Origin: Leptolyngbya sp. KIOST-1
GTDB lineage: Bacteria > Cyanobacteriota > Cyanobacteriia > Phormidesmidales > Phormidesmidaceae
Direction: 5' to 3'
Assembly (NCBI RefSeq): GCF_000763385.1
Contig: NZ_JQFA01000002.1
Location: 3,534,001-3,598,000, forward strand
Length of the DNA stretch: 64,000 nucleotides
The notes beneath the pieces were generated by a model. That model was not told where the DNA came from, ran no database searches, and saw only the letters and a list, made by a program, of their open reading frames with translations. This document shows positions 1 to 64,000 of the stretch, one piece after another. The position numbers and the translations under genes were made by a program. The first letter of the stretch is position 1, and each line of letters starts with the position of its first letter.

Positions 1-481
1 CGATCGCCCGGGTAATCGCCTGGCGAATCCACCAGTAGGCGTAGGTAGAGAACTTGTAGCCCTTGGTGGGGTCGAATTTCTCAACGCCGCGCTCCAGGCC
101 CAGGGTGCCCTCCTGAATCAGGTCGAGAAACTCTAGATTGCGCTTCTGGTACTTTTTGGCAATCGCCACCACCAGGCGCAGGTTTGCCTCAATCATTTTG
201 CGCTTGGCTCGCTCTCCCTGGCGCACGGTCTGCTTGAGCTGAGCTTCGCTCAGCCCGGCTGCCTCGGCCCACTCTGCCGGGCTGGGGTCGTGCCCCAGCG
301 ACTCAGTCAGGCTTTCCTTCTGCTCTAGCAGCGCCATGTAGGTCTGTACCTGCTTACCGAAGATGATTTCTTCTTCGTGGGTCAGCAGCGGCACCCGACC
401 GATCTCATGGAGGTAGGTTCTGACAGCGTCGGCACTGTAGAGGGGCTTGCTTTTCAACGTGCGAGTCTTTGTTTTAGCCAT
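1..481 (-). CDS. RNA polymerase sigma factor, RpoD/SigA family, group 2 (SigB/SigD-like), partial
   Basis: Partial gene: it starts at the ATG at 479-481 and runs off the left edge, so about 160 N-terminal residues are visible. The start has a short basic tail, then sigma region 1.2 ([21 protein letters not shown], about residues 18-38), a short linker, and region 2 with [37 protein letters not shown] and [19 protein letters not shown], which bind core polymerase and melt the -10 element. The short N-terminus lacks the long region 1.1 typical of principal SigA and fits cyanobacterial group 2 sigma factors used under stress or changing nutrients. Which paralogue this is cannot be decided without regions 3 and 4. 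Confidence 0.93.
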
Positions 482-1676
482 AAAATTAACCTTTCCTCCA
501 CTGACAATGCGAATACGCCAAACTCGAAAACCAAAAACCTGAAACCCAAAAATGGAGCAATGCTGACTCGACAGAACGTATACTCAAAGCTTGAAAAGCG
601 CCTTGGTGCCAAAGATTGGGCTTAAAAGTCGAGCCCACGGTCTGGCTATCGGTTTCGGCAAAGAACAAGGAGGGACGTTGCGCTTGGGGGTTAGTGCCAG
701 ACTCACCACAATCTGCCGTCACAAGCTATCGTCCTATACTTTCCTGAGCCAACCCTGAAAGATCAGGATTAATTAAATTTAGTTTTCTGCATTGCACTAC
801 ATTCAAAACGAGTTAACCGGAGCAGGGGTTAACCAGGGCGAACCATTAACCAGGGCAGACCATGACTATGAACGTGTCAGCTCCTAATACCAATCCCCAA
901 CACCATCCCTGAGAGCGCCGACCGGGAATACCGGACGCTGGATCTGCCGTCACTAACTGAACAAATCCATCAGTCGCTGTAGCCAGCCTCCCACGGAAAA
1001 CACGAAGCCATTATGAGTTTGCTCCTTCAGAATATAACAACTTGCTGGTTGCGTAAAGTACTACAGGTGTAATCTGTTCTCGGATGGTCGGAGTCCTGGG
1101 TTACTGCCATAGCTGTGGCTATGGCTTAAGGTAGCCAACTCCTGCACCATGGTCTGCATCAGATGTGTCAGTTCCAGGAAAGTCCCTGTGGAGTGATTCC
1201 AACTAATCCCTACACAAGTCATAGTGACTGATTCGGGCGCTGGCTCCAAGGGGGCTTCCCCCCTGGGAAAACCGAACCTAGCCGTCTGGGCTGCGATCGC
1301 ACCGCTCCTGGTCAGCTAGATTAAAATCCCTCAACCTAAAGTTACATGGGCCATATCGCGGGGGTGTGTCGGCGGTATGGCAGCGCTATGGCAGCTTCGA
1401 AGCATACTACAACTCGCTACTGTGATCCCTACCTCTGGAGCTTTCCCTGGAGGGCGTGGCTTGCAGAGCAAGCCACGCCCTCGAACGATTTGAGTCAAAT
1501 CCAGTCCGAATTACAGCACCCCAAAGCTCAATAGAACGCAAAGGATTGGTATCAGCGCTAGCTTGGGGGGCTAGATCCCTGCTCATTATCTCGATGGCGA
1601 GGCGATTCCTCAAAACCCAGCCAAAAACCAAGTAAACTCAGTGAGATTATTTTTTCACCCATAGGCACAAACACCC
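482..1676. other. Long non-coding stretch between sigma factor and murI
   Basis: About 1.2 kb with no convincing gene on either strand. The short open frames here have no family resemblance and no good ribosome binding sites. It holds the divergent promoter region of the sigma gene, two near-tandem copies of TTAACCAGGGCRRACC around 829-862, a perfect 8-bp stem with 4-nt loop at 1106-1125, and a 14-bp perfect hairpin at 1450-1482. It may contain decayed sequence, but no parent gene could be recognised. Confidence 0.5.
1450..1482. repeat. Perfect 14-bp inverted repeat (hairpin)
   Basis: The arms GAGGGCGTGGCTTG (1450-1463) and CAAGCCACGCCCTC (1469-1482) are exact reverse complements around the 5-nt loop CAGAG. 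No T-tract follows, so this is not a classical intrinsic terminator. The CCACGCCC arm resembles an internal stretch of the MITE-like elements at 26.9 and 46.7 kb, so it could be a fragment of a related repeat. Confidence 0.6.
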
Positions 1677-2522
1677 ATGAACCAAGGGCTAGACCAGCGC
1701 CTGCTCACCACCCGCCCGGCTCCCATCGGTATCTTTGACAGCGGGGTGGGTGGGCTGACAGTGCTGCGAGAAATCTACCGCCAGCTGCCCAATGAGTCGG
1801 TGCTGTACTTTGGTGACACGGCGCGGCTGCCCTACGGATCGCGATCGCCGGAGGAAATCCTATACTTTGTGCGCCAGATTCTGACCTGGATGGCCAGCCG
1901 CAACGTCAAAATGGTGATGATGGCCTGCAATACCAGTTCGGCCCTGGCCCTTGACCAGGTGCAGGCAGAGTTTCCATTTCCGGTGCTGGGGCTCATTCGA
2001 CCGGGGGCGAAGGCGGCGGTGCGCCAGGGCAAGCGGATTGGCGTGATTGCCACCCAGGCTACTGTCAACAGCCGGGCATACACCAACGCTGTTCAAGAAA
2101 TTGCGCCAGACTGCCAGGTCTGGGAGGTTGGCTGCCCCCAATTTGTGCCTATTGTGGAGCAAAACCAAATTAAAACTCTCGAGGCTCGGCAAACCGCCGC
2201 CGCCTACCTGCGACCGCTGATGGCCGCTAACATCGACACGCTGGTCTACGGCTGCACCCACTACCCTCACCTGGCCCCAGTGCTGCAGAGTCTCCTGCCT
2301 AACTCCATGCAGTACGTCGACCCGGCCATTTCCATGGTGGCCGCTGCCGCCCAGGAACTCGACGCCCTAGGGCTGCGCAGCACGGTTCCGGCTTGGTCAA
2401 CGGAGTTTTACGTCAGTGGGTCAGCCACAGACTTCAAACGGCTGGCGGTGCAGTGGCTTGGACATCAACCCCAGGTGGGCCAGATTCGTCTGCCCGAACT
2501 AGCGCTTCGCCCCCAGGGGTGA
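1677..2522 (+). CDS. murI: Glutamate racemase
   Basis: Interconverts L- and D-glutamate, supplying the D-Glu of the peptidoglycan stem peptide in the cytoplasm. The 281 residues match the family length. Visible signatures are FDSGVGG (20-26, catalytic Asp/Ser loop), GDTARLPYG (46-54), MACNTSSA (82-89, first catalytic Cys at 84) and YGCTHYP (191-197, second catalytic Cys at 193). Both acid/base cysteines are present, so the enzyme should be active. It lies upstream of sds on the same strand, but with a gap of about 750 bp that argues for separate transcription. Confidence 0.96.
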   Translation: MNQGLDQRLLTTRPAPIGIFDSGVGGLTVLREIYRQLPNESVLYFGDTARLPYGSRSPEEILYFVRQILTWMASRNVKMVMMACNTSSALALDQVQAEFPFPVLGLIRPGAKAAVRQGKRIGVIATQATVNSRAYTNAVQEIAPDCQVWEVGCPQFVPIVEQNQIKTLEARQTAAAYLRPLMAANIDTLVYGCTHYPHLAPVLQSLLPNSMQYVDPAISMVAAAAQELDALGLRSTVPAWSTEFYVSGSATDFKRLAVQWLGHQPQVGQIRLPELALRPQG

Positions 2523-2558
2523 GCCAGGCTCAATTTAATCAATTTATGGGTATTTAAT

Positions 2559-2681
2559 TTATTGACTTTCGGTGCCGCGAGAGCTGACCGCGCGTTTGGC
2601 CAGCAGCAGCGCGCCGTAGACGACTAGCAGGTAAGCGATCGCCAGCAGGGGAATAACCCATAGGGAGGAAGCGTAAGTCAT
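2559..2681 (-). CDS. Small single-pass membrane protein (hypothetical)
   Basis: A 40-residue open frame from the ATG at 2681: one hydrophobic helix (WVIPLLAIAYLLVVYGALLLA, about residues 8-28) followed by a basic patch and a short polar tail. The layout is that of small cyanobacterial thylakoid or plasma-membrane proteins, but it does not match PsaM, PsbX, PsbY, PsbK or another small subunit I know. No clear Shine-Dalgarno precedes the ATG, and the frame stays open upstream to 2888 with sequence that looks non-coding. It lies convergent with the end of murI. It could be chance coding. Confidence 0.35.
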   Translation of the reverse strand: MTYASSLWVIPLLAIAYLLVVYGALLLAKRAVSSRGTESQ

Positions 2682-3276
2682 GATTCGGTATAGGTGTGCG
2701 GAGGAAATAGGTGGTCTGGTTTCTTTAGCCAGACGAGCTCCATTGAGAGCGCCCAAGAGGATGCCAGAATTGGGTCCTTCCTGTGCAGAAAGAACTGTGC
2801 TCGCCAAGTATTTCAGAGTGGAAATACCCACTCCTAAATGTGATAAAAACGACCCGACGTCTAGCAAACAGGTGGAAAAACCACCCAACGCCTAGATCAA
2901 CTCAAAGTGGTCAACAAGCAAAAACCTGGCTGGAAGCCCGCTAAAACTTGCCTGTTATCTTGAGAAATTCTTAATTTCAGTCTATCACGGGATTCCCGAG
3001 TCGGGCGGCCAATTTGAAGCCTGAGCCGGTATAAATTTAGGCCCTCCCTGGGGATGAGGATCAACGCTACCAAGATTTAGTCCAGCTGCCGCCGCGATCG
3101 CCCTAACGCCCAATCTAAAAGGGTTTTAGCCTCAACGCTAAACCTCTGCCAGGTCTGGGTTTGGGCTCAGTGGGAGCGTCAATGGCTCAGCTTTTGTCAA
3201 TACTGCCCCTGGGGTTGTCTTAGAATGGCGATAGAATATGTAAAAATTCGTAACTTTACCGCTCTTGCCGGGGTCC
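2682..3276. other. Intergenic region upstream of sds
   Basis: About 600 bp with no recognisable gene or RNA. It should contain the sds promoter. AT-rich patches such as TATAAATTTA near 3030 and ATAGAATATGTAAAAATTCG near 3231 are candidate -10/5'UTR sequence, but no boxes could be assigned with confidence. Confidence 0.4.
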
Positions 3277-4248
3277 ATGACTTCAGTAACTTCTCTTTTC
3301 GCGCCGGTTGAGTCCGACCTTGACCTGATGACCCAAAATCTAAAGGGGTTAATCGGGACCAGGCACCCCATTCTGTCGGCGGCGGCAGAACACCTGTTTG
3401 GGGCCGGGGGCAAGCGGTTGCGCCCCGCTATTGTGCTGTTGCTCTCCAAGGCCACCCTGCCGGGGCAAGAGATCACGGCCAAGCACCGACGCCTGGCCGA
3501 AATCACCGAAATGATCCATACCGCCAGCCTGGTTCACGACGATGTTGTCGATGAGGCCAGCCTGCGGCGGGGGGTGCCCACCGTGCACAGCAGCTTTGGC
3601 AATCGCATTGCGGTGCTGGCCGGAGACTTTTTGTTTGCCCAGGCCTCCTGGTACCTGGCCAACCTCGACAACCTGCGGGTGGTCAAGCTGCTCTCCAAGG
3701 TGATTATGGATCTGGCCGAGGGCGAGATTCAGCAGGGGCTGAACCGCTTCGACACCAGCCTTTCCATTGAGGCCTACCTGGACAAGAGCTATTTCAAGAC
3801 CGCCTCGCTGATGGCCAACAGCGCCAAGGCGGCCGGGGTGCTCAGCGACATGCCCGAAGCCGTGATTGAGCAGCTCTACGACTACGGTCGCCATCTGGGG
3901 CTGGCGTTTCAGGTCGTCGATGACATTCTCGACTTCACCAGTTCTGACGAGGTGCTGGGCAAGCCCGCCTGCTCTGACCTCAGGAGCGGCAATCTGACAG
4001 CGCCAGTGCTCTACGCCATGGTCGAGCACCCCTTTCTCACCACCTTGATCGAGCGGGAGTTTTCCGAGGCCGACGACTTTGACCAGGCGATCGATCTGGT
4101 GCATCGCAGCGACGGCATCGCCCGATCGCGGGAGTTGGCCTCCCACCATGCTCGCCAGGCGGCGGCCTGTCTGGAGCATCTGCCGCCCTCTGCGGCCGGG
4201 CAGGCCCTGCAAGATCTGACCAGCTACGTGCTGCGACGTATTTCCTAG
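3277..4248 (+). CDS. sds: Solanesyl diphosphate synthase (all-trans polyprenyl diphosphate synthase)
   Basis: Condenses isopentenyl diphosphate onto allylic primers to build the C45 side chain of plastoquinone. The start is the ATG at 3277, giving 323 residues that open with MTSVTSLFAPVE, as in cyanobacterial homologues; an in-frame TTG 12 bp upstream is less likely. Visible features are GGKRLRP (44-50), the first aspartate-rich motif HDDVVDEAS (87-95) and the second FQVVDDILDF (211-220), both needed for Mg-diphosphate binding. GKP and a basic SDLRSGN segment follow. The next gene starts 9 bp after the stop, so the two are probably co-transcribed. Confidence 0.93.
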   Translation: MTSVTSLFAPVESDLDLMTQNLKGLIGTRHPILSAAAEHLFGAGGKRLRPAIVLLLSKATLPGQEITAKHRRLAEITEMIHTASLVHDDVVDEASLRRGVPTVHSSFGNRIAVLAGDFLFAQASWYLANLDNLRVVKLLSKVIMDLAEGEIQQGLNRFDTSLSIEAYLDKSYFKTASLMANSAKAAGVLSDMPEAVIEQLYDYGRHLGLAFQVVDDILDFTSSDEVLGKPACSDLRSGNLTAPVLYAMVEHPFLTTLIEREFSEADDFDQAIDLVHRSDGIARSRELASHHARQAAACLEHLPPSAAGQALQDLTSYVLRRIS

Positions 4249-4257
4249 GGACTGGCG

Positions 4258-4728
4258 ATGGGGGTTGAAATTGAGCGCAAATTTTTAGTGGTGGGGGACG
4301 GCTGGCGCGGCCTGGCCCAGGGCGAGGTGATGCGGCAGGGCTACATCCCCACCCAGGATGCCCGTACGGTGAGAGTGCGACGGGCGGGCGATCGCGCCTA
4401 TCTCACTCTTAAAGGCCCGGCCGTTGGTCTAGTGCGACCTGAGTTTGAGTACCCTATTCCCGTGGAGGACGCTGAGAGCATTCTGGCGACCCTCTGCACC
4501 CCGCCTCTGGTCGAGAAAACCCGCTACCGCCTGCCCCTGGGCGCGGTGGTGTGGGAAATAGACGAGTTCTGGGGCGACAACCAGGGGCTGATCGTGGCCG
4601 AAGTGGAGTTGAATAGCCCCGATCAGCCAGTCGATCTGCCAGAGTGGATTGGGGCCGAGGTTACCGCTGACCCCCGCTACCAGAACTCCAATTTGGCCCG
4701 CCGTCCGTTTTTAACCTGGGCCCATTAA
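4258..4728 (+). CDS. CYTH domain protein (inorganic triphosphatase-like)
   Basis: A 156-residue CYTH/triphosphate tunnel protein. The signature EIERKFLV (ExExK, residues 4-11) opens the tunnel, and further basic and acidic strands follow (VRVRRAGDRAYLTLKG, KTRYRLP, WEIDEFWGDNQGLIVAEVEL). Characterised bacterial relatives hydrolyse inorganic tripolyphosphate with a divalent metal, so that activity is likely but inferred. It sits 9 bp behind sds and is probably co-transcribed. A role in polyphosphate or nucleotide metabolism is a guess from the family. Confidence 0.88.
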   Translation: MGVEIERKFLVVGDGWRGLAQGEVMRQGYIPTQDARTVRVRRAGDRAYLTLKGPAVGLVRPEFEYPIPVEDAESILATLCTPPLVEKTRYRLPLGAVVWEIDEFWGDNQGLIVAEVELNSPDQPVDLPEWIGAEVTADPRYQNSNLARRPFLTWAH

Positions 4729-4741
4729 ACCGACTGGCTGT

Positions 4742-5950
4742 TTAAGACGAATACTGCCGTCCTCGCCACTGGGTCGGTCGCCTCAGGGAAGACAGGCCAA
4801 TGCGGACCACAGCGGCTGGATCAGCCAGGGGAGACAGCCAAAACGCCCAGGCTCCGGGCGCTGCTTTGAGGTCGTAGGCAGAGGCGATCGCCGCCTGCAT
4901 ACCCACCCGCACCGCCACCAGCCCCAGGTTGAGTCCCCACAGCAGCCGCAGCGGCAGCGACCAGCTCCCCGGCCAGAGCTGCTGCACCAGCCACAGCCCC
5001 GGCACCAGCAGCCAGGGCAGACCCTGCACCAGCGCCAAAAACGCCAGATCCCACCAGACCTGAGCCCGACTGGCAGCGTCTTTGAGGTCGAGGGAGCGGC
5101 CCCACTCCCGCCAGGTTTCGGCCATGCCGTCATACATGCGGACCTTAAGCAGGCGGCTGCCGTCCCAAAATCCCACCCTGGCTCCCAGGGCCGCCGCATG
5201 GCGGGCCAGGGTGACGTCGTCGCAAAACGAAGCTGAGGCCGAGCGGTAGCCGTCCAGCTGCTCCAGCAGCGATCGCCGCACCATAAAGCACTGGCCATTG
5301 GCCATCACGCGCTGGGGCGAACCGCTGGGGCTCCCCGCCGGCCCAAATCGATACACCAGGGTAATCAGGAGCGCGGGCTGGAGCCAGCACTCGCCAGGGT
5401 GCTTGAGAATGAACCGGGGTGCCAAGGACACCAGGTCATAGCCTTCAGCGGTCATGGCCTGGGCCAGGGCCGCGACCAGACCCGGCTGCGGCTGAGTGTC
5501 GGCATCAATGCCCAACACCCAGGTGCTGGCGGCGGCGGTATGGCGAAAACCGTAGTCCAGTGCCCAGGGGCGACCCACCCACCCCTGGGGCAGGGGGTCG
5601 TCCTCCAGCAACCGCAGCCGTGGATCGTAGGACTGGTAGTCGTTGACCAGGGCCTGGGTGCCATCGGTGGAGCGGCTGTCTACAACTAGCACTTCCCGCA
5701 GCTCATAGCTCTGGCGCCCCAGCCCCTCCAGGCAGGGGCGCAAACGACTGGCCTCGTTAAGAGTGGGTACCACGACCGATACACTGCCTAACTGGTCGAG
5801 AGTGGGCGCAGCTGGGGTCAGGGGAGAGCGCCGGAAAGGTCCCTGCATCAGCCGCGACAGCAGTACCGCCACCATTGGCACCTGCACCGCAAAAACCAAC
5901 ACCGCCACAGCACTCAACCAGGGAAATGAGACGGCTACGTCAGCGGGCAA
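4742..5950 (-). CDS. cruG: Carotenoid 2'-O-glycosyltransferase CruG (GT family 2)
   Basis: A 402-residue membrane-associated family 2 glycosyltransferase. A TM segment (about 8-30) is followed by the GT-A fold with VVVPTLNEASRLRPCL (58-73), VVDSRSTDGT, the metal-binding DAD in VLGIDADTQPQPG, and MANGQCFMVRR. C-terminal hydrophobic helices follow. It lies 77 bp downstream of a CruF-type hydratase on the same strand; this pairing is the known cyanobacterial arrangement in which CruF hydrates the psi end and CruG adds the sugar at 2'-OH to make myxol glycosides. Function is assigned from family plus neighbour; the sugar donor cannot be read from the sequence. Confidence 0.85.
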   Translation of the reverse strand: MPADVAVSFPWLSAVAVLVFAVQVPMVAVLLSRLMQGPFRRSPLTPAAPTLDQLGSVSVVVPTLNEASRLRPCLEGLGRQSYELREVLVVDSRSTDGTQALVNDYQSYDPRLRLLEDDPLPQGWVGRPWALDYGFRHTAAASTWVLGIDADTQPQPGLVAALAQAMTAEGYDLVSLAPRFILKHPGECWLQPALLITLVYRFGPAGSPSGSPQRVMANGQCFMVRRSLLEQLDGYRSASASFCDDVTLARHAAALGARVGFWDGSRLLKVRMYDGMAETWREWGRSLDLKDAASRAQVWWDLAFLALVQGLPWLLVPGLWLVQQLWPGSWSLPLRLLWGLNLGLVAVRVGMQAAIASAYDLKAAPGAWAFWLSPLADPAAVVRIGLSSLRRPTQWRGRQYSS

Positions 5951-6027
5951 GGGAACACCTCAAAAAAACAGCAGCAGAGGACAGGAGCGGCGGGCTGAAT
6001 CGGCAGCGCTCAGTCCAGGGGCAGAGC

Positions 6028-6951
6028 CTATTTGAGGACCACCTTGGCTGCGTTGACCGGAGCCTCAATCACCGTAGCCGATTGAGCTGTAGCTGCCAGA
6101 GACTCCTGGGCTGTAGCCCGCCAGCAGAGCACAGCAGGCAGGGCCCCGGTCAAAATACCCAGGGCGATGGGAACGTAAAACCCAGCGGCCAGGCTCATTA
6201 CCAGGGCAAAGCCGAAGTTGGCCAGGTAAACCACCAGGGGCAGGGTGAGCTGCGTCTGATCTAGCTCAGGGGAAAACTTGAAGGCTTTCCAGAGGCCTAG
6301 GGCCACCCCCATGAACACCACCCCGGTGCCTAGCCAGCCGGCAAAATTCTGGTAAGGCATGCCAAAGAACGCACCGGGCTGATGCCAGTACCAGAAGGGC
6401 AGCGCGGTCTGGCTCATGGCTGGGTCGAGGACAAAATCCCAGGAGGTCAGCAGAACAGAGCCCAGCGGCACCGCCGCCAGCGATCGCACCCAGCCGTAGC
6501 GACCAGACCCGCCGCCAGCGGCCAACCCACTACGGGCCAGTAGAAAGGACGCCAAACCCAGGTAAAACCAAGACAGGGGAATCGTAAATGGGACCAGCCC
6601 AGCCACCTTGTATCCCAACCCATTTAGGTAGGTGTAGTGGCCAAAGGGAAAGCCTGTACTGGTGCCCAGCAGCTCGCTGCTGACAGAGATGCCAATGGCT
6701 GCGATCGCAAAGGTTAGCAGACTGCCCAACCCCAGGGTGCGATAGGCATACAGAGCTACCGCCAGGGTACCTAGCAGGATGTACCCCACTCCGCCTCCGG
6801 CCATGCTCCACTGAAACAGGGTTTGCCCGGCAGGCAAGTATTCTAGGATGCCAGGGTGGGGTACCACCCACAGTAACCCTGCCAGGCCAAAGGCCATAGC
6901 CACGATGTGACCGTAAAGGCAAAATCGCTCGATGGCTAAAAGATTTCTCAT
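6028..6951 (-). CDS. cruF: Gamma-carotene 1'-hydroxylase / carotenoid 1,2-hydratase CruF
   Basis: A 307-residue polytopic membrane protein of the DUF422 carotenoid-biosynthesis family, with about seven hydrophobic helices. Conserved-looking patches include SSELLGTSTGFPFGHYTY (110-127), TIPLSWFYLGLA and SWDFVLDPAMSQ (about 176-187), whose acidic and aromatic residues are typical of the family. It adds water to the acyclic end of gamma-carotene in the pathway to myxoxanthophyll, the glycosylated carotenoid of cyanobacterial outer and thylakoid membranes. It is first in a two-gene minus-strand unit with cruG. Confidence 0.88.
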   Translation of the reverse strand: MRNLLAIERFCLYGHIVAMAFGLAGLLWVVPHPGILEYLPAGQTLFQWSMAGGGVGYILLGTLAVALYAYRTLGLGSLLTFAIAAIGISVSSELLGTSTGFPFGHYTYLNGLGYKVAGLVPFTIPLSWFYLGLASFLLARSGLAAGGGSGRYGWVRSLAAVPLGSVLLTSWDFVLDPAMSQTALPFWYWHQPGAFFGMPYQNFAGWLGTGVVFMGVALGLWKAFKFSPELDQTQLTLPLVVYLANFGFALVMSLAAGFYVPIALGILTGALPAVLCWRATAQESLAATAQSATVIEAPVNAAKVVLK

Positions 6952-7127
6952 AGTTTGTCCCAGATACCGATTGTTGACCTGTTCAACTCAGCCTCAGGCT
7001 GTGTGGAGTCTTTCGCCCGCTGCCAATGCTGTGCGTAATCACTGATTACTATAGTTGTAATCGTCGCTTAAATCATAAGTTTTGTAAACGAGCTGCGGGC
7101 GGCTCTGGATAAATTGGGGTCGGGGTC

Positions 7128-7219
7128 ATTCTGGGCCAGAGTTTCGGGGCCAGAGTTTTGGGGCCAAAGTTTCGGGGCCAGAGTTTTGGGGCCAGGGTTT
7201 TGGGGCCAGGGTTTTGGCC
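7128..7219. repeat. 14-bp tandem repeat, about 6.5 units
   Basis: Five complete units of GTTTYGGGGCCARR run head-to-tail (7141-7154, 7155-7168, 7169-7182, 7183-7196, 7197-7210). A diverged partial unit precedes them (7128-7140) and GTTTTGGCC follows (7211-7219). Units alternate C and T at position 5 in the left half. A 14-bp period is not a codon multiple, and it lies in the gap between the divergent cruF and the GNAT gene, so it is non-coding. The copy number is likely to vary between strains. Confidence 0.9.
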
Positions 7220-7346
7220 AAAAAATTCTTCCTTTAACAGCTGAGCAATCCAGGCAAGGCTTAGCCCTCGGATTGCCAGTGCCTCGGTGTGGAAACCAGG
7301 AAAATCGGCTAGGATGACGGCATACAGGTCAGATCTTTGAGATCCT

Positions 7347-8570
7347 ATGGCACCGATGATCACCCCCGGCCCAACCCTGACGGTTAGGCCACTGCAATAC
7401 CGCGATTTAGACGACCTCAAGCAGTGGCAGCCAGAGGATCTGGAGGCCGGGGGCGATCGCGCCGTCGCAGACGCTATGGTGGCCTGGCTAGAGCATCAGC
7501 GCCGCTGGTACGGTCCGCTCAAGGTGCTGAGTTGGCTGCCCCGCTCCGTGCCGCAACAGCGTCAGACCACGTTCGTGGCGGAGCGCCAGAAAAGTCTGGT
7601 GGGATTGATTCAGGTATCGCCGTTTAACCAGACCCGCAGCACCTGGCGCGTCGATCGAGTGGCGGTTAACCGGCGGGCCCTGGCCGATACCGATGCCCCC
7701 GATACTTCCGGCTACATGGATGTGGGTTCGCGGCTGCTGCGCCACTGCTTTGAGGTGGTGTGGGAGGCCAGAACCTGGATGATCGAAGCCGATGTCAGCC
7801 ACAAATCGGCCCTAGCCCTCTATCGGTTTAACGGATTTCAGCCCCTGGCCCAGGTGACCTACTGGGCTCTGCCGCCCGAGCAAATCGAGGTCCTGGCCGA
7901 GCGCGAACCCGACCTGCCCAACCTCCTGCCCATCAGCAACGCCGACGCCCAGCTGCTCTACCAGCTTGATACGGCCTCCATGCCGCCCCTGGTACGCCAG
8001 GTGTTTGACCACCAGATCCAGGATTTTAAGACCGGATTGCTCGGTACCGCCGCTGCCACCACCGATCGCCTGGTCAACCAGGTCGAAATCGTCAGTTCCT
8101 ACGTGTTTGAGCAGCAGCGCAAAGCTGCCATCGGGCAGTTCAGGCTGGCTATCTCGCGAGACGGCAAGCAGGCCCACGAGGCGGACCTGACCGTGCATCC
8201 GGCTTACACCTGGCTCTACCCAGAACTGATGACGCAGATGGCTAAAATCCTTCAGCCATTCCCTGCCCAGTCCCTGCGCTTGACGTCCCTGGACTACCAG
8301 CCCGAGCGCGAGGCCTGCTTCACCCAGATTCAGGCCGTCCCCGACTCCCACGCCCTGCTGATGTCGCGATCGGTGTGGCACAAAGTGCGCGAAGCGCGCC
8401 ACCTGTCCCTGGAGGGGCTACAGCTCTCTGACGTGCTGACCGGACTTCAGCCCGCTGGCAAACCGATTCCCGGACGGATGACCTGGTCGGCGGAGCGGTG
8501 GCACGCGCTACTGGGTCCGCAAACCTCTGAGGGTCACCGCGATGCCCCGGCCCCTGAGGGCGATCGCTAG
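7347..8570 (+). CDS. GNAT-family N-acetyltransferase domain protein
   Basis: A 407-residue protein whose first half is a GNAT acetyltransferase fold: TLTVRPLQYRDLDDLKQW at the start, TTFVAERQKSLVGLIQVSPF in the beta core, VGSRLLRHCFEVVWEARTWMIEADVSHKSALALYRFNGF around the acetyl-CoA pocket. The second half (about 190-400) is a less familiar conserved extension. The substrate is unknown. Its TAG stop is immediately followed by the GTG start of ruvX, so the two are translationally linked, an order I associate with other cyanobacteria. An in-frame ATG lies 9 bp downstream of the chosen start. Confidence 0.82.
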   Translation: MAPMITPGPTLTVRPLQYRDLDDLKQWQPEDLEAGGDRAVADAMVAWLEHQRRWYGPLKVLSWLPRSVPQQRQTTFVAERQKSLVGLIQVSPFNQTRSTWRVDRVAVNRRALADTDAPDTSGYMDVGSRLLRHCFEVVWEARTWMIEADVSHKSALALYRFNGFQPLAQVTYWALPPEQIEVLAEREPDLPNLLPISNADAQLLYQLDTASMPPLVRQVFDHQIQDFKTGLLGTAAATTDRLVNQVEIVSSYVFEQQRKAAIGQFRLAISRDGKQAHEADLTVHPAYTWLYPELMTQMAKILQPFPAQSLRLTSLDYQPEREACFTQIQAVPDSHALLMSRSVWHKVREARHLSLEGLQLSDVLTGLQPAGKPIPGRMTWSAERWHALLGPQTSEGHRDAPAPEGDR

Positions 8571-9020
8571 GTGTCTGCGATCGATGGCCACACCCCAGTG
8601 ACCCTCTCCGCCCTGGGGCTGGATATTGGTCGCAGACGGATTGGCGTGGCGGGCTGCGACGGCACGGGCCTGATCGCCACGGGGCTTACGACCCTCTACC
8701 GGCGATCCTTCGCCGAGTTGATCGCCGATATTCGGCAGATTGTCCAGGAGCGGCGGGTGCAGACCCTGGTTGTGGGCCTGCCGCTCACAATGGATGGGGA
8801 AGAAGGCGCTCAGGCTCGTCAGGTGCGGAGGCTGGCCGGGGGCCTGGCCCAGGCGCTGAACCTGCCCGTGGTCTATGTAGATGAACGGTTGAGCTCGGTG
8901 GAAGCCGAGCAGCTGATGCGATCTGCAGGTCAGTCCATCGCTCAGGAAAAAGCGCTGATCGACCGCAAAGCGGCCGCCATTATTTTGCAGCGCTGGCTAG
9001 ACGAGCGCCGCTCTTCGTAA
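8571..9020 (+). CDS. ruvX: Holliday junction resolvase-like / pre-16S rRNA nuclease RuvX (YqgF)
   Basis: A 149-residue RNase H-fold protein read from GTG at 8571 directly after the upstream stop codon. Conserved acidic and structural motifs are LGLDIGRRRIGVA (16-28), TLVVGLPLTMDG, VVYVDERLSSVEAE and DRKAAAIILQRWLD. The family matures the 5' end of 16S rRNA in E. coli and was also proposed to resolve Holliday junctions. No ATG in the frame gives the conserved N-terminus, which supports the GTG start. Confidence 0.92.
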   Translation: MSAIDGHTPVTLSALGLDIGRRRIGVAGCDGTGLIATGLTTLYRRSFAELIADIRQIVQERRVQTLVVGLPLTMDGEEGAQARQVRRLAGGLAQALNLPVVYVDERLSSVEAEQLMRSAGQSIAQEKALIDRKAAAIILQRWLDERRSS

Positions 9021-9061
9021 ATAGACGTAACAGGATGGGATATTCTGATAACACCGTCCGT

Positions 9062-9094
9062 GTACAGGCTGGGCTGCGGCCCCACCGCCTGTAC
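9062..9094. terminator. Stem-loop downstream of ruvX
   Basis: GTACAGGC (9062-9069) pairs with GCCTGTAC (9087-9094), and an inner GGG/CCC adds pairs around the loop. There is no T-tract. It sits 40 bp after the ruvX stop and may end or attenuate the upstream transcript. It is followed by two tandem copies of a 14-mer (CAGTTATTCAGAAS, 9096-9123) just before the next gene. Confidence 0.5.
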
Positions 9095-9135
9095 CCAGTT
9101 ATTCAGAACCAGTTATTCAGAAGAAGAGTGGCTTC

Positions 9136-9699
9136 ATGGCCGATAACACCCAACCGATCGACGAGTCAGCTGTGGTTCTTACCGACGATGCTGGGCGGTT
9201 TTTGCCCTGCCAGGTAGAGCAAAGCTTTCAGCTCAACGGTCGCGAATACCTGCTCCTGCTGCCCATCGATGCCCCAATCGAAATTTTTGTTTGGCAACAA
9301 GACGACGATGGCGAAGAAATCCTCATGGATGTCGAAGACGAGGACATCGATCAGATTTTCTTGACCGCGAAGGCCGTGCTGGCCGAGCAAAACCTCACCC
9401 TCCAGCGCACCGCCATCACCCTGACCGCCGCCGGAGAACTGCCTGAACCCGAGGAGGACAACTGCCTCACCCTGGAGCTTGACGATCTGGACGAGGCAGG
9501 TAATCCTGTGACCGAAGAGTTTCAGATCCTGGCCACCTGCTTTTACGAAGACGAGGAGTATACGCTCTGTACGCCTCTGGATCCACTGCTCATCTTTGCC
9601 AACCGTAACAGCAGTGGTACCCTGGAGGTCGTCACCCCTGAAGAGTTTCAGACCATTCGCAGCGGTTTGGAAGAAAAACTGTTTGATCTATTAGAGTAG
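9136..9699 (+). CDS. DUF3727 domain-containing protein
   Basis: A 187-residue, strongly acidic protein of the cyanobacterial/plastid DUF3727 family, with two DUF1292-like halves. The first (about 10-60) contains VVLTDDAGRFLPC and YLLLLPIDAPIEIF; the second (about 110-165) contains LELDDLDEAGNPVTEEFQILATCFYEDEEYTLCTPLDPLL. A run of acidic residues (DDDGEEILMDVEDEDID) separates them. The molecular role is not known to me. It lies between ruvX and mltG on the same strand, a position I associate with this family. Confidence 0.85.
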   Translation: MADNTQPIDESAVVLTDDAGRFLPCQVEQSFQLNGREYLLLLPIDAPIEIFVWQQDDDGEEILMDVEDEDIDQIFLTAKAVLAEQNLTLQRTAITLTAAGELPEPEEDNCLTLELDDLDEAGNPVTEEFQILATCFYEDEEYTLCTPLDPLLIFANRNSSGTLEVVTPEEFQTIRSGLEEKLFDLLE

Positions 9700-9740
9700 G
9701 GGCGTCGAGAGTTTGGACCTCCAGAGTTAAAACTGTAGCC

Positions 9741-10802
9741 ATGACTAAGGGTTCACGCTGGGTTCGTTGGGGTTTCTTGGGTCTGCTGCTGCCCCTTGCC
9801 ACTGGGGCGGCCGCCTGGCAGGGCTGGGCCTGGTGGAGCTGGGCCAACCAGCCTGTCAGTGCCAGCACCGCTGAAGCCGCTCCTCCGGTGGTGCAGCTGC
9901 AAATTCCTCCGGGTACCCCAGGCCAGCAGATCGGTGAAGATCTAGAGGCGGCGGGCCTAATTCGCTCCGCTTTGGCCTGGAAGCTGTGGTCGCGCTGGCA
10001 GACCTGGCAAAACCCTGGCCAGGGCTTTCAGGCCGGGACCTATGCCCTCAACCCCACCGATTCGATGACGGCGATCGCCGACGTGATTCGCAGCGGTCGG
10101 GTGGTGCAGGCGTCGTTTACCATTCCCGAGGGCTGGAACCGCAGGCAAATGGCCGCCTATTTTCAGCAGGTGGGGCTGTTCTCCGCCGATGCCTTCTTGG
10201 CGGCAACGGAGCAAATTCCCAGGGACCGCTATCCCTGGCTGCCGGACACCATTCCCCACCTGGAGGGGTTTTTATTCCCGGACACCTACCAGCTGCCCGC
10301 TGAGGGGGTAACGCCTGAAGCGGTTGTCGATGCCATGCTGCGGCGGTTTGAAACCGCGGCCCTGCCCCTGTACCAGCAGGCTGCCACCGACCTGTCACTG
10401 CTGGACTGGGCTACGCTGGCCAGTATTGTCGAAAAAGAGTCGGTGGTGCCCGACGAGCGAGACCTGATTGCCGGGGTATTTACCAACCGCCTGGAGCAAA
10501 ATATTCCCCTCGGGGCTGACCCCACGGTGGAGTACGGCCTGGGCATTACCCAAACCAAAGAACAACCGCTGACCTGGGCTCAGGTAGGTACGCCGTCACC
10601 CTACAACACCTATATCAACCCTGGTTTGCCCCCCACTCCCATCGCCAGTCCGGGGCAGGCCAGTCTCGAAGCTACCCTCGCCCCGGCCAGCACTGACTAC
10701 CTGTTCTTTGTGGCTCGCTACGACGGCACCCATGTGTTTAGCCGTACCCTGGTTGAGCACGAAGCCGCCCGCGACGCTATTCGAGCCACCATAGACAATT
10801 AG
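9741..10802 (+). CDS. mltG: Endolytic transglycosylase MltG (YceG-like)
   Basis: A 353-residue membrane-anchored murein lytic transglycosylase thought to terminate nascent glycan strands. The N-terminal TM helix (about 7-27) is followed by a LysM-like segment (VVQLQIPPGTPGQQIGEDLEAAGLI) and the YceG catalytic domain with WTLASIVEKES-type motif (ASIVEKESVVPDERDLIAGVFTNRL), whose glutamate is the catalytic residue, then PLGADPTVEYGLG and SPYNTYINPGLPPTPIASPG. It lies 41 bp after the DUF3727 gene. Confidence 0.93.
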   Translation: MTKGSRWVRWGFLGLLLPLATGAAAWQGWAWWSWANQPVSASTAEAAPPVVQLQIPPGTPGQQIGEDLEAAGLIRSALAWKLWSRWQTWQNPGQGFQAGTYALNPTDSMTAIADVIRSGRVVQASFTIPEGWNRRQMAAYFQQVGLFSADAFLAATEQIPRDRYPWLPDTIPHLEGFLFPDTYQLPAEGVTPEAVVDAMLRRFETAALPLYQQAATDLSLLDWATLASIVEKESVVPDERDLIAGVFTNRLEQNIPLGADPTVEYGLGITQTKEQPLTWAQVGTPSPYNTYINPGLPPTPIASPGQASLEATLAPASTDYLFFVARYDGTHVFSRTLVEHEAARDAIRATIDN

Positions 10803-10809
10803 CAACTAG

Positions 10810-10865
10810 CCCCTGACCTACCCGATAGCTCTCTGCCGGTCGGGTGAAGTCAGCTAGGTGAGGGG
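10810..10865. terminator. Extended stem-loop between mltG and the YqeG-type phosphatase gene
   Basis: Outer arms CCCCTGACCTA (10810-10820) and TAGGTGAGGGG (10855-10865) pair at 10 of 11 positions, and an inner ACCCGA/TCGGGT stem (10820-10825 with 10840-10845) continues the fold. No T-tract follows, so a Rho-independent role is uncertain. It lies 8 bp after the mltG stop. Confidence 0.45.
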
Positions 10866-10948
10866 CGATCGCGCCAAAAGCCATACCCAGGCCCCAGGCG
10901 CAGGCCACCGATCTAGATTATGCTGACCTTTGGGCCTATGGTTTTGTT

Positions 10949-11458
10949 ATGTCATTCTCTCGTCTATTGCAACCCGATCTGGTGCTGAGCGGAAATGTGC
11001 TCAGCATTTCTCCAGACCTGCTGATTCAGCATGGTCTCAAGGGACTGATCCTAGATGTGGACGATACCCTGGTACCCCTGCGCCAGGCGGAAACCAACCC
11101 TGACCTGGCCCGCTGGATGAATCAAATTAAAGCCGAGGCCTCGGTCTGGCTGGTGAGCAACAATATCAATGCCCACCGAATCAGCCGGATCGCCGATCTG
11201 CTGGAGGTGCCCTACTTGACCAGTGCGGGCAAACCCTCGGGGCGCAAGCTCAAACTTGCCCTGGCCGCCATGGACCTGCCTGTCAATCAGGTGGCAATGG
11301 TGGGCGATCGCCTGTTTACCGACGTCCTGGCGGGCAATCGGGTGGGCCTGTTCACGATTTTGGTCAGCCCCATGCCCGATCTGAATCAGGTCGTCCGCAC
11401 CTCTCCCCTGCGCAGCCTGGAGGTGATTATTTCTCAGTACCTGGGAGTCACCCTGTAG
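10949..11458 (+). CDS. YqeG family HAD IIIA-type phosphatase
   Basis: A 169-residue HAD-superfamily phosphatase. Motif I is LILDVDDTLVPL (nucleophile Asp in DVDDT, about residues 34-42), motif II is the SNN in VWLVSNNINAHR, a Lys lies in SAGKPSGRKL, and motif IV is VAMVGDRLFTDVLAGNRVG. Relatives include mitochondrial and plastid phosphatidylglycerophosphate phosphatases (PTPMT/Gep4-like). A role in phosphatidylglycerol synthesis, essential for photosystems, is therefore plausible but inferred. It precedes proB. Confidence 0.88.
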   Translation: MSFSRLLQPDLVLSGNVLSISPDLLIQHGLKGLILDVDDTLVPLRQAETNPDLARWMNQIKAEASVWLVSNNINAHRISRIADLLEVPYLTSAGKPSGRKLKLALAAMDLPVNQVAMVGDRLFTDVLAGNRVGLFTILVSPMPDLNQVVRTSPLRSLEVIISQYLGVTL

Positions 11459-11604
11459 TCGCCTAACCCCCGAAACCGCAATCTGAAGCCGACTTTACAT
11501 AGCTTAGTGATCAACCAAGAAACTTTGCAGGGGAAAACATAAAGAAAACATTAGAGTTAATTTGATACCTGAAAAAGTCTGCGATAGTAGGATTACATAA
11601 ACAG

Positions 11605-11684
11605 GGGCCAGCCATTTTTAGAGGCCCTTAATTTAATAAGCCATTTTTGGGTGTCAGCCTTGGGGTTGGCACCCAAAGTTTTTT
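11605..11684 (+). ncRNA. Candidate small RNA or leader with intrinsic terminator
   Basis: Between the phosphatase gene and proB, a TTGATA box near 11561 is followed 17 nt later by a weak -10 (TAGTAG). Downstream come two stem-loops: GGGGCC...GGCCC near 11605-11630 and the strong terminator at 11649-11684. This would give an RNA of about 80 nt ending in six U residues, entirely between genes. The terminator is clear; an independent transcript is inference. No Yfr1 or Yfr2 core motif is visible. Confidence 0.3.
11649..11684 (+). terminator. Rho-independent terminator upstream of proB
   Basis: GGGTGTCAGCC (11649-11659) pairs along all 11 bp, with two G-U wobbles, with GGTTGGCACCC (11664-11674) around a TTGG loop. 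AAAG and six T residues (11679-11684) follow. It ends transcription before proB, 90 bp upstream of its start. Confidence 0.85.
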
Positions 11685-11776
11685 ATGCCGTGGTTTGCGG
11701 GCAATTGGGTTGTCTTTAGATCCAGAGCGATTGCTATACTGCCAGGGCTATCTCTACTCGGGGTTGATGGTTGCCC

Positions 11777-12904
11777 GTGAGCTCAGCTCAAACTCTGGTT
11801 GTAAAAATTGGTACCTCTAGTCTGACCGGCGGTGGGTTTGGTCAGTTTGCCCTCTCGACCCTGGCGGCCCTGGTTGAAACCCTCTGCATGCTGCGTCAGC
11901 AGGGGCACCAGGTAGTTCTGGTCTCGTCGGGGGCGGTGGGCATTGGCTGTCGGCGGCTGCACCTGAGCGATCGCCCCAAAACCCTGGCCATGAAGCAGGC
12001 GGTGGCCGCTGTTGGGCAGGGCCGGCTGATGCGCATCTACGATGACCTGTTCTCGGCGCTCAACCAGCCCATCGCCCAGGTGCTGCTCACCCGCAGCGAT
12101 CTGGCCCAGCGATCGCGCTACGTCAACAGCTACCGCACCTTTCGCCAGCTGCTGCAGCTCGGGGTGATTCCCATCGTCAACGAGAACGACACTGTCGCCG
12201 TCGAAGAGCTTAAATTTGGCGACAATGACACCCTCTCGGCCCTGGTCGCCAGTTTGATTGGGGCCCAGTGGTTGTTTTTGCTGACCGATGTCGATCGCCT
12301 CTATTCCGCCGACCCCCGCTCTAACCCGGGGGCAGAGCCGATCATCTCGATTGACCGTCAGGCCGACATTCAGTCGCTCAAGGCGGTGGCCGGAGGGCAG
12401 GGGTCGGCCTGGGGCACGGGGGGCATGCTCACCAAGCTGGAGGCTGCCCAAATTGCCACGACCGCTGGCGTTCGCACGGTGATTACCGATGGTCGCCAGC
12501 CGCAAAATGTTGTTCGGGCCCTGGCCGGGGAAACCGTAGGGACCCAGTTTGCGCCCCTGCCTCAGCCCAACCGGGCCCGCAAACGCTGGATTGTGGCGGG
12601 TCTCCCCCCGGCCGGGCGGCTCTACCTGGATCCGGGGGCAACCAAGGCTATTTTGACGGGGGGTAAATCCCTGCTGGCCGCCGGCATCACCCGAATTGAA
12701 GGGGATTTTGAAGCCCAGGATGCCGTCGTTATCTGCGATACCAGTGGTACAGACATCGCCAGGGGAATTGTCAACTACAACGCCGCAGAGCTACAGCGCA
12801 TCCTGGGGCATCGGTCAGAGGACATTGCCAACATTCTGGGCTATGCCGGCGTCGATACCGTGGTTCACCGCGACAACCTAGTGATTGCAACCGATCCCGA
12901 GTGA
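11777..12904 (+). CDS. proB: Glutamate 5-kinase
   Basis: Phosphorylates L-glutamate in the first step of proline synthesis. About 375 residues, with an N-terminal amino-acid kinase domain ([37 protein letters not shown]-like segment with [35 protein letters not shown]) and a C-terminal PUA domain (from about 280, [23 protein letters not shown], ending near VVHRDNLVI). There is no in-frame ATG. GTG at 11777 gives [12 protein letters not shown], the usual family start, and a TTG at 11771 is the alternative. The ATG at 11767 is out of frame. It follows an intrinsic terminator. Confidence 0.95.
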
Positions 12905-13035
12905 CGGCCAGATAGCTCCAGCCCGGTGAACCTGCTGCTCTAGGGCCTGATAGCACAACTCAGCTCATCGTTCCCGATACCCGGAACCCTGAACCTGCCA
13001 TCCCAACCAAGTTGTTCCACACCTGCTAACTGGTG

Positions 13036-13704
13036 CTAGTAAGCGCCTCTGCGATCGAGAAGTATCGTGATAGTTTTGACGATTACCTGGAGGTCATACC
13101 AGGGCGACCAGATGTCCTGGTAATGCAGGTCGAGGTGAACAATTTCCTCAAAGTCCCTGATTGCCGATCGCCCGCTGATCTGCCACTGCCCGGTAATGCC
13201 GGGTTTGACATCCAGCCGTCGCCAGTGGTGGGAGCTGTAGTGGGAGACTTCGTCTTCGGTGGGCGGGCGGGTACCCACCAGGCTCATATCCCCCCTGAGC
13301 ACATTCCAGAACTGTGGAAACTCATCCAGGCTGGTTTTGCGGAGCACACGCCCAACCCGAGTAATGCGAGGATCGTTCTCGTTTTTAAAGATGAGCCCCT
13401 GGGCCTGGTTAGAGACGGTTTGCTTCAGCAGGTCAGCATTCTGCACCATGGAGCGAAACTTCCAAATGGTGAAAGGCTTGCCTTTGAGGCCGTAACGGGT
13501 TTGGGCGTAGAAAATAGGGCCGGGGCTGTCCAGGCGAATGGCTATGGCTATGGGCCCCGCGACTAAACCCAGAAGAACCAGGCCCACCAGCGCTCCTAAG
13601 ATATCGATAGATCGCTTAATTAGGCATTTGGCAGAAGGATGAATAACGGCTCCTGAAGACTCCGGAGCAAGGCTTCCAGAACTGCCTGGACGGAGGGATA
13701 GCAT
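13036..13704 (-). CDS. Polyprenyl-phosphate sugar-1-phosphate transferase (bacterial sugar transferase)
   Basis: Transfers a sugar-1-phosphate to undecaprenyl phosphate, the priming step of exopolysaccharide repeat-unit assembly at the cytoplasmic membrane. The 222 residues match the catalytic core alone, without the long N-terminal multi-TM region of WbaP-type enzymes. One hydrophobic hairpin (IDILGALVGLVLLGLVAGPIAIAI, about 33-56) is followed by PIFYAQTRYG, FTIWKFRSMV, TRVGRVLRKTSLDEFPQFWNVLRGDMSLVGTRPP and VKPGITGQWQISGR, the family signatures including the DE pair. It stands alone, 14 kb from the glycosyltransferase region. Confidence 0.93.
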   Translation of the reverse strand: MLSLRPGSSGSLAPESSGAVIHPSAKCLIKRSIDILGALVGLVLLGLVAGPIAIAIRLDSPGPIFYAQTRYGLKGKPFTIWKFRSMVQNADLLKQTVSNQAQGLIFKNENDPRITRVGRVLRKTSLDEFPQFWNVLRGDMSLVGTRPPTEDEVSHYSSHHWRRLDVKPGITGQWQISGRSAIRDFEEIVHLDLHYQDIWSPWYDLQVIVKTITILLDRRGAY

Positions 13705-14139
13705 GGTAGACCCTGTTGACAGAATTCGTGTGCTTAGGCTTTGAAATATTTTATACCAGATTGGCCGTATATTTGCCGATATCGTGGTTGCCTTGGTGCT
13801 TATTTTTACCTTCGCAAGAGCGGGCCACGGGTTAGCCCAAATTTTACTGGAGGTGTCGGGTGCTTACTGTGACGATTGTCACAGTAAGATCACGTATAAG
13901 CCCCAGCTGTGCCATTTGCACCCTACCAATCCCTAGACGGCAAGCCGGGCCGCTGGGGGTAGCCCTTTGCAAAAACTTGCCAAAGGAGAGGTTAATGTGA
14001 AGTCCCCGTGAAGCTTTGGCCGAGGTGCTGGTTGAGGCGGGACGGTGAAGCTAAAAACCTGCCTTAACCCGTAAGTCTGAAGGGAACAGATACTAAGATA
14101 AGCCTACGGCCAACCAAAACAACCAAAAGGATCGATTGC
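13705..14139. promoter_or_regulatory. Divergent regulatory region, sugar transferase / HetZ-related gene
   Basis: A 435-bp gap between two outward-facing genes. It contains the CRP-type palindrome at 13863-13888 and a possible -10 (TAAGAT near 14095) followed by an AAAAGGA Shine-Dalgarno-like stretch before the HetZ-related start. No open frame of note lies inside. Confidence 0.5.
13863..13888. promoter_or_regulatory. Perfect CRP-type palindrome (TGTGA-N6-TCACA)
   Basis: CTTACTGTGAC (13863-13873) and GTCACAGTAAG (13878-13888) are exact 11-bp reverse complements around GATT. Inside lies TGTGA (13868-13872), six bases, TCACA (13879-13883), the consensus bound by cAMP receptor proteins including cyanobacterial SyCRP1. 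It lies 159-184 bp upstream of the sugar transferase start and about 250 bp upstream of the HetZ-related start. Binding is inferred from the consensus; a hairpin function in RNA is the alternative. Confidence 0.65.
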
Positions 14140-15279
14140 ATGGCAGGGGCAGACACTATGGCGGAGGATTGGTTATCCCGCCTACGAGACGATTTTCCCG
14201 ATCAGCCCCAGTCTGTCTGCCAGAGTATTGTCAGCTGGCTGCTGGGGGAGGCTCCCGAACGCTTCTCCACCCTGGCTGAGGCGGATCTGGCGATCGCGCG
14301 GCAGGCGATCGAGTACCGCTATCGTATTTTGCAGCAGCGCTACTGGGGGGTCAGCCCCGAACAGGGCTATCAGCGGTTGATTAAGCGGTTGAGCAGCCTG
14401 TTCCTGGTGCGCAGCAAGATCAAAACCTGGATCTCCCTCAGCCGCGATCGCCGTCGGTCAGTAGTGGACGTAATTCAGGAGGTGATTCAGGAAATGATGC
14501 GCAGCGATCGCCACCTGGGCGAGCAGCTGAAGTGGATTGCCACCTGCACCCAAAACTCGCGGCTGCGCAATCTCCTGATGCTGGCCAGCATCGAAGAGTA
14601 CTGCCTGCGCCCCATTCGCAACCAGCCTCTAATCATCTACCGCTTTGTCAATTACCTGCGGCGCAGCCAGAAGGGCGGCATGACCCAGGTCCCCACTGGC
14701 GAACTAATTCGCCTGGTCTCCGACGAAATCTCCTCAGGCGACAGCGAAGACTCCCTCAGCCTGCTCGACGTCGAAGCCTGGAACCAGTACCAGGAATCGC
14801 AAACCGAGCTGGAGCAGCAGAGTCTGCGACACCAGGTCAAAGCTTCATTCGTCAACTACCTCAGCCGCAACCTCGACGACACCGCCGCCCGCTGGCTGGA
14901 GCTGCACCTGAAAGGACTGAGCCAGGAGCAGATTGCCCAAAGCCTCGATCTGCCGGTGCAGCAGGTCTACCGCCTGCGCGAAAAAATTAGCTACCACGCC
15001 GTGCGGATCTTTGCCCTGCGTGAGCAGCCCGTAATGGTGCTGGGCTGGCTCCAGACCTCGCTCCAGGAGCACAACTTTGGCCTCACCCCCACCCAGTGGG
15101 ATCAGTACTGGCAAGGCCTGTCGCCCGAGGAGCAGGCGATTTTAACCACCTATCGAGAAGGGCAGTCCACCGAAGCCCTGGCCCGGCGTCTGGGGCTCAA
15201 GCATCGGCAAATTCAGGCCCAGTGGGTGCAGCTCTACCTGCGCGCTCAAGAGCTGCGGACCCAGACTGACGCGCCCTGA
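14140..15279 (+). CDS. HetZ-related protein
   Basis: A 379-residue protein resembling the HetZ family of cyanobacterial regulators. The clearest match is the C-terminal part: a helical sigma-like segment (SQEQIAQSLDLPVQQVYRLREKISYH, about 265-290), then AVRIFALREQPVMVLGWLQTSLQEHNFGLTPTQWDQYW, parallel to the C-terminus of HetZ. A second HTH-like stretch (EALARRLGLKHRQIQAQWVQLYL) closes the protein. In heterocyst formers HetZ acts early in differentiation; non-differentiating strains keep relatives of unknown role. A second ATG lies 18 bp downstream of the chosen start. It faces away from a sugar transferase across a CRP-type site. Confidence 0.75.
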   Translation: MAGADTMAEDWLSRLRDDFPDQPQSVCQSIVSWLLGEAPERFSTLAEADLAIARQAIEYRYRILQQRYWGVSPEQGYQRLIKRLSSLFLVRSKIKTWISLSRDRRRSVVDVIQEVIQEMMRSDRHLGEQLKWIATCTQNSRLRNLLMLASIEEYCLRPIRNQPLIIYRFVNYLRRSQKGGMTQVPTGELIRLVSDEISSGDSEDSLSLLDVEAWNQYQESQTELEQQSLRHQVKASFVNYLSRNLDDTAARWLELHLKGLSQEQIAQSLDLPVQQVYRLREKISYHAVRIFALREQPVMVLGWLQTSLQEHNFGLTPTQWDQYWQGLSPEEQAILTTYREGQSTEALARRLGLKHRQIQAQWVQLYLRAQELRTQTDAP

Positions 15280-15380
15280 GTAGGAAGGCGCTATTCAAAA
15301 TATGACCTGAAAATAAGACTTGCGTAGGCTGGACATAGGGCCAAAGCCCGTGCCGAACATTCCGGCGATGGGCTATTTCC

Positions 15381-15971
15381 CTAGGGCCGCAGGCACCCAG
15401 CGTTGACGCAGTCTTCAATGACCCCCAACACAAAGGGCCACAGCTCTGGAGCCCCGGTTTCTACCGGGGCCATCCGCCGCAGCACCTGGGCGCGGCAAAT
15501 GCCGTGCTGTTTCCAGGTGCCGCCGCCGGTTTGCCAGTTGTGCAAGAGGGGCTGAATGCGATCGAGGGCCGCCGCAAAGCGGGCCGTGGGGGTACTCTGA
15601 GCCTCAAACTCCTCCCAGATCTGGCGCAGGCGATCGCTGTCTGCCTGAGGCAGCAGACCAAAAATGCGATCGGCGGCTCGCTGCTCGCGCTCGGCCTTGT
15701 CGAGGTGGGCCTGGGCGTCGTAGCAAAAAGTATCCCCCGCATCAATCTCCACCAGATCGTGGATCAGCACCTGGTGGAGGGCCTGCTGCATATCGACTCC
15801 GGCGGGGGCATAGTCGGCCAGCGCCAGCGTCATCATAGCCAGATGCCAGGAGTGTTCGGCGCTGTTTTCGCGGCGGGAGCCATCCATGAGTTGGGTCTGG
15901 CGCAGCACGGTTTTGAGGCGATCGATCTCGATTACAAAGGCGATTTGTTGCTGAAGACGTTGGTTGGTCAT
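15381..15971 (-). CDS. HD domain-containing phosphohydrolase (YfbR/HDDC2-like)
   Basis: A 196-residue HD-domain protein starting at the ATG at 15971. Metal-binding residues are visible in ENSAEHSWHLAMM (His) and VLIHDLVEIDAGDTFCYD (HD pair and downstream Asp), and ALDRIQPLLHNW supplies the later Asp. The closest characterised families are 5'-deoxynucleotidases (YfbR, HDDC2), so dNMP hydrolysis is a reasonable guess. Its start faces the SRP RNA gene, and the -10 box of that RNA lies 13 bp away, so the two promoters overlap. Confidence 0.85.
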   Translation of the reverse strand: MTNQRLQQQIAFVIEIDRLKTVLRQTQLMDGSRRENSAEHSWHLAMMTLALADYAPAGVDMQQALHQVLIHDLVEIDAGDTFCYDAQAHLDKAEREQRAADRIFGLLPQADSDRLRQIWEEFEAQSTPTARFAAALDRIQPLLHNWQTGGGTWKQHGICRAQVLRRMAPVETGAPELWPFVLGVIEDCVNAGCLRP

Positions 15972-15983
15972 GGAGGGGAGTGT

Positions 15984-15989
15984 TATAGT
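15984..15989 (+). promoter_or_regulatory. -10 box of the SRP RNA gene
   Basis: TATAGT lies 7-12 bp before the deduced 5' end of the SRP RNA. The -35 region would fall over the start codon of the divergent HD gene and is not a clear consensus. Confidence 0.5.
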
Positions 15990-15995
15990 AGAGAA

Positions 15996-16091
15996 GACTC
16001 GGACCCATGCGGTCGCAACGCCCAAATCATGTCAGGACCGGAAGGTAGCAGCATTACGGGATGCTTGTGACAGGCGTGGACTCCGGGTCTT
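15996..16091 (+). ncRNA. ffs: Signal recognition particle RNA (small bacterial 4.5S type)
   Basis: About 96 nt folding into one long hairpin. The GACCC near 16002 pairs with GGGTC near 16085. The apical conserved core is present: GTCAGGACCGGAAGGTAGCA at 16031-16050 followed by GC, which contains the GGAA tetraloop and the asymmetric loop bound by Ffh. With Ffh it targets membrane proteins to FtsY and the translocon. T-runs from 16090 suggest termination. Exact ends are estimated from pairing. Confidence 0.92.
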
Positions 16092-16244
16092 TTGCGTTTT
16101 GGCCGCTGACGCCATTCCCGAACGGATGGGAAGGCAATGGCGACGGGTTTTACCCATGATAGGGGCGGCATTACCCCCTGGGCACCTGGTCTTCGCAGCC
16201 TGTACGCTAGAGTCGTTGCAGAGCGAATAAGGAGACCGCTGACC

Positions 16245-16634
16245 ATGGCAGGTTTCGGAGACGTCGTCAAAAAAGCGTTTTATTTAGGGGTTGGGGTCGC
16301 TTCCTACGCCGGTGAGAAGGCGGGCGGTACCTTTAAGGACTTGCGAGAGCAGTCTCAAACCCTGGTGAATGAACTGGTGGCCCGCGGTGAAATTACCGCC
16401 GAGGAAGCCCAGCGGCTCGTCAACGAGATGGTCAGCCGCGCTCAGAGTACGGCGGCTAGCTCGGCCAACCCTTCAGACCCCCTGCCGCAGCCGCGTCCGA
16501 TTGAGATTTTAGATGACGATGGGCCTGGTGGGGTCGGCGGTTCAGCGACCGATGCCCAGACCGAGGCACTGCGCAACCAGGTGGCGGCGCTGCGCCAGGA
16601 GCTAGAAAACCTCAAGCGTAAGTCGAGTAATTAG
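16245..16634 (+). CDS. Phasin-like small helical protein
   Basis: A 129-residue protein starting at ATG 16245 behind an AAGGAG at 16229-16234. The N-terminal half (FGDVVKKAFYLGVGVASYAGEKA, then LREQSQTLVNELVARGEITAEEAQRLVNEMVSR) resembles the phasin / PhaF-type helical family, in which amphipathic helices coat granules or form coiled coils. A Pro/Ser/Asp-rich linker and a C-terminal coiled coil (LRNQVAALRQELENLKRK) follow. The function in this organism is unknown, and there is no polyhydroxyalkanoate gene in the window. The next gene begins 4 bp after its stop. Confidence 0.75.
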   Translation: MAGFGDVVKKAFYLGVGVASYAGEKAGGTFKDLREQSQTLVNELVARGEITAEEAQRLVNEMVSRAQSTAASSANPSDPLPQPRPIEILDDDGPGGVGGSATDAQTEALRNQVAALRQELENLKRKSSN

Positions 16635-16638
16635 CCCT

Positions 16639-17169
16639 ATGGATGAGTGGTCGAAGCAGTTTTTTAATGCCTTTGGCAGCGCCGTGCAGGATTTCACCCA
16701 GCAGCTGAGTGAGGACACCGAGCGCTGGCTAGATGACCTCACGGAGCAGCTGATCCAGGCGTCAGATGCCCTCGTGCAGACCACCGATCAGTGGGCTGAG
16801 CAGGCGCAGGAGGCGATCGATCCCGAGATCGATCGCCTGGTCGCTGAGATCAACCGCGCGGTGGAACCCTTTCGGTTTCAGCTCAATGGACAGGTCGACG
16901 AAGTGGTCGATCAGCTGGACGGCATTTTGGGGCCGCTGGTAACGGGGCTTTCGGGTATTGACCAGTGGTTTGAGGACGTCTCAAGCCCGATCACCAGCAC
17001 CGTTGAGCCGCTGCTGCAAAACTATCCCGCCTGCGTCGGCTGCCGCAATTTCTACGGTCAGGCCCACGGTGGGCAAACCCTGGTGTGTGCGATGCACCCC
17101 TTTGGCCCCGACGAAGAGCGCCACTGCCCCGACTGGGAGTCGGTCTGGCCCCAGCCCCCCAACCCATAA
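16639..17169 (+). CDS. Conserved hypothetical protein with C-terminal four-cysteine motif
   Basis: A 176-residue acidic protein. Residues 1-110 are amphipathic helices with repeated DxWxxQ-like phrases; then comes a C-terminal cysteine set C132-x2-C135-x14-C150-x12-C163, with His143, His153 and His162 nearby. The spacing suggests a zinc or iron-sulphur site, though no named fold was recognised. It starts 4 bp after the phasin-like gene and is probably in one transcript with it. It ends 5 bp before the convergent thiD. Confidence 0.7.
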   Translation: MDEWSKQFFNAFGSAVQDFTQQLSEDTERWLDDLTEQLIQASDALVQTTDQWAEQAQEAIDPEIDRLVAEINRAVEPFRFQLNGQVDEVVDQLDGILGPLVTGLSGIDQWFEDVSSPITSTVEPLLQNYPACVGCRNFYGQAHGGQTLVCAMHPFGPDEERHCPDWESVWPQPPNP

Positions 17170-17174
17170 TCGCG

Positions 17175-17990
17175 TTACGGCTGATCGACCAGCAGCGGAA
17201 AGAAGTGACCGACCGGACCCTGGCCCTGCCCGATCGCCAGGGCGTGGTTGAGGGCGCGGGTAACGTAGTCTTTGCCATCTTTGGCGGCGGTGAGGGGCGC
17301 TTTGCCCAGGGCCAGGTTGGCGGCGATCGCCGCCGATAGCGTACAGCCGGTGCCGTGGGTGTGGCGGGTATCGACAGCCTCGGTGGCCAACACCATCACC
17401 TCATGGCCGTCAAACCAGACATCGGTGCCGCGCAGGGGTTCGCCCATGCCGCCCCCTTTCACCAGCACCGCCTGGGGCCCGAGCTGGTGAATACGGCGGG
17501 CGGCGGCTTCCATATCGGCCAGGGTAGAGATGTCTAGCCCGCTGAGCAACTGGGCCTCGTGGCGATTGGGGGTGAGGATGTGGGCCTGGGGAATGAGGGT
17601 ACGGATCAGGATGGCGATCGCATTGTCGTCGATCAGCTGTGCTCCGGTGCGGGACACCATGACCGGATCCACAACCACCGGAGTAGGTCGCTGCTCCAGG
17701 GACGTTGCCACCGCCTGGATGATGTCCTGGTTGAGCAGCATGCCTGTTTTGATCGCCTGGACTGCAATGTCGCTGGTAATGGCGTCGAGCTGAGCAACCA
17801 CCGCCTCTGGGGCCAGCGCATCGACTCGCGTTACCCCCAGGGTATTCTGAGCAGTGACGCAGGTGAGGGCGCTGGTGCCGTGGACGCGATGGAAGGCAAA
17901 GGTGCGAAGATCGGCCTGAATCCCGGCCCCACCACCGCTGTCGGAACCAGCGATGGTCAGGGCCGTAGGCCAGGGGATCGGTGGGGTCAT
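17175..17990 (-). CDS. thiD: Bifunctional hydroxymethylpyrimidine kinase / phosphomethylpyrimidine kinase
   Basis: Phosphorylates HMP and HMP-P in thiamine diphosphate synthesis. 271 residues of ribokinase fold: TIAGSDSGGGAGIQADLRTF (11-30), ALTCVTAQNT, VVDPVMVSRTGAQLIDDNAI, LTPNRHEAQLLSG and the anion-hole/catalytic loop THGTGCTLSAAIAANLA. Its ATG lies only 3 bp after the ftsZ stop codon, so it is almost certainly co-transcribed with ftsZ. Confidence 0.95.
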   Translation of the reverse strand: MTPPIPWPTALTIAGSDSGGGAGIQADLRTFAFHRVHGTSALTCVTAQNTLGVTRVDALAPEAVVAQLDAITSDIAVQAIKTGMLLNQDIIQAVATSLEQRPTPVVVDPVMVSRTGAQLIDDNAIAILIRTLIPQAHILTPNRHEAQLLSGLDISTLADMEAAARRIHQLGPQAVLVKGGGMGEPLRGTDVWFDGHEVMVLATEAVDTRHTHGTGCTLSAAIAANLALGKAPLTAAKDGKDYVTRALNHALAIGQGQGPVGHFFPLLVDQP

Positions 17991-17993
17991 AGG

Positions 17994-19340
17994 TTAGCGG
18001 TTGTTGGGCCGTCGCCGCTGCAAAAACTCAGGAATGTCAAGCCCAGCCCCCAGGCCACTGGAGCCACTGCTGGCCGGAGGGGAGACGGGGGGAGTCGTCA
18101 GATTGCGCTTGAAGGGGGTGACGCGGGCGACATCGAGCTCGGGTTGGGCCCCGGCCCGGTGGTTGAAGCCGGTTGCGATCACGGTGATACACACCTCCCC
18201 CTGCATCCGATCGTCGATCACCGCACCAAAGATGATGTTGGCGTTGGGATCGACCCCCTCGTAGATGATCTCGGCGGCGGCGTTGACTTCGTGGAGGGTG
18301 AGGTCGGAGCCACCGGTGACATTGAATACCGCCCCGGAGGCCCCGTCGATGGAGGACTCCAGCAGCGGGGATGAAATGGCTGCGATCGCGGCTTCCCGCG
18401 CCCGCGACTTGCCCGACCCTGTGCCAATGCCCATCAGCGCGGTGCCTGCGTCGGCCATGATCGCCCGCACGTCGGCAAAGTCAACGTTGACCAGACCCGG
18501 GATAGTAATAATGTCGGAGATGCCCTGCACCCCCTGACGCAGGATGTCGTCGGCGGTGCGGAAGGCTTCCTGGACGGGAGTTTGCTCTGAGATTACCGAC
18601 AGCAGCTTGTCGTTGGGGATGATAATCAGTGTGTCGACCCGGCCCTGAAGCGCAGCAATGCCCTCATCGGCCTGATTCATCCGGCGGCGACCCTCAAAGG
18701 TGAACGGGCGGGTGACCACGCCCACGGTCAGAGCACCGGCTTCCTTAGCCACCTCGGCCACAATGGGAGCCGCCCCCGTGCCCGTGCCCCCACCCATGCC
18801 GGCGGTGATAAAGACCAGATCGGACTCTTCCAGGGCGGCAGCAATTTCTTCGCGGGACTCTTCGGCCGCCTTTTGGCCAATGGCCGGGTTGCCCCCAGCC
18901 CCCAGCCCACGGGTCAACTTTTGACCGATGTGCAGGCTGTTGGTCATCGTGGTGTTGTCGAGGGCCTGGGCATCGGTATTGACCGACCAAAATTCAATTC
19001 CCGCCAGGCCGCTGCTAATCATGCGGTTGACGGCATTGCAGCCGCCGCCGCCGACCCCAATTACCTTAATGCGGGCGACGCTGCTGGGCAAAGCCGTGTT
19101 GTTGGAATACGTTTCTCCGGGCATAGCTCTGGCATTGTGGGGTTGACTGGAGTTAAGCTCGCCCTGGCTAAAGGGGTTAGACGGGCCAGCGAAAGCGGTC
19201 ACAGCGTCAGCTGAGGGCCGCGAATCGGCGGGAACCGATTCTGCCTGGTGAGGCACGTAGGCCTGGTAGTCAGCGTTGCGGTGGCCAGCACCATTGCCGT
19301 GGGGGTCGTCGGGGAGCATAGAATTTAAGGCCGTAGACAA
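17994..19340 (-). CDS. ftsZ: Cell division protein FtsZ
   Basis: Tubulin-like GTPase that forms the Z ring. 448 residues. An N-terminal extension of about 85 residues, rich in Pro, Ser and Asn, precedes the GTPase core ([18 protein letters not shown]). The tubulin signature [43 protein letters not shown] and a short linker follow. The terminal peptide [14 protein letters not shown] is the usual partner-binding tail. The long N-terminus is common in cyanobacterial FtsZ. It lies downstream of ftsQ with a 253-bp gap that may hold its own promoter. Confidence 0.98.
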
Positions 19341-19593
19341 TATATATTAATTACCCGTACTAGATAACCGAAGATAGCACCTAAGTCCTGAAAATCTAAG
19401 CCCCGGCTGATTCTAGACAACTATAGAGTACTTCGCTGGAAAAAAACAAATCGCCTTGGCAAGTCTTAAACTACCTGATTTAACCACTGAAACCCAAAAA
19501 ATCAACGCCATTCTATAAAGATATTCAACCGACTTGGCTAGGAAATGTTTTGAGCAGGCAATGCCAGGGCTGGGACTTGCTCCTAGCCCTGGC

Positions 19594-20436
19594 TTAGGGT
19601 TGGGACTGTGTTACCGGGGGGTCGGCTTCGACAACGGCCACCGAAGGGGCATTGGGGTTGCTGAGATCGATGCGGGCAACCTCGGTGTTGGCAAGCTGCT
19701 GAGGCAGGTTGCGCATGCGGTCGAGGGTGGCGAGCTGCTGCTCGAGTTCTGGACTGTAGGGGCCGAGGTAGACGGTACCGAGGGCGGTTTCGAGCACCAG
19801 GTTGTTGGGGTCGTGCCAGTCGATCTCGGTGATAGCGACGGGGCTACTGCTGATGGTTTCGTAGATCTGAGGCCAGTAGCGCTGGTACTGGGGCTGAATG
19901 CCGCGCAGCTGCAGAGTGGGTAGCTGCGGTGAGGCGCTGCCCAGTCCAAAGCTGGTCAGGGGCATCCAGGCGCCGTGGGCGTCGAGGAACCCCGCCTGGA
20001 GGTACTGGGTATCGGTACTGCGATCGCCGTTGCCCACCGGCAGCACGACGGCAACGGGCACCCGCTCCTCGATCCGGACATTGAGTCGCGGCGGCAGGAG
20101 TTGCCGCGTGACCTCCGCCGAGACGATGGGGCCGCGATCGCGCAGCTGCCGGGCCAGAATCTCGGGCTCCACCTTCATCAGCGGCTGGGGGTACTGGAGG
20201 GGCACCAGGGTCTGGACCGCCTCATCGCTGAGCAGGTGATTGCCGTTGACATTGATTTGCTCAGGCCCATGGATCAGCCACACCGGGCGCGTAGCCCCCC
20301 AAAAAATGGCGGCGGTGAGACCTGAAAGGGCCCAAAAACGCCACAGGGCTTGACTGATAGAAATGCGCCGCCGCCGCCGCAGGCTCTTGCGGCGATTCCG
20401 GAGTTCGTCGGGGGAAAGGGAGGAAACGCGGGTCAT
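19594..20436 (-). CDS. ftsQ: Cell division protein FtsQ (FtsQ/DivIB, POTRA domain)
   Basis: Single-pass bitopic divisome protein of 280 residues. A basic cytoplasmic tail (RNRRKSLRRRRRISISQ, 12-28) precedes a TM helix (about 31-49), a POTRA domain beginning IHGPEQINVNGNHLLSDEAVQTL, and the beta domain with ITEIDWHDPNNLVLETALGTVYLGPYSPELEQQLATLDRM. It scaffolds septal peptidoglycan synthesis. It sits upstream of ftsZ on the same strand, but ddl and ftsA are not adjacent. Confidence 0.88.
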   Translation of the reverse strand: MTRVSSLSPDELRNRRKSLRRRRRISISQALWRFWALSGLTAAIFWGATRPVWLIHGPEQINVNGNHLLSDEAVQTLVPLQYPQPLMKVEPEILARQLRDRGPIVSAEVTRQLLPPRLNVRIEERVPVAVVLPVGNGDRSTDTQYLQAGFLDAHGAWMPLTSFGLGSASPQLPTLQLRGIQPQYQRYWPQIYETISSSPVAITEIDWHDPNNLVLETALGTVYLGPYSPELEQQLATLDRMRNLPQQLANTEVARIDLSNPNAPSVAVVEADPPVTQSQP

Positions 20437-20535
20437 GGCACCAGGGTAGGGACTTTAGCAGCCCGGTGATTGAATTGGCCACCAGCGCGATCGCAGGGGG
20501 CAAGGGGCTAAAACCCCCGCCAGGCCTGGCCGCCT

Positions 20536-20961
20536 TTAGGCTGATGCAGATTTTAGCGCCTGGAGCGATTGGTGCAACGCTTTTTCCCAGCGCTGGGCTA
20601 AATCGCTGTCGGTAAAGGGGATGCGGTGGGTCTCGCCACTGGCGGTGGTCAGCGCCAGCGCCACATCTCCTCTGGGTACCTGACCCTCGTCAGCTACGGG
20701 CAGGCCGTCGATTTCGAGCCGAAGTTCGGTAACAACTTGTAACGAAAGGGTGGTGATGGCAACGGGGCCGCGGCGGGTGGGGCGGCCCCAGGTAATCTCG
20801 TTACCCCGTTGCCCCAGCATGGATTGAATGTCGTACTTGCTGCGATCGAAGTCGGTAGCCCAGGTTTCGTAGGCCTGGACTTTCTGGTATTCGTGCCAGC
20901 CCGCCCAGGCCAGGCCAATGAACACCGCCAGCAGGGGTAGCCACAACAGTCCTCGTTCCAT
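20536..20961 (-). CDS. Conserved hypothetical protein upstream of ftsQ
   Basis: A 141-residue protein with an N-terminal signal-anchor helix (LLWLPLLAVFIGLAWAGW, about 5-22) and a soluble, mainly beta domain (EITWGRPTRRGPVAITTLSLQVVTELRLEIDG, then a C-terminal helix SDLAQRWEKALHQSLQAL). No named family was recognised. Its position 99 bp upstream of ftsQ suggests a shared transcript and possibly a cell-envelope role, which is inference only. Confidence 0.65.
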   Translation of the reverse strand: MERGLLWLPLLAVFIGLAWAGWHEYQKVQAYETWATDFDRSKYDIQSMLGQRGNEITWGRPTRRGPVAITTLSLQVVTELRLEIDGLPVADEGQVPRGDVALALTTASGETHRIPFTDSDLAQRWEKALHQSLQALKSASA

Positions 20962-21275
20962 AGGGAGTATTTTGACCTCGCGGTGAAATGGGCTTCAGGA
21001 ATTGGCTGCCAGGTGGCTGCGGGACGTTGGCCGCCCGTTGCGTAGGAGCGTCGGGCGGGGATCGCTCTCAACCAGGGCCGTAGAGATGGGGGATCGCTCG
21101 TTTAAGCCGGGGGCTGAGGCCAGGTGCCTGGACTCGCGATCGCCCCACGGCCACCATTTTCCGAAACGATGCCCGGCTCTGTAAATTGTAAAGTCTTGCA
21201 ACGGCTGCCGACAGAATTTCCTGGCCTCATGGAAAAGTAGGCCTAAGCAAGCGATTTGCTGACCCACTGCATTTT
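20962..21275. other. Divergent region upstream of psaK
   Basis: 314 bp between the hypothetical gene (minus) and psaK (plus). It has no open frame of interest. The psaK promoter and leader must lie here; no boxes could be assigned with confidence. Confidence 0.4.
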
Positions 21276-21551
21276 ATGGAGGCTGGTACATTGGCATTTC
21301 TACCTCTTTTAGCCACGGTTCCCCACACGGCGGCCTGGAGTCCTAAAGTGGCCGCTGTGATGATTGTCTGCAACATTCTGGCCATCGCCATTGGCCGGTT
21401 TACCATCCAGATTCCCGATGCCAAGCCGTCCCTACCCTCCCCCGAGTTTTTCGGCGGCATGGGGTTGCCTGCCCTGCTGGGTACCACCAGCTTCGGCCAT
21501 CTGCTAGGGGCTGGGGCAATCTTGGGCCTGGCCAATCTGGGCGTGCTCTAG
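21276..21551 (+). CDS. psaK: Photosystem I reaction centre subunit PsaK
   Basis: A 91-residue two-TM thylakoid protein at the edge of PSI that stabilises peripheral chlorophylls and antenna contact. The two helices are about 21-40 (WSPKVAAVMIVCNILAIAIG) and 62-87 (GLPALLGTTSFGHLLGAGAILGLANL), joined by the hallmark stromal loop RFTIQIPDAKPSLPSPEFFGG. The cleavable-looking N-terminal stretch is typical of cyanobacterial PsaK. It appears monocistronic. Confidence 0.95.
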   Translation: MEAGTLAFLPLLATVPHTAAWSPKVAAVMIVCNILAIAIGRFTIQIPDAKPSLPSPEFFGGMGLPALLGTTSFGHLLGAGAILGLANLGVL

Positions 21552-21685
21552 GGAGTCACGATCGCCACAGGCGACAGTCACAGTCAACAGTCACAGGTCA
21601 GGTTGCTGCATCGGTTGTGAGGCCGCGCGGCAACCTGGCCCTGGCCACAGCTATCTCTGCTCCGAATAAAAGTCTATTGTTTGTC

Positions 21686-21722
21686 CCAGGGATGTCGGTG
21701 GCTGGTTCACCGGCATCCCTGG
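21686..21722 (+). terminator. 15-bp stem-loop downstream of psaK
   Basis: CCAGGGATGTCGGTG (21686-21700) pairs with CACCGGCATCCCTGG (21708-21722) with one G-U wobble around GCTGGTT. TTCGTTC follows, a poor U-tract. It is the likely 3' end of the psaK transcript and stable enough to protect mRNA. Confidence 0.6.
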
Positions 21723-21848
21723 TTCGTTCAGGGCGAAAGGATAAGGCGTGGGGATGCTAAGCCTGGCAATACGCCATTGCGCCGCCCCAGTTTTTTGCCG
21801 ACGTTGCTGGATTGAGTCATGAATCTGTAAACTTGACGTCCTTTCGTT

Positions 21849-21919
21849 GCCCCCTAAATCCCCCAATTCTGGGGACTTTGAGATTGCGACTCCCCCCAAA
21901 ATTGGGGGGCTGGGGGGCA
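21849..21919. repeat. Inverted-repeat element (CCCCCAATT type) common in cyanobacteria
   Basis: The left arm GCCCCCTAAATCCCCCAATT begins at 21849, and the right arm is its imperfect reverse complement, ending AATTGGGGGGCTGGGGGGC near 21919. Each arm is itself a small CCCCCAATT(C/T)TGGGG-type hairpin. Dispersed repeats of this form are well known in filamentous cyanobacterial genomes. It lies between psaK and the 3' end of the WD40 gene. Confidence 0.7.
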
Positions 21920-21990
21920 TGTCATACCTGCATTCAGCAACGCCTTTTTGCCTTTGGAAGAGGCCAATGTCCTAAGTGCAATGGCCATCG

Positions 21991-24900
21991 CTACAGTCCC
22001 GCGCAGAGGCGGCGATCGGCTTCGTCAACCTCGCTGTTGGTGCGCAGATAGTTGCTCAGCCAGGCGCAGCCATGACTGAGAGGATCGAGGCTCAAGATGG
22101 ATGGCATCGCCCAAAGTACCAGGGTTTCATCGTCGCCTACCGAGGCCAGCCTGGAGCCATTGCCGCTAAACGCAACGCTGCGTACCCCAGAGTTGTGCTG
22201 ATGCAGCGTCGTGATCAGGGCATCGTCTGGCTGGGCGAGGGGTTGCCCCGGACAGCCACTGCCACCCAGGCACTGGAGGCTCCAGAGTTTCACGGTTTCG
22301 TCGATGCTGGCGGTGGCCAGCAGGCGGTTGTCCGGACTGAAGGCTACCCCCCAGACCGCCGCCCGGTGACCTGACAGAGTGTGCAGCAGGGTGCCGTCGG
22401 ATTGCCACAGGCGAGCCCTATTGTCCCCGCTGCCGGTGGCAATCCACTGTCCGTCGGGGCTATAGGCCACTCGCCATACCGTTGAACCGTGCTCAAGGGT
22501 GTGCAGTAGTTTGCCAGTGGGGCTCCAGAGCTTGAGGGTGCCGTCGTTGCTGGCGGTGGCGAACTGCCTGCCGTCTGGGCTGTAGGCCACATCCCAGATC
22601 GGGGCGGCTGCACCCTGCCAGCGCTGGAGCAGGGTGCCATCGGCCCGCCGCCGGTAAATCTGCCCGGTGACGCTAGCCGCCACCAGCGTTTGGCCATCGG
22701 GATGCCAGGCTGCCCCCAACAGGGCGGCATCGTGGCCGTCGATCGCCTGCAGCAGGTTGCCCTCAAAGTCCCAGAGGTGGATGGTTGTGTCTTCGCTGGT
22801 GGAGGTCAACCAGGGCTGGCGCGGGTGTCGGACCAGGTTGGTCACGCCGGCCTGGTGGCCGACTAGAGTGGTTGTTGTAGCTGTATCGGGGGCGATCAGC
22901 CTGACAATTTGATCGCTGCCAGCCGTGGCCAGCCGCTGCCCATCGGGGCTAAACACCGCCCCCAGGGCCAGGTTGCTCAGCCCCTGAAGCTTTTGGTGGA
23001 AGGGATTTTGGGCCTGCCAGAGCAGCACCTGATTGTCGGCCCCAGCGGAGGCAATGGTGGTGCCGTCAGGGCTGTAGGCCACACCCCAGACGGCAGCACT
23101 GTGGCCCTCCAGGGTGGTCAGCAGGGTGCCGCTGACGCTCCAGAGAGCCAGGGTTTTGTCCCAACTGGCGGACACCAATTCCTGCCCGTCGGGGCTGAAG
23201 GCAAGATCTTTGACCGGAGCCTGGTGGTGAACCAGGGTACCCAGCAGATTGCCCGCCGAGTCCCAGAGCTTAATGGTTTTGTCGATGCTGCCGCTGGCCA
23301 GGCGATCGCCCTGGGGACTAAAGGCCAGGGTGTGCACTGGAGCTTCATGGTCGGTCAGGGTAGTGCGGTATTGCCCGGACTGCCAGAGGGAGATTGTTGA
23401 GTTGTTGCCGCCCAAGGCGATCGTGTTGCCGTCGGGGCTGAAGGCCACCGCTCGCAGGCCGGTCACCTCCCCCGGATGCTCCAGGTACTGGACGTTGCCG
23501 GTAGCCAAATCGAAGATTTCAGCCCGGCTACCGTTGCCCCCGGCCAGCAGCCGTTGACCGTCGGGGCTGAAGGCCAGTCCCCAAGTTGAAGCCATCCCCG
23601 TGGGCAGAGTGCGCTCCAGTTCTCCGGCAGTCGTCCACAGGTAAATGGTGCCATCGTCGCCAGCGGAGGCCAGGCGGCGACCGTCGGGGCTGTAGCGAAG
23701 GGCCCGAATGGTGGCCTGATGGCCCTTGAGGGTCTTGATCAGAGTGCCGTCGAGCTGCCAGAGGTGAATGGTGGCATCGACCCCGGCGGTGGCCAGTTGT
23801 CCAGCCTGGTCTGGGTTGGGGTTGAAACTGGCGGCCAGCACCGCTGCCCGGTGACCGCTGAGGCGATTGTTTTGGTGAATGCCCAGCACGATGCGCTCCA
23901 AAATAGCGTCGGCCTGGGCCTGCAAGGCGGGGTTACGGGTTGGTATCTGCCGCAGCCGCTGCTGGCCTCGCACAGCCTCCAACAGCGCCTCAAAGGACCG
24001 CCGAGAGGATTGCAGCGCCTCGGCACTGCGCAGAATGGCATAGGCCTCGTTTTGGCTGGCCTGGAGGTACTGGCGACGGGCCACAAAGCCCAGCCCGATG
24101 GCCGTCACCAGGGCGATCGTTACGGCCCCCAACAGCAGCCGCTGCCGCTCCAGATGCCGCTGCTGCTCCAGGCGTTGCCGGTGCTCTACCGTCAGCCGCG
24201 CCTCCACCTCGGCCAGGCGATCGGCCTCGACCCGGGCCAGCGCCTCCCGCTGGTCAAGGGCCTGGCTGGCGGCCAAAAATCGATAGTCGAGGGGGCTAAG
24301 GCGCTGGTGCTCCGCCCAGCTCAGGGTTTCTTGCAGGGCCTGACCCCGCAGCAGTCGCGACTGATCGGTACAGTCCGAGGCTACCCAGGCATTGAGGGGA
24401 GCAGCGTAGGGCCGCAGATCGTTGAGCTGCTGCTGGACCCAGGCGGTGCTAAAAACAGCCTGGTAGATTGGATTTTTAACCTGCAGGTAGCCGCCTCGGC
24501 GCTCCACCAGGCCGACCAACAGCAGTTCGGCCTGCTCGGGGGAAGCGCTGACCGCCACCTTCCCGTGGTCGAGCACCTGCTGGTAGAGCCCCAGCCGCTG
24601 GCCCAGGCGCTGGGGTTGGTGCCAGAGGCGATCGCGGATGGTTTTGAGGTGCTCCGGCTGGTCGTGGAGTTCCCAGTTCTCGATCAGGTATCTCTGCACC
24701 AGCCGATCAACCCAGTCCGCCACGGAGCCTTGGCCTAGGGCCGGGGCGTGGCTGACAATCAGGTGGCACAGCTTTTGGGTCAGGAAGGGTTGCCCACCCG
24801 TCCAGTGCAGCACCCGCCCCAGCACCGGCTGAGGGTCGCTCACCCAGGGCTGAAGGGATGCCGCCAGGGGCTGGGCCTCCGCCAGGGTAAACCCCTCCAA

Positions 24901-25521
24901 CCCAATGGCCTGGCCAATGTTGAAGGGGGTGCGGACCCTGTCGGCGATCAGATCACTGGGGGTGGTGACCCCAAACAGGGCAAAGGTCAGCCGTTGGTAA
25001 GCAGGGTTGTCCGCCCGGCGGTTGAAGCAGGTGCGGATCAGGGCAAAAAAGTCGTCGGTGGGAAAGGCCAACGCCAGCAGGCTGTCGATCTCATCGATAA
25101 AGATGACCAGAGGCGCCGTCAGGCTGGGCAGCACCACCCGATCGATCAGGTCGGCCAGGCGAGCGACCGGGGGCAGGTGGGTGTGGTCGCGCCACCACTG
25201 GCTGAGGGCAAAGGTCAGGGGCCGCCCCCGCACCAGGTACGCTGCGATCGCGGCATACCACTGCTCCAGCGTGATGTGCTGGCTGCCGATCGCGGTCAGG
25301 TCGATCGCTACGCTGTGGACGCCCAGCTGGTCGAGCGCCGCCATCGTATGCACCCGCAGGCTGGATTTACCCATCTGCCGGGCGTTGAACACGTAGCAAA
25401 ACTGACCGTCTAGCAACCGCTGCTGGAGGAGGGTATCGGCCTGCCGCTTAACGTAGGTGGGGGCAGTCGGCGGTAGACATCCACCCACCTGGTAGGGCGA
25501 CTGGATGGGTCGGGTTAGCAC
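21991..25521 (-). CDS. AAA-like ATPase / 14-repeat WD40 membrane protein
   Basis: About 1176 residues from GTG 25521, which overlaps the upstream TAA by 7 bp. Domains: an AAA-like (AAA_35-type) NTPase with Walker A FNARQMGKSS (45-54) and Walker B PLVIFIDEIDSL (137-148), a coiled coil, a TM helix (about 463-485, LLLGAVTIALVTAIGLGFVA), then 14 WD40 units from about 548 to 1150 of the form LAFSPDGxxLASAGxDxTIxLW, enough for two seven-bladed propellers. The ATPase lies N-terminal of the single TM. Such STAND-like cyanobacterial proteins are thought to act as signal-sensing scaffolds. The ligand and output are unknown. It is coupled to the HTH-AAA gene upstream. Confidence 0.88.
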   Translation of the reverse strand: MLTRPIQSPYQVGGCLPPTAPTYVKRQADTLLQQRLLDGQFCYVFNARQMGKSSLRVHTMAALDQLGVHSVAIDLTAIGSQHITLEQWYAAIAAYLVRGRPLTFALSQWWRDHTHLPPVARLADLIDRVVLPSLTAPLVIFIDEIDSLLALAFPTDDFFALIRTCFNRRADNPAYQRLTFALFGVTTPSDLIADRVRTPFNIGQAIGLEGFTLAEAQPLAASLQPWVSDPQPVLGRVLHWTGGQPFLTQKLCHLIVSHAPALGQGSVADWVDRLVQRYLIENWELHDQPEHLKTIRDRLWHQPQRLGQRLGLYQQVLDHGKVAVSASPEQAELLLVGLVERRGGYLQVKNPIYQAVFSTAWVQQQLNDLRPYAAPLNAWVASDCTDQSRLLRGQALQETLSWAEHQRLSPLDYRFLAASQALDQREALARVEADRLAEVEARLTVEHRQRLEQQRHLERQRLLLGAVTIALVTAIGLGFVARRQYLQASQNEAYAILRSAEALQSSRRSFEALLEAVRGQQRLRQIPTRNPALQAQADAILERIVLGIHQNNRLSGHRAAVLAASFNPNPDQAGQLATAGVDATIHLWQLDGTLIKTLKGHQATIRALRYSPDGRRLASAGDDGTIYLWTTAGELERTLPTGMASTWGLAFSPDGQRLLAGGNGSRAEIFDLATGNVQYLEHPGEVTGLRAVAFSPDGNTIALGGNNSTISLWQSGQYRTTLTDHEAPVHTLAFSPQGDRLASGSIDKTIKLWDSAGNLLGTLVHHQAPVKDLAFSPDGQELVSASWDKTLALWSVSGTLLTTLEGHSAAVWGVAYSPDGTTIASAGADNQVLLWQAQNPFHQKLQGLSNLALGAVFSPDGQRLATAGSDQIVRLIAPDTATTTTLVGHQAGVTNLVRHPRQPWLTSTSEDTTIHLWDFEGNLLQAIDGHDAALLGAAWHPDGQTLVAASVTGQIYRRRADGTLLQRWQGAAAPIWDVAYSPDGRQFATASNDGTLKLWSPTGKLLHTLEHGSTVWRVAYSPDGQWIATGSGDNRARLWQSDGTLLHTLSGHRAAVWGVAFSPDNRLLATASIDETVKLWSLQCLGGSGCPGQPLAQPDDALITTLHQHNSGVRSVAFSGNGSRLASVGDDETLVLWAMPSILSLDPLSHGCAWLSNYLRTNSEVDEADRRLCAGL

Positions 25522-26855
25522 TGATTCTCCAGCAGACTGGCAAAATACTGGCGGTACAGCTGGCAACTGGCGATCGCCAGCTGTTGCCTAAAGCGTACCA
25601 GACCCAGCCCCTGGAGTCGAAAGGATAGCTGAGGCGGGAGCTTGATCCCCTCTGGGCTGGCCGCTACCTGAGCCATGGCCTGGCGGAGAGCGGGTTCGGC
25701 TTCGAGGATTTCTAGCTGGCGGCGGAGATGGCCGCTGTAGATGCCGTCGTAGGCTGTGACCTGCTCGGCAATGGCGCTCAACGGCTGCTGCTGCCCCAGG
25801 TAAAACAGGCTGAGCTGGGTCAGGTAGGGGTGTCCCCCCACCAGATCGACCAGCCGCTGCAGGTCGTCGTCGCCCAGGGCCAGGCCGTAGCGCAGGGCCA
25901 GTTCCTGCACCTGGTCGAGGGTAAAGGGAGGGAGCTCAATTGAAACCCCAACATTAAAGGGGGACTGGTGAATGCTAAGGGGCATCCAGGCTTCGGTCGA
26001 ATAGGCCAACACCAGCCGCAGGTAGGGCCAGAGGTTTTGCTCGGTGCCATAGCGGCCCTGCTCGTACCAGGCCCGCAGCATACCCAGAAAGTCGGTGGCC
26101 ACACTATCGTAGGTAAATAGCTCATCCAGGTCATCGATCACCAGCAGCAGGGGCTGTTCTGAAGCCGGCAAGAGATAGGTTTCAAAATAGTCCGTGCAGC
26201 TGTAAATGCTGCCAAACACCCCGTCCCACCGCTGGTCAAGCTGGTTGGGGAGATCCAGGCTGCGGGCCACCACCGCACAGAACCAGCGCAGGGTCTGGTC
26301 GAGATCGCCCAGGCAGCGGCGGTCGATGGCCCGCAGACTGACCACCACCAGCCGCAGGCCATAGTCCTGGGCATGGCCCAGCATCAGGTTGAGTAGGGAG
26401 GTTTTGCCAAACTGACGCGGGGCCTTGAGACGCACCATCGCCCCCGCTGCCAGTATTTCCTGGGTGCTGCCAGTTTCGATGCCGGGACGATGAATGTAGA
26501 AGGGCGAATCCTGGGGTAGGGGACCGTTGAGGGGGCTACGCTGGACGGTTTGGGGTGGGTCGAGTCGCTGAGTATCTTCAGGCAGCAGGTAGTCATCGGC
26601 GGTTAGCCCCAGGCTAAAGGCGGCGAAGTAGGTATCCAATGTGGTCAAGTCCACGGGCTTCTGCCGTCGTCGGGCCTTGACCAGGGTGTTGGCGCTCAGT
26701 CCAGTAATGGCACACAGCTGATCGAGGGTGTAGGGGTTGCCGCCGTTTTGTAGGGCCGACAGCTGCTGCTCAGCGGCGCGCAGTCGCTGCCAGCCCTGGG
26801 AGCTGAGCACAACGCCCCGCTTGCGGCGATCGCTTGAGTTCATAGCGTGAATCAT
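25515..26855 (-). CDS. HTH-like / AAA-like ATPase domain protein
   Basis: A 446-residue protein. Residues about 14-90 form a helical, HTH-like module (GVVLSSQGWQRL, YTLDQLCAITGLSANTLVKARRRQ, LDTYFAAFSL) that cyanobacteria often fuse to AAA, NB-ARC or pentapeptide proteins. The AAA_35-type NTPase has Walker A LKAPRQFGKTS (143-153) and Walker B LLLVIDDLDELF (236-247), and a sensor-like GGHPYLTQL. The C-terminus resembles a winged helix (LRLQGLGLVRF-like). The stop codon overlaps the start of the WD40 gene, implying 1:1 translation and probably a complex. A second ATG lies 12 bp downstream of the chosen start. Confidence 0.83.
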   Translation of the reverse strand: MIHAMNSSDRRKRGVVLSSQGWQRLRAAEQQLSALQNGGNPYTLDQLCAITGLSANTLVKARRRQKPVDLTTLDTYFAAFSLGLTADDYLLPEDTQRLDPPQTVQRSPLNGPLPQDSPFYIHRPGIETGSTQEILAAGAMVRLKAPRQFGKTSLLNLMLGHAQDYGLRLVVVSLRAIDRRCLGDLDQTLRWFCAVVARSLDLPNQLDQRWDGVFGSIYSCTDYFETYLLPASEQPLLLVIDDLDELFTYDSVATDFLGMLRAWYEQGRYGTEQNLWPYLRLVLAYSTEAWMPLSIHQSPFNVGVSIELPPFTLDQVQELALRYGLALGDDDLQRLVDLVGGHPYLTQLSLFYLGQQQPLSAIAEQVTAYDGIYSGHLRRQLEILEAEPALRQAMAQVAASPEGIKLPPQLSFRLQGLGLVRFRQQLAIASCQLYRQYFASLLENQC

Positions 26856-26920
26856 TCGTCACCCGGACATGGTTGAGTACCTAGCTTGAGCGTCGGCGAT
26901 CGCCCCACAGCGACTGGCCC

Positions 26921-27049
26921 TAGGGCGTGTCATCAATTGTGGCCAAAGCGCCTGTATACCAGGCTTTGCCACGCCCGACCCAAAAACCAGGCTAGGGACT
27001 GTAACCCTTGGTTTGTAGGTATTCAGCAGCTGATTGATGACAGCTCCTA
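26921..27049. mobile_element. MITE-like element, copy A (129 bp)
   Basis: The left end TAGGGCGTGTCATCAATT (26921-26938) matches the reverse complement of the right end (TAGGAGCTGTCATCAATC, 27032-27049) at 14 of 18 positions. The element is 129 bp, has no coding capacity, and begins and ends with TA. It matches copy B at 46704-46832 over its whole length, including TTTGCCACGCCCGACCCAAA inside. It lies between the HTH-AAA gene and the receiver gene. Confidence 0.8.
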
Positions 27050-27562
27050 CGAGAGCCGATTGTCGCTGTATCTGTGGTCGAAATGCTTCAAAACACGCTC
27101 CCTTTATAGACCGACCATGGCTGAAAAACGACCAAAAATAAGTCTAAATTATAAACCTCAAGGGCAGTAATTTTATCTTGCCGAAATATCTTGCGATCTT
27201 GAGTAGACGGCCAATTGCTTCTCAAATTATGTTAGGGCAGATTATCCGTGAGCCACCTCCAGATCAGGCTGGCAGCAGTCCATTGGGCCAAGTCCTGGTG
27301 AATTGCAAAAAGCCTTAACCTGGCGGAGCACCTGGGTGGATAAACCCCGTCCATCCCAGGCTCTAGTCCGGCTCGCTTGGGGTGATGAGTGGCCGCTGCT
27401 GTAGTCGATTTGAACGCTGAAAAAGCAATTCAAAGGTGCTTAAAACGTCAGTATGGCCGCCAATTTTCAGTTATTTTTCTTACCCTGACCCGGGCCCTCA
27501 GGATCAAGGTTCTGCACCGCTATGTCCTCACCGCTAACCACTCAGGGTTAACTATCGAGCGT
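27050..27562. other. Intergenic region upstream of the pseudo-receiver gene
   Basis: About 510 bp without a convincing gene. The receiver frame extends back to 27389 in-frame, but the added sequence is basic and low in family resemblance, so it is treated as untranslated here. Confidence 0.4.
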
Positions 27563-28030
27563 ATGGCCAACTCTCTTGCAATAAATCCACCGTCCCCATC
27601 CCCATGTTCTGGTCTGATTCCCAATTTGATCGATTATCGGGGCTTTGAGACGAAAGGCGCTATTCGGGAGCTACTGCTGATTGACAATGAACCCGATATT
27701 TGTGCGTTGGTTCAGGATGCTCTGGGGGAGTTTGAGGGCTGGCGGGTAACAACTTACTGCGATCCCAGAGATCTAGATTTCAGCACCTGTGGCCCCTGGG
27801 ATGCAATTTTGCTAGAGATTTCGGTGACGCGGCTGACGGGAGTTGCGCTTGTTCCCGCCCTGCAATTGCACCCCTGTACCGGTCACATTCCCATTGTGTT
27901 GCTGACCTCCCAGGTGAGGGCGAGGGACTATGCTCAGTTTGAGCAAATGGGGGTAGCTGGGGTGATTCCTAAACCCTTTGACCCGGTTACGCTTGGCCGC
28001 CGGATTGCCCAACTGCTCCACTGGATATAG
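27563..28030 (+). CDS. Receiver-domain protein lacking the phosphoacceptor aspartate
   Basis: A 155-residue single receiver (CheY-like) domain with no output domain. The start is placed at ATG 27563; the frame is open to 27389 and could start earlier. The acidic pocket reads LLIDNEPD (38-45), so the usual second Asp is Asn. The phosphoacceptor strand WDAILLEISVTRLTG (79-93) has Glu85 where Asp is normally phosphorylated. The switch Thr (IVLLTS) and conserved Lys (PKPFDP) are kept. The Asp-to-Glu change can mimic phosphorylation in some receivers, so it may be constitutively on or a non-phosphorylated adaptor. It lies downstream of MITE copy A. Confidence 0.78.
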   Translation: MANSLAINPPSPSPCSGLIPNLIDYRGFETKGAIRELLLIDNEPDICALVQDALGEFEGWRVTTYCDPRDLDFSTCGPWDAILLEISVTRLTGVALVPALQLHPCTGHIPIVLLTSQVRARDYAQFEQMGVAGVIPKPFDPVTLGRRIAQLLHWI

Positions 28031-28111
28031 CGTTGGCCAGGTCGCCCGGCCCGATTCGTTCAGGATTGGTTCAGAACGGACAGGGGCTATTCCAGCAGCC
28101 TGAGCCCTGGG

Positions 28112-29320
28112 CTAGGCCATACGAATCTCATTGTCGGTTGGCAAGGGGGCAGCAGCGGGTTGGGTTTTGGGATAGTGAATCGATTTGAGGTACCAAAAAA
28201 CGACCACCAGGGGCAGCACGTAGCGATCCCAGGGGATGGCTTTCATCATAATCAGGGCATTGAAGGTCACTATCCAGAACAGCAGGTCGGGTTTAGCAAA
28301 GCGCAGGCAGGTCAACAGGGCCAACCCGTAGTACATCGCCAGCGTTAAGCCGTAGAAAGGGAGGAAGTCGGCCACTTTGCCCATATTGCCGTAGGGGGTT
28401 TCCAGCGGGGGGAAAATCAGGCAAAAAACCAGCAGTCCGGCGGCGATCAGCAGCCATTTTTTTTGGTTGTTGCGCAGGGATTGGAGTGGATTGGTGGGGC
28501 GAAACAGCAGCCATTCTGGAATCACGATGTAAACACCCACAAAGCCGAGAAAGTTGATCGCACCGCCAGGGGTGAGGGACAGGGTGCTTTTTTGCACCTC
28601 GGGGGCATGGGAGACGATCGCACTGGCGGGGGCCAATCCGTCAAACAGCGCGATCCAGCCCAAAATCGTCAGGCTGGCCAGGGCCGGGGCCAGCCATCGC
28701 TGGTGCTGGAGCGAACCTACGGGCTGCCCCTGGCGGTACTGGTGGGCGATCGCTAAAAACTCGTAGGTGGCGATCGCCATAGGAAACGCCAGCATGTACT
28801 GCCGTGAAGCGATCGCTAGCACAAAGGCCAGGCCGCTCAGCCAGTGGCGATCGCGCACATAGGCCACAAACCCCAGCAGCACCCAGGTACAGGCAATCAT
28901 TTCGGTGTAGAGCCGGCCGCTGAGAAACAAAAAATACGGGCACAAAAAAAGACCAATCAAACAGACAATGGCCCGACCGCCCTTTTGTTTGCTGGGCCAG
29001 CCAATGATCGCCACAATGACGAGCGACAGCATGAGATTGAGCAATCGCCCCGCCACCATACCCTGGCCAAACAGGTATTCCAGAAAACCAAACATCATGA
29101 AAGGCAGGGGGGTATTTAAGCTGTGATATTCCCGCAGGTCTGAGAGCGTCGGTAGCAGACTATCGCTAAAGGTCAGGCTCGACTTCCAAAAATTGACTTC
29201 ATCCCAGTAGGGCGGCCCCTGCAAAAAATCGAGCCAGGCCACAATCGCCAGATAGATAACGGTGATGCCGCCAAGAAAGAGCATCTTTTGCTGGGAATGG
29301 CTGAAGGATTGCAGTTTCAT
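28112..29320 (-). CDS. Polytopic GT-C-like glycosyltransferase
   Basis: A 402-residue membrane protein with about ten TM helices. After TM1 the loop reads PPYWDEVNFWKSS (residues 36-48), the acidic luminal/periplasmic loop position found in GT-C enzymes such as Alg10 and PMT relatives. Later helices carry ASRQYMLAFPMA and ETPYGNMGKVADFLPFYG. It probably uses a polyprenyl-phosphate sugar donor outside the membrane. It is last in the minus-strand polysaccharide run, 97 bp behind a GT2 gene. The sugar is not deducible. Confidence 0.65.
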   Translation of the reverse strand: MKLQSFSHSQQKMLFLGGITVIYLAIVAWLDFLQGPPYWDEVNFWKSSLTFSDSLLPTLSDLREYHSLNTPLPFMMFGFLEYLFGQGMVAGRLLNLMLSLVIVAIIGWPSKQKGGRAIVCLIGLFLCPYFLFLSGRLYTEMIACTWVLLGFVAYVRDRHWLSGLAFVLAIASRQYMLAFPMAIATYEFLAIAHQYRQGQPVGSLQHQRWLAPALASLTILGWIALFDGLAPASAIVSHAPEVQKSTLSLTPGGAINFLGFVGVYIVIPEWLLFRPTNPLQSLRNNQKKWLLIAAGLLVFCLIFPPLETPYGNMGKVADFLPFYGLTLAMYYGLALLTCLRFAKPDLLFWIVTFNALIMMKAIPWDRYVLPLVVVFWYLKSIHYPKTQPAAAPLPTDNEIRMA

Positions 29321-29417
29321 GCGGAAAAGAGATCTTTGAACATAGACAACGGCGGGTGGGCATTCACATCAATAGCATGCCCGCTAAGCATGGCAAATCC
29401 GACTCAGTGAACTAGGA

Positions 29418-30341
29418 CTAGCAGGAAGCGGTTGAGGTTGAGGGAGTGGCTTTCTGCTGGCTGCGCTCCCAGAAAAAGCCCGCCACGTTGGCTACCTGGG
29501 ACAAAAATAGCAGCCCCGACAACGCCACCGCCTGAATTTGAGGTTGACGCGTAAGCGGGTAGATCAGCAGCTGCCAGTAAAACCGCAGCGGCTCCACCTT
29601 GACCTGCTCATCAATCCGACGAGACCTGACCTGGTGAAAGCAGTAGGCCCCGCGCCCGTAGTTAAAGTGCTGCCGCCAAAATCGCCGCAGCGACAGGTGG
29701 TGGGTATGTCTGACCTTGGCCGTCGGTGCATAGACCAGGGGGAGGCCCAGCTGGAGCCAGCGATCGCAAAATTCGCGGTCTTCCCCCGCCGCCAGCGGAA
29801 AGGAAGTGTCGAACCCGCCGCTCTGGCGGAACTGCTCGGTCGCCATCGCAAAGTTGTTGGAGGCAAAAAAGCTGGGCTGGTGGCGACTGTTGTAGTAGTC
29901 GTACAGGTAGTCGATTAGGAGCTGGCTAGCGGTTGAAAACAGGTTTTCAGGCAGGGCGTTCACGGTGTAGCCGCCCACCAGCGCCTTGGGCTGCGGCTGC
30001 AGCGCGGCCTCTAGGGCCGTGAGCCAGTCGGGGTAGGGCTGGCAGTCGTCGTCGGTAAACACCAGGTACTGCCCCTGGGCCTGGGCTGCCCCGGTGTTGC
30101 GAGCGCAGGCGGGGCCGCTGTTGTTTTGACGCAGCAGGGTGAGGTTGAGGGTCAACTTGAAGGGCTCTGCCACCGGGGCGATGGGCGGGCTGCTGCCGTC
30201 GTCTACCACGATTACCTCGAAGCGATCGCGGGGATAGCTTAGCTCGGCCAAGCTTTGCAGACAGCTCGATAGGCGATCAGGCCGATTATAGGTGGGAATC
30301 ACGATCGAGAAGAGCAAAGAGTTTTTCATCGAGTTTTCCAT
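29418..30341 (-). CDS. Family 2 glycosyltransferase
   Basis: A 307-residue GT-A enzyme. SIVIPTYNRPDRL opens the fold, VIVVDDGSSPP follows, the DDD metal site is in LVFTDDDCQPYPDW, and the acceptor-side motif is AAGEDREFCDRWLQLG. A C-terminal hydrophobic segment (ALSGLLFLSQVANVAGFFW) suggests membrane association. Two possible ATG starts lie 12 bp apart. It is part of the minus-strand run between a flippase and the GT-C-like gene. Confidence 0.88.
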   Translation of the reverse strand: MENSMKNSLLFSIVIPTYNRPDRLSSCLQSLAELSYPRDRFEVIVVDDGSSPPIAPVAEPFKLTLNLTLLRQNNSGPACARNTGAAQAQGQYLVFTDDDCQPYPDWLTALEAALQPQPKALVGGYTVNALPENLFSTASQLLIDYLYDYYNSRHQPSFFASNNFAMATEQFRQSGGFDTSFPLAAGEDREFCDRWLQLGLPLVYAPTAKVRHTHHLSLRRFWRQHFNYGRGAYCFHQVRSRRIDEQVKVEPLRFYWQLLIYPLTRQPQIQAVALSGLLFLSQVANVAGFFWERSQQKATPSTSTASC

Positions 30342-30450
30342 GGAGCTAAACCATCATAACTGTTTCACTTTTCGCTTTAGCCAGAGAACAATGCCGAGCA
30401 TAGCGGTAAACGAGTTGTCTATCGTGGACAGAAATAAGCGGCCTGGGAGA

Positions 30451-31941
30451 TCAATTTGACCATCCTCTACCAAAAATAAATTCAGCCACAGCAGAGAATT
30501 TCCTTTGGGCAATGCCTAATTCATGGGAATTAAACTCGCCCAAGGTAAGAAAGCCAAGGGGAATGAGGGCAGCTAATACCGAAAGCTGAAGCAGCAGTAG
30601 AATTCCCTCAGAGGACCAGCTAGATGCCAAAGTATAAAAAATGAGGCTCAGGCCAACGCTGCGAAGCAATGTACTGAAACTGGGGATAATTTTCCAGTAA
30701 ACATAAACAGCATAGACCGTAGCCAATGCACCCAGAGTAGCTACAGCACTCGATACCCAAGCGGCCCCAATTGAACCAATACGCGGAATAAGTACCCAGT
30801 GCCCTACGATCGCGATCGGGACCAGAGGCCCGACCAGGGCAAAGGTCCAGTTTGGTTTTCCAGCCGCCGTAAGAATTGAGGTGGTCACCGAAATCATGGC
30901 TAATGAAATAGCCCCAAAGATGAGTACCGACAAAAAGGATGCTGTTTCTAAAAACGTGTTGCCAAAGATCAGCGTGACAATTTGAGTAGCAGATCCTGCC
31001 ATTAAGCTGGCAAAAGGAATCATCAGCAAGATTGCTCTCATCGCCTCCCGACTCATATTTTTGGCCGCAGCCAAATCTTCTTTAAACAGGGTACGAGTCA
31101 GGGTCGACAGCAACAGTGGCGAAAAGGCCAGCGTAAACATTCCGGGGATCAACGCCAGATTTTGAGCAGCGCCATAAAACCCAACTTGAGCCGCCGTGCC
31201 ACCAAAAATTTGGAGTGCAAACAAATCTAGCTTCTCGTACAAGCGCAGGCTCATGGAAAGCATGAACAGTGGCACGGCATATCCCCACAGTTTTCCGATG
31301 GGAAAGGAGGATGGGCTAAACAGGGTGGGGCGAATGTAGAATCTGCTCAGCAGTAGCTCCACCAGAGATGCACCCAGGCTGCCCAGAATTGCCCCTTCAA
31401 TTGAGAGCCCCATCGCTACCAGAGCTACAATCAGCAGCAGACGTGCAATCCAACGTCCGGCTGTGGTGATAGCCCGCTGCGTAAACCCGCCTGTGCCCAC
31501 TAAAATACTGCGGTGTACATAGCCTAGGCAAAACAGGGGAATGTCTAGGGAAAATAGCCTGAGGTAGTTGGCAGTGGCGGGTTCATTCAAAAATGCCGCG
31601 ATCGGGTCGGCCAGCAGCCAAATCAGTGTAGTAAACCCGCAGCCCGCCAAGAGATGTAGTTGCAGCACCTTTGTTCCAATCGGCCGCCAATCCTCTGCCT
31701 CTCCCACAAACTTAATCGTCGTTCGGGTAAAGGCAGAGGTCACTGTCCAGCCAATCCAGGACATCAATGATGCAACCAGCGTAAACAGTCCGTACCCCTC
31801 TGGGCCTAGATTGCGTGTCAGAAAGCCCGAAGTAATAATTCCAGTTGGCAAAAGCAGAGCTTCGGCCAAGAAAATCTGGATGGTTCCACTAACCAGTTGT
31901 CGTTTTGTATGGGAAACTGCGGGAGACATACGGTTAGCCAC
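30451..31941 (-). CDS. Oligosaccharide flippase (MOP/Wzx-like)
   Basis: A 496-residue protein with about 12-14 TM helices of the polysaccharide-transporter branch of the MOP superfamily. The N-terminus has the typical amphipathic entry helix (RQLVSGTIQIFLAEALLLPTGIITSGFLTRNLGPEGYGLFTL), followed by charged loops and the mid-protein YEKLDLFALQIFGGTAAQVGFYGAAQNLA. It should flip lipid-linked sugar units across the plasma membrane. It is the fifth gene of the run, after three GT2 genes and the flavoprotein. A second in-frame ATG lies 12 bp downstream. Confidence 0.88.
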   Translation of the reverse strand: MANRMSPAVSHTKRQLVSGTIQIFLAEALLLPTGIITSGFLTRNLGPEGYGLFTLVASLMSWIGWTVTSAFTRTTIKFVGEAEDWRPIGTKVLQLHLLAGCGFTTLIWLLADPIAAFLNEPATANYLRLFSLDIPLFCLGYVHRSILVGTGGFTQRAITTAGRWIARLLLIVALVAMGLSIEGAILGSLGASLVELLLSRFYIRPTLFSPSSFPIGKLWGYAVPLFMLSMSLRLYEKLDLFALQIFGGTAAQVGFYGAAQNLALIPGMFTLAFSPLLLSTLTRTLFKEDLAAAKNMSREAMRAILLMIPFASLMAGSATQIVTLIFGNTFLETASFLSVLIFGAISLAMISVTTSILTAAGKPNWTFALVGPLVPIAIVGHWVLIPRIGSIGAAWVSSAVATLGALATVYAVYVYWKIIPSFSTLLRSVGLSLIFYTLASSWSSEGILLLLQLSVLAALIPLGFLTLGEFNSHELGIAQRKFSAVAEFIFGRGWSN

Positions 31942-32009
31942 ATTGAATACATCCGATCGGACCCTCGACGATAGATAGACGGGTAAAAACAGTCGTACTA
32001 TCGGTTGGC

Positions 32010-33020
32010 CTAGGCCTCAAAATATTTTTCGAGAATGTCGTCATTCAGCAGCAGCCGAGGACGAACAAAGCCAATTCCCAACCCGACTAGAAATAGCCCG
32101 TAGGATGCCAGCACCACAGGAAGGGCAAGGGGCAGGGAGACTAACCGTTTAGGATCCTCTACGATCAGCCGGTAGGTGCGTTGCAAGACTTCCCTGGTTT
32201 TCCTGACCGTAATGCCGACGCAGGCCACTAGGTCAAACAGAGGATTGGCTACTAGCTGATCCTTTTGCTCTGGGTTTCCAGTCATTCTGGCCACAGCCAG
32301 AGCATCGTAACCGAGCAGTAGAAACCGCCAGAAAAAGTGGGAGAGTCCATTCGGTGCTGCATGAACAGCCCGAGCTGAAGGTTGTTGCCAAATCTGGTAG
32401 CCTTTGTTCGCTAATGAGTGGGCATGGACTACGCAGTTTCCTCGATAGATAGGAAGATCGCAGGGAATCGGGTGACTCAACAAAAACTTTTGTCTAAAAG
32501 CAACGTTGTTGCAAAAGTAGTTGGCGGAGCAATCCAGTTCCCTTTTGCGAGAAAACCTAGGGAAAATATAGGTTATTGCAATGCCTATGTCGTAGGCACT
32601 GGAAGCTGCAAGAGATGTTTCGCCAGCTACAACCTGGATCTCAGGGTCGAGGGCAAAGGGTGTCAAAAGGCTACGCAACCAGGAGGATTCATACTGGCAA
32701 TCTGAGTCACACAGAACTAATATTTCTCCTGTCACTAACGAAAACCCTTTCATCTTGGCCTCGTAGTAATTAGTACCAGCCTCAATCTTTCTGACCTTCA
32801 GCCAAGTATACCGAGCGCATAGCTGCTGCATGACCTCTTCAGGCACATCACCACTTTCAAGAATCAAAACCTCATTGGCCTGATCGGGCGATAAATCTTG
32901 AGCGGCTAACGTGTCCAGACACTGGGACAATCCATCAATTTCGGCAGTAGACAAGTTTTCGGTCTCAACAACAATAGAAAAGCTGGGTAGTTTTACACCG
33001 TGTTCTAATTGTGTGGCCAT
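32010..33020 (-). CDS. Family 2 glycosyltransferase
   Basis: A 336-residue GT2 protein with SIVVETENLSTAEIDGL at the start (a diverged nucleotide-binding strand), the DSD metal site in LVLCDSDCQYESSWLRSLL, then GETSLAASSAYD and an acceptor-side region (YRGNCVVHAHSLANKGYQIW) in place of the usual ED motif. Two hydrophobic helices near the C-terminus (about 290-320) anchor it. Diverged catalytic strands suggest an unusual acceptor or reduced activity. Confidence 0.8.
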   Translation of the reverse strand: MATQLEHGVKLPSFSIVVETENLSTAEIDGLSQCLDTLAAQDLSPDQANEVLILESGDVPEEVMQQLCARYTWLKVRKIEAGTNYYEAKMKGFSLVTGEILVLCDSDCQYESSWLRSLLTPFALDPEIQVVAGETSLAASSAYDIGIAITYIFPRFSRKRELDCSANYFCNNVAFRQKFLLSHPIPCDLPIYRGNCVVHAHSLANKGYQIWQQPSARAVHAAPNGLSHFFWRFLLLGYDALAVARMTGNPEQKDQLVANPLFDLVACVGITVRKTREVLQRTYRLIVEDPKRLVSLPLALPVVLASYGLFLVGLGIGFVRPRLLLNDDILEKYFEA

Positions 33021-33121
33021 TATGGCTATCTCCTATATCTCTTGAAAGTTGTCAATTTTCACGTCGCTCTGGAATTGTTTTTACATTGAGGTAAAGGGCT
33101 GTCAGCTCAAGCTTCGATCTC

Positions 33122-34045
33122 TTATACTCGACTCGAAGTCCTGCCCAGTTTAAGTCTCACTACTTCCCAGGCGCTGATGTAGCGCACCATCACCATCACT
33201 AGTGAAACCTTAAGTTTTTGATTCAGGTTTTTTAGCCGCCCATCGCCAAAGGCATTGACCACAAAAAAGACCGGCGGCACCAAGTTTTTTAGCAACGCTT
33301 GCACAAACATACGCTGGCGCTGACCAAGAGACTTAGCCTGTTTGAGCTGCACCTCGTAGTAGCCACCTGCTAGTCGTACCGTGCGCTGATATAGTTCCCT
33401 CAACAATCGCCGTGCCGGATGATCTACCTGAACTTCATCGGCGTAGACCTGCTGAAATCCGGCTTCGAATACCCGTTGTCCCCACTCCAGGTCGCCGTTT
33501 GACTTCAGCTGCATGTCGAAAGGTCCCACCTGGTCAATCACCCGTCGCCAGGTGATAGCGTTGGCGGTGGCCCCGCCGTGATGGTCACGCAAAAGCTGCT
33601 CCTGGGGAAAGGCCGTCAGGCTCTCAAAAAGCTCCACTGCCGTAGGATGCTGGGGGTCGGCAAAAAATAAGTTGATCCGCCCTACAACCAGTCCACAGTT
33701 AGGATCCTGACTTAGTCTGGCTACGCCCCGCTCCAGCCAGTCGACTGCAGGAACACAGTCGGCATCGGTAAAGGCAATCACCTCTCCCTTGGCCACCGCC
33801 AGGCCCCGGTTGCGGGCAGCGTAGGAGCCGGGTCTGGTTTCGACCACCAGGGTGGCGTTGTCGTAGGCGGTGACCAGGGTCTTGAGCCCCGCCAGGTCGT
33901 CAGAGCCATTGTCGACCACGATGATTTCAAACCGCGATCGCGGGTAGGTTTGCTGGGCTAGGGCGGCTAAACACTGCTGCAGCCGCTCCCCGTCGTTGAA
34001 GACGGGGATAATCACCGATACAAAGGGAGCGTCAGAGCGGTGCAT
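33122..34045 (-). CDS. Family 2 glycosyltransferase
   Basis: A 307-residue GT2 protein. The start is placed at ATG 34045, 19 bp after the upstream stop, because it gives the family N-terminus MHRSDAPFVSVIIPVFNDGE; longer versions would overlap the preceding gene. Visible are FEIIVVDNGSDD, the DAD site in IAFTDADCVPAVDWLERG, and DLEWGQRVFEAGFQQVY for acceptor binding. It is closely spaced with the flavoprotein gene, indicating one transcript. Confidence 0.88.
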   Translation of the reverse strand: MHRSDAPFVSVIIPVFNDGERLQQCLAALAQQTYPRSRFEIIVVDNGSDDLAGLKTLVTAYDNATLVVETRPGSYAARNRGLAVAKGEVIAFTDADCVPAVDWLERGVARLSQDPNCGLVVGRINLFFADPQHPTAVELFESLTAFPQEQLLRDHHGGATANAITWRRVIDQVGPFDMQLKSNGDLEWGQRVFEAGFQQVYADEVQVDHPARRLLRELYQRTVRLAGGYYEVQLKQAKSLGQRQRMFVQALLKNLVPPVFFVVNAFGDGRLKNLNQKLKVSLVMVMVRYISAWEVVRLKLGRTSSRV

Positions 34046-34064
34046 AGCGCGTCCTTTTGGTTGC

Positions 34065-35552
34065 CTAGGCCGCCTGGGACAGCGATCGCCCGGCGGTAAC
34101 CAGCTCGGCACCCTGCTTCAGCTTTGACCACTCCTGGTCAGTAAAGTTCTCGTGGTATGAGCGCTCGACATTAATGTTCCAAATGTCGTGGTTTTCGCCG
34201 ACGATGTTGCGGGCCGCCAGCAGGGCGGACAGCATGGAGTGGTCCTGGTTGTTATAGCGGTGCATGCCATTGCGACCCACGGTTTGCAGGTTTTCAAACC
34301 CACGGATGTAGTCCTCCAGCACCTTGAGATGCTGACGGTACTCACCGTCGTACACCGGGTAGGCCTTAAACTGGCGAATCACGCAGCCGTCCTCCACATC
34401 GCTGAGGGCTACACCCAGACCCAGACGGGCAATCTCACCGGAGGCCAGGGCAATTAGCTTTTCGTCGGACATTTCCCACAGCTCATCCCCCTGACTGCAA
34501 AAATACTCCATGCCCAAGCAGGTTTTGCTGGGGTCAGGCACCATTTCCGGGCTCCAGTTCTTGAAGTTTTGAATTCGCCCCACTTTAAATTCAGGGCTGT
34601 GGATGTACAGCCAGTTATCAGGGAAGAGATCGGGCTGATCGATAATCAGCGACACGATTAAAAAGTCGCGGTACTTGAGCCCTCGGGCGGCGGCCAGCAC
34701 CTCCTCGGGCGGCATTGGATCGAGGCGATGAACCAGCAGCGAAATGGGCATCGAGTTGATGAAGTGCTCCCCCACCAGGTCGAAGGTTTTGCCGTCTTTT
34801 TGGGCGACAATCTTGGTAATGCGCTTACCCTCGCGCTCAACCCGCACAACCTCGGTGTCAAGATGCACCGGGGAACCATGGCGATCGAGCAATTCCTGGC
34901 AGCGCTCCCACATCATGCCAGGGCCAAGCCGGGGGTAGTCAAACTTTTTAATCAGGCTTTTGGCATTTTGACTGCCAAATACAGCGTTGATCACCGCCTG
35001 CTTCAGCGACATGTTCTGAATGCGCTGAGCCGCCCAGTCCGCTCGAATTTGGCTGCAGGGAATGCCCCAAACCTTTTCGGTGTAGGTCTTAAAGAAGATC
35101 CGGTAGAGCCGCTCACCAAAGCAATCGATTACCCATTCTTCAAAGGTTTCAGCCTCAAAATCAGGGTTCAAATATTTATGCCCCTTGGCCTTCAGGTAGC
35201 TAAATAAGATTAAAGCACTGGTGACGGGGCCTAGATTTTTCAGCGTTTTGATCAGTGAAAGGGGGTAGTCGTAGAACTTGTTGTCGTAATAGATGCGCGA
35301 CATCCTTGGGGTTTGAATAAAATCGTCCCCCAGAATTTCTTTCCAAACGGCCTGCACCTCACCAACCTTGGTAAAGAAGCGGTGCCCTCCAATATCAAAG
35401 CGGTAACCTTTGTAGGTTTCGGTGCGGGAAATGCCGCCTACTTTGTCGGCTTTTTCCAATACGACTGATTTTTTGCCGTGCTTCATCAGCTCGTAGCCTG
35501 CGGTCAGACCCGCTGGCCCACCACCGATAATTACTACAGGGGATGACTGCAT
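34065..35552 (-). CDS. NAD(P)/FAD-dependent oxidoreductase, UDP-galactopyranose-mutase-like
   Basis: A 495-residue flavoprotein starting at ATG 35552. The FAD-binding Rossmann motif is VVIIGGGPAGLTAGYEL (6-22), with the acidic end of strand 2 in VVLEKADKVGGISRT and GYRFDIGGHRFFTK (49-62). Later come EKVWGIPC, YRDFLIVSL and a C-terminal FAD-contact region (VGRNGMHRYNNQDHSMLSAL). The fold matches UDP-galactopyranose mutase/protoporphyrinogen-oxidase-like enzymes, and the polysaccharide setting favours sugar-ring or deoxysugar chemistry. The exact substrate is unknown. It sits between two GT2 genes. Confidence 0.8.
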   Translation of the reverse strand: MQSSPVVIIGGGPAGLTAGYELMKHGKKSVVLEKADKVGGISRTETYKGYRFDIGGHRFFTKVGEVQAVWKEILGDDFIQTPRMSRIYYDNKFYDYPLSLIKTLKNLGPVTSALILFSYLKAKGHKYLNPDFEAETFEEWVIDCFGERLYRIFFKTYTEKVWGIPCSQIRADWAAQRIQNMSLKQAVINAVFGSQNAKSLIKKFDYPRLGPGMMWERCQELLDRHGSPVHLDTEVVRVEREGKRITKIVAQKDGKTFDLVGEHFINSMPISLLVHRLDPMPPEEVLAAARGLKYRDFLIVSLIIDQPDLFPDNWLYIHSPEFKVGRIQNFKNWSPEMVPDPSKTCLGMEYFCSQGDELWEMSDEKLIALASGEIARLGLGVALSDVEDGCVIRQFKAYPVYDGEYRQHLKVLEDYIRGFENLQTVGRNGMHRYNNQDHSMLSALLAARNIVGENHDIWNINVERSYHENFTDQEWSKLKQGAELVTAGRSLSQAA

Positions 35553-35614
35553 TGATTCAACTCCAGAATTAGGATAGCTATTGTGACAACCAGGGGGGCA
35601 AAGACGACGGACTA

Positions 35615-36637
35615 CTAATCTGCGTAGGCAGACAGCTGCCGGAACTGGTAAGTTGCCAGGCCATAGGCAAAGGCTGCGCCGCCGTAAAGAAAGTAGAACC
35701 AGTGCCAGGGAATTACCCGGAGGGCAAACCAGGCCCCGCGCTTGTGCCAAAAGAAGCGGTAAACCCGCTGGTTAACCACCAAAAGTCCGATCATGGTGGC
35801 GATCGCAACGATCCACAGGAAAGGATTGACCCATCCGCCCACCAGGCAGCCCAAGGCCAGCCAGCTGAGCACAACGCTTAGCTTGTTGGTACGGTCTAGA
35901 TTGAGATCATTCATCGGTTGACCCTGGCTAAGAATTAACTCCGTCCAGGGTAGCGCTCGGTAAAAAATCTCGGCCCGTAGCAGTGAAACGGGCTGCCAGC
36001 ACTTCAGGTGCTTGACCTGAATATGTTTGCACAGGCGAATGGTATATCCAGCCCGCCTGAGCCGATAGCCCAACTCAATGTCCTCCACGCAGGGCTTCAG
36101 GTAGCGCTCGTCGAACCCTCCCACCGCTCTAAAGGCATCGGCTCGCACAGCCCCGCAGGCTCCCCAGAAGGTTGACGCTTTTTCGGAGGAGATCTGGTGG
36201 GTGTAGTGGTGAAACAGATTTTTGTACTGGGACAGAAAGTTGGGTGCCCCCGGCTGGTCGTCGTAGGAGCCAATCAGCGCGGCCAGGTTGATATCCTGCT
36301 GAAACGCCTTTTCAACGCCGAGAATAGTGTCGCAACCGACCGTCACATCTGCGTCAATAAAAAACAGGATTTCTCCTCGGGCTAGTCTGGCCCCCTGGTT
36401 TCGGGCACGGGCAGGGCCTCCGGCTGAATCGTAGCGAAAGACCGTTGCCCCAGACTCCTTAGCCACCTGCCAGGAGCCGTCGGTATCGCCATCGGCCACC
36501 ACGATGACCTCATCGGGCAACCGGCTCGACTGCTTCAGGCTGTCGAGGCAGAGGCGGAAGCTCTCGCCACCGTTGTAAACAGGAATAATGACAGAAATAT
36601 TGAGCCGTTCTGATGCATCACCTGGCATGGAATTCAT
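35615..36637 (-). CDS. Family 2 glycosyltransferase with C-terminal membrane helices
   Basis: A 340-residue GT2 protein, first gene of the minus-strand run. ISVIIPVYNGGESFRLCLDSL and VIVVADGDTDGSW bind the nucleotide sugar, FFIDADVTVGCD carries the DAD site, and CVEDIELGYRLRRAGY is the acceptor-side ED motif. Three hydrophobic stretches follow residue about 255. It is preceded by a 514-bp promoter-containing gap and followed 62 bp later by the flavoprotein gene. Confidence 0.88.
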   Translation of the reverse strand: MNSMPGDASERLNISVIIPVYNGGESFRLCLDSLKQSSRLPDEVIVVADGDTDGSWQVAKESGATVFRYDSAGGPARARNQGARLARGEILFFIDADVTVGCDTILGVEKAFQQDINLAALIGSYDDQPGAPNFLSQYKNLFHHYTHQISSEKASTFWGACGAVRADAFRAVGGFDERYLKPCVEDIELGYRLRRAGYTIRLCKHIQVKHLKCWQPVSLLRAEIFYRALPWTELILSQGQPMNDLNLDRTNKLSVVLSWLALGCLVGGWVNPFLWIVAIATMIGLLVVNQRVYRFFWHKRGAWFALRVIPWHWFYFLYGGAAFAYGLATYQFRQLSAYAD

Positions 36638-37151
36638 TGAATCTACGCTTCCTAGAAATACTTATATGCCTGACGGAAAAGAGTTGGTAGTGCAGGATAC
36701 TGGTGCACCAAACCTTTCCCAATAGAAGAAGCTCCTAGAACGCAGCAACTGATTCAGTACTTTTAGGACTTAAATACAATATCTGCAAATCACCCTTCAG
36801 CAAGGTCTTTCGGCCCGAAAAAGCGCTATATATCAGGGAAACTAACATGTCTGTTTTAACCGCATCATGAAATTTCCCTTATCTTTACGATTCCTTTACA
36901 ATAGCTTCTCCGCTGAAACTTTACTCAAAATCTATCTTGAGGGGGATGCTTAAAAGGGGTAGTTTTTGTTTGTGCGCGGGTTGCGTAAATCAATCTGCCG
37001 AACTCAGTAGCCTTCGGTAAAGTCTTGGGATGATTGTGCCAGTAACCACAAGGGTTAGTTGCCATGGGCACCTCAGGCCCACTCTCCCGCTAGGGTTGTG
37101 TCGCAACCAAAACCTGGTTAGCCTGAGGATAATTCTGACTTTAGATCTGCC
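36638..37151. promoter_or_regulatory. AT-rich divergent region, polysaccharide run / TMEM14 copy 1
   Basis: 514 bp between the first GT2 gene (minus) and TMEM14 copy 1 (plus), clearly richer in A/T than the surroundings. It must contain the promoter for the seven-gene run. No boxes are assigned with confidence, and no ORF is supported. Confidence 0.45.
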
Positions 37152-37475
37152 ATGCCTACTGGAGCCCTGTACGCGATCGCCTACGCCGCGCTCTCTGCGA
37201 TCGGTGGCCTGATTGGCTATGCCCAGGCCCGTAGCCAGGTGTCCTTAGTTAGTGGACTGGTCAGCGCCACGCTGCTGCTGGTGAGGGCGTGGCTGTGGCA
37301 GGCCGGTTCCGCTGGCGGTGCCGGTATGGCCATGGGCGTAACCGCCGCGCTGGTGATCATCTTCATTCGTCGCTGGATGGAAACTCGCAAGGCCATGCCC
37401 GCCATCGTTATGATTGTGGCGGGTGTGCTAGCGTTTATTGGCATGGGCCTATCGCTGGTTGGCGCACAGCAGTAG
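37152..37475 (+). CDS. TMEM14 family membrane protein, copy 1 (Gly45Arg variant)
   Basis: A 107-residue, four-helix TMEM14 protein. It is nearly identical to the copy at 41503-41826, differing at residues 33 (Val/Ile), 45 (Arg/Gly) and 93 (Glu/Gln). Arg45 falls inside the second hydrophobic helix (SATLLLVRAWLW), where copy 2 and the family have Gly, so this copy may be impaired. Homology between the two loci starts at the start codon and continues past the stop for about 260 bp; the upstream sequences differ. TMEM14-type proteins in plants (FAX) export fatty acids from plastids; a lipid-export role here is inference. Confidence 0.8.
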   Translation: MPTGALYAIAYAALSAIGGLIGYAQARSQVSLVSGLVSATLLLVRAWLWQAGSAGGAGMAMGVTAALVIIFIRRWMETRKAMPAIVMIVAGVLAFIGMGLSLVGAQQ

Positions 37476-37587
37476 GTCGTGAGTCAATCGGGCCATAGCT
37501 GGCTGTGCCGAGCCGGAACAGACCAGGCGGTTCTGACAATCTATAGCCCAGCTTTAAAGAGCCAACCTCTGCCAGGTTGAGAGAACA

Positions 37588-37735
37588 TTAAGGAGAGTTT
37601 GTGGATTGTCTGGAAGTTGGGGAACCTGACGGCGAGGATGTCTGTCTGCACTAAAGCTTGAGCCGAAATATAGTGATGGCTGCACCTTCTGGTTGGTGGT
37701 CAAAGCGCCAGAGTGCGGCGGCTAGAGGTGCAACC
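37588..37735 (-). pseudogene. Remnant of the SLH lipoprotein gene 3' end
   Basis: About 150 bp matching the last roughly 45 codons of the SLH lipoprotein gene at 41939, including the TAA at 37588-37590 and the final codons (QSTNS). Sequence such as CTTGAGCCGAAATA still matches CTTGAGCTGAAATA in the intact gene. It then diverges with small indels, and no 5' part is present. It is a by-product of the segmental duplication. Confidence 0.7.
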
Positions 37736-38137
37736 GCAGGCCCTACACAACCCCTATAAAATTGCCAATGGTCAGCGATGTATGGTTGAAGAAGAAGGTG
37801 CTCGCCGGGAATGCAAATCCAAAAAGATGCGATCGCTATAGCCCAGCCTACCCCCCCACGGTTCCAGAGTGTGCCCGCAGGGGTTGCTGCGGCAGATCAA
37901 TCAACTGTGTAACCTGGCAAATAGCGTTTCCAAGCATAGACAGCAGTAATGTCTGGAAAATTGGGAACAGCTCCAATCACTGCTCTCTGGGTAACAGCAG
38001 CAGTAACCTCTGACTGTATACCCCTGAAACTGCATGCTCTGCTAGATACAGGCCGACCATCAGCTTCCATTTCCATATTTGAAAATAAGGGAGTTGATGC
38101 TAACAAGCAAAAAATACTGTAGGCGAAAAATTAGGAG
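37736..38137. other. Left end of the AT-rich insert, non-coding
   Basis: About 400 bp between the repeat and the flippase gene end. Short frames on both strands have no family resemblance. Nothing else was recognised. Confidence 0.4.
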
Positions 38138-39604
38138 CTAGGATTTTCCATGCCTGGACATAAGCAACTTCCTCAATCCCCATAGTTCATAAAAAAGATG
38201 ACGCGTAAATATAAAGAGCATTGCTATGTAGAGTAAACCTCCCAGCATGGTAGAGATAATTATAACCCAATGGGATTCTACCAAACTTGACAAGAAGCTT
38301 TTGAACATAACAATGACCACCAGCATTGCAATAGAGTAAGCTAACGGAGCCATTAACCGATTTAAATAGTCCAGGAAGGTGACTTTTAAAAACTTTTTGA
38401 GCATCCAAATGCTGACAGGAATGACCAAAAAATCACTGGCTACATAAGCAAGGGCAACTGCTAAAACTCCCCACTTCACCGCCATCCAACAGAAAATAAA
38501 ATTTAAGGTGGAATTTAGGATGTCAAGTTTTACATTTTGGAATGGATGGCCTATCGCAATTAATACAGATTGATTGAGCAGGATGATAAAGTAAATCATG
38601 CCGCCTACCGATAAAATTTGCATTATCGGTATAGACGGATACCACTGCTCTCCAAAAATAGTTAAAACGAGTTCATCCGCTAGAGAGACAACCCCTAAAA
38701 AAAATGGGAAAGCAATTAGACTTGAAAACTGAAGGGCCTTGTAAAAGGCGTTAACAAGTCTTCCTGTGTCTGATTGTAAGCGAGAAAGTGCAGGGAATAT
38801 AACCTGGTTTGGGGTCTGAACCAAAAGCTGAATTAATACTTGAAAAACCCTATAGGCTACTGCATAATAACCAAGAGAAATACTTCCAAGGAAGTAACCA
38901 ATTAAAAGAGTATCTGTATTTTGGTTGAGATAGGTTAAAATGTTTGACGATAAGGCAGGAGCTCCAAAGCTGTAGAGTTCTTTTAGGCGATCTAAAGAGA
39001 ACTTTAGTTTGGGGCGCCAACTGCTGAGGCTCCAAAAGGCTGCAACTCCAACTACTTCAAACGTTATCTGCTGTCCGACCAAGCTCCAAACGCCATAGCC
39101 TTGGAAGGCTAGCGTAACACCTACAACACCACTGACTAAAATACCTATAAGTACTCTAGTTGCAATTTTTTGAAATGCTATCTGCCTCCTCAAAATGGCA
39201 ATGTGAACCATATTGAGAGATTCGAGAAAAGGCAAAATAGAAAAAGCTTGAACAATTGATTTAAGTAGCGGTTCTTGGAAGATAAGAGCGATTGTCGAAG
39301 CGCTAGCTAAGCCAAGAAGAGAGAAAAATAACCCGAGGCAGACTTGAGCCCAAAATGCCGAATCCAAATGTTCGGAGTCAAGATCAGGACGTTGGACGAG
39401 GGCAGCAGTTAAACCCTGGTTGATGGAAATGCTAACAAACGCTAAGAAAGAGTTGGCTAAAGCAACTAGACCAAACGATTCTGGAGCCAGCAATCTGGCC
39501 ATGACTAAAAATATGAGGAGTGAACCCATCTGGCTACTCCAATTCTGAAGAAACGACCAGGCAACCCCCCGAATAGTTTGCTGCTTAATATTCATCCTTA
39601 GCAA
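38138..39604 (-). CDS. Lipopolysaccharide/oligosaccharide flippase (MOP superfamily, Wzx/WzxC-like)
   Basis: A 488-residue polytopic protein. The N-terminal KQQTIRGVAWSFLQNWSSQMGSLLIFLVMARLLAPESFGLVALA is the family opening, followed by GAPALSSNILTYLNQNTDTLLIGYFLGSISLGYYAVAYR and FPALSRLQSD. It is clearly distinct from the flippase at 30451. Base composition is much richer in A/T than the housekeeping genes, supporting acquisition. The start could be TTG 39604 (AAGAG at a normal distance) or ATG 39595. Confidence 0.88.
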   Translation of the reverse strand: MLRMNIKQQTIRGVAWSFLQNWSSQMGSLLIFLVMARLLAPESFGLVALANSFLAFVSISINQGLTAALVQRPDLDSEHLDSAFWAQVCLGLFFSLLGLASASTIALIFQEPLLKSIVQAFSILPFLESLNMVHIAILRRQIAFQKIATRVLIGILVSGVVGVTLAFQGYGVWSLVGQQITFEVVGVAAFWSLSSWRPKLKFSLDRLKELYSFGAPALSSNILTYLNQNTDTLLIGYFLGSISLGYYAVAYRVFQVLIQLLVQTPNQVIFPALSRLQSDTGRLVNAFYKALQFSSLIAFPFFLGVVSLADELVLTIFGEQWYPSIPIMQILSVGGMIYFIILLNQSVLIAIGHPFQNVKLDILNSTLNFIFCWMAVKWGVLAVALAYVASDFLVIPVSIWMLKKFLKVTFLDYLNRLMAPLAYSIAMLVVIVMFKSFLSSLVESHWVIIISTMLGGLLYIAMLFIFTRHLFYELWGLRKLLMSRHGKS

Positions 39605-39871
39605 AACTCTTATTTGTGTTTAGAAATATAAAATTTGGAATGCAGCGTTTGTCCTCTGTAAGGCGTGGTCTGATGAAATTATGGCAACCTTATTTTTAAG
39701 AGGATAATGAACTCGTTTGATATGAGAGTTTTCATGAGCCAAAAACTGGTAATACCAAATCTAATGTGAGGACGATTAGAAAACTTTGGGTTAGAGATCT
39801 TTGGCGGCAAGCCTTGCAGGTGCCGAGTTAAGCGCATCTTCAAAAAATATTGGATAAGGCTAAACTATTCC

Positions 39872-40870
39872 TCAAGCGCTTGTCTTTCTATTATGATTCG
39901 TTGAGGCAGAGTTGTCTTGATCAGGTCCCTTTAGCAAGAATTTTCCTATGCCAGTCTTTGAGTGGAAAAGATGATGTTCAACTTGACAGGTGCTCCATCC
40001 CTGCTTCCGCAAAACTTTTGATGCAAAATATTTTGAAGTATTTTTTCTGTCGATAAATATTTTTTCAAGGGCAGAATCTCTTACTCTTTGAGGATCAGGA
40101 GTATGGTATTTATAATATTCCACTGCTTGAGCAATGGCTTTGGGATTAGATGGGACAATACGGGAATTTTCCGTAGTAAAGTAACGTGCTCTGCCCCCTT
40201 GAGACCTGGTGCTGACTACTGGAATGCCACAGAGCAAGCCTTCTAAGCTAGCCCACATGGCTCCTTCAACTTTTGATAGAGCAAGGATGCAATGAGATTT
40301 TTGCATCAAGCTTGTGATCTCCTGAAGGTCGGATATATAGCGTTTGTTCCAATCTGCATGCTTAACTTTAGGCTCAAACTGCCTCAAGTCATATTCACCC
40401 AGTGAGTTTTCAGGACAAGCGTAAGTTAAGACATAAAGTTTTTTAATGTACTCAGCTAGGTGTAATCGTTTAAAGGCTACAGCTTGAGCCGCATAGAATG
40501 CATCGTAACGACAGTCGCGATCCTCATTTGCTAAGGTGAAAACCTGCTCGTTAATGAACTGACCTTGAGGCATTAATAGTACTGGAATACCTAATGCTCT
40601 GCAGCGCCAAACTTCTTCTAAAGAATTGGCCATGACTATATAGTTCACCCCCATGGCATGCAGACTTCTCCACCTCCTGAAACGAATTTTTGCAATTTCC
40701 CAGTTGAAAAACCACATTAGGCTTTCGAAACACCAATCCCCTGGTTTAAGATGATTTACAAGCCTAGCCATAACATCTTTCCCTTCAAAGCTTGCCTTGA
40801 AAATGTAAACACCAGGCTCGTCAAAAACTTTGTAGATGTGATCAGAGACTAGGCGATGTTGGGCAACCAT
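39872..40870 (-). CDS. Glycosyltransferase-like protein (GT-B, GT4-like)
   Basis: A 332-residue protein. The C-terminal half has a GT-B donor-site look: HCILALSKVEGAMWASLEGLLCGIPVVSTRSQGGRARYF (the E-x7-E-type motif, then the G-P-x-V step), followed by NSRIVPSNPKAIAQAVEYY. The N-terminal acceptor half has no clear family match. Composition is AT-rich like the neighbouring flippase. It lies 267 bp upstream of that gene on the same strand and is probably co-acquired. The sugar specificity is unknown. Confidence 0.72.
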   Translation of the reverse strand: MVAQHRLVSDHIYKVFDEPGVYIFKASFEGKDVMARLVNHLKPGDWCFESLMWFFNWEIAKIRFRRWRSLHAMGVNYIVMANSLEEVWRCRALGIPVLLMPQGQFINEQVFTLANEDRDCRYDAFYAAQAVAFKRLHLAEYIKKLYVLTYACPENSLGEYDLRQFEPKVKHADWNKRYISDLQEITSLMQKSHCILALSKVEGAMWASLEGLLCGIPVVSTRSQGGRARYFTTENSRIVPSNPKAIAQAVEYYKYHTPDPQRVRDSALEKIFIDRKNTSKYFASKVLRKQGWSTCQVEHHLFHSKTGIGKFLLKGPDQDNSASTNHNRKTSA

Positions 40871-41502
40871 AATAATTTGACCTTATTTTATTCCTTGGAA
40901 CGCTCTGCTTGGTTAGGAGTTCTACAGGCTGCAGGATTGTCTGGCCCAGACCTTTGAAGCGTAGTTGAAAAACTGTTCCACATTATAGGGTGGAATAATG
41001 ACTGAGCTGAAACAACCGATCGCGGCCATGTCGGGCAGCACTATGGCCATTGACTTATTACACTGGGCATAAAACTTTTAGAGCGATGACGTTTTTATCC
41101 CTGATTAACCGCAGGAAAGGCCAAGTGTTTAACCCAGAGCTTGATTATTTGAATTGTTGCCAATGCTTGAGATTTTGAAAAGCTCCTAGTAGGAATAGTC
41201 AAAGGTTGACCTAGCAATACTTTATATTATTGATGAAGCTATCATAAATACTTGGTCAAGTCATAAGGATATTTCTGGTCTTTACAGATATTTTATGATC
41301 GAAATTGAAAATTTTTGATAACTGTTCTTGGACAAATTCTAGTGCCAGCGGCTTTAGAGCAGTTAGCGGCATTCCCTAGTCCGTCCTCGGTAATTTATAG
41401 CTAAAGTCATATACAGCTTGAGGTTGGTGGCAGGAAATGCTGTAGGGCGTGGGCAGCAGCAAAAACCTAGCCACTGAAGCAGCTTTTTGTGGTCAGAAGG
41501 CT
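40871..41502. promoter_or_regulatory. AT-rich promoter region at the right end of the insert
   Basis: 632 bp with long A/T runs near 41210-41340 and an inverted repeat TTCCAC-N8-GTGGAA near 40977. It must hold the promoter of the GT-B/flippase pair (minus) and of TMEM14 copy 2 (plus). No coding frame is supported. Confidence 0.4.
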
Positions 41503-41826
41503 ATGCCTACTGGAGCCCTGTACGCGATCGCCTACGCCGCGCTCTCTGCGATCGGTGGCCTGATTGGCTACGCCCAGGCCCGTAGCCAGGTGTCCTTAAT
41601 TAGTGGACTGGTCAGCGCCACGCTGCTGTTGGTGGGAGCGTGGCTGTGGCAGGCCGGTTCCGCTGGCGGTGCCGGTATGGCCATGGGCGTAACCGCCGCG
41701 CTGGTGATCATCTTCATTCGTCGCTGGATGCAAACCCGCAAGGCCATGCCCGCCATCGTTATGATTGTGGCGGGTGTGCTGGCGTTTATTGGCATGGGCC
41801 TATCGCTGGTTGGCGCACAGCAGTAG
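41503..41826 (+). CDS. TMEM14 family membrane protein, copy 2
   Basis: A 107-residue four-helix protein: GALYAIAYAALSAIGGLIGYAQ (4-25), VSLISGLVSATLLLVGAWLW (30-49), then GAGMAMGVTAALVIIFIRRW and AIVMIVAGVLAFIGMGLSLVG. Residue 45 is Gly, as in the family, so this is likely the functional parent of copy 1. It faces the SLH lipoprotein gene 3' end, 112 bp away. Confidence 0.85.
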   Translation: MPTGALYAIAYAALSAIGGLIGYAQARSQVSLISGLVSATLLLVGAWLWQAGSAGGAGMAMGVTAALVIIFIRRWMQTRKAMPAIVMIVAGVLAFIGMGLSLVGAQQ

Positions 41827-42075
41827 GTCGTGAGTCAATCGGGCCATAGCTGGCTGTGCCGAGCCGGAACAGACCAGACGGTTCTGGCAATCTATAGCCC
41901 AGCTTGAAAGAGCCAACCTCTGCAAGGTTGCAAAGAGATTAAAGAGAGTTTGTGGATTGTCCGGAAGTTGGGGAACCTGACGGCGAGGATGTCTGTCTAA
42001 GCAGATCTTGAGCTGAAATACCTTCGGTTTGGTTGCCAAATCGCCAAATGGCGGCGGCGGCTTCAGCCTGGGTAA
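41503..42075. repeat. Right direct repeat bracketing the AT-rich insert
   Basis: Counterpart of 37152-37735, in the same orientation. Here it contains the intact TMEM14 gene and the true 3' end of the SLH lipoprotein gene, so this is the ancestral side. About 3.8 kb of AT-rich DNA separates the two repeats. Confidence 0.85.
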
Positions 42076-42949
42076 CGCTCTGCTGCGGCTGGAACAGTGT
42101 GGTGTAGCCAAAGGCGCGACGAATATTAGAAAAATCGCCGATCTGATGGTCAGCCAGCACGGCCCGCAGTGCCAGGGGTTCAATGGCAGCGGCATCCTGA
42201 AAGCCCCAGGCGGCGGTGACCGCTTCGGTCGTCGCGGTGGGCAGCGTTGTGCGGGAGTCCAGGGGAGCTTTCCATAGCACCAGCGTCTCGCGGGTCAGCG
42301 GGGCGTCGGGACGAAAGGTAACCGCCGTGGCATTGCCGGTCTTGGCGCTGGGGATAATTCCTGCCTCGGCCAGCCCCTGAATGGCGGTGAAGTGGGGGTG
42401 GGACGTCGGTACATCCTGAAAGATGGGGCTAGCGCTGGCGGTGGCGGGGCGAATGCGCTGGGCTGGGACATCCTGATAAAACGCATTGTTGGCCGCAAGC
42501 AGCCATTGGGCAAATTCGCTCCGAGTAATGGGCTGGTTGGGCTCAAAGCCAGCCTGAACGTCAGGGTCGCTGACCTTAGCAGGCTGGGTGGCTTCAACCA
42601 GGCCCAGGGCCAGCCAGTCCTGCACAAAGGGACGCAGATCGTCGGGCACCTCGCGGAGCTGAGCGATGCGGAGAGCACCAGTGCCGCCGGTCGTCTGGGC
42701 GTTGCCGGTGGTGGGGACTGAGGCTGAGCGATCCGGGGGAGGCGTCACGTCGGAATCGGTGGTGGCTGCAGTGTTCGTTTCGGGAATGTCGTCCCCGAAC
42801 ACGGGCCGTTCTTGCAGCTGTGGATCGGCCTCGAGGGACTGTTCTAGGCCGCTGCCCGCACAGCCCGTCACCAGCAGCAGACTGAGTCCAGAGACGATAA
42901 GAGCCGTAGGACGAAACGCAGACAAGGGGCGGCCTCCTGAATGGGACAT
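41939..42949 (-). CDS. SLH domain-containing lipoprotein
   Basis: A 336-residue protein starting at ATG 42949. A signal peptide ends in the lipobox LLLVTGC (Cys about 26), so it is likely lipid-anchored. A Pro/Thr/Asp-rich linker (about 30-80) is followed by S-layer-homology-like repeats: VQDWLALGLVEATQ...FEPNQPITRSEFAQWLLAANN, IFQDVPTSHPHFTAIQGLAEAGIIPS...FRPDAPLTRETLVLW, and a third near FQPQQSVTQAEAAAAIWRFG. SLH repeats bind pyruvylated or secondary cell-wall polymers. It is divergent from a nucleoside hydrolase gene, 88 bp away. Confidence 0.85.
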   Translation of the reverse strand: MSHSGGRPLSAFRPTALIVSGLSLLLVTGCAGSGLEQSLEADPQLQERPVFGDDIPETNTAATTDSDVTPPPDRSASVPTTGNAQTTGGTGALRIAQLREVPDDLRPFVQDWLALGLVEATQPAKVSDPDVQAGFEPNQPITRSEFAQWLLAANNAFYQDVPAQRIRPATASASPIFQDVPTSHPHFTAIQGLAEAGIIPSAKTGNATAVTFRPDAPLTRETLVLWKAPLDSRTTLPTATTEAVTAAWGFQDAAAIEPLALRAVLADHQIGDFSNIRRAFGYTTLFQPQQSVTQAEAAAAIWRFGNQTEGISAQDLLRQTSSPSGSPTSGQSTNSL

Positions 42950-43037
42950 TAAGCGATACCTAATGTATTTTAGGACAGTGCCCCTGGGCCCGGTTGGGCC
43001 GCCTGTGCCACCCTCTGTAGAGATTGCCGTAACGACT

Positions 43038-43973
43038 ATGTCTTCCCGCCCGTTAATTATTGACTGCGATCCTGGGGTTGACGATGCGATCGCCCTGCTG
43101 CTGGCCCTGGCCTCTGCCGATGAACTGGATCTGTTTGGAATTACTACCGTGGCGGGCAATGTGCCCCTGGCGCTGACGGCGGCAAACGCTCGCCGCATTT
43201 GTCAGCTAGCCCAGCGCCCGGATGTCCCCGTGTACGCGGGCTGCCCCCGGCCGCTGCTGCGATCGCTGGTCACCGCCGAAGATATTCATGGCAGCACCGG
43301 TCTGGGACCAGGGCTGTTGCCTGAGCCCACCCTGCCGCTCCAGACTCAGCACGCCGTTGCCTTTCTGATTGAGCAGTTGACGACGGCCTCGACCCCGATC
43401 ACCCTGGCCACCCTGGGGCCGTTGACCAACCTGGCGGTGGCCCTAATTCAGTGCCCTGAGATTGCCCAGGGCATCGAGCGAGTGGTGATGATGGGCGGTG
43501 CCCTGGGCCCAGGCAACATTACCCCCGCCGCCGAGTTCAATATCTATGTCGATCCCCATGCGGCGAAGGTTGTGATAGACGCGGGGCTGCCCCTGACCAT
43601 GCTGGGGCTGGATGTCACCCACCAGGTCCTCACCACCCCCGATCGCCTGGCGGCCCTGGAGCATCTGGGTACCCCGGTGGGGACAGCCGCCGCCGCCCTG
43701 CTGCGCCCCTACGGCCAGATCGACTGCGATCGCCACAATCTGGTCGCTCCCCCGCTGCACGACCCCTGCGTGATCGCCTACCTGCTGCGCCCCGACCTCT
43801 TCACCGGGCGACCCATGCGGCTGGCGGTGGAAACGGAGGGCACGCTGTGTCTGGGACGCACCGTCGCCAATGCGTTTCCTTCTCCGACTACCCCGGCCAA
43901 CGCTACCGTGGTTGAAACCGCCGATGCCGAGGGCCTCTATGCTCTTTTGACAGAACGACTTGGGAAACTATAG
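43038..43973 (+). CDS. Nucleoside hydrolase
   Basis: A 311-residue inosine/uridine-preferring nucleoside hydrolase-family enzyme from ATG 43038. The Ca2+-binding N-terminus is LIIDCDPGVDDAIALLLA (6-23), followed by GITTVAGNVPL, PLTNLAVAL, ERVVMMGGALGPGNITPAAEFNIYVDPHAAKVV and a late HDPCVIAYLL. It cleaves the N-glycosidic bond of nucleosides for purine/pyrimidine salvage. The substrate cannot be read from the sequence. Confidence 0.9.
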   Translation: MSSRPLIIDCDPGVDDAIALLLALASADELDLFGITTVAGNVPLALTAANARRICQLAQRPDVPVYAGCPRPLLRSLVTAEDIHGSTGLGPGLLPEPTLPLQTQHAVAFLIEQLTTASTPITLATLGPLTNLAVALIQCPEIAQGIERVVMMGGALGPGNITPAAEFNIYVDPHAAKVVIDAGLPLTMLGLDVTHQVLTTPDRLAALEHLGTPVGTAAAALLRPYGQIDCDRHNLVAPPLHDPCVIAYLLRPDLFTGRPMRLAVETEGTLCLGRTVANAFPSPTTPANATVVETADAEGLYALLTERLGKL

Positions 43974-44015
43974 CTGGGCACAAAACTGCTTGACTGGGCT
44001 TGATAAGATAGGCCC

Positions 44016-44603
44016 ATGAGTTACACCACCGAACAACTCCTGGACTTTCTCGATCAGGAACTGCGCGCCACCTGGAAGGGCGAGCGGGTGGTGCTCTCCT
44101 CTGCCGATCGCCTCGACAACCCGGTCATTTCTAAAGCGATCGGGGCCGAGAAGCTGAGCAAAGTATTTGCAATTCAAGACTTTCGCGCCCAAATTCACGA
44201 CTACCAGCGCCAGCACGGGGTGTCAGGGCTGGTCTGGCACACCTGCCAGTTTGCGGGCCGCAGCCTGCGCGTGCCCGAACTGCACCCTCAGCTGATCGCG
44301 ATCCCCGCCGACAAGGCTGAACTGGTGGCGGCGCGCCCCGCCATGGTGAGGTTTTGGCGAGAGTCGATTCCTGGCCTGCGGCTGTGGATGGCCGGCAATC
44401 AGCCCCAGCCCGTCACCCTGGAGCAGGTGGAACAACGCATTGCCGCCAGCGAATGGGCCGAGCTGGCCGCCACCCGCGACGAACTCTACCTCAGCCTGTG
44501 CTGGGGCGACCCCAAAGACTGTCACTGCGACTGGGCCAAGCCAGAATCGGGCTGCGATCGCATTATTGCCACCGCCGGAGAACCCAGCGGCATCAAGGTA
44601 TAA
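44016..44603 (+). CDS. Conserved hypothetical protein upstream of ccmK3, cysteine-rich tail
   Basis: A 195-residue protein without a recognised fold. The C-terminal third carries C162-x6-C169-x-C171-x8-C180 (CWGDPKDCHCDWAKPESGC) plus an earlier Cys77, which could form a metal site. It opens 42 bp after the nucleoside hydrolase stop and ends 64 bp before ccmK3, on the same strand. A carboxysome link is only suggested by position. Confidence 0.65.
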   Translation: MSYTTEQLLDFLDQELRATWKGERVVLSSADRLDNPVISKAIGAEKLSKVFAIQDFRAQIHDYQRQHGVSGLVWHTCQFAGRSLRVPELHPQLIAIPADKAELVAARPAMVRFWRESIPGLRLWMAGNQPQPVTLEQVEQRIAASEWAELAATRDELYLSLCWGDPKDCHCDWAKPESGCDRIIATAGEPSGIKV

Positions 44604-44609
44604 AGTTAT

Positions 44610-44651
44610 AGTTGGCCCCAAGGCATTGCCCAAGGGTCAGCTATGCCAACT
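44610..44651 (+). promoter_or_regulatory. Stem-loop directly before the ccmK3 ribosome binding site
   Basis: AGTTGGC (44610-44616) pairs with GCCAACT (44645-44651), with an inner CCC...GGG stem that brings the fold to about 42 nt. AAGGAGG follows at 44654-44660. It could terminate the upstream transcript or gate ccmK3 translation. No long U-tract is present. Confidence 0.45.
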
Positions 44652-44667
44652 TTAAGGAGGATCCCCC

Positions 44668-44979
44668 ATGGCCATTGCCGTCGGCGTCATTGAAACCCAG
44701 ACCTTCCCGGCTGTGCTAGCCGCCGCCGATGCCATGGTCAAAGCTGGGAATGTCACCGTTTCGGTGCAGGATCGATCCGAAAGTGGGCGACAGTTTGTGG
44801 TGGTGCGCGGTCTGGTGGCCGAGGTCAAGCGCGCCGTCGCGGCGGGGCTGGTCGCCGCTAACGCCTGCCCCAACCTGGCCGAAGTCACCACCCACGTGAT
44901 CATCCCCAACCCCACCGACAACATTGACGCGGTGCTGCCCATCGGCTTTACCCCCGCCTCCGAACCTTTCCGGGTATAA
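44668..44979 (+). CDS. ccmK3: Carboxysome shell protein CcmK3 (BMC-H)
   Basis: A 103-residue bacterial microcompartment hexamer-type subunit. AIAVGVIETQTFPAVLAAADAMVKAGNVTV is the BMC opening; the pore-loop region reads SESGRQFVVVRGLVAEVKRAV, unlike the KIGSGR...RGDVSEV form of CcmK2. The order with ccmK4 matches the cyanobacterial satellite locus away from the main ccm operon. CcmK3 homologues do not form homohexamers alone and mix with CcmK4. A strong AAGGAGG lies 8 bp before the ATG. Confidence 0.88.
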   Translation: MAIAVGVIETQTFPAVLAAADAMVKAGNVTVSVQDRSESGRQFVVVRGLVAEVKRAVAAGLVAANACPNLAEVTTHVIIPNPTDNIDAVLPIGFTPASEPFRV

Positions 44980-45098
44980 GCTCTACTATTACGACCCCCC
45001 CATAGTCTTTAATAAATCGACACGGCGCGATCGCGACCACTGCCCCGTACAATTAAGGTTGAATTTTTTACCCACAAAGCTTTCCCAGGAGTACAACC

Positions 45099-45446
45099 AT
45101 GCCACAGGCCGTCGGGTCGCTTGAAACCAGAGGGTTTCCCCCGGTGCTTGCCGCCGCAGATGCGATGGTAAAAGCAGGGCGCGTTACGCTGATCGGCTAT
45201 ATTCGCGCCGGTAGTGCTCGCTTCGCCATCAACATTCGAGGCGATGTCTCCGAAGTGAAGGCGGCCATGGCAGCCGGGGTAGAAGCCGCCGAAAACACCC
45301 CCGGCGGCATTCTCGAAACCTGGGTGATCATTCCCCGCCCCCACGAAAACGTGGTGGCGGTGCTGCCCATCGACTTCAACGAGGAGACTGAGATCTACCG
45401 TCAGGCGGTCGAACAGCCGATACTGCCCGGTTCTGTCGGTCGCTAA
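45099..45446 (+). CDS. ccmK4: Carboxysome shell protein CcmK4 (BMC-H)
   Basis: A 115-residue BMC-H subunit. VGSLETRGFPPVLAAADAMVKAGRVTLIGYIRAGSARFAINIRGDVSEVKAAMAAG shows the conserved pore-loop and RGDVSEVK; WVIIPRPHENVVAVLPIDF closes the domain, with a short extra tail. It is the shell-facet partner of CcmK3, 119 bp downstream on the same strand. It modulates shell permeability for bicarbonate and RuBP, as known for the family. Confidence 0.92.
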   Translation: MPQAVGSLETRGFPPVLAAADAMVKAGRVTLIGYIRAGSARFAINIRGDVSEVKAAMAAGVEAAENTPGGILETWVIIPRPHENVVAVLPIDFNEETEIYRQAVEQPILPGSVGR

Positions 45447-45521
45447 GTCTCACCAACCGCCTCAGGTCGTCTCGCGATCTGCCCCAGGGCTGTCTGAGGC
45501 TGGTTCACTCTGCCTCCGCCC

Positions 45522-46706
45522 ATGGCTCAACCGCTCACCATTGCCCTGCTTACCTACTCGACCAAGCTGCGGGGCAGCGTTGTTCACACGCTGGAACTGG
45601 CCCAGGCGCTGGCTCAGCTCGGTCACGATGTCTGTGTCTACGCCCTCGACAAAGATGGGCAGGGTTTTGAGCGAGACATTGCGGCCAGGGTTGAGCTAAT
45701 TCCCGCCCAGCCGCCTCCCGGTGGGCTGAGTCCCGATCGCGCCATCGACGCCCTGATTCGTCAGCGGATTGGGGAGTTTGTCGATTACTTTCTGGCCCAT
45801 CCAATCGTTTGCGATATCTACCACGCCCAGGACTGTATTGGAGCCAACGCATTGGTGCAGCTGCGGGAGCGGGGACGCGCCACCAATTTGGTCCGCACTG
45901 TCCACCACGTCGAAGATTACCCCAGTCCCTATCTGCACCAGTGTCAGGATCGCTCAATTCGGGATCCTGATCTATGTTTGTGCGTGAGCGATCGCTGGCA
46001 AGCTGCCCTCCGCCACGACTATGGTATCGACGCTCCCAGAGTCCTCAATGGTGTTGACCTGCGGCGGTTTTCCCCCGCTCCCTCAGGCCAGGAGACCGCC
46101 ATCAAGGCCCGCTACGGGCTAACCGGGGCGCCCATTTTCCTCACCGTGGGGGGCATAGAACCGCGCAAGAATTCTCTCCGCCTGCTAGCAGCCTTTGCCC
46201 AGGTGCTGACCACCCATCCCCAGGCCCAGCTGGTGATGGCGGGCGGAGCTACCCTGTTTGACTACGAGCCCTACCGGCAGGAGTTCCTGGGGCTGGCCAA
46301 CCGGCTAGAGCAGCAGCAGGGGCCAATTCTGGGTAAATCGGTCATGCTGCCGGGCGTTATTCCCGATGGGGATCTGCCTGCTCTCTACCGCGCCGCCGAC
46401 GTATTTTGCTTCCCATCCACCAAGGAAGGCTGGGGGCTGGTGGTGCTGGAGGCGATCGCCTCGGGCCTGCCCGTGATCACCGCCGATCAGCCGCCCTTTA
46501 CCGAATTTCTCAGCTCCGACCAGGCGCTGCTGGTGGATCCTAATTCGGCAGCAGCGATCGCCCAGGCGATGGTAGAGAGCCTGAACCCGGCCCTGGCGCA
46601 GAGGCTCGTCGCCTGCAGCCGCACCATTCTAACCCAGTACACCTGGGCACAGTCAGCGCAGCTGCACCTGCAGCACTACCGCCGTCTGCTCAGATCTCCA
46701 GCCTAG
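45522..46706 (+). CDS. Family 4 glycosyltransferase, MSMEG_0565 type
   Basis: A 394-residue GT-B enzyme. IALLTYSTKLRGSVVHTLELAQALAQLGHDV is the characteristic N-terminus of the MSMEG_0565 family. The donor site has LTVGGIEPRKNSLRLLAAFA and CFPSTKEGWGLVVLEAIASGLPVI. In many bacteria this enzyme lies in the Nit1C nitrilase cluster with a radical SAM protein and a flavoprotein; none of those are here. Its TAG stop is the first triplet of MITE copy B, so the insertion defines the present C-terminus. Confidence 0.8.
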   Translation: MAQPLTIALLTYSTKLRGSVVHTLELAQALAQLGHDVCVYALDKDGQGFERDIAARVELIPAQPPPGGLSPDRAIDALIRQRIGEFVDYFLAHPIVCDIYHAQDCIGANALVQLRERGRATNLVRTVHHVEDYPSPYLHQCQDRSIRDPDLCLCVSDRWQAALRHDYGIDAPRVLNGVDLRRFSPAPSGQETAIKARYGLTGAPIFLTVGGIEPRKNSLRLLAAFAQVLTTHPQAQLVMAGGATLFDYEPYRQEFLGLANRLEQQQGPILGKSVMLPGVIPDGDLPALYRAADVFCFPSTKEGWGLVVLEAIASGLPVITADQPPFTEFLSSDQALLVDPNSAAAIAQAMVESLNPALAQRLVACSRTILTQYTWAQSAQLHLQHYRRLLRSPA

Positions 46707-46832
46707 GGCGTGTCATCAATTGTGGTCGAAAGCTCGGTATATCAAGCTTTGCCACGCCCGACCCAAACGACAGGCTAGGGGCTGTAACCCTTAATTTTTG
46801 GGCGTTTGGCAGCTAATTGATGATAGCCCCTA
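46704..46832. mobile_element. MITE-like element, copy B (129 bp)
   Basis: The left end TAGGGCGTGTCATCAATT (46704-46721) and right end (reverse complement TAGGGGCTATCATCAATT, 46815-46832) form imperfect terminal inverted repeats. Its length equals copy A. Its first three bases are the stop codon of the glycosyltransferase gene. No coding capacity. Confidence 0.8.
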
Positions 46833-46862
46833 GGCGTTGTCATCAATTCTGGCTCAAATCCT
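46831..46862. mobile_element. Solo left end of a MITE-like element, abutting copy B
   Basis: TAGGCGTTGTCATCAATTCT begins on the last two bases (TA) of copy B and matches the left end of the family for about 20 bp, then diverges. It is either a truncated second insertion or a remnant of a head-to-tail pair. Confidence 0.6.
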
Positions 46863-46935
46863 TATTCCATCGGCTGCCCATCCGCTGAAATCCTCACTAC
46901 TATTGGGGTAGGGGATTTTCACTGCATCAGTAATT

Positions 46936-47550
46936 ATGGTCAACGCCGTTTCGGTCTCCGCTCCGGTCGAACCGCCCGCCGCTAGGGAAGATGCAGCCTC
47001 GTCTGTCGACGAGGTGCAGCTCAGTTTGCCCGTAGCAGACCCCGCGCCGGAGCCCCCGCCCATTCCCCCGGCAACGCTGGCCCTCGCCGCCCAGGACGTG
47101 CGGATGGTGCTGCGCGAGCAGAGTGAACAGGGCCAGCTGTTGACCACCAAGCTCAACATTCTGTTTGTGGCCAATGGCGCGCTGTTGACCAGCCTCAGCA
47201 TTTCGCGGCTGCTAGTCAGCGGTAGCCTGTTTAGCCTGGCGGAAATTCTGGGCTTTTTGGTCAGTTTTTCGCTGCTGATGGGCGCGTTTTTGCCCCGCCA
47301 GGTGGCCGTTACCCCTAACCTGGAGGACCGCAAATTTTTAGAAACCTACCTGGCCCTGCCAGAGCAAGATTACCAGCTGCAAATGCTGGTTAACCTGTCA
47401 GAAACCTACAACGCCAACAAGCAGCGCCTCGAAGACACCTCCCAAAGCCTTAAATATGCGGCTTACACCATCTGGGGCACAACTGCTATTATGCTGGTAC
47501 ATATTCTGGTAATTTACGTGGCGGCTGGGTCGTCCCTCGGGCCGCTCTAG
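46936..47550 (+). CDS. Hypothetical membrane protein with 2+1 TM layout
   Basis: A 204-residue protein. Residues 1-50 are Pro/Glu/Ser-rich and probably disordered. A helix (LAAQDVRMVLREQSEQGQLLTTK) leads into two adjacent TM helices (about 73-93 and 98-120). A soluble segment with a predicted helical stretch (LQMLVNLSETYNANKQRLEDTSQSL) follows, then a third TM (about 175-197). No family was recognised. The layout resembles TM effectors such as SLATT or DUF5706 proteins, but no nucleotide cyclase or SLOG partner is adjacent. It starts 74 bp after the solo MITE end. Confidence 0.65.
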   Translation: MVNAVSVSAPVEPPAAREDAASSVDEVQLSLPVADPAPEPPPIPPATLALAAQDVRMVLREQSEQGQLLTTKLNILFVANGALLTSLSISRLLVSGSLFSLAEILGFLVSFSLLMGAFLPRQVAVTPNLEDRKFLETYLALPEQDYQLQMLVNLSETYNANKQRLEDTSQSLKYAAYTIWGTTAIMLVHILVIYVAAGSSLGPL

Positions 47551-47603
47551 CCAACCTCAAAGCCCCTGACCGTGGGGGCTTAACGCATTCAGCGGGAACC
47601 AGT

Positions 47604-47891
47604 ATGAGTGATGGACAGCAAGAGACAACCCTAGAGCGACGGGTGGCCCTGCCCGAGCCAGACGTCAGCAATATTACGGTGCTCACCGAAAGCCTGCCCA
47701 ACGAACCCGTGCTGCCCTGGCATCACTTTGACTCCCCCTGGCTAGAGCGCGAAGCCGATGACTCAGAGGCAGCGAAGCCCGAACCGGCGGCCGAGCCAGC
47801 GCCAGAGACCGAACCCGCTGAACAGCTGACCCTCGAGTTAGAAGTGCTGGTCGGCTCCCTAGAAAATCTGCCCGAAGAAACGGCTGCCTGA
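47604..47891 (+). CDS. Small acidic Pro/Glu-rich hypothetical protein
   Basis: A 95-residue acidic protein without TM helix or known fold. It contains LPWHHFDSPWLERE in the middle and an alternating EPAAEPAPETEPAE stretch before a short hydrophobic-polar helix (LTLELEVLVGSLENL). It lies 53 bp after the membrane-protein gene on the same strand and converges with pheS. The low-complexity composition lowers confidence, but the frame is intact with a plausible start. Confidence 0.5.
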   Translation: MSDGQQETTLERRVALPEPDVSNITVLTESLPNEPVLPWHHFDSPWLEREADDSEAAKPEPAAEPAPETEPAEQLTLELEVLVGSLENLPEETAA

Positions 47892-47946
47892 TCCGGATTG
47901 ACTTTCCGATTCAGGTATTTTTTGTCATTGCTGTCTATACAGTTTT

Positions 47947-49392
47947 CTACAAACGAATATCCGGGCCGATCAGGTCCGAGAGCTTTTCCACGTCGTAGAG
48001 CAGCATGGCGATCCGCTCCAGGCCCAGCCCCCATGCCACCGTGGACTTTTCGCCACCGCCCAGGGGGGCCAGCATCTCCTGGCGAAACAGGCCCGAGTTG
48101 CCCACCTCCAGGTAGCGATCGCTGGGGGGATGGTAGGCAAACACCTCCAGGGACGGCTCGGTGTAGGGGTTGTAGGTGGGCTTAAACTTGAGGTTTTTAA
48201 ACCCCAGGCGCTCGTAGAAGTAGGTGAGGTAGCCCATCAGGGTGCGCACGCTCAGCAGTTCCCCTACCACCACGCCCTCGATCTGGTGAAACTCGGCCAG
48301 GTGAGTGCGGTCTACGGTCTCGTTGCGAAACACCCGGTCAATGGAGAAGTACTTGCCGTCTTTGCCCTGGAGCTGGTGCAGACGGCGGGCGGTGGAGGTG
48401 GTGGTGTGAGCCCGCAGAATGGCCCGGCTGGCTTCGGCCTCGGTCCACTGGCCGCCGTAGTTGGCCTCGTGCACCTGCTTCACCTGCGCCACCAGGGTGG
48501 GGTCCTCCGGCAGCGGTAGGGTCTGGGGATGGGCCAGATAAAACGTATCCTGCACCTCGCGGGCCGGGTGATCCTGGGGGGTAAACAGGGCGTCGAAGTT
48601 CCAGAAGGCCGATTCCACCAGGTAGCCCGACATTTCGTTGAAGCCCATGTTCAGAAAAATATCGCGAATGCGCTGAATGCACTGGGTCAGAATGGTGGGC
48701 CGCCCGTAGGCGACGTCGGGCACTTCGGCGTGAATGTCGTAGGGTTTTAGCTCGACCTCCCGCCACTGCCCCGACAGAATCAGTTCGCTGCCCAGGGCCG
48801 TGATCACATTGCCCAGTTCCAGGGCTTGCAGGGCGGGCAGCACCGTCAGGCTATAGTCTGACTCCACTCGGCTGGTGATGTAGCCCTGCTGCTGGAGCCA
48901 TTCCAGCGAGGAGGCCGCCCCGGCGGCGGGAACTTCCCCGCAAGCGATCGCCTTAAATACCCCCTGCCGCTGCTGATAGGCGCTCAGCACCGACGATTTC
49001 AGCACCGCCACCGCCCCTTCCCCATCGCCATCGACCAGATCCACCGCCTGCTCGCGCCGCAGGGCTCCGTAGTTGAGGCTGAAGGCCGGGCCCAGGTCCG
49101 CTTGGAGGGTGGCGCGATCGCGGATGCCCGCCAGCAGGCGATCGGCCAGGGCTACCCCCGGCAGCAGGCCGCCCAAGTCTTCTCCCTTGGCGGTCAGCAC
49201 CCACCGTTGCTGGCTATGCTCCTGCCACTGCACGTAGCCATCCAGGGCACCGCTGCGCAAAAAGCCATTGATAAAGTTGACGTCAAAACCGGTCTGGGCG
49301 CAGAGCGATCGCAGGCTTGTCACCGTCTGCTGCTGCTGCAAGAGGTCTACAAACTGTCGCTGTTTGCCGCTGAGCTGAAGCAGATCGAGCAT
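47947..49392 (-). CDS. pheS: Phenylalanine--tRNA ligase alpha subunit, archaeal/eukaryotic type
   Basis: A 481-residue class II synthetase alpha chain that charges tRNA-Phe with a beta partner. It is far longer than the usual bacterial PheS (about 330-350) and lacks its N-terminal coiled coil. Instead it has an N-terminal winged-helix-like domain (LQLSGKQRQFVDLLQQ, CAQTGFDVNFINGFLR) as in archaeal/eukaryotic PheS. The core has FWNFDALFTPQDHPAREVQDTFYL (about 262-285), a long insertion ending LRAHTTTSTARRLHQL, motif 2 FSIDRVFRNETVDRTHLAEFHQIEGV and motif 3 AWGLGLERIAMLLY. No pheT is in the window. An ATG start at 49392 fits. Confidence 0.88.
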   Translation of the reverse strand: MLDLLQLSGKQRQFVDLLQQQQTVTSLRSLCAQTGFDVNFINGFLRSGALDGYVQWQEHSQQRWVLTAKGEDLGGLLPGVALADRLLAGIRDRATLQADLGPAFSLNYGALRREQAVDLVDGDGEGAVAVLKSSVLSAYQQRQGVFKAIACGEVPAAGAASSLEWLQQQGYITSRVESDYSLTVLPALQALELGNVITALGSELILSGQWREVELKPYDIHAEVPDVAYGRPTILTQCIQRIRDIFLNMGFNEMSGYLVESAFWNFDALFTPQDHPAREVQDTFYLAHPQTLPLPEDPTLVAQVKQVHEANYGGQWTEAEASRAILRAHTTTSTARRLHQLQGKDGKYFSIDRVFRNETVDRTHLAEFHQIEGVVVGELLSVRTLMGYLTYFYERLGFKNLKFKPTYNPYTEPSLEVFAYHPPSDRYLEVGNSGLFRQEMLAPLGGGEKSTVAWGLGLERIAMLLYDVEKLSDLIGPDIRL

Positions 49393-49496
49393 ACCCAGGC
49401 CCCAAAAATCTCTATCAGCCTACCAGGCCTCCACCGTTCCCAAGGGTCAGGATTGATGAAAAGATAGATACCAGCGCCCCTTTGCGAGATGCTCCC

Positions 49497-49949
49497 ATGT
49501 CCGATCAACCCACGCTGCCCTCTGGCCCTGGTTTTGGCCTCACGTTCTTGTACTACTTTGCGGGCACAGCCGTAGTCACGGCGCTGCTGGCGGTCAAAAC
49601 CCTCGGCGTTGGCCTGGATACGGGCTTGCCCAATCTCTACGGCACCCTGTTGGGAGCGGTGGGAGGCCTGACAGGGGCGCTGGTTAACCGCAGTACCACC
49701 CTGGAACTGCCCATCAGCAGCCGCAAAACCTTCAAGCGCGAGCTGGATGCCGCCCTGGCGGAGATGGGCTATACCGAAGATCAAACCGCCCAGTTAGAGG
49801 GCATTCTGGTCTACCGCCGTCCCTTTGTGCGCCAGCTGCTCTCCGGTCGTATCTATGTGCTGATTGGCGAAAAACAGGCCCAGATCAGCAGCCGGGTCAT
49901 TCACATGGGCGGTATTAAAAAACGGCTTGAGGCCAGCGGTATTCGGTAG
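49497..49949 (+). CDS. Hypothetical membrane protein
   Basis: A 150-residue protein from ATG 49497 with two TM helices (about 14-34, FLYYFAGTAVVTALLAVKTLG, and 45-62, YGTLLGAVGGLTGALVN). A soluble C-terminal domain follows (FKRELDAALAEMGYTEDQTAQLEGILVYRRPFVRQLLSGRIYVLIGEKQAQISSR), which may bind a partner at the membrane. No named family was recognised. The Trp-rich gene starts 11 bp after its stop, so they are co-transcribed. Confidence 0.65.
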   Translation: MSDQPTLPSGPGFGLTFLYYFAGTAVVTALLAVKTLGVGLDTGLPNLYGTLLGAVGGLTGALVNRSTTLELPISSRKTFKRELDAALAEMGYTEDQTAQLEGILVYRRPFVRQLLSGRIYVLIGEKQAQISSRVIHMGGIKKRLEASGIR

Positions 49950-49960
49950 GGGTGGAGGGA

Positions 49961-50227
49961 ATGGTCCGTAAACAAAAATACCCCCATCTGCTGGGCTCCA
50001 AGTGGACGGCACGCCAAAAGACCGAAGGCTGGCGGCACTTTCAGGTGGCTAACCGCAAGCAGGAGGGGGCATGGGTTTTTGCTGAGCTGGTGGCGTCCTG
50101 CGATCCGACGGTACGCCTGTGGGTCAACGCCAAGCAGCTAAAAAATCGCGCCCTTTGGCAGCCTGGGTGGCAGCCGCTCAGCCGCCTTGGGGCGGAGGAT
50201 GGGGAGCAGGATTCCTGGTTAAACTAG
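49961..50227 (+). CDS. TIGR02450 family Trp-rich protein
   Basis: An 88-residue small protein from ATG 49961 behind GGAGGG. HLLGSKWTARQKTEGWRHFQVANRKQ and VRLWVNAKQLKNRALWQPGWQPL carry the closely spaced Trp residues that define TIGR02450. Its role is unknown; family members occur in cyanobacteria and other bacteria. Confidence 0.85.
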   Translation: MVRKQKYPHLLGSKWTARQKTEGWRHFQVANRKQEGAWVFAELVASCDPTVRLWVNAKQLKNRALWQPGWQPLSRLGAEDGEQDSWLN

Positions 50228-50330
50228 TGGGGATAGGCGGGTGATCCCCCAGGTTTTGGGGCTGGTTCAGCACGAAGGCTGGAAACGCGCTAAAGTCAAT
50301 ACAGGCAAAGGTGGCCAGAGGACAGTAGCT

Positions 50331-50660
50331 ATGTGGCACGTCATTTATATCATTGCATTTGCGGTTCTGGCCATGATGGCGATCGCGAATCTGGTTAGAA
50401 ACCTGATTTTGCTCGGCGGCAACGCCCGCAATCCTCAGGCGCCTAGAACCTACGGGGGTGGGCAGCAGACCGGTCAGGGCGATCGCTCCGTGCCCCACCC
50501 CGAACTGCTCGACCAGGACGGCCAGGTCATCCGCGAACCGCTGCTGGTGATGAAGTCGATTTCGGTCAAAGACGCCCGCGAACAGCTGGACGCCCTCTAC
50601 AACGGCACCAACCCTCCCCTCGATGACGCCGAAGACAACGGCTCTGAGGCGGAGTTGTAG
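50331..50660 (+). CDS. DUF2973 domain-containing protein
   Basis: A 109-residue protein from ATG 50331. One N-terminal TM helix (VIYIIAFAVLAMMAIANLV, 3-21) is followed by a cytosolic tail with HPELLDQDGQVIREPLLVMKSISVKDAREQLDALYNG (about 64-100), the conserved part of the cyanobacterial DUF2973 family. Function unknown. It lies 103 bp after the Trp-rich gene on the same strand. Confidence 0.8.
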   Translation: MWHVIYIIAFAVLAMMAIANLVRNLILLGGNARNPQAPRTYGGGQQTGQGDRSVPHPELLDQDGQVIREPLLVMKSISVKDAREQLDALYNGTNPPLDDAEDNGSEAEL

Positions 50661-50960
50661 GGAAGCAAAGTCCTTAGCGTGTCGGTATTTCAGGCTTCCC
50701 GAGGGTCATACCTGTCCCTTCCTTTCTATACCAGCGCAGCGTCAAAGCCAAACGTCAGGATTCTCGTCCAAATTCCATCCCCTCGATTTCAACCGACGGC
50801 TTGCGTAGGGGCATAGGCGAATCTAGGCCAGAGGCTTTACAGTGTTTGTTCAATCCACCTGGTATAGCCAGGCAGAACTTCGTATTCAACGATGGCCATT
50901 GTGCCTGGGACGTTTTCCCCCGCCAAAGCCCACCGGGCACTGACTCACGGTTAGCCTCGC
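50661..50960. other. Convergent intergenic region, no feature seen
   Basis: 300 bp between two converging genes. No frame with family resemblance and no strong terminator hairpin was noticed. Confidence 0.4.
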
Positions 50961-51428
50961 TCAAACCTGGCAGCGATCGCTGCATCCTGACCCCAGGCGT
51001 GCCTCCCGCTCAGCCAGGATAGTCTTGAGACTGGGACGGCCTGTGACCGCCAGCCGCCAGTTAGCCCAAACCCCATAGACCCAGTCCACCAGCGGGCCAA
51101 TCAGCGGCCATCCCGTGGGGGCGTAAATCCAGCCCAGGCCCAGGACTGAGTAGATCTGGCGAAAGACTTCCACATTTTTGATCACGGTGCCGTCGGGCAG
51201 CACCGCATGAATGCGCCCCATGGCGGTGGCAAAGTCAACGCCACCGTTGTCGTCAGGACTGTAATCGGCGGCGGCAATGTCGGTAAAGGCCACCAGGCCG
51301 CGTCCGCCGTCTCTTTTTCGCAAAAAGTTCACTTCCCGCAGGCACAGGGGGCAGTCGCCGTCGTAGAGCAGCTTTATTTTCCAGGTGGCGTTTGGCACTT
51401 CAGCAGCAGCGGCAGCGGTAGTCGTCAT
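50961..51428 (-). CDS. DCC family thiol-disulfide oxidoreductase-like protein (DUF393)
   Basis: A 155-residue protein from ATG 51428. The DCC-family signature YDGDCPLC (about residues 21-28) gives a CxxC-like D-C-x2-C thioredoxin-fold site, followed by REVNFLRKRD and VLPDGTVIKNVEVFRQIYSVLG. A hydrophobic region (WPLIGPLVDWVYGVWA) suggests membrane association. The substrate is unknown. MITE copy C begins 31 bp upstream of its start, so that repeat probably contributes its promoter region. Confidence 0.85.
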   Translation of the reverse strand: MTTTAAAAAEVPNATWKIKLLYDGDCPLCLREVNFLRKRDGGRGLVAFTDIAAADYSPDDNGGVDFATAMGRIHAVLPDGTVIKNVEVFRQIYSVLGLGWIYAPTGWPLIGPLVDWVYGVWANWRLAVTGRPSLKTILAEREARLGSGCSDRCQV

Positions 51429-51459
51429 TGGAACCCCAAGATCAAGACAGCAGAGCACC

Positions 51460-51582
51460 CAGGGCGGGTCATCATTTCCGGCCAGAATCCGAAATCAGCG
51501 TTGCTACGTCCGCCCTAAACCTAGCAGGGGCTACAACCGCTGATGCTGGAGTCGTCAGAGGCTGATTGGTGACAGCTCCTAG
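51460..51582. mobile_element. MITE-like element, copy C (degenerate, about 123 bp)
   Basis: The left end CAGGGCGGGTCATCATTTC (from 51460) and right end (reverse complement TAGGAGCTGTCACCAATCAG, ending 51582) match the family termini with substitutions. The interior GTTGCTACGTCCGCCCTAAA parallels TTTGCCACGCCCGACCCAAA of copies A and B. It is the oldest-looking copy in this window. Confidence 0.65.
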
Positions 51583-51662
51583 GGGTATCTCTACATATAT
51601 CTTAATGAATTGGCCTGTGAAGTGCCGCAGGGATGTTTGAGTCGTTCTCCCAGGCTTACCGC

Positions 51663-52589
51663 TTAGAGCACCCGGGCCTTGAGCAGGGTGCCGGGCAGCG
51701 TGAGCAGCTTGCGCAAGGAGGGCACAAAGGCCCGCTGGCTAAAGACGTCGTAGTCGTTTTCCTCAATTACGTCCAAAATTTGGCGGTAGAGGGCCAGGGC
51801 CGACCATACGGGCCAGCGGGCATCTTCGCTCAGCAGCCCAATGCCGCTCTCTGCTTCAGCATAGAACTGCCGGGCGCGATCGATCTGAAAGGCCATCAGG
51901 GCACGCCAGCGATCGTCTACCACCCCCGCCATCAGGTCGGCTTCGGTGTAGTCGAAGGCGGCGAGGTCGGCCAGAGGCAGATAAATGCGCCCTCGGCGGG
52001 CATCCTCGCCCACATCGCGCAGAATGTTGGTGAGCTGGTTGGCAATGCCTAGCGCGATCGCCTGGGGCGTGGGATCAAGGGTTTGATGCTGGCTCCAGGG
52101 GGCAGTCTGGAGCTGGGTATCGACGCCCATCACCGTCGTTGACATCAGCCCCACGGTACCGGCGACCCGGTAGCAATAGAGCTCTAGATCCTCAAACGTC
52201 TCGTAGCGATTGCGGTGCAGATCCATCCGCTGGCCTGCAATCATGTCGCGAAAGGGCTGAATATCGAGGGGAAACTGCTCCAGGGTATCGACGAGGGCCA
52301 CATCCTCATCGTCCACAGGACAGCCGGCGAAAATTGACTCTAGCTGCGCTTCCCAGCGATCGAGGGTTTTCTCGCTGGTAAACTGCGCCTGCGGCCCATC
52401 CACCAGCTCGTCAGTACGGCGACACCAGACGTAGATGGCCCAAATGGCGCGCCGCTTGGCGGGGGCCATTAGCATGGTGCCCGTGTAGAACGTCTTGGAA
52501 TATTTGGCCGTGACGCGCCGACATACCTCGTAGGCATCCTCAACGGAGGATAGGGATTGGATGGGGGGGGAATCCGTCAGTTGCAGCAT
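51663..52589 (-). CDS. crtB: 15-cis-phytoene synthase
   Basis: Condenses two GGPP molecules to phytoene, the first committed carotenoid step. 308 residues from ATG 52589. The first aspartate-rich motif is WCRRTDELVDG and the second NILRDVGEDARRGRIYLP, with RVAGTVGLM between them. Typical cyanobacteria place crtP (phytoene desaturase) directly upstream; here the upstream side is a non-coding gap and glyA on the other strand, so crtB stands alone. It supplies the same pathway as cruF-cruG at 5-7 kb. Confidence 0.95.
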   Translation of the reverse strand: MLQLTDSPPIQSLSSVEDAYEVCRRVTAKYSKTFYTGTMLMAPAKRRAIWAIYVWCRRTDELVDGPQAQFTSEKTLDRWEAQLESIFAGCPVDDEDVALVDTLEQFPLDIQPFRDMIAGQRMDLHRNRYETFEDLELYCYRVAGTVGLMSTTVMGVDTQLQTAPWSQHQTLDPTPQAIALGIANQLTNILRDVGEDARRGRIYLPLADLAAFDYTEADLMAGVVDDRWRALMAFQIDRARQFYAEAESGIGLLSEDARWPVWSALALYRQILDVIEENDYDVFSQRAFVPSLRKLLTLPGTLLKARVL

Positions 52590-53059
52590 TAATGACCCAA
52601 ACCTGGAGAATATAAATCTCAAACCGACTACAGGCAATTCTGCTTAACCTAGCCTCTCACAACTGCACCCAACTTTGGCAAAACAGTTGAAATCGGCCCA
52701 TTCTCAGAAGCAACCCTGCCCCCGCCGTTGTTAAAGATTATATGTTGCAATCCGTAACATTTGCCTGCAAATTCTGAATTCATGCGGTCTGCTCCAGCCG
52801 AATTGGGGAGTGAGCTACCAAAATCAAAGCCATCCAGATAAGATAATAGACTGCGCGCAAACTGCTCAATGGCTGCCCTGTCACCCTAACGCAAAGCCGT
52901 AGCGCGATCATGCTGCGGCGCGCCACGGAGAGGGCAGGCAGTCTGGCTTTAAGCAGCCGCACATGCTTCGGGGGAAGGCAGCTCTGCTATCAACTACCCG
53001 TTAACCGGCCCCCTTTACGTTAGTCCGTATACCTCTGTCGATTGTTGGGAGCCTTGCCC
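52590..53059. promoter_or_regulatory. Divergent promoter region crtB / glyA
   Basis: 470 bp between crtB (minus) and glyA (plus). No gene and no recognised riboswitch; THF and SAH riboswitch hallmarks were looked for and not seen. The A/T-rich TTAAAGATTATATGTTGCAA near 52731 is a candidate promoter element. Confidence 0.45.
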
Positions 53060-54343
53060 GTGCCTCAAACTAATTTTGATTTTCTGCAAGAGTCCGATCC
53101 GCTGCTGGCCAGCATTGTGCAGCGCGAGCTCCAGCGCCAGCGCGACCACCTGGAGCTGATTGCCAGCGAAAACTTCACCTCGGCGGCGGTGCTGGCCGCC
53201 CAGGGGTCGGTGCTGACCAACAAATACGCTGAGGGTTTGCCTGGCAAGCGCTACTACGGCGGCTGCGCCTTTGTGGACGAGGCTGAGCAGCTGGCGATCG
53301 ATCGCGCCAAGGAACTCTTCGGCGCGGCCCACGCCAACGTGCAGCCCCACTCGGGTGCCCAGGCCAACTTTGCCGTTTTTCTGGCCCTGCTCGAGCCCGG
53401 CGACACCATCTTGGGTATGGATCTCTCCCACGGTGGTCACCTCACCCACGGCTCACCGGTCAATGTGTCGGGCAAGTGGTTCAAGGTGGTGCAGTACGGC
53501 GTCAGCCGTGACACTGAGCAGCTTGACTTCGATCAAATTCGCGCCCTGGCGGTGGAGCACCGGCCCAAGCTGATCATCTGCGGCTACTCGGCCTACCCCC
53601 GCACCATTGACTTTGAAAAGTTTCGGGCGATCGCAGACGAAGTCGGGGCCTACCTGATGGCCGATATCGCCCACATTGCCGGGTTGGTGGCCGCGGGTCA
53701 GCACCCCAATCCCCTGCCCCACTGCGACGTGGTCACCACCACCACCCACAAAACCCTGCGGGGTCCTCGGGGCGGCCTCATCCTCACCCGCGACCTCGAA
53801 CTGGGCAAAAAGTTTGACAAAGCGGTGTTTCCCGGCAGCCAGGGCGGTCCCCTGGAGCACGTGATAGCCGCCAAGGCGGTGGCCTTTGGCGAAGCCCTCA
53901 AACCCGAGTTTCGCACCTACGCCATTCAGGTGATCGCCAACGCCAAGCGGCTGGCGGCCCAGCTCCAGCAGCGGGGCATCAAGGTGGTCTCCGATGGCAC
54001 CGATAACCATCTGGTGCTGTGCGACCTGCGCTCCATTGGCATGACCGGCAAGCGGGCCGATCAGCTGGTCAGCGAGGTCAACATCACCGCCAACAAAAAT
54101 ACGGTGCCCTACGATCCCGAATCGCCCTTTGTTACCAGTGGGCTGCGCCTGGGGTCCCCGGCTATGACCACCCGTGGCATGGGTGAAGCCGAGTTTACCG
54201 AAATTGCCGATATCATTGCCGATCGCCTGCTCAACCCCGAGGATGCCACCATGGTTGAACACTGCCAGCGCCGGGTGGCGGTCCTGTGCGATCGCTTCCC
54301 CCTCTATGCACACCTGGGGGGGCTGGTCCCTGCCCTGGTCTAG
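53060..54343 (+). CDS. glyA: Serine hydroxymethyltransferase
   Basis: PLP enzyme interconverting serine and glycine with tetrahydrofolate; supplies one-carbon units and works in photorespiration. About 427 residues from GTG 53060, which gives the family-like start [14 protein letters not shown]; in-frame TTG codons upstream are less likely. Visible are [40 protein letters not shown], the PLP-lysine motif [14 protein letters not shown] and [16 protein letters not shown] WecA-type gene follows on the same strand about 350 bp away. Confidence 0.96.
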
Positions 54344-54529
54344 CGCCACCGCAGCGGGCATTGCGGTGGTCAGGGTGGGCTTAACCTGAAACCCCACTGC
54401 AAAACGTCAAGATTTAGCGCCTTAAAGAGGCACAAACTCTGTGTAATTCAGCAGAAAGTTGGGGGGCACCTTAACGATCTGTCATAATTGCATGGAGTTT
54501 TTGCTTATTTAGCGGACTCGACCTATCCT

Positions 54530-54628
54530 ATGGACTGTTTCGAGCCAGAATACTCCCTGGCTTCGATCTGGCGCACGCTCACCCAGCGCTTAAGGCAAAC
54601 CTGGGACAAGAGTGCCGTCAAAGCATAG
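54530..54628 (+). CDS. Possible 32-residue small protein
   Basis: Short frame from ATG 54530 (MDCFEPEYSLASIWRTLTQR then a basic amphipathic helix) between glyA and the WecA-type gene. Composition is protein-like (amphipathic, basic), but there is no Shine-Dalgarno and no known family. Chance is a fair alternative. Confidence 0.25.
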   Translation: MDCFEPEYSLASIWRTLTQRLRQTWDKSAVKA

Positions 54629-54690
54629 TAGGCTGCTGAGGAAGAACCCGGCTGACGGAGTAAAGGGTTCTCAAACTAGGAGGGGTGAGG

Positions 54691-55749
54691 ATGCCGTTTG
54701 TTTTCTATCACGTGCTGGCCTTTGGGATCTCCGCCGCGGTGGTGCTGGGTACGACGCCCATCGTGCGCCGCATCGGCCTCAAAAGTGGCCGCGTAGACCA
54801 GCCCGGCGGGCGCAAGGTGCACGATAAGCCGATGGTGCGCCTGGGCGGGGTGTCCATCTTTTTGGGCACGCTGCTGGCGCTGTTGGCCGTGTGGTCGTTG
54901 GGCGGATTTATCGATGTCACCGGTGCCCACCTCGCTCCTCCCCAGGAATTTCAAATTTGGGGCGTCACCCTGGGAGGGCTGGCGTTCTTTTTGATCGGCC
55001 TGACCGACGATCTGTTTGGCCTCTCTCCGATCAGTCGGCTATTTATGCAGGCGGTTGTGGCCACTATGGCCTGGTACGTCGGCGTCAGCATTGACTTTCT
55101 CACCATTCCCTTCTACGGCCTGATTCAGCTGCCGGTCTTTATCAGCCTGCCGGTCACCATTCTGTGGCTGGTGGGGATGGCCAACGCCATCAACTGGATC
55201 GATGGCCTCGACGGCCTGGCGGCGGGGGTCTCTGGCATCGCCGCCCTGGTGATGCTGGTGGTCAGCCTGTTTATGAACCAGCCCGCTGCCGCCCTGATCG
55301 CTGCGGCCCTGGCCGGTGGGGCGCTGGGGTTTTTGCGCTACAACTTCAACCCGGCCAAGATCTTCATGGGCGATGGCGGTGCCTACTTTATGGGCTTCAC
55401 CCTGGCCGGGGTAGGCGTGATTGGCCTGGTCAAGACGGTGACTACCGCGGCGGTGCTGCTGCCCTACCTGATTTTGGCGGTACCCATCCTGGACATGTCA
55501 GCGGTAATTTTGGACCGCCTGCGGGAGGGTAAGTCGCCGTTTGTGGCCGACAAGCGCCACCTGCACCACCGTCTGCTCCAGGCGGGGCTCTCCCACCGGG
55601 TGACGGTGCTGTTTATCTACGTGCTGACCCTGTGGGCGGGCAGCCTGGCCCTGGCCTTCGCCGGTATTCCTAGCGGCCTGGTCTACGCCCTGGGCGCTAC
55701 GGCCCTACTCAGCTACACCGGCTGGCGGCTGCGGCAGCGCACCCGCTGA
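54691..55749 (+). CDS. MraY/WecA-family undecaprenyl-phosphate glycosyl-1-phosphate transferase
   Basis: A 352-residue polytopic enzyme (about 10-11 TM helices) starting at ATG 54691 with AGGAGG at 54678-54683. It transfers a HexNAc-1-phosphate to undecaprenyl phosphate to prime cell-surface glycan synthesis. Motifs include PGGRKVHDKPMVRLGG, GLTDDLFGLS (Mg-binding DD), NAINWIDGLDGLAAG, MGDGGAYFMGF and the WecA-type RHLHHRLL. WecA/TagO-type rather than MraY by the H-x-H-H motif. It is a second priming enzyme besides the sugar transferase at 13 kb. Its 3' end overlaps the convergent GT39 gene by 45 bp. Confidence 0.9.
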   Translation: MPFVFYHVLAFGISAAVVLGTTPIVRRIGLKSGRVDQPGGRKVHDKPMVRLGGVSIFLGTLLALLAVWSLGGFIDVTGAHLAPPQEFQIWGVTLGGLAFFLIGLTDDLFGLSPISRLFMQAVVATMAWYVGVSIDFLTIPFYGLIQLPVFISLPVTILWLVGMANAINWIDGLDGLAAGVSGIAALVMLVVSLFMNQPAAALIAAALAGGALGFLRYNFNPAKIFMGDGGAYFMGFTLAGVGVIGLVKTVTTAAVLLPYLILAVPILDMSAVILDRLREGKSPFVADKRHLHHRLLQAGLSHRVTVLFIYVLTLWAGSLALAFAGIPSGLVYALGATALLSYTGWRLRQRTR

Positions 55750-57438
55750 GGGGCTATAGGGGCCATAGGGATAGGGGTAGGCCTGCAGCAGATTGTTGGC
55801 CCGATAGATGTGGATAATTTCGGTGATGGCTCCACCCCGCCGCAGCGGTAGAGTGCCCAGCGGTTCAATGCTGTCGAACAGCGGGCGGTAGCCGTCGAGA
55901 ATATCGTCGGTTTCGGTGAAGCGATCGAGGGTCATATACAGGGCATCCTGTCCCACCCAGGCCTGGGGATTAAACCAGAAGGCAAAGCCGCGCGGGTCCT
56001 GGCTGAAGGCGGTCACGGGGCGATCGACCAGGGGGTGAATCGCCATGGCAAAGTAGCCCCCCAGATAGTATTCGTTGGTGAAGACAAAGCCCACCTGATT
56101 GAGCGCTTCCCGCAGTTCTGGCGTGGTGGCCAGCAGGCGCTGCATCTGGGTGGTGTCGAGCAGTTCGGTCGAGCCATCCTGCTCGACCGGCACCAGGCCG
56201 CCAAACAGTGCGTAGGTGCTGGGCTGCTGCAAAATCCCCAGCCGCAGGTGCAGCAGCGCCACCACCGACAGCGACGCCAAAAACAACCCCGACCCCCACA
56301 GCCAGCGGCGCACCAGCCGGGGCCGCTGGCGCTGCCAGACCAGCACCTGGGCCGCCAGCAAAATCGCCATCCCCCAGTAGCCGGGGGCGGGCCAGGCGGG
56401 CAAGATCTGTTGTTTCCCACCCAGCAGGGTGAACAGCAGCATGATCGGCAGCGACAGCCAGAGAATCAGGGCCCGTTTGTAGTGATCCTGGGCCTCCTCG
56501 CCGCTGAGGCTGGGAGAAACCAAGAATAGCGCCTGTTTACCGCTCTGCTTGGCCGCTACCCACCACAGCGGAAACCCAAACAGGGGAAACAGGTAGACGT
56601 TGGACAGCAGCCAGTAACCCACCATCTGCCCCAGGCTAAAGCTGCTGTCGTCGGGGCTGCCGTCAAAGCGCATGCCCAGCTGGAAGCGAAAGGAGATCCA
56701 GTCGTGCTGGCTGTTCCAGTACCAGAGGGGAAACAGGGTGAGGCCAAAGACAGCGACGGCCAGCAGCACCCAGGGCGATCGCAGCGCCGCGCGGTAGGGC
56801 CGGTAGGCCACACAAAACCCCACCAGACTAAGACCCAGCACAAAGCCGTGGTACTTGCTCAGGCAGGCCAGGGCCACCGTGAAGCCCAGCAGCGCAATCC
56901 GCCAGGTAGGTACGTAGGTGGCTTTGATCAGGCCGTAGTGGCCCAGGCGACGGCTGTGGGGGAAAAATTCCCAGGCCGCCACCAGCAGCGTGGCGCTCCA
57001 AAACAGGATCAGCCCGTTGTCGGGGGAGGTCAGAATGCCAAAGCCAATGGCAAACAGCGGTATCAGGGTGACAATGGCCACCGTCATTTGTCCGACTGCG
57101 GCCGAAAACAGACGCGCCGCCGCCAGGTAGAGAAAAACCAGGCTGAGGCAGTACAGCCCCAGCGCCCCCAGGCGCAGGGTAAAAGGAGAAATCACCCCGG
57201 TGAGCCACCAGCCTACCCCGGTGGTCCAGGCCACAATGGGGGGATGGTCAAAATAGCTCCAGTTCAGGTAGCGGCCGTAGAGATAGTAGTAGGCTTCATC
57301 AAAGCCGGGCAGCATCCAAACTGCGACAACCGTGCGGTAGACTAAGCCTCCCAACACCAGCCCCAGCAGCCCGGTAGCTGCACCCGGCTTGCCACCGCCC
57401 CAGCGGGCGGGACTGTGTCCATTGCTCCAACCTGACAT
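55705..57438 (-). CDS. GT family 39 / ArnT-like membrane glycosyltransferase
   Basis: A 577-residue integral membrane protein from ATG 57438 with about 11-12 TM helices. The GT39 signature is MLPGFDEAYYYLYGRYLNWSYFDHPP (first periplasmic loop with catalytic Asp and HPP), as in ArnT and related polyprenyl-phosphate-sugar transferases, followed by SPDNGLILFWSATLLVAAWEF and LSKYHGFVLGLS. A soluble periplasmic C-terminal domain (about 440-577) follows. The acceptor (lipid A, protein or glycan) is unknown. It overlaps the WecA-type gene tail-to-tail. Confidence 0.85.
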   Translation of the reverse strand: MSGWSNGHSPARWGGGKPGAATGLLGLVLGGLVYRTVVAVWMLPGFDEAYYYLYGRYLNWSYFDHPPIVAWTTGVGWWLTGVISPFTLRLGALGLYCLSLVFLYLAAARLFSAAVGQMTVAIVTLIPLFAIGFGILTSPDNGLILFWSATLLVAAWEFFPHSRRLGHYGLIKATYVPTWRIALLGFTVALACLSKYHGFVLGLSLVGFCVAYRPYRAALRSPWVLLAVAVFGLTLFPLWYWNSQHDWISFRFQLGMRFDGSPDDSSFSLGQMVGYWLLSNVYLFPLFGFPLWWVAAKQSGKQALFLVSPSLSGEEAQDHYKRALILWLSLPIMLLFTLLGGKQQILPAWPAPGYWGMAILLAAQVLVWQRQRPRLVRRWLWGSGLFLASLSVVALLHLRLGILQQPSTYALFGGLVPVEQDGSTELLDTTQMQRLLATTPELREALNQVGFVFTNEYYLGGYFAMAIHPLVDRPVTAFSQDPRGFAFWFNPQAWVGQDALYMTLDRFTETDDILDGYRPLFDSIEPLGTLPLRRGGAITEIIHIYRANNLLQAYPYPYGPYSPSAGALPQPPAGVAE

Positions 57439-57593
57439 TGGGCCTCCCTGGCTACATCCACTGCACAATGACCGATGCAAGCGGCCGGGGAAACCGCTTT
57501 AAGCGGCCGATTGGGCTTTTCCTGGCTCCCCTGCCATGGTCATAATGACACTATTGCGCTTCAGCTACCCTTCCTTCCTCCTCAGCACCACCC

Positions 57594-58907
57594 ATGCGCC
57601 CAAGCCCAGCCGTGCAGATTTCACCCCCCAACGATCCAAATGCGACCACCAAAAGTGCAGAGATCATCTGCGTCGGTACAGAGCTCCTGCTGGGGGATAT
57701 TCTCAACAGCAACGCTCAGTTTTTGGCGAAAGAGCTGGCTGACCTGGGCATTGCCCACTACTATCAGACCGTGGTAGGAGACAACCCGGCCCGGATTCAG
57801 CAGACGGTGACCCTGGCTGCCGATCGCGCCGACGCCGACTCGAAGCTGTTGCTGTTTACCGGCGGCCTGGGCCCTACCCCCGACGACCTTACCCTGGAGA
57901 CGCTGGCCCATCTGTTTGGTGTTCCCCTGGTGGAGCATGCCGACCTGGTGGCTGACATTGAAGCGAAATTTACGGCCCGGGGGCGTACCATGCCGCCCAG
58001 CAACCGCAAGCAGGCGCTGCTGCCAGAGGGGGCCACGGTCTTGCCCAATCCCCAGGGCACTGCTCCGGGCATCATCTGGTCCCCTCGCCCCGGCCTGACC
58101 CTGATCACCTTTCCCGGCGTACCGCGCGAAATGCAGGCCATGTGGCGCGAAACCGCCGTGCCCTACCTGCGCGCCCAGGGCTGGGGCACGACCACGATTG
58201 TCAGCCGCATGCTGCGGTTCTGGGGCATCAGCGAGTCGGCTCTGTCGGAGCGGGTGGCGGCTTACCTGAGCCAGGGTAATCCCACCGTGGCGCCCTACGC
58301 CAGCAAGGGGGAGGCCAAGCTGCGCATTACCGCCAGGGCCGATTCCAGAGCGGCGGCCCTGGCCCAAATTGAGCCGGTGGAAGCGGGTATTCGGGCTCTG
58401 GTCAAAGACGACTGCTACGGGGCCGATGACGACTCCCTGGCCTCGGTGGTGGGGCAGCTGCTGGTGCAGCGCCAGCAGAGCGTGGCGGTTGCCGAGTCCT
58501 GCACGGGCGGTGGCCTGGGCCAGCTGCTGACTGAGATTGCCGGCAGCTCGGCCTATTTCTACGGCGGCATTATTGCCTACGACAATCGAGTTAAGCTCAA
58601 CCTGCTCAAGGTCGATGGGGTGGCGCTAGAGGAGCAGGGGGCGGTCAGCGCGATCGTGGCAGAGCAGATGGCCCTGGGTGCTAAGGCGCTGCTGCACACC
58701 GACTGGGCCCTGAGTATCACCGGCATTGCTGGACCGGGGGGCGGCAGTCCCGACAAACCTGTAGGCCTGGTTTACATTGGTTTAGCTTCACCTACGGGCG
58801 ACGTGGTGAGCTACAGGCATGAGTTTTCTGGCTACCGGGGGCGCGACTGGGTGCGGCAGCTCAGTGCCCTTTCGGCCCTGGATGCCCTACGCCGCAACCT
58901 CCTGTAA
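57594..58907 (+). CDS. cinA: CinA family protein (competence/damage-inducible protein A)
   Basis: A 437-residue two-domain enzyme. The N-terminal MoCF-like domain (about 20-190, EIICVGTELLLGDILNSNAQFLAKELADLG and FTGGLGPTPDDLTLE) acts as an ADP-ribose/NAD-derivative pyrophosphatase in relatives, and the C-terminal PncC-type domain (about 270-437, VAVAESCTGGGLGQLLTEIAGSSAYFYGGIIAYDN and ITGIAGPGGGSPDKPVGLVY) deamidates NMN. It likely recycles pyridine nucleotides. It stands alone on the plus strand. Confidence 0.93.
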   Translation: MRPSPAVQISPPNDPNATTKSAEIICVGTELLLGDILNSNAQFLAKELADLGIAHYYQTVVGDNPARIQQTVTLAADRADADSKLLLFTGGLGPTPDDLTLETLAHLFGVPLVEHADLVADIEAKFTARGRTMPPSNRKQALLPEGATVLPNPQGTAPGIIWSPRPGLTLITFPGVPREMQAMWRETAVPYLRAQGWGTTTIVSRMLRFWGISESALSERVAAYLSQGNPTVAPYASKGEAKLRITARADSRAAALAQIEPVEAGIRALVKDDCYGADDDSLASVVGQLLVQRQQSVAVAESCTGGGLGQLLTEIAGSSAYFYGGIIAYDNRVKLNLLKVDGVALEEQGAVSAIVAEQMALGAKALLHTDWALSITGIAGPGGGSPDKPVGLVYIGLASPTGDVVSYRHEFSGYRGRDWVRQLSALSALDALRRNLL

Positions 58908-59045
58908 TGGTCAGGTTGATCATTTGCTTCAAATGGCTATTATGTAATTATGGAAAAGTGCAGCCCCAGTTCACTAAGTTGACGCAGGGTCAGCTTCAAG
59001 CATGAGCAGGCGGGGTAACGTGTGCCAGTAAGGAGTTTTGTCCTA

Positions 59046-59177
59046 ATGGATTACATCGAAGAGGCTCTCGAAAAACTGCGTGAGTGGGTCGACCGAGTCA
59101 TTGAGGCTCTGTTTGGTCCCGAAACCCAGGTTGAGCCTGAGCTAATCCCCATTCCTATAGACGAGCCTCGTCGCTAA
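59046..59177 (+). CDS. Small acidic helical protein (43 residues)
   Basis: A 43-residue frame from ATG 59046 with AAGGAG about 10 bp upstream. The first half is an amphipathic helix (YIEEALEKLREWVDRVIEAL, 3-22), the second Pro/Ile/Glu-rich with a basic end (DEPRR). Codon use and a good ribosome binding site support a real gene. Family unknown to me. It lies between cinA and aroQ on the same strand. Confidence 0.6.
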   Translation: MDYIEEALEKLREWVDRVIEALFGPETQVEPELIPIPIDEPRR

Positions 59178-59309
59178 TGTTGTTGGGCTAAGCTGAAACG
59201 GCTGAGTGACAAAAAGCCGAGTGCGTGCTTGGCAAGTGGCTAAATGGAGCTAAGCTCCAGCGAAGTCAGGTGCAATAATCTGAAATGGCGGTGCGGTTAG
59301 GAGCTGGTC

Positions 59310-59765
59310 TTGGACGTTAAGCCTTCGTTTCGAGTTCAGGTTATACACGGCCCAAATTTAAATATGCTGGGCCTACGAGAGCCAGCAATTTACGGCCCTC
59401 AGACCCTGGCTACCCTAGAGGCCATGCTGGGGCAGGAAGCCAGTCAGCTCAATCTGGCGCTAGGGTTTTTTCAATCGAATAGTGAAGGGGCTCTGGTTGA
59501 CTGCATCCAAGCTTGTTTTGGGCAGCAGGATGGTATTTTGATCAATCCTGGGGCCTATACCCACACCAGCGTGGCAATTCGAGATGCGATCGCAGCGGTC
59601 GGCCTGCCCACAGTCGAGGTGCACCTCAGCAACATCCACAGGCGTGAGCCCTTCCGCCACCACTCCTACATTGCGGCGGTAGCCGTGGGGCAGATCTGTG
59701 GCTTTGGAGCCGACAGCTACCGGCTGGGATTGCAGGCCCTGGCGCAGCATCTCAAGACCCTTTAG
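59310..59765 (+). CDS. aroQ: Type II 3-dehydroquinate dehydratase
   Basis: Dehydrates 3-dehydroquinate to 3-dehydroshikimate in the shikimate pathway. 151 residues read from TTG 59310 with TAGGAG at 59298-59303. Signature [19 protein letters not shown] (11-29), with the catalytic Tyr in it, [33 protein letters not shown] and [18 protein letters not shown] (His). Length and motifs are typical. Confidence 0.94.
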
Positions 59766-59834
59766 CGGCGGGTGATTTAAACTGGTACTCTGCGCAAATC
59801 ACCCTACTCCAACTACGTTGGCCACCCCGTCCCT

Positions 59835-60431
59835 ATGGCTGTCGCTACCGCCACCATCAAGTTTTTGCAAACCCCGACCTCACCGGCCTGGGTGGAGCAG
59901 GCTCTGGCCCACCTGGATGTGATTCTGCTCGACCACGCCCAGTGCGAGCGCAAAGCGGCCGGAGTGGCGATGAGCTTCATCAACCGCTACCCCTCCGATG
60001 GTGACCTGGTAAAGGCGCTGACCGCGATCGCCCAGGAGGAGCTGGCCCACTTTGCCCAGGTCAACCAGTGGCTGGAGCGGCGCGGGGTTCCCCTCGGCCC
60101 CCTGCCCCCGCCGCCCTACGGAGCGGCCCTGCGCCAGCAGGTGCGGTCGGTCGAGCCCTACCGCCAACTCGACCTGCTGCTGGTCTCGGCTCTGATCGAA
60201 GCCCGCAGCCACGAGCGGCTGGGGCTGCTGGGCCAGCACATCTCCGATCCAGAGCTGGCTCACTTCTACTGCAGCCTGATGGCTTCGGAGGCTCGCCACT
60301 ACGGCGCCTACTGGGTGCTCGCTACTGAGCGATTTCCTCGCCCTGAGGTTGAAGACCGGTTGATCGCCCTGGCCACCGCCGAAAGCAGCATTTTAGCCAC
60401 CCTGCACCCTTTGCCCCGCATCCACAGCTAG
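59835..60431 (+). CDS. miaE: tRNA-(ms2io6A)-hydroxylase MiaE
   Basis: Di-iron monooxygenase that hydroxylates the isopentenyl group of ms2i6A37 in tRNA. 198 residues. Metal ligands appear in LLDHAQCERKAAG (E), IAQEELAHFAQVNQWL (EExxH), LLVSALIEARSHERL (E..H) and MASEARHYGAYW (ExxH). Length and ligand spacing fit MiaE. Confidence 0.93.
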   Translation: MAVATATIKFLQTPTSPAWVEQALAHLDVILLDHAQCERKAAGVAMSFINRYPSDGDLVKALTAIAQEELAHFAQVNQWLERRGVPLGPLPPPPYGAALRQQVRSVEPYRQLDLLLVSALIEARSHERLGLLGQHISDPELAHFYCSLMASEARHYGAYWVLATERFPRPEVEDRLIALATAESSILATLHPLPRIHS

Positions 60432-60485
60432 GGCTGCTCGGCCCACAACCTGCCAAGCTCTCGGCCTCCCAACTCGCGCTCTCCC

Positions 60486-61004
60486 ATGCCCATCGCCCAC
60501 CACAGCACCTTTGGCCCCTATCTAATTCGCAGCTGGCAGCCCGGCGATCGCGCCGCCGCCGTCGCCCTGATCGCCCAGGTGCTGCAAGAATACGGCCTGA
60601 CCTGCGAACCCTCCGACAGCGATCGCGATGCCCGTGAGGTGGAGGCCTGCTACTGGCAAATCGGTGGAGAATTTTGGGTGGTGGAAGCGGATGGTGCCCT
60701 GGTGGGCACAGCGGGCTATCGGCCGACTGAGCGGGGCGATCGCGCGGTGGAGTTGCGCAAAATGTACTTGCTGCCCCAGGCTCGGGGGCAGGGGCTGGGC
60801 CGCCACCTGTTGAGCACCCTGGAGGCCGCCATTCAGCAGCGGGGCTTCAATGAAATTTGGCTGGAGACCGCCTCTGTGCTGAAAGCAGCGGTGGGACTCT
60901 ACGAAGCCAGCGGCTACGAGCCCGCCAGTGGGGTAGAGACTGCCCGCTGCGATCGGGTCTACCGCAAACCGTTGCCCCCTGCATCCCCGGCGTCAACCGC
61001 TTAA
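60486..61004 (+). CDS. GNAT family N-acetyltransferase
   Basis: A 172-residue acetyltransferase. [54 protein letters not shown] (acetyl-CoA pyrophosphate loop Q/RxxGxG/A) and [11 protein letters not shown] are the standard motifs A-B. The substrate is unknown. It is followed closely by coaD. Confidence 0.88.
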
Positions 61005-61080
61005 ATTGGTTCTCTACCGCCAGAATTTAGCTATAATCGCCACATTCATCCTGGCCATATTCACACTGGGCAAGGCCGTT

Positions 61081-61641
61081 TTGATTGCCATCTACCCCGG
61101 CAGTTTTGACCCCATCACCTTGGGCCATATCGACATCATCACCCGTGGCAGTCGATTGTTTGACCGGGTGATCGTCCTGGTGTCTAGCAATCCCAACAAA
61201 GTGCCGATGTTTTCCACTGCTGAGCGGATGCAGCAAATTGAGCGATCGGTGGGGCATCTCAACAACGTTGAAATAGATCACTACGACGGGCTTACCATTA
61301 CCTACGTCCGTCAGCGCCAGGCTCAGGTGCTGCTGCGGGGGCTGCGAGTGCTCTCCGATTTCGAAAAAGAGCTGCAGATGGCGCATACTAATAAAACCCT
61401 GGCCGATGATATCGAAACCCTTTTTCTCTCAACCTCGACGGAGTACGGCTTTCTCAGCAGCAGCCTGGTCAAAGAAATCGCACGCTTTGGCGGCCCCATC
61501 GATCACCTTGTTCCTCACCATGTAGCGCGAGACGTTTACCAATGCTACGCCCAGATCCCGCCCGCCTCAATGCCCAACCCCGCAATGGTCAACCCCGAGG
61601 TGCCCAGCCAGTCGGTGGCCAAACCAATGGATTGTCTGTAG
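61081..61641 (+). CDS. coaD: Phosphopantetheine adenylyltransferase
   Basis: Adenylates 4'-phosphopantetheine in coenzyme A synthesis. 186 residues from TTG 61081, giving [20 protein letters not shown]; longer versions would add a hydrophobic stretch foreign to the family. Motifs: [11 protein letters not shown] (HxGH), [15 protein letters not shown] and [16 protein letters not shown]. The C-terminal about 25 residues ([19 protein letters not shown]) are an extension with no family counterpart and overlap the next gene in another frame. Confidence 0.93.
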
Positions 61642-62381
61642 AGGCGACCGAGCCTGGGTCGGCCCTACCCAGCCCAGGCGACATCGACATACAGCAGGAT
61701 CTCAACAAGCTGGAGGAGATCATTCTGGCCAGCCCGCGGGTGCCCTTTAGCGGCCGCACCCTGATCGACGAAGACCAGCTGCTCGATCAGCTCGATGCGA
61801 TTCGGCTCAACCTGCCGCCGGCCTTTCGTCAGGCCGTACAAATTTTGCAGCAGCGCAGCGCCTTAATTTCTGAGGCCGAACAATATGCCCAGGAGCTGAT
61901 TTCAGCGGCAGAGCAGCAGGCCGCCCAAATTTTGGACGAGCTGGGGATTGTGCGTCAGGCGGAGCAAATGGCCCAGCAGATTAAAGCTCAAGTGCAGCAG
62001 GACTGCGACGGCCTGCGTACCCAGGTGATGGGCGACATTGAGCAAATGCAGATCCAGGCCCAGCGAGAATGGGAATCCATGCGGCAAAAGGCTCTGGCTG
62101 AGCAGGACCTGATTCAGCAGGAGGCCGATGTCTACGCTGACCAGGTGCTTTCCAATGTTGAACAGCAGCTTGCCCAGATGCTGCGGATCATTCAAAATGG
62201 CCGCAGCCACCTTCAGCCCGCTCAACCCGCCCCTTCCCCTTCCCCTTCCCCCTCCCAGCGGCCCAGAGCGCCCCAGAGCGCCCCTGCTAGCGGGGCAGCC
62301 CCAGACCCCCGCCCCGATGCAGCCCCCGATCGCAGCCCCAATCGCCCCCGCCCCCCCAAAAAGCCTGCCGTTGAGCCATGA
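61542..62381 (+). CDS. DivIVA-like coiled-coil protein (Cdv3-like)
   Basis: A 279-residue protein, mainly a long coiled coil (about 45-215: [49 protein letters not shown] and following Gln/Glu-rich helices), with a Pro/Ser/Arg-rich tail. The [18 protein letters not shown] phrase resembles the membrane-binding hairpin of DivIVA-type proteins; cyanobacterial Cdv3 acts in cell division and polarity. The ATG at 61542 overlaps coaD by 100 bp in another frame; a TTG at 61632 would leave a 10-bp overlap and still include the conserved domain. ruvA begins on its stop (ATGA). Confidence 0.75.
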
Positions 62382-63004
62382 TCAGCTACCTGAAGGGGTT
62401 GCTGGCCGACATTCAAAAACCCGGTAGCCACAAAATCATTGTTACCCTCGATGTGAATCAGGTGGGCTATGACCTCCAGGTGCCAGCTCGTCAGCTGGCC
62501 CTGCTGCCGCCCATGGGGGAGGCGGTGCAGCTGTTTAGCCATCTCTATTTCCGCGACGATCAGGCGGTGTTGTTTGGCTTTGGCCAGCGTCAGGAGCGCG
62601 ACTTGTTCCGGCTGCTGATTGGCGTCAGCGGCATTGGTCCTCAGATGGCCCTGGCCCTGATCGACACCCTGGGCGAGGCCGAACTGACCCAGGCGGTGGT
62701 CAGTGGCAACACGCGGCTGCTGTCGCGCACTCCAGGGGTGGGGGGTAAAACCGCCGAGCGCCTGGTGCTGGAGCTAAAAACTAAGCTCCAGGACTGGCAA
62801 ACCCAGTCGGGGGTTGGGCTGGTGCCTGCGGCGGGGCCAGTGCCCACCCTCTACGAAGAGGTCGAGGTGACCCTCACGGCCCTGGGCTACAGCCAGAGCG
62901 AAATTCTCAAGGCCCTTCAGGCGGTGGGCAAAAACTCTACCCTGCAAAAGACGGCGGATCCAGAAAACTGGGTGCGGGAGGCGATCGCCTGGTTGAGCCA
63001 GTAA
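62378..63004 (+). CDS. ruvA: Holliday junction branch migration protein RuvA
   Basis: A 208-residue DNA-binding subunit of the RuvAB branch-migration complex. The N-terminal OB domain ([28 protein letters not shown]), the two HhH motifs (LIGVSGIGPQMALALI and LLSRTPGVGGKTAERLVLEL) and the C-terminal RuvB-binding domain (LTALGYSQSEILKALQAV) are all present. Its ATG overlaps the preceding TGA, implying coupled translation. Confidence 0.96.
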   Translation: MISYLKGLLADIQKPGSHKIIVTLDVNQVGYDLQVPARQLALLPPMGEAVQLFSHLYFRDDQAVLFGFGQRQERDLFRLLIGVSGIGPQMALALIDTLGEAELTQAVVSGNTRLLSRTPGVGGKTAERLVLELKTKLQDWQTQSGVGLVPAAGPVPTLYEEVEVTLTALGYSQSEILKALQAVGKNSTLQKTADPENWVREAIAWLSQ

Positions 63005-63032
63005 GCTTGAGGGGTGAGCGCCGCCGCGCTTG

Positions 63033-63041
63033 TGCTATAGT
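63033..63041 (+). promoter_or_regulatory. Candidate extended -10 promoter for rpsO
   Basis: TGCTATAGT holds a TATAGT box (63036-63041) preceded by TGn, the extended -10 form. It lies 46 bp before the rpsO start, and no clear -35 is visible. Confidence 0.45.
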
Positions 63042-63086
63042 GAAAAATCCTGGTCAAAATATCCATCTAGAGAAGCCGTCTGTCCC

Positions 63087-63356
63087 ATGACTCTGTTGCA
63101 AGCGCGCAAGCAGGAACTAATCTCCGACTATCAGGTGCACGACACCGACACTGGCTCTGCCGATGTGCAGATCGCTATGCTCACCGATCGCATCAATCAG
63201 CTCAGTGCTCACCTGCAAAAGAACAAAAAAGACTACTCGTCCCGCCGTGGTCTGCTGAAAATGATTGGCCACCGCAAGCGCCTGATGGCCTACCTGCAAA
63301 AGCAAGACTCCGAGCGCTACCGGGCTCTGATTCAAAAGCTCGGTATTCGCGGCTAG
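63087..63356 (+). CDS. rpsO: 30S ribosomal protein S15
   Basis: An 89-residue S15 that binds the central domain of 16S rRNA early in 30S assembly. The start is ATG 63087. HDTDTGSADVQIAMLTDRINQLSAHLQKNKKDYSSRRGLLKMIGHRKRLMAYL is the family core (the D-T-G-S and HxxKKD-SRRGL-x2-L segments). Followed by a PAM68 gene 66 bp downstream, a conserved cyanobacterial neighbour. Confidence 0.97.
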   Translation: MTLLQARKQELISDYQVHDTDTGSADVQIAMLTDRINQLSAHLQKNKKDYSSRRGLLKMIGHRKRLMAYLQKQDSERYRALIQKLGIRG

Positions 63357-63422
63357 GTTCACCACCGAGTCTGATCCACCGAGTCGGGTTCCTGTCATTG
63401 CCTGTTGTGATCATCTCGACCT

Positions 63423-63929
63423 ATGGCCCCAGAGTCTTCCCGCAAACGTTTGCCCTTTGAACCCGGTGGCAAGGGGGCTGACAAAACCTCAAAAGAGCCG
63501 AAAAAAGACTCCAAACCGTCGGCCAAGTCAGCCCCTGCCAAGCCTAAAAGCCCGGCCAAAGCAGCCTCTTCTAAAGCTGCAAAACCCTCAAAGGGCAAAT
63601 CCGCCAGTTCTGCCACTGCTATTCCTGAAGAGGTCAGCAGTCGAATGTTGCGACGGATGCTGGCGTTTTCGGGTATTCCAACGCTTTCGGGTATTCTGAC
63701 GTTTTTTGTCAGCTATTATCTGGTGGTCAATCGGGTAGTAGAGCTGCCCTCCTACTTTGTGTTGCTGGTCACCCTCGGCTGTTTTGGGCTTGGGGTAGTG
63801 GGCCTCACCTATGGTGTCCTATCAGCTTCCTGGGACGAGGGCCGCGCGGGAGACTGGCTGGGGCTTGAAGAGTTTAAGGTAAACTTTGGCCGGGTGACCA
63901 GTGCCTGGGAAAAAAAATCTGAGTCCTAG
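63423..63929 (+). CDS. PAM68 family protein (photosystem II assembly)
   Basis: A 168-residue protein. A long Lys/Ser/Ala/Pro-rich basic tail (about 1-70) precedes two TM helices (about 82-101, FSGIPTLSGILTFFVSYYLV, and 110-132), then WDEGRAGDWLGLEEFKVNFGRV, the PAM68/DUF3464 signature. PAM68 helps early PSII (D1/CP47) assembly in plants and cyanobacteria. Its neighbour rpsO fits the known order. Co-transcription with rpsO is likely. Confidence 0.9.
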   Translation: MAPESSRKRLPFEPGGKGADKTSKEPKKDSKPSAKSAPAKPKSPAKAASSKAAKPSKGKSASSATAIPEEVSSRMLRRMLAFSGIPTLSGILTFFVSYYLVVNRVVELPSYFVLLVTLGCFGLGVVGLTYGVLSASWDEGRAGDWLGLEEFKVNFGRVTSAWEKKSES

Positions 63930-64000
63930 TGAAGCGTCGCCGTAGCCTTTGCTGAATGCAGGATGGGCAAAGCCGAAGGTGTTCATTATTCCAGGGAAAG

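Follow-up and report, generated by a model that had tools for sequence, protein, structure and literature searches.

The exchange of surface-polysaccharide islands without mobile-element genes has been inferred largely by comparing finished states. Replacement-type flexible genomic islands for surface polysaccharides are described by Lopez-Perez and colleagues (PMC4033161), whose main text places variable polysaccharide genes at one site between fixed flanks and attributes the exchange to homologous recombination in the flanking genes, with raised divergence at the borders; the stem "duplicat" has 0 occurrences in that main text. In E. coli, according to the sections cited of PMC3240628, linear DNA that had circularised and entered by a single crossing-over produced partial duplications 109-950 bp long. 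The pneumococcal merodiploids of PMC3784515, in the sections cited, arise when DNA uptake leads to direct duplication by recombination, and it is resident DNA between pre-existing repeats that becomes duplicated.

The locus described here lies in a window of 64,000 nucleotides (the whole stretch of DNA analysed) from a Nodosilinea-type cyanobacterium and resembles the replacement-type islands in its variable polysaccharide genes at one site between fixed flanks and in an exchange that would likewise be due to homologous recombination. Relatives carry different genes of similar function at the same site. The cluster has not been replaced as a whole, the resident island end (a family-2 glycosyltransferase gene) persisting with the new segment placed beyond it. 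In contrast to the islands in the main text of PMC4033161, a second island end appears to have been added and not swapped, with the right anchor duplicated beside a truncated neighbour. Raised divergence at the borders may be a further likeness, a spacer and an SLH gene tail being diverged around a similar core when the two copies of a single genome, and not different strains, are compared. As in the E. coli case, foreign DNA lies between the copies of a partly duplicated homologous target, with ~570 bp duplicated here; that case is a laboratory one with a plasmid and conjugation in the sections cited of PMC3240628, whereas the present one is deduced from sequence alone. The likeness to the pneumococcal merodiploids is a direct duplication following uptake of DNA, and the difference, as far as the sections cited of PMC3784515 go, is their duplication of resident DNA between repeats that already existed.

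The repeats and the segment between them

The features of the region, in window coordinates, are as follows.

35615..36637, minus strand: family-2 glycosyltransferase (PF00535), right-end gene of the resident polysaccharide island
36638..37148, no strand: left spacer, island to TMEM14, with conserved genus element (spacer profile)
37149..37722, plus strand: direct repeat, left copy (self-alignment, genome search)
37152..37475, plus strand: TMEM14, left copy (PF03647, E 6.5e-20)
37588..37722, minus strand: SLH 3' end remnant, truncated (alignment to intact gene and relatives)
37723..38137, no strand: stretch between left repeat and flippase, two reading-frame pieces
38138..39604, minus strand: Wzx/MOP-type polysaccharide flippase (PF13440), the region's second flippase
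39872..40870, minus strand: group-1 (GT4-like) glycosyltransferase (PF13692/PF00534, barely over cut-off)
40871..41499, no strand: right spacer, of which 41234-41499 resembles a diverged genus TMEM14 spacer
41500..42058, plus strand: direct repeat, right copy (self-alignment, genome search)
41503..41826, plus strand: TMEM14, right copy (PF03647, E 2.7e-20)
41939..42949, minus strand: SLH gene, intact (PF00395; assumed start an ATG, residue 84 of a long ORF to 43198)

Self-comparison of the window aligns 37149-37722 with 41500-42058 over 574 columns at 91.5% identity, in agreement with the direct repeats of ~580 bp that the sequence-only reading had placed around an AT-rich flippase/glycosyltransferase segment. 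The best-matching part is identical at 495/522 positions (95%) with one gap, and the next-longest self-match within the window has 132 columns. With 37100-37750 as the query, the whole genome gives matches solely at the two repeat sites. Each copy contains one full TMEM14 gene, and the SLH gene is intact in the right copy alone, with its stop at 41939. Its counterpart on the left is, as had been proposed, a truncated remnant, which compared with the intact gene retains ~135 nt of the 3' end with insertions of 1 nt and 14 nt. An assembly artefact fusing loci of two strains has no direct point in its favour and is hardly credible, as the site is internal to a contig of 3.84 Mb, the glycosyltransferase and the flippase each match once in the genome and the two repeat cores each carry changes of their own.

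The GC content is 0.31-0.47 from 38.0 to ~41.45 kb (150-bp steps) compared with 0.54-0.67 in the right flank (41.5-64 kb) and just 0.48-0.60 in the left flank formed by the resident island (27-37.5 kb; both in 1-kb windows), making the contrast sharper on the right. The AT-richness claimed for 37.7-41.5 kb is evident except at its left limit, which lies ~200-300 bp further right because 37723-37930 is 53% GC. The GC and codon profile suggested as a check gives the two insert genes low third-position GC values (0.40 and 0.38); among the 13 other genes measured, 11 lie at 0.64-0.82 and two, both in the resident island, at 0.50-0.52.

The flippase matches Polysacc_synt_3 (PF13440) at residues 34-326 (E 2.8e-87), with the profile matched over most of its length, and the NCBIfam MOP flippase model at residues 4-476 with 231.7 bits, below the cut-off of 273. 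Matches to it occur in 41/56 other genomes, the best being 44% identical. The glycosyltransferase aligns with the C-terminal half alone of the group-1 models, scoring 28.8 bits where the cut-off is 27 and 27.4 bits where it is 26.4, and its predicted assignment as a GT-B enzyme follows from the family. The stretch 37723-38137 was considered as a gene and rejected, its frame pieces of 77 and 81 residues being split by a stop, with nothing similar in 95 other genomes and no profile match above cut-off. No RNA family reaches its gathering score at 20-48 kb.

The site in related genomes

The repeats and the insert form the right edge of a polysaccharide island that varies across the genus and is bounded by ftsZ, ftsQ and a small gene on one side and by TMEM14, SLH and nucleoside hydrolase genes on the other, with a content between these fixed flanks ranging from none of the island genes of the window (L028, L037 and L067) up to ~15 kb (the window). 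The search for an empty site in related strains was productive, with one TMEM14 gene beside SLH on a single contig in 17/25 other genus genomes. Two further genomes, in which the site is cut by contig ends (TMEM14 split in G024, the site at the end in G017), were left out of this count, and five genus members have no TMEM14 match. A second TMEM14 at the site was found in none of the 25. The intact SLH gene has one match each in 24/25, and a family-2 glycosyltransferase lies to the left of TMEM14 in 16/25 (in one of them as the first 74 bases at a contig edge). The insert gene pair is missing from the site in relatives, in keeping with its proposed acquisition.

No relative of the insert glycosyltransferase was found in any of the 25 other genus genomes. 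Five of 95 relatives have a match to the protein with an E value of 0.001 or lower; the lowest is 3.1e-4, and all five lie outside the family. Among 385 other phylum genomes, 3 hold a relative with an E value no higher than 1e-8 (identities of 31-42%), and a scan of named genomes gave six pattern matches and zero relatives. As DNA, one insert margin has a single 26-base match in one of 56 other genomes and the other has none, with at most 10 or 11 candidates scored per genome. The plasmid records searched gave no match, and a donor island ending in the flippase/glycosyltransferase pair next to TMEM14 was not found in any genome searched.

A mobile-element reading was rejected, as no recombinase, integrase or transposase domain is found in the two insert genes or the six intergenic frame pieces, none of the six weak inverted-repeat pairs links the insert ends, and no tRNA lies within the window. 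A maintained reversible on/off locus, with repeats recombining often and a population dropping and regaining surface-polysaccharide genes, would fit the ~500-column near-identical core as a sign of past recombination between the copies, and excision would yield a locus like that of the relatives; reversible loss by repeat recombination is mechanically possible. Such a switch is nevertheless very unlikely given the lack of a recombinase domain in these genes and frame pieces and of an inverted repeat pairing the insert ends, the single assembled state, and the absence of the glycosyltransferase from other genus genomes, which means re-entry would need new DNA.

Divergence around a common core

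The repeat cores are nearly identical, as had been claimed, with the TMEM14 coding copies differing at 8/324 positions (97% identical) and forming a sister pair in the tree (support 98/98). The left copy carries G45R and Q77E, and the base of the right copy is present at both sites in 16/16 aligned relatives. The TMEM14-SLH gap differs between the copies at 3/95 positions and aligns poorly with relatives. Changes are clustered, with 19 in the 496-column core against 48 in the 124 columns outside, and 0/500 permutations cluster them as strongly. This test takes in a coding stretch under selection, though the non-coding gap is equally alike. The SLH tails differ at 8/77 positions and then at 14/60 with 15 gap columns. 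The left tail differs from relatives at several sites common to all 15 scored, and at position 37713 it is the right copy and not the left that departs from them; the divergence of the left tail may partly reflect decay instead of donor origin.

Both TMEM14 copies share a layout, seen in relatives too, in which an AT-rich spacer (514 and 632 bp) lies between a minus-strand island gene and a TMEM14 gene directed away from it. A spacer profile from 17 relatives has two matches only in the window, one per spacer, with 100.3 bits on the left (36820-37141) and a weak match on the right (41234-41471, 11.2 bits, E 0.0085 when the search covers the window, its reversed sequence and five shuffled versions); the controls give at best 1.3 bits (E 8.2) and 1.2 bits (E 8.9), both in the same shuffle. 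The 75 nt before the right ATG exceed all 1287 background windows in likeness to relatives, with a summed score against 15 relatives of 166 compared with maxima of 103 in the background and -51.5 in 300 shuffles. No more than 62 bases of the right spacer form its clear part.

Every one of the 15 scored relatives gives the right spacer a better alignment than the left spacer does. The two spacers differ at 30/58 positions, more than either differs on average from the relatives (0.40 and 0.446), and their mutual likeness is marginal (19/1000 shuffles equally good). A recent copying of the left TMEM14 together with its upstream sequence is therefore an unlikely source of the right one. Four of 135 other pairs have a coding difference of 0.05 or less and show spacer differences of 0.067-0.183 and tail differences of 0.033-0.15, against which the left-right pair is the outlier (spacer 0.517, tail 0.233). 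A spacer difference as large is seen in 4/135 other pairs, and all pairs at 0.5 or above have a coding difference of at least 0.15. Being too distant, L037 does not enter the spacer comparison or the divergence comparison; the base counts and the tree include it. Ancient divergence of the TMEM14 copies, which the sequence-only reading had named as evidence against itself, is absent from the coding sequences and present in the upstream spacers. Its simple segmental duplication accompanying acquisition fits the near-identical cores and is not supported at the diverged spacers and SLH tails.

These comparisons also bear on a rival in which TMEM14 and the SLH 3' end were duplicated in tandem within this lineage, with foreign polysaccharide genes inserted later between the copies and the spare spacer and tail decaying fast. 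The sister coding copies, a gap common to both copies though poorly alignable with relatives, and a left SLH tail that looks decayed at conserved sites are all consistent with it, and a fast-changing, unneeded right spacer could mimic foreign origin. We regard it as rather unlikely, since the right spacer must have decayed to 52% while the non-coding gap and third codon positions changed by 3-4%, and since that spacer is closer to every scored relative than to its supposed source.

A possible origin as a second island end

The preferred reading, with a probability of roughly 0.6, is that the insert is the right end of a second, foreign polysaccharide island, which would have brought along a spacer and a TMEM14 anchor of its own and been added beside the resident island through homologous recombination in the TMEM14-SLH anchor. 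The simplest route would be a single crossing-over of a circularised piece composed of SLH 3' end, TMEM14, spacer, glycosyltransferase and flippase. The left side would then combine the resident spacer with the donor SLH tail, and the right side the donor spacer with the resident SLH gene. Such a Campbell-type event predicts diverged spacers and tails around a common core, and these are found at the locus. The near-identical core demands an extra step from the second-island model, in which gene conversion, at the time of the event or later, would have homogenised TMEM14 and the TMEM14-SLH gap. We infer the circular intermediate, the assignment of parts to donor and resident, a donor that is a genus member or close kin, and the timing. 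The added flippase and glycosyltransferase would be expected to alter a surface polysaccharide.

Entry could also have proceeded with no circular intermediate, by linear DNA using one-sided homology and an illegitimate joint or by a transformation-born merodiploid. No partner is recognisable for the sequence from 37723 on, which is what an illegitimate joint would produce, and published work on pneumococcus describes tandem duplications made by transformation (PMC3784515). Those duplications, in the sections cited, require pre-existing repeats, and one-sided-homology events generally delete resident DNA (sections cited of PMC3240628), whereas here the family-2 glycosyltransferase and SLH genes are whole, making this route distinctly improbable.

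A broader proposal is that polysaccharide operons of the genus travel with their own spacer and TMEM14 anchor, the fixed neighbour being a recombinase-free docking site, with gene conversion keeping stacked copies alike and plain homologous recombination adding or dropping whole surface sugars; this is improbable. The genus name was not found among the papers listed in a search for work on its islands, which is no proof of absence from print. Most likely the locus captures one moment of a familiar type of gene exchange and not a new kind of switch. It may preserve an intermediate in which a second island end is stacked beside the first with the anchor duplicated, and if confirmed would reveal the additive step together with a route, recombination between anchors, to losing either island.

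The direct repeat and the genes it brackets

Self-comparison of the window aligns 37149-37722 with 41500-42058 over 574 columns at 91.5% identity, and a whole-genome search finds no third copy elsewhere in the 6.32 Mb genome, whose 3.84 Mb contig holds the window. The sequence-only reading of an insert bracketed by direct repeats, each carrying TMEM14 and the left one an incomplete SLH part, is borne out, with a whole TMEM14 gene in each copy and an intact SLH gene after the right copy only. TMEM14 proteins are related to FAX1, a fatty-acid exporter of plants.

37149-37722, left repeat copy, with TMEM14 at 37152-37475
38138-39604, minus strand, flippase gene, third-position GC 0.40
39872-40870, minus strand, group-1 glycosyltransferase gene, third-position GC 0.38
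41500-42058, right repeat copy, with TMEM14 at 41503-41826
41939-42949, minus strand, intact SLH gene

Among 13 other genes measured, third-position GC is 0.64-0.82 in 11 and 0.50-0.52 in two, both belonging to the resident island, the polysaccharide genes left of the left TMEM14. Between the SLH remnant and the flippase gene (37723-38137) the minus strand has frames of 77 and 81 residues with one stop between them, the second continuing into the SLH remnant; neither has a relative in 95 other genomes.

The site and its variable island across the genus

TMEM14 was searched for in 56 other genomes, 25 from the same genus, and the stretches around it in genus members were compared by DNA and by protein. 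Among named genomes, those with a close TMEM14 (16 loci) are called Nodosilinea, Leptolyngbya, Phormidium, Tildeniella, Shackletoniella or only "cyanobacterium", which places the KIOST-1 organism in or near Nodosilinea. The empty site with a single TMEM14, proposed as a check on the sequence-only reading, is found: one TMEM14 adjoins the SLH gene on the same contig in 17 of the 25 genus genomes, and a second TMEM14 at the site is absent from all 25. Seven genomes do have a second match, of 37-40% identity and always on another contig. The contig of G017 stops beside TMEM14, and that of the draft genome G024 breaks within it (end of stretch L064, start of L065), which may reflect a repeat there or chance. 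In G006 a TMEM14 of 60% identity lies on the contig that carries the ftsQ-side genes, and the genome has no SLH match. TMEM14 is unmatched in five genus genomes (G002, G015, G019, G022 and G025); in G002, G015 and G025 the first window gene matched after the ftsQ-side gene is SLH, 0.7-0.8 kb off. The stretches fetched from these three (L076, L074 and L078, respectively) have neither TMEM14 nor any island gene matched at the site. Genus members show no match to the inserted glycosyltransferase, and flippase relatives there reach at most 41% identity, those near the site (24-25%) occupying the position of the resident island flippase.

The gene order in relatives is ftsZ, ftsQ, a small gene, variable polysaccharide genes, a spacer, TMEM14, SLH, nucleoside hydrolase, one more gene and a pair of small shell-type genes, where ftsZ, ftsQ, nucleoside hydrolase and shell-type are what we take these genes to be from their sequences. 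The window's island extends to about 15 kb, and none of its genes between the flanks is matched in G016, G001 or G014. Because the flanks are fixed, the contents variable and a family-2 glycosyltransferase (window 35615-36637) lies left of TMEM14 in 16 of 25 genus genomes, the new segment is an addition past the right-hand edge of an island which itself varies. Glycosyltransferase gene fragments persist in smaller islands of relatives (L033, 4517-6048; L098, 6980-8414), which suggests island loss by deletion.

Two genes within the variable island (21991-26855) encode AAA_35 domains, in one case as a fusion to a long array of WD40 repeats; among the fetched genus stretches, some covering part of the island, they are partially matched in L026 only. 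At 26919-27049 and 46702-46832 lies a dispersed repeat some 130 bp long; with 40 of 205 candidates scored, the genome has at least 41 matches besides itself, 78-90% identical and found on both strands. It is an imperfect palindrome by predicted fold, which for either strand is more stable than that of shuffled sequences (z -2.7 to -4.3), matches no Rfam family at gathering score and looks like what we label a MITE-type element.

Divergence along the repeat

The left and right TMEM14 genes differ at 8 of 324 coding positions, including 4 of the 108 third positions, and the non-coding gap between TMEM14 and SLH differs at 3 of 95, the gap being alignable over most of its length in 6 of 15 relatives, at 62% difference. 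The differences climb again in the SLH tail, from 8 of 77 to 14 of 60 with 15 gap columns. A scan delimits a low-difference core of 496 columns with 19 differences, compared with 48 in the 124 columns beyond it, a contrast reached by 0 of 500 permutations; the scan takes no account of selection on the coding sequence.

Relatives have a spacer of some 0.5 kb between their last island gene and TMEM14. A clear genus-type spacer is present in the left copy (100.3 bits, profile from 17 relatives), and the right copy seems, by sequence comparison, to have one also, strongly diverged. The only other window match of the profile is weak (41234-41471; 11.2 bits, E 0.0085; best control match 1.3 bits, E 8.2), and the 75 bases before the right ATG give a summed score of 166 over 15 relatives, compared with maxima of 103 in 1287 background windows and -51.5 in 300 shuffles. 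Of 58 aligned spacer positions, 30 distinguish left from right, and the mean differences of the two spacers to 15 relatives are 0.40 (left) and 0.446 (right). A three-branch tree from these three differences, rough arithmetic uncorrected for repeated changes, places the left/right split about as deep as the genus spread.

The left-right pair (coding 0.027, spacer 0.517, tail 0.233) falls off the pattern of 135 other pairs, where the four with a coding difference of at most 0.05 range from 0.067 to 0.183 in the spacer and from 0.033 to 0.15 in the tail, and spacer differences of at least 0.5 always accompany coding differences of at least 0.15. The left anchor (TMEM14 with the SLH 3' end) seems to be the spare one, since its TMEM14 carries G45R and Q77E at sites where 16 of 16 aligned relatives agree with the base of the right copy, and its SLH tail deviates at several sites common to all 15 scored relatives; at 37713 in the tail the deviating copy is the right.

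Origin of the doubled anchor and island exchange

The segmental duplication proposed from sequence alone agrees with the close coding regions and with the gene tree, in which the two copies are sisters (support 98/98), but not with the spacers and SLH tails, which have diverged. Local duplication followed by fast decay of the spare parts is the weaker explanation, because the adjoining non-coding gap did not decay. Edges as far apart as between species, around a core as close as within one, point to recombination within that core. As a single event, the simplest would be one crossing-over in the anchor, integrating DNA from another island that carried an SLH tail, TMEM14, a spacer, a glycosyltransferase and a flippase. 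The left copy would then combine the resident spacer with the donor SLH tail, and the right copy the donor spacer with the resident SLH gene; this model requires conversion, during or after integration, to make the core alike. In a published E. coli study (PMC3240628), linear DNA that was circularised and entered by a single crossing-over gave partial duplications of 109-950 bp. A mobile-element island does not fit: the two insert genes and six intergenic frame pieces have no integrase or transposase domain, the window has no tRNA, and no inverted repeat pairs the insert ends.

By their protein families, a second flippase and glycosyltransferase beside the resident island suggest an altered or second surface polysaccharide. 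Loss through recombination between the repeats is mechanically sound and would yield a normal locus; regaining the segment would need new DNA. Replacement-type surface-polysaccharide islands, as described in PMC4033161, undergo exchange through homologous recombination within the flanking regions, and the KIOST-1 locus fits this variable-island pattern except that here an island end is added and the anchor doubled. The locus is best taken as an instance of this known kind of island exchange, and possibly an intermediate of it.
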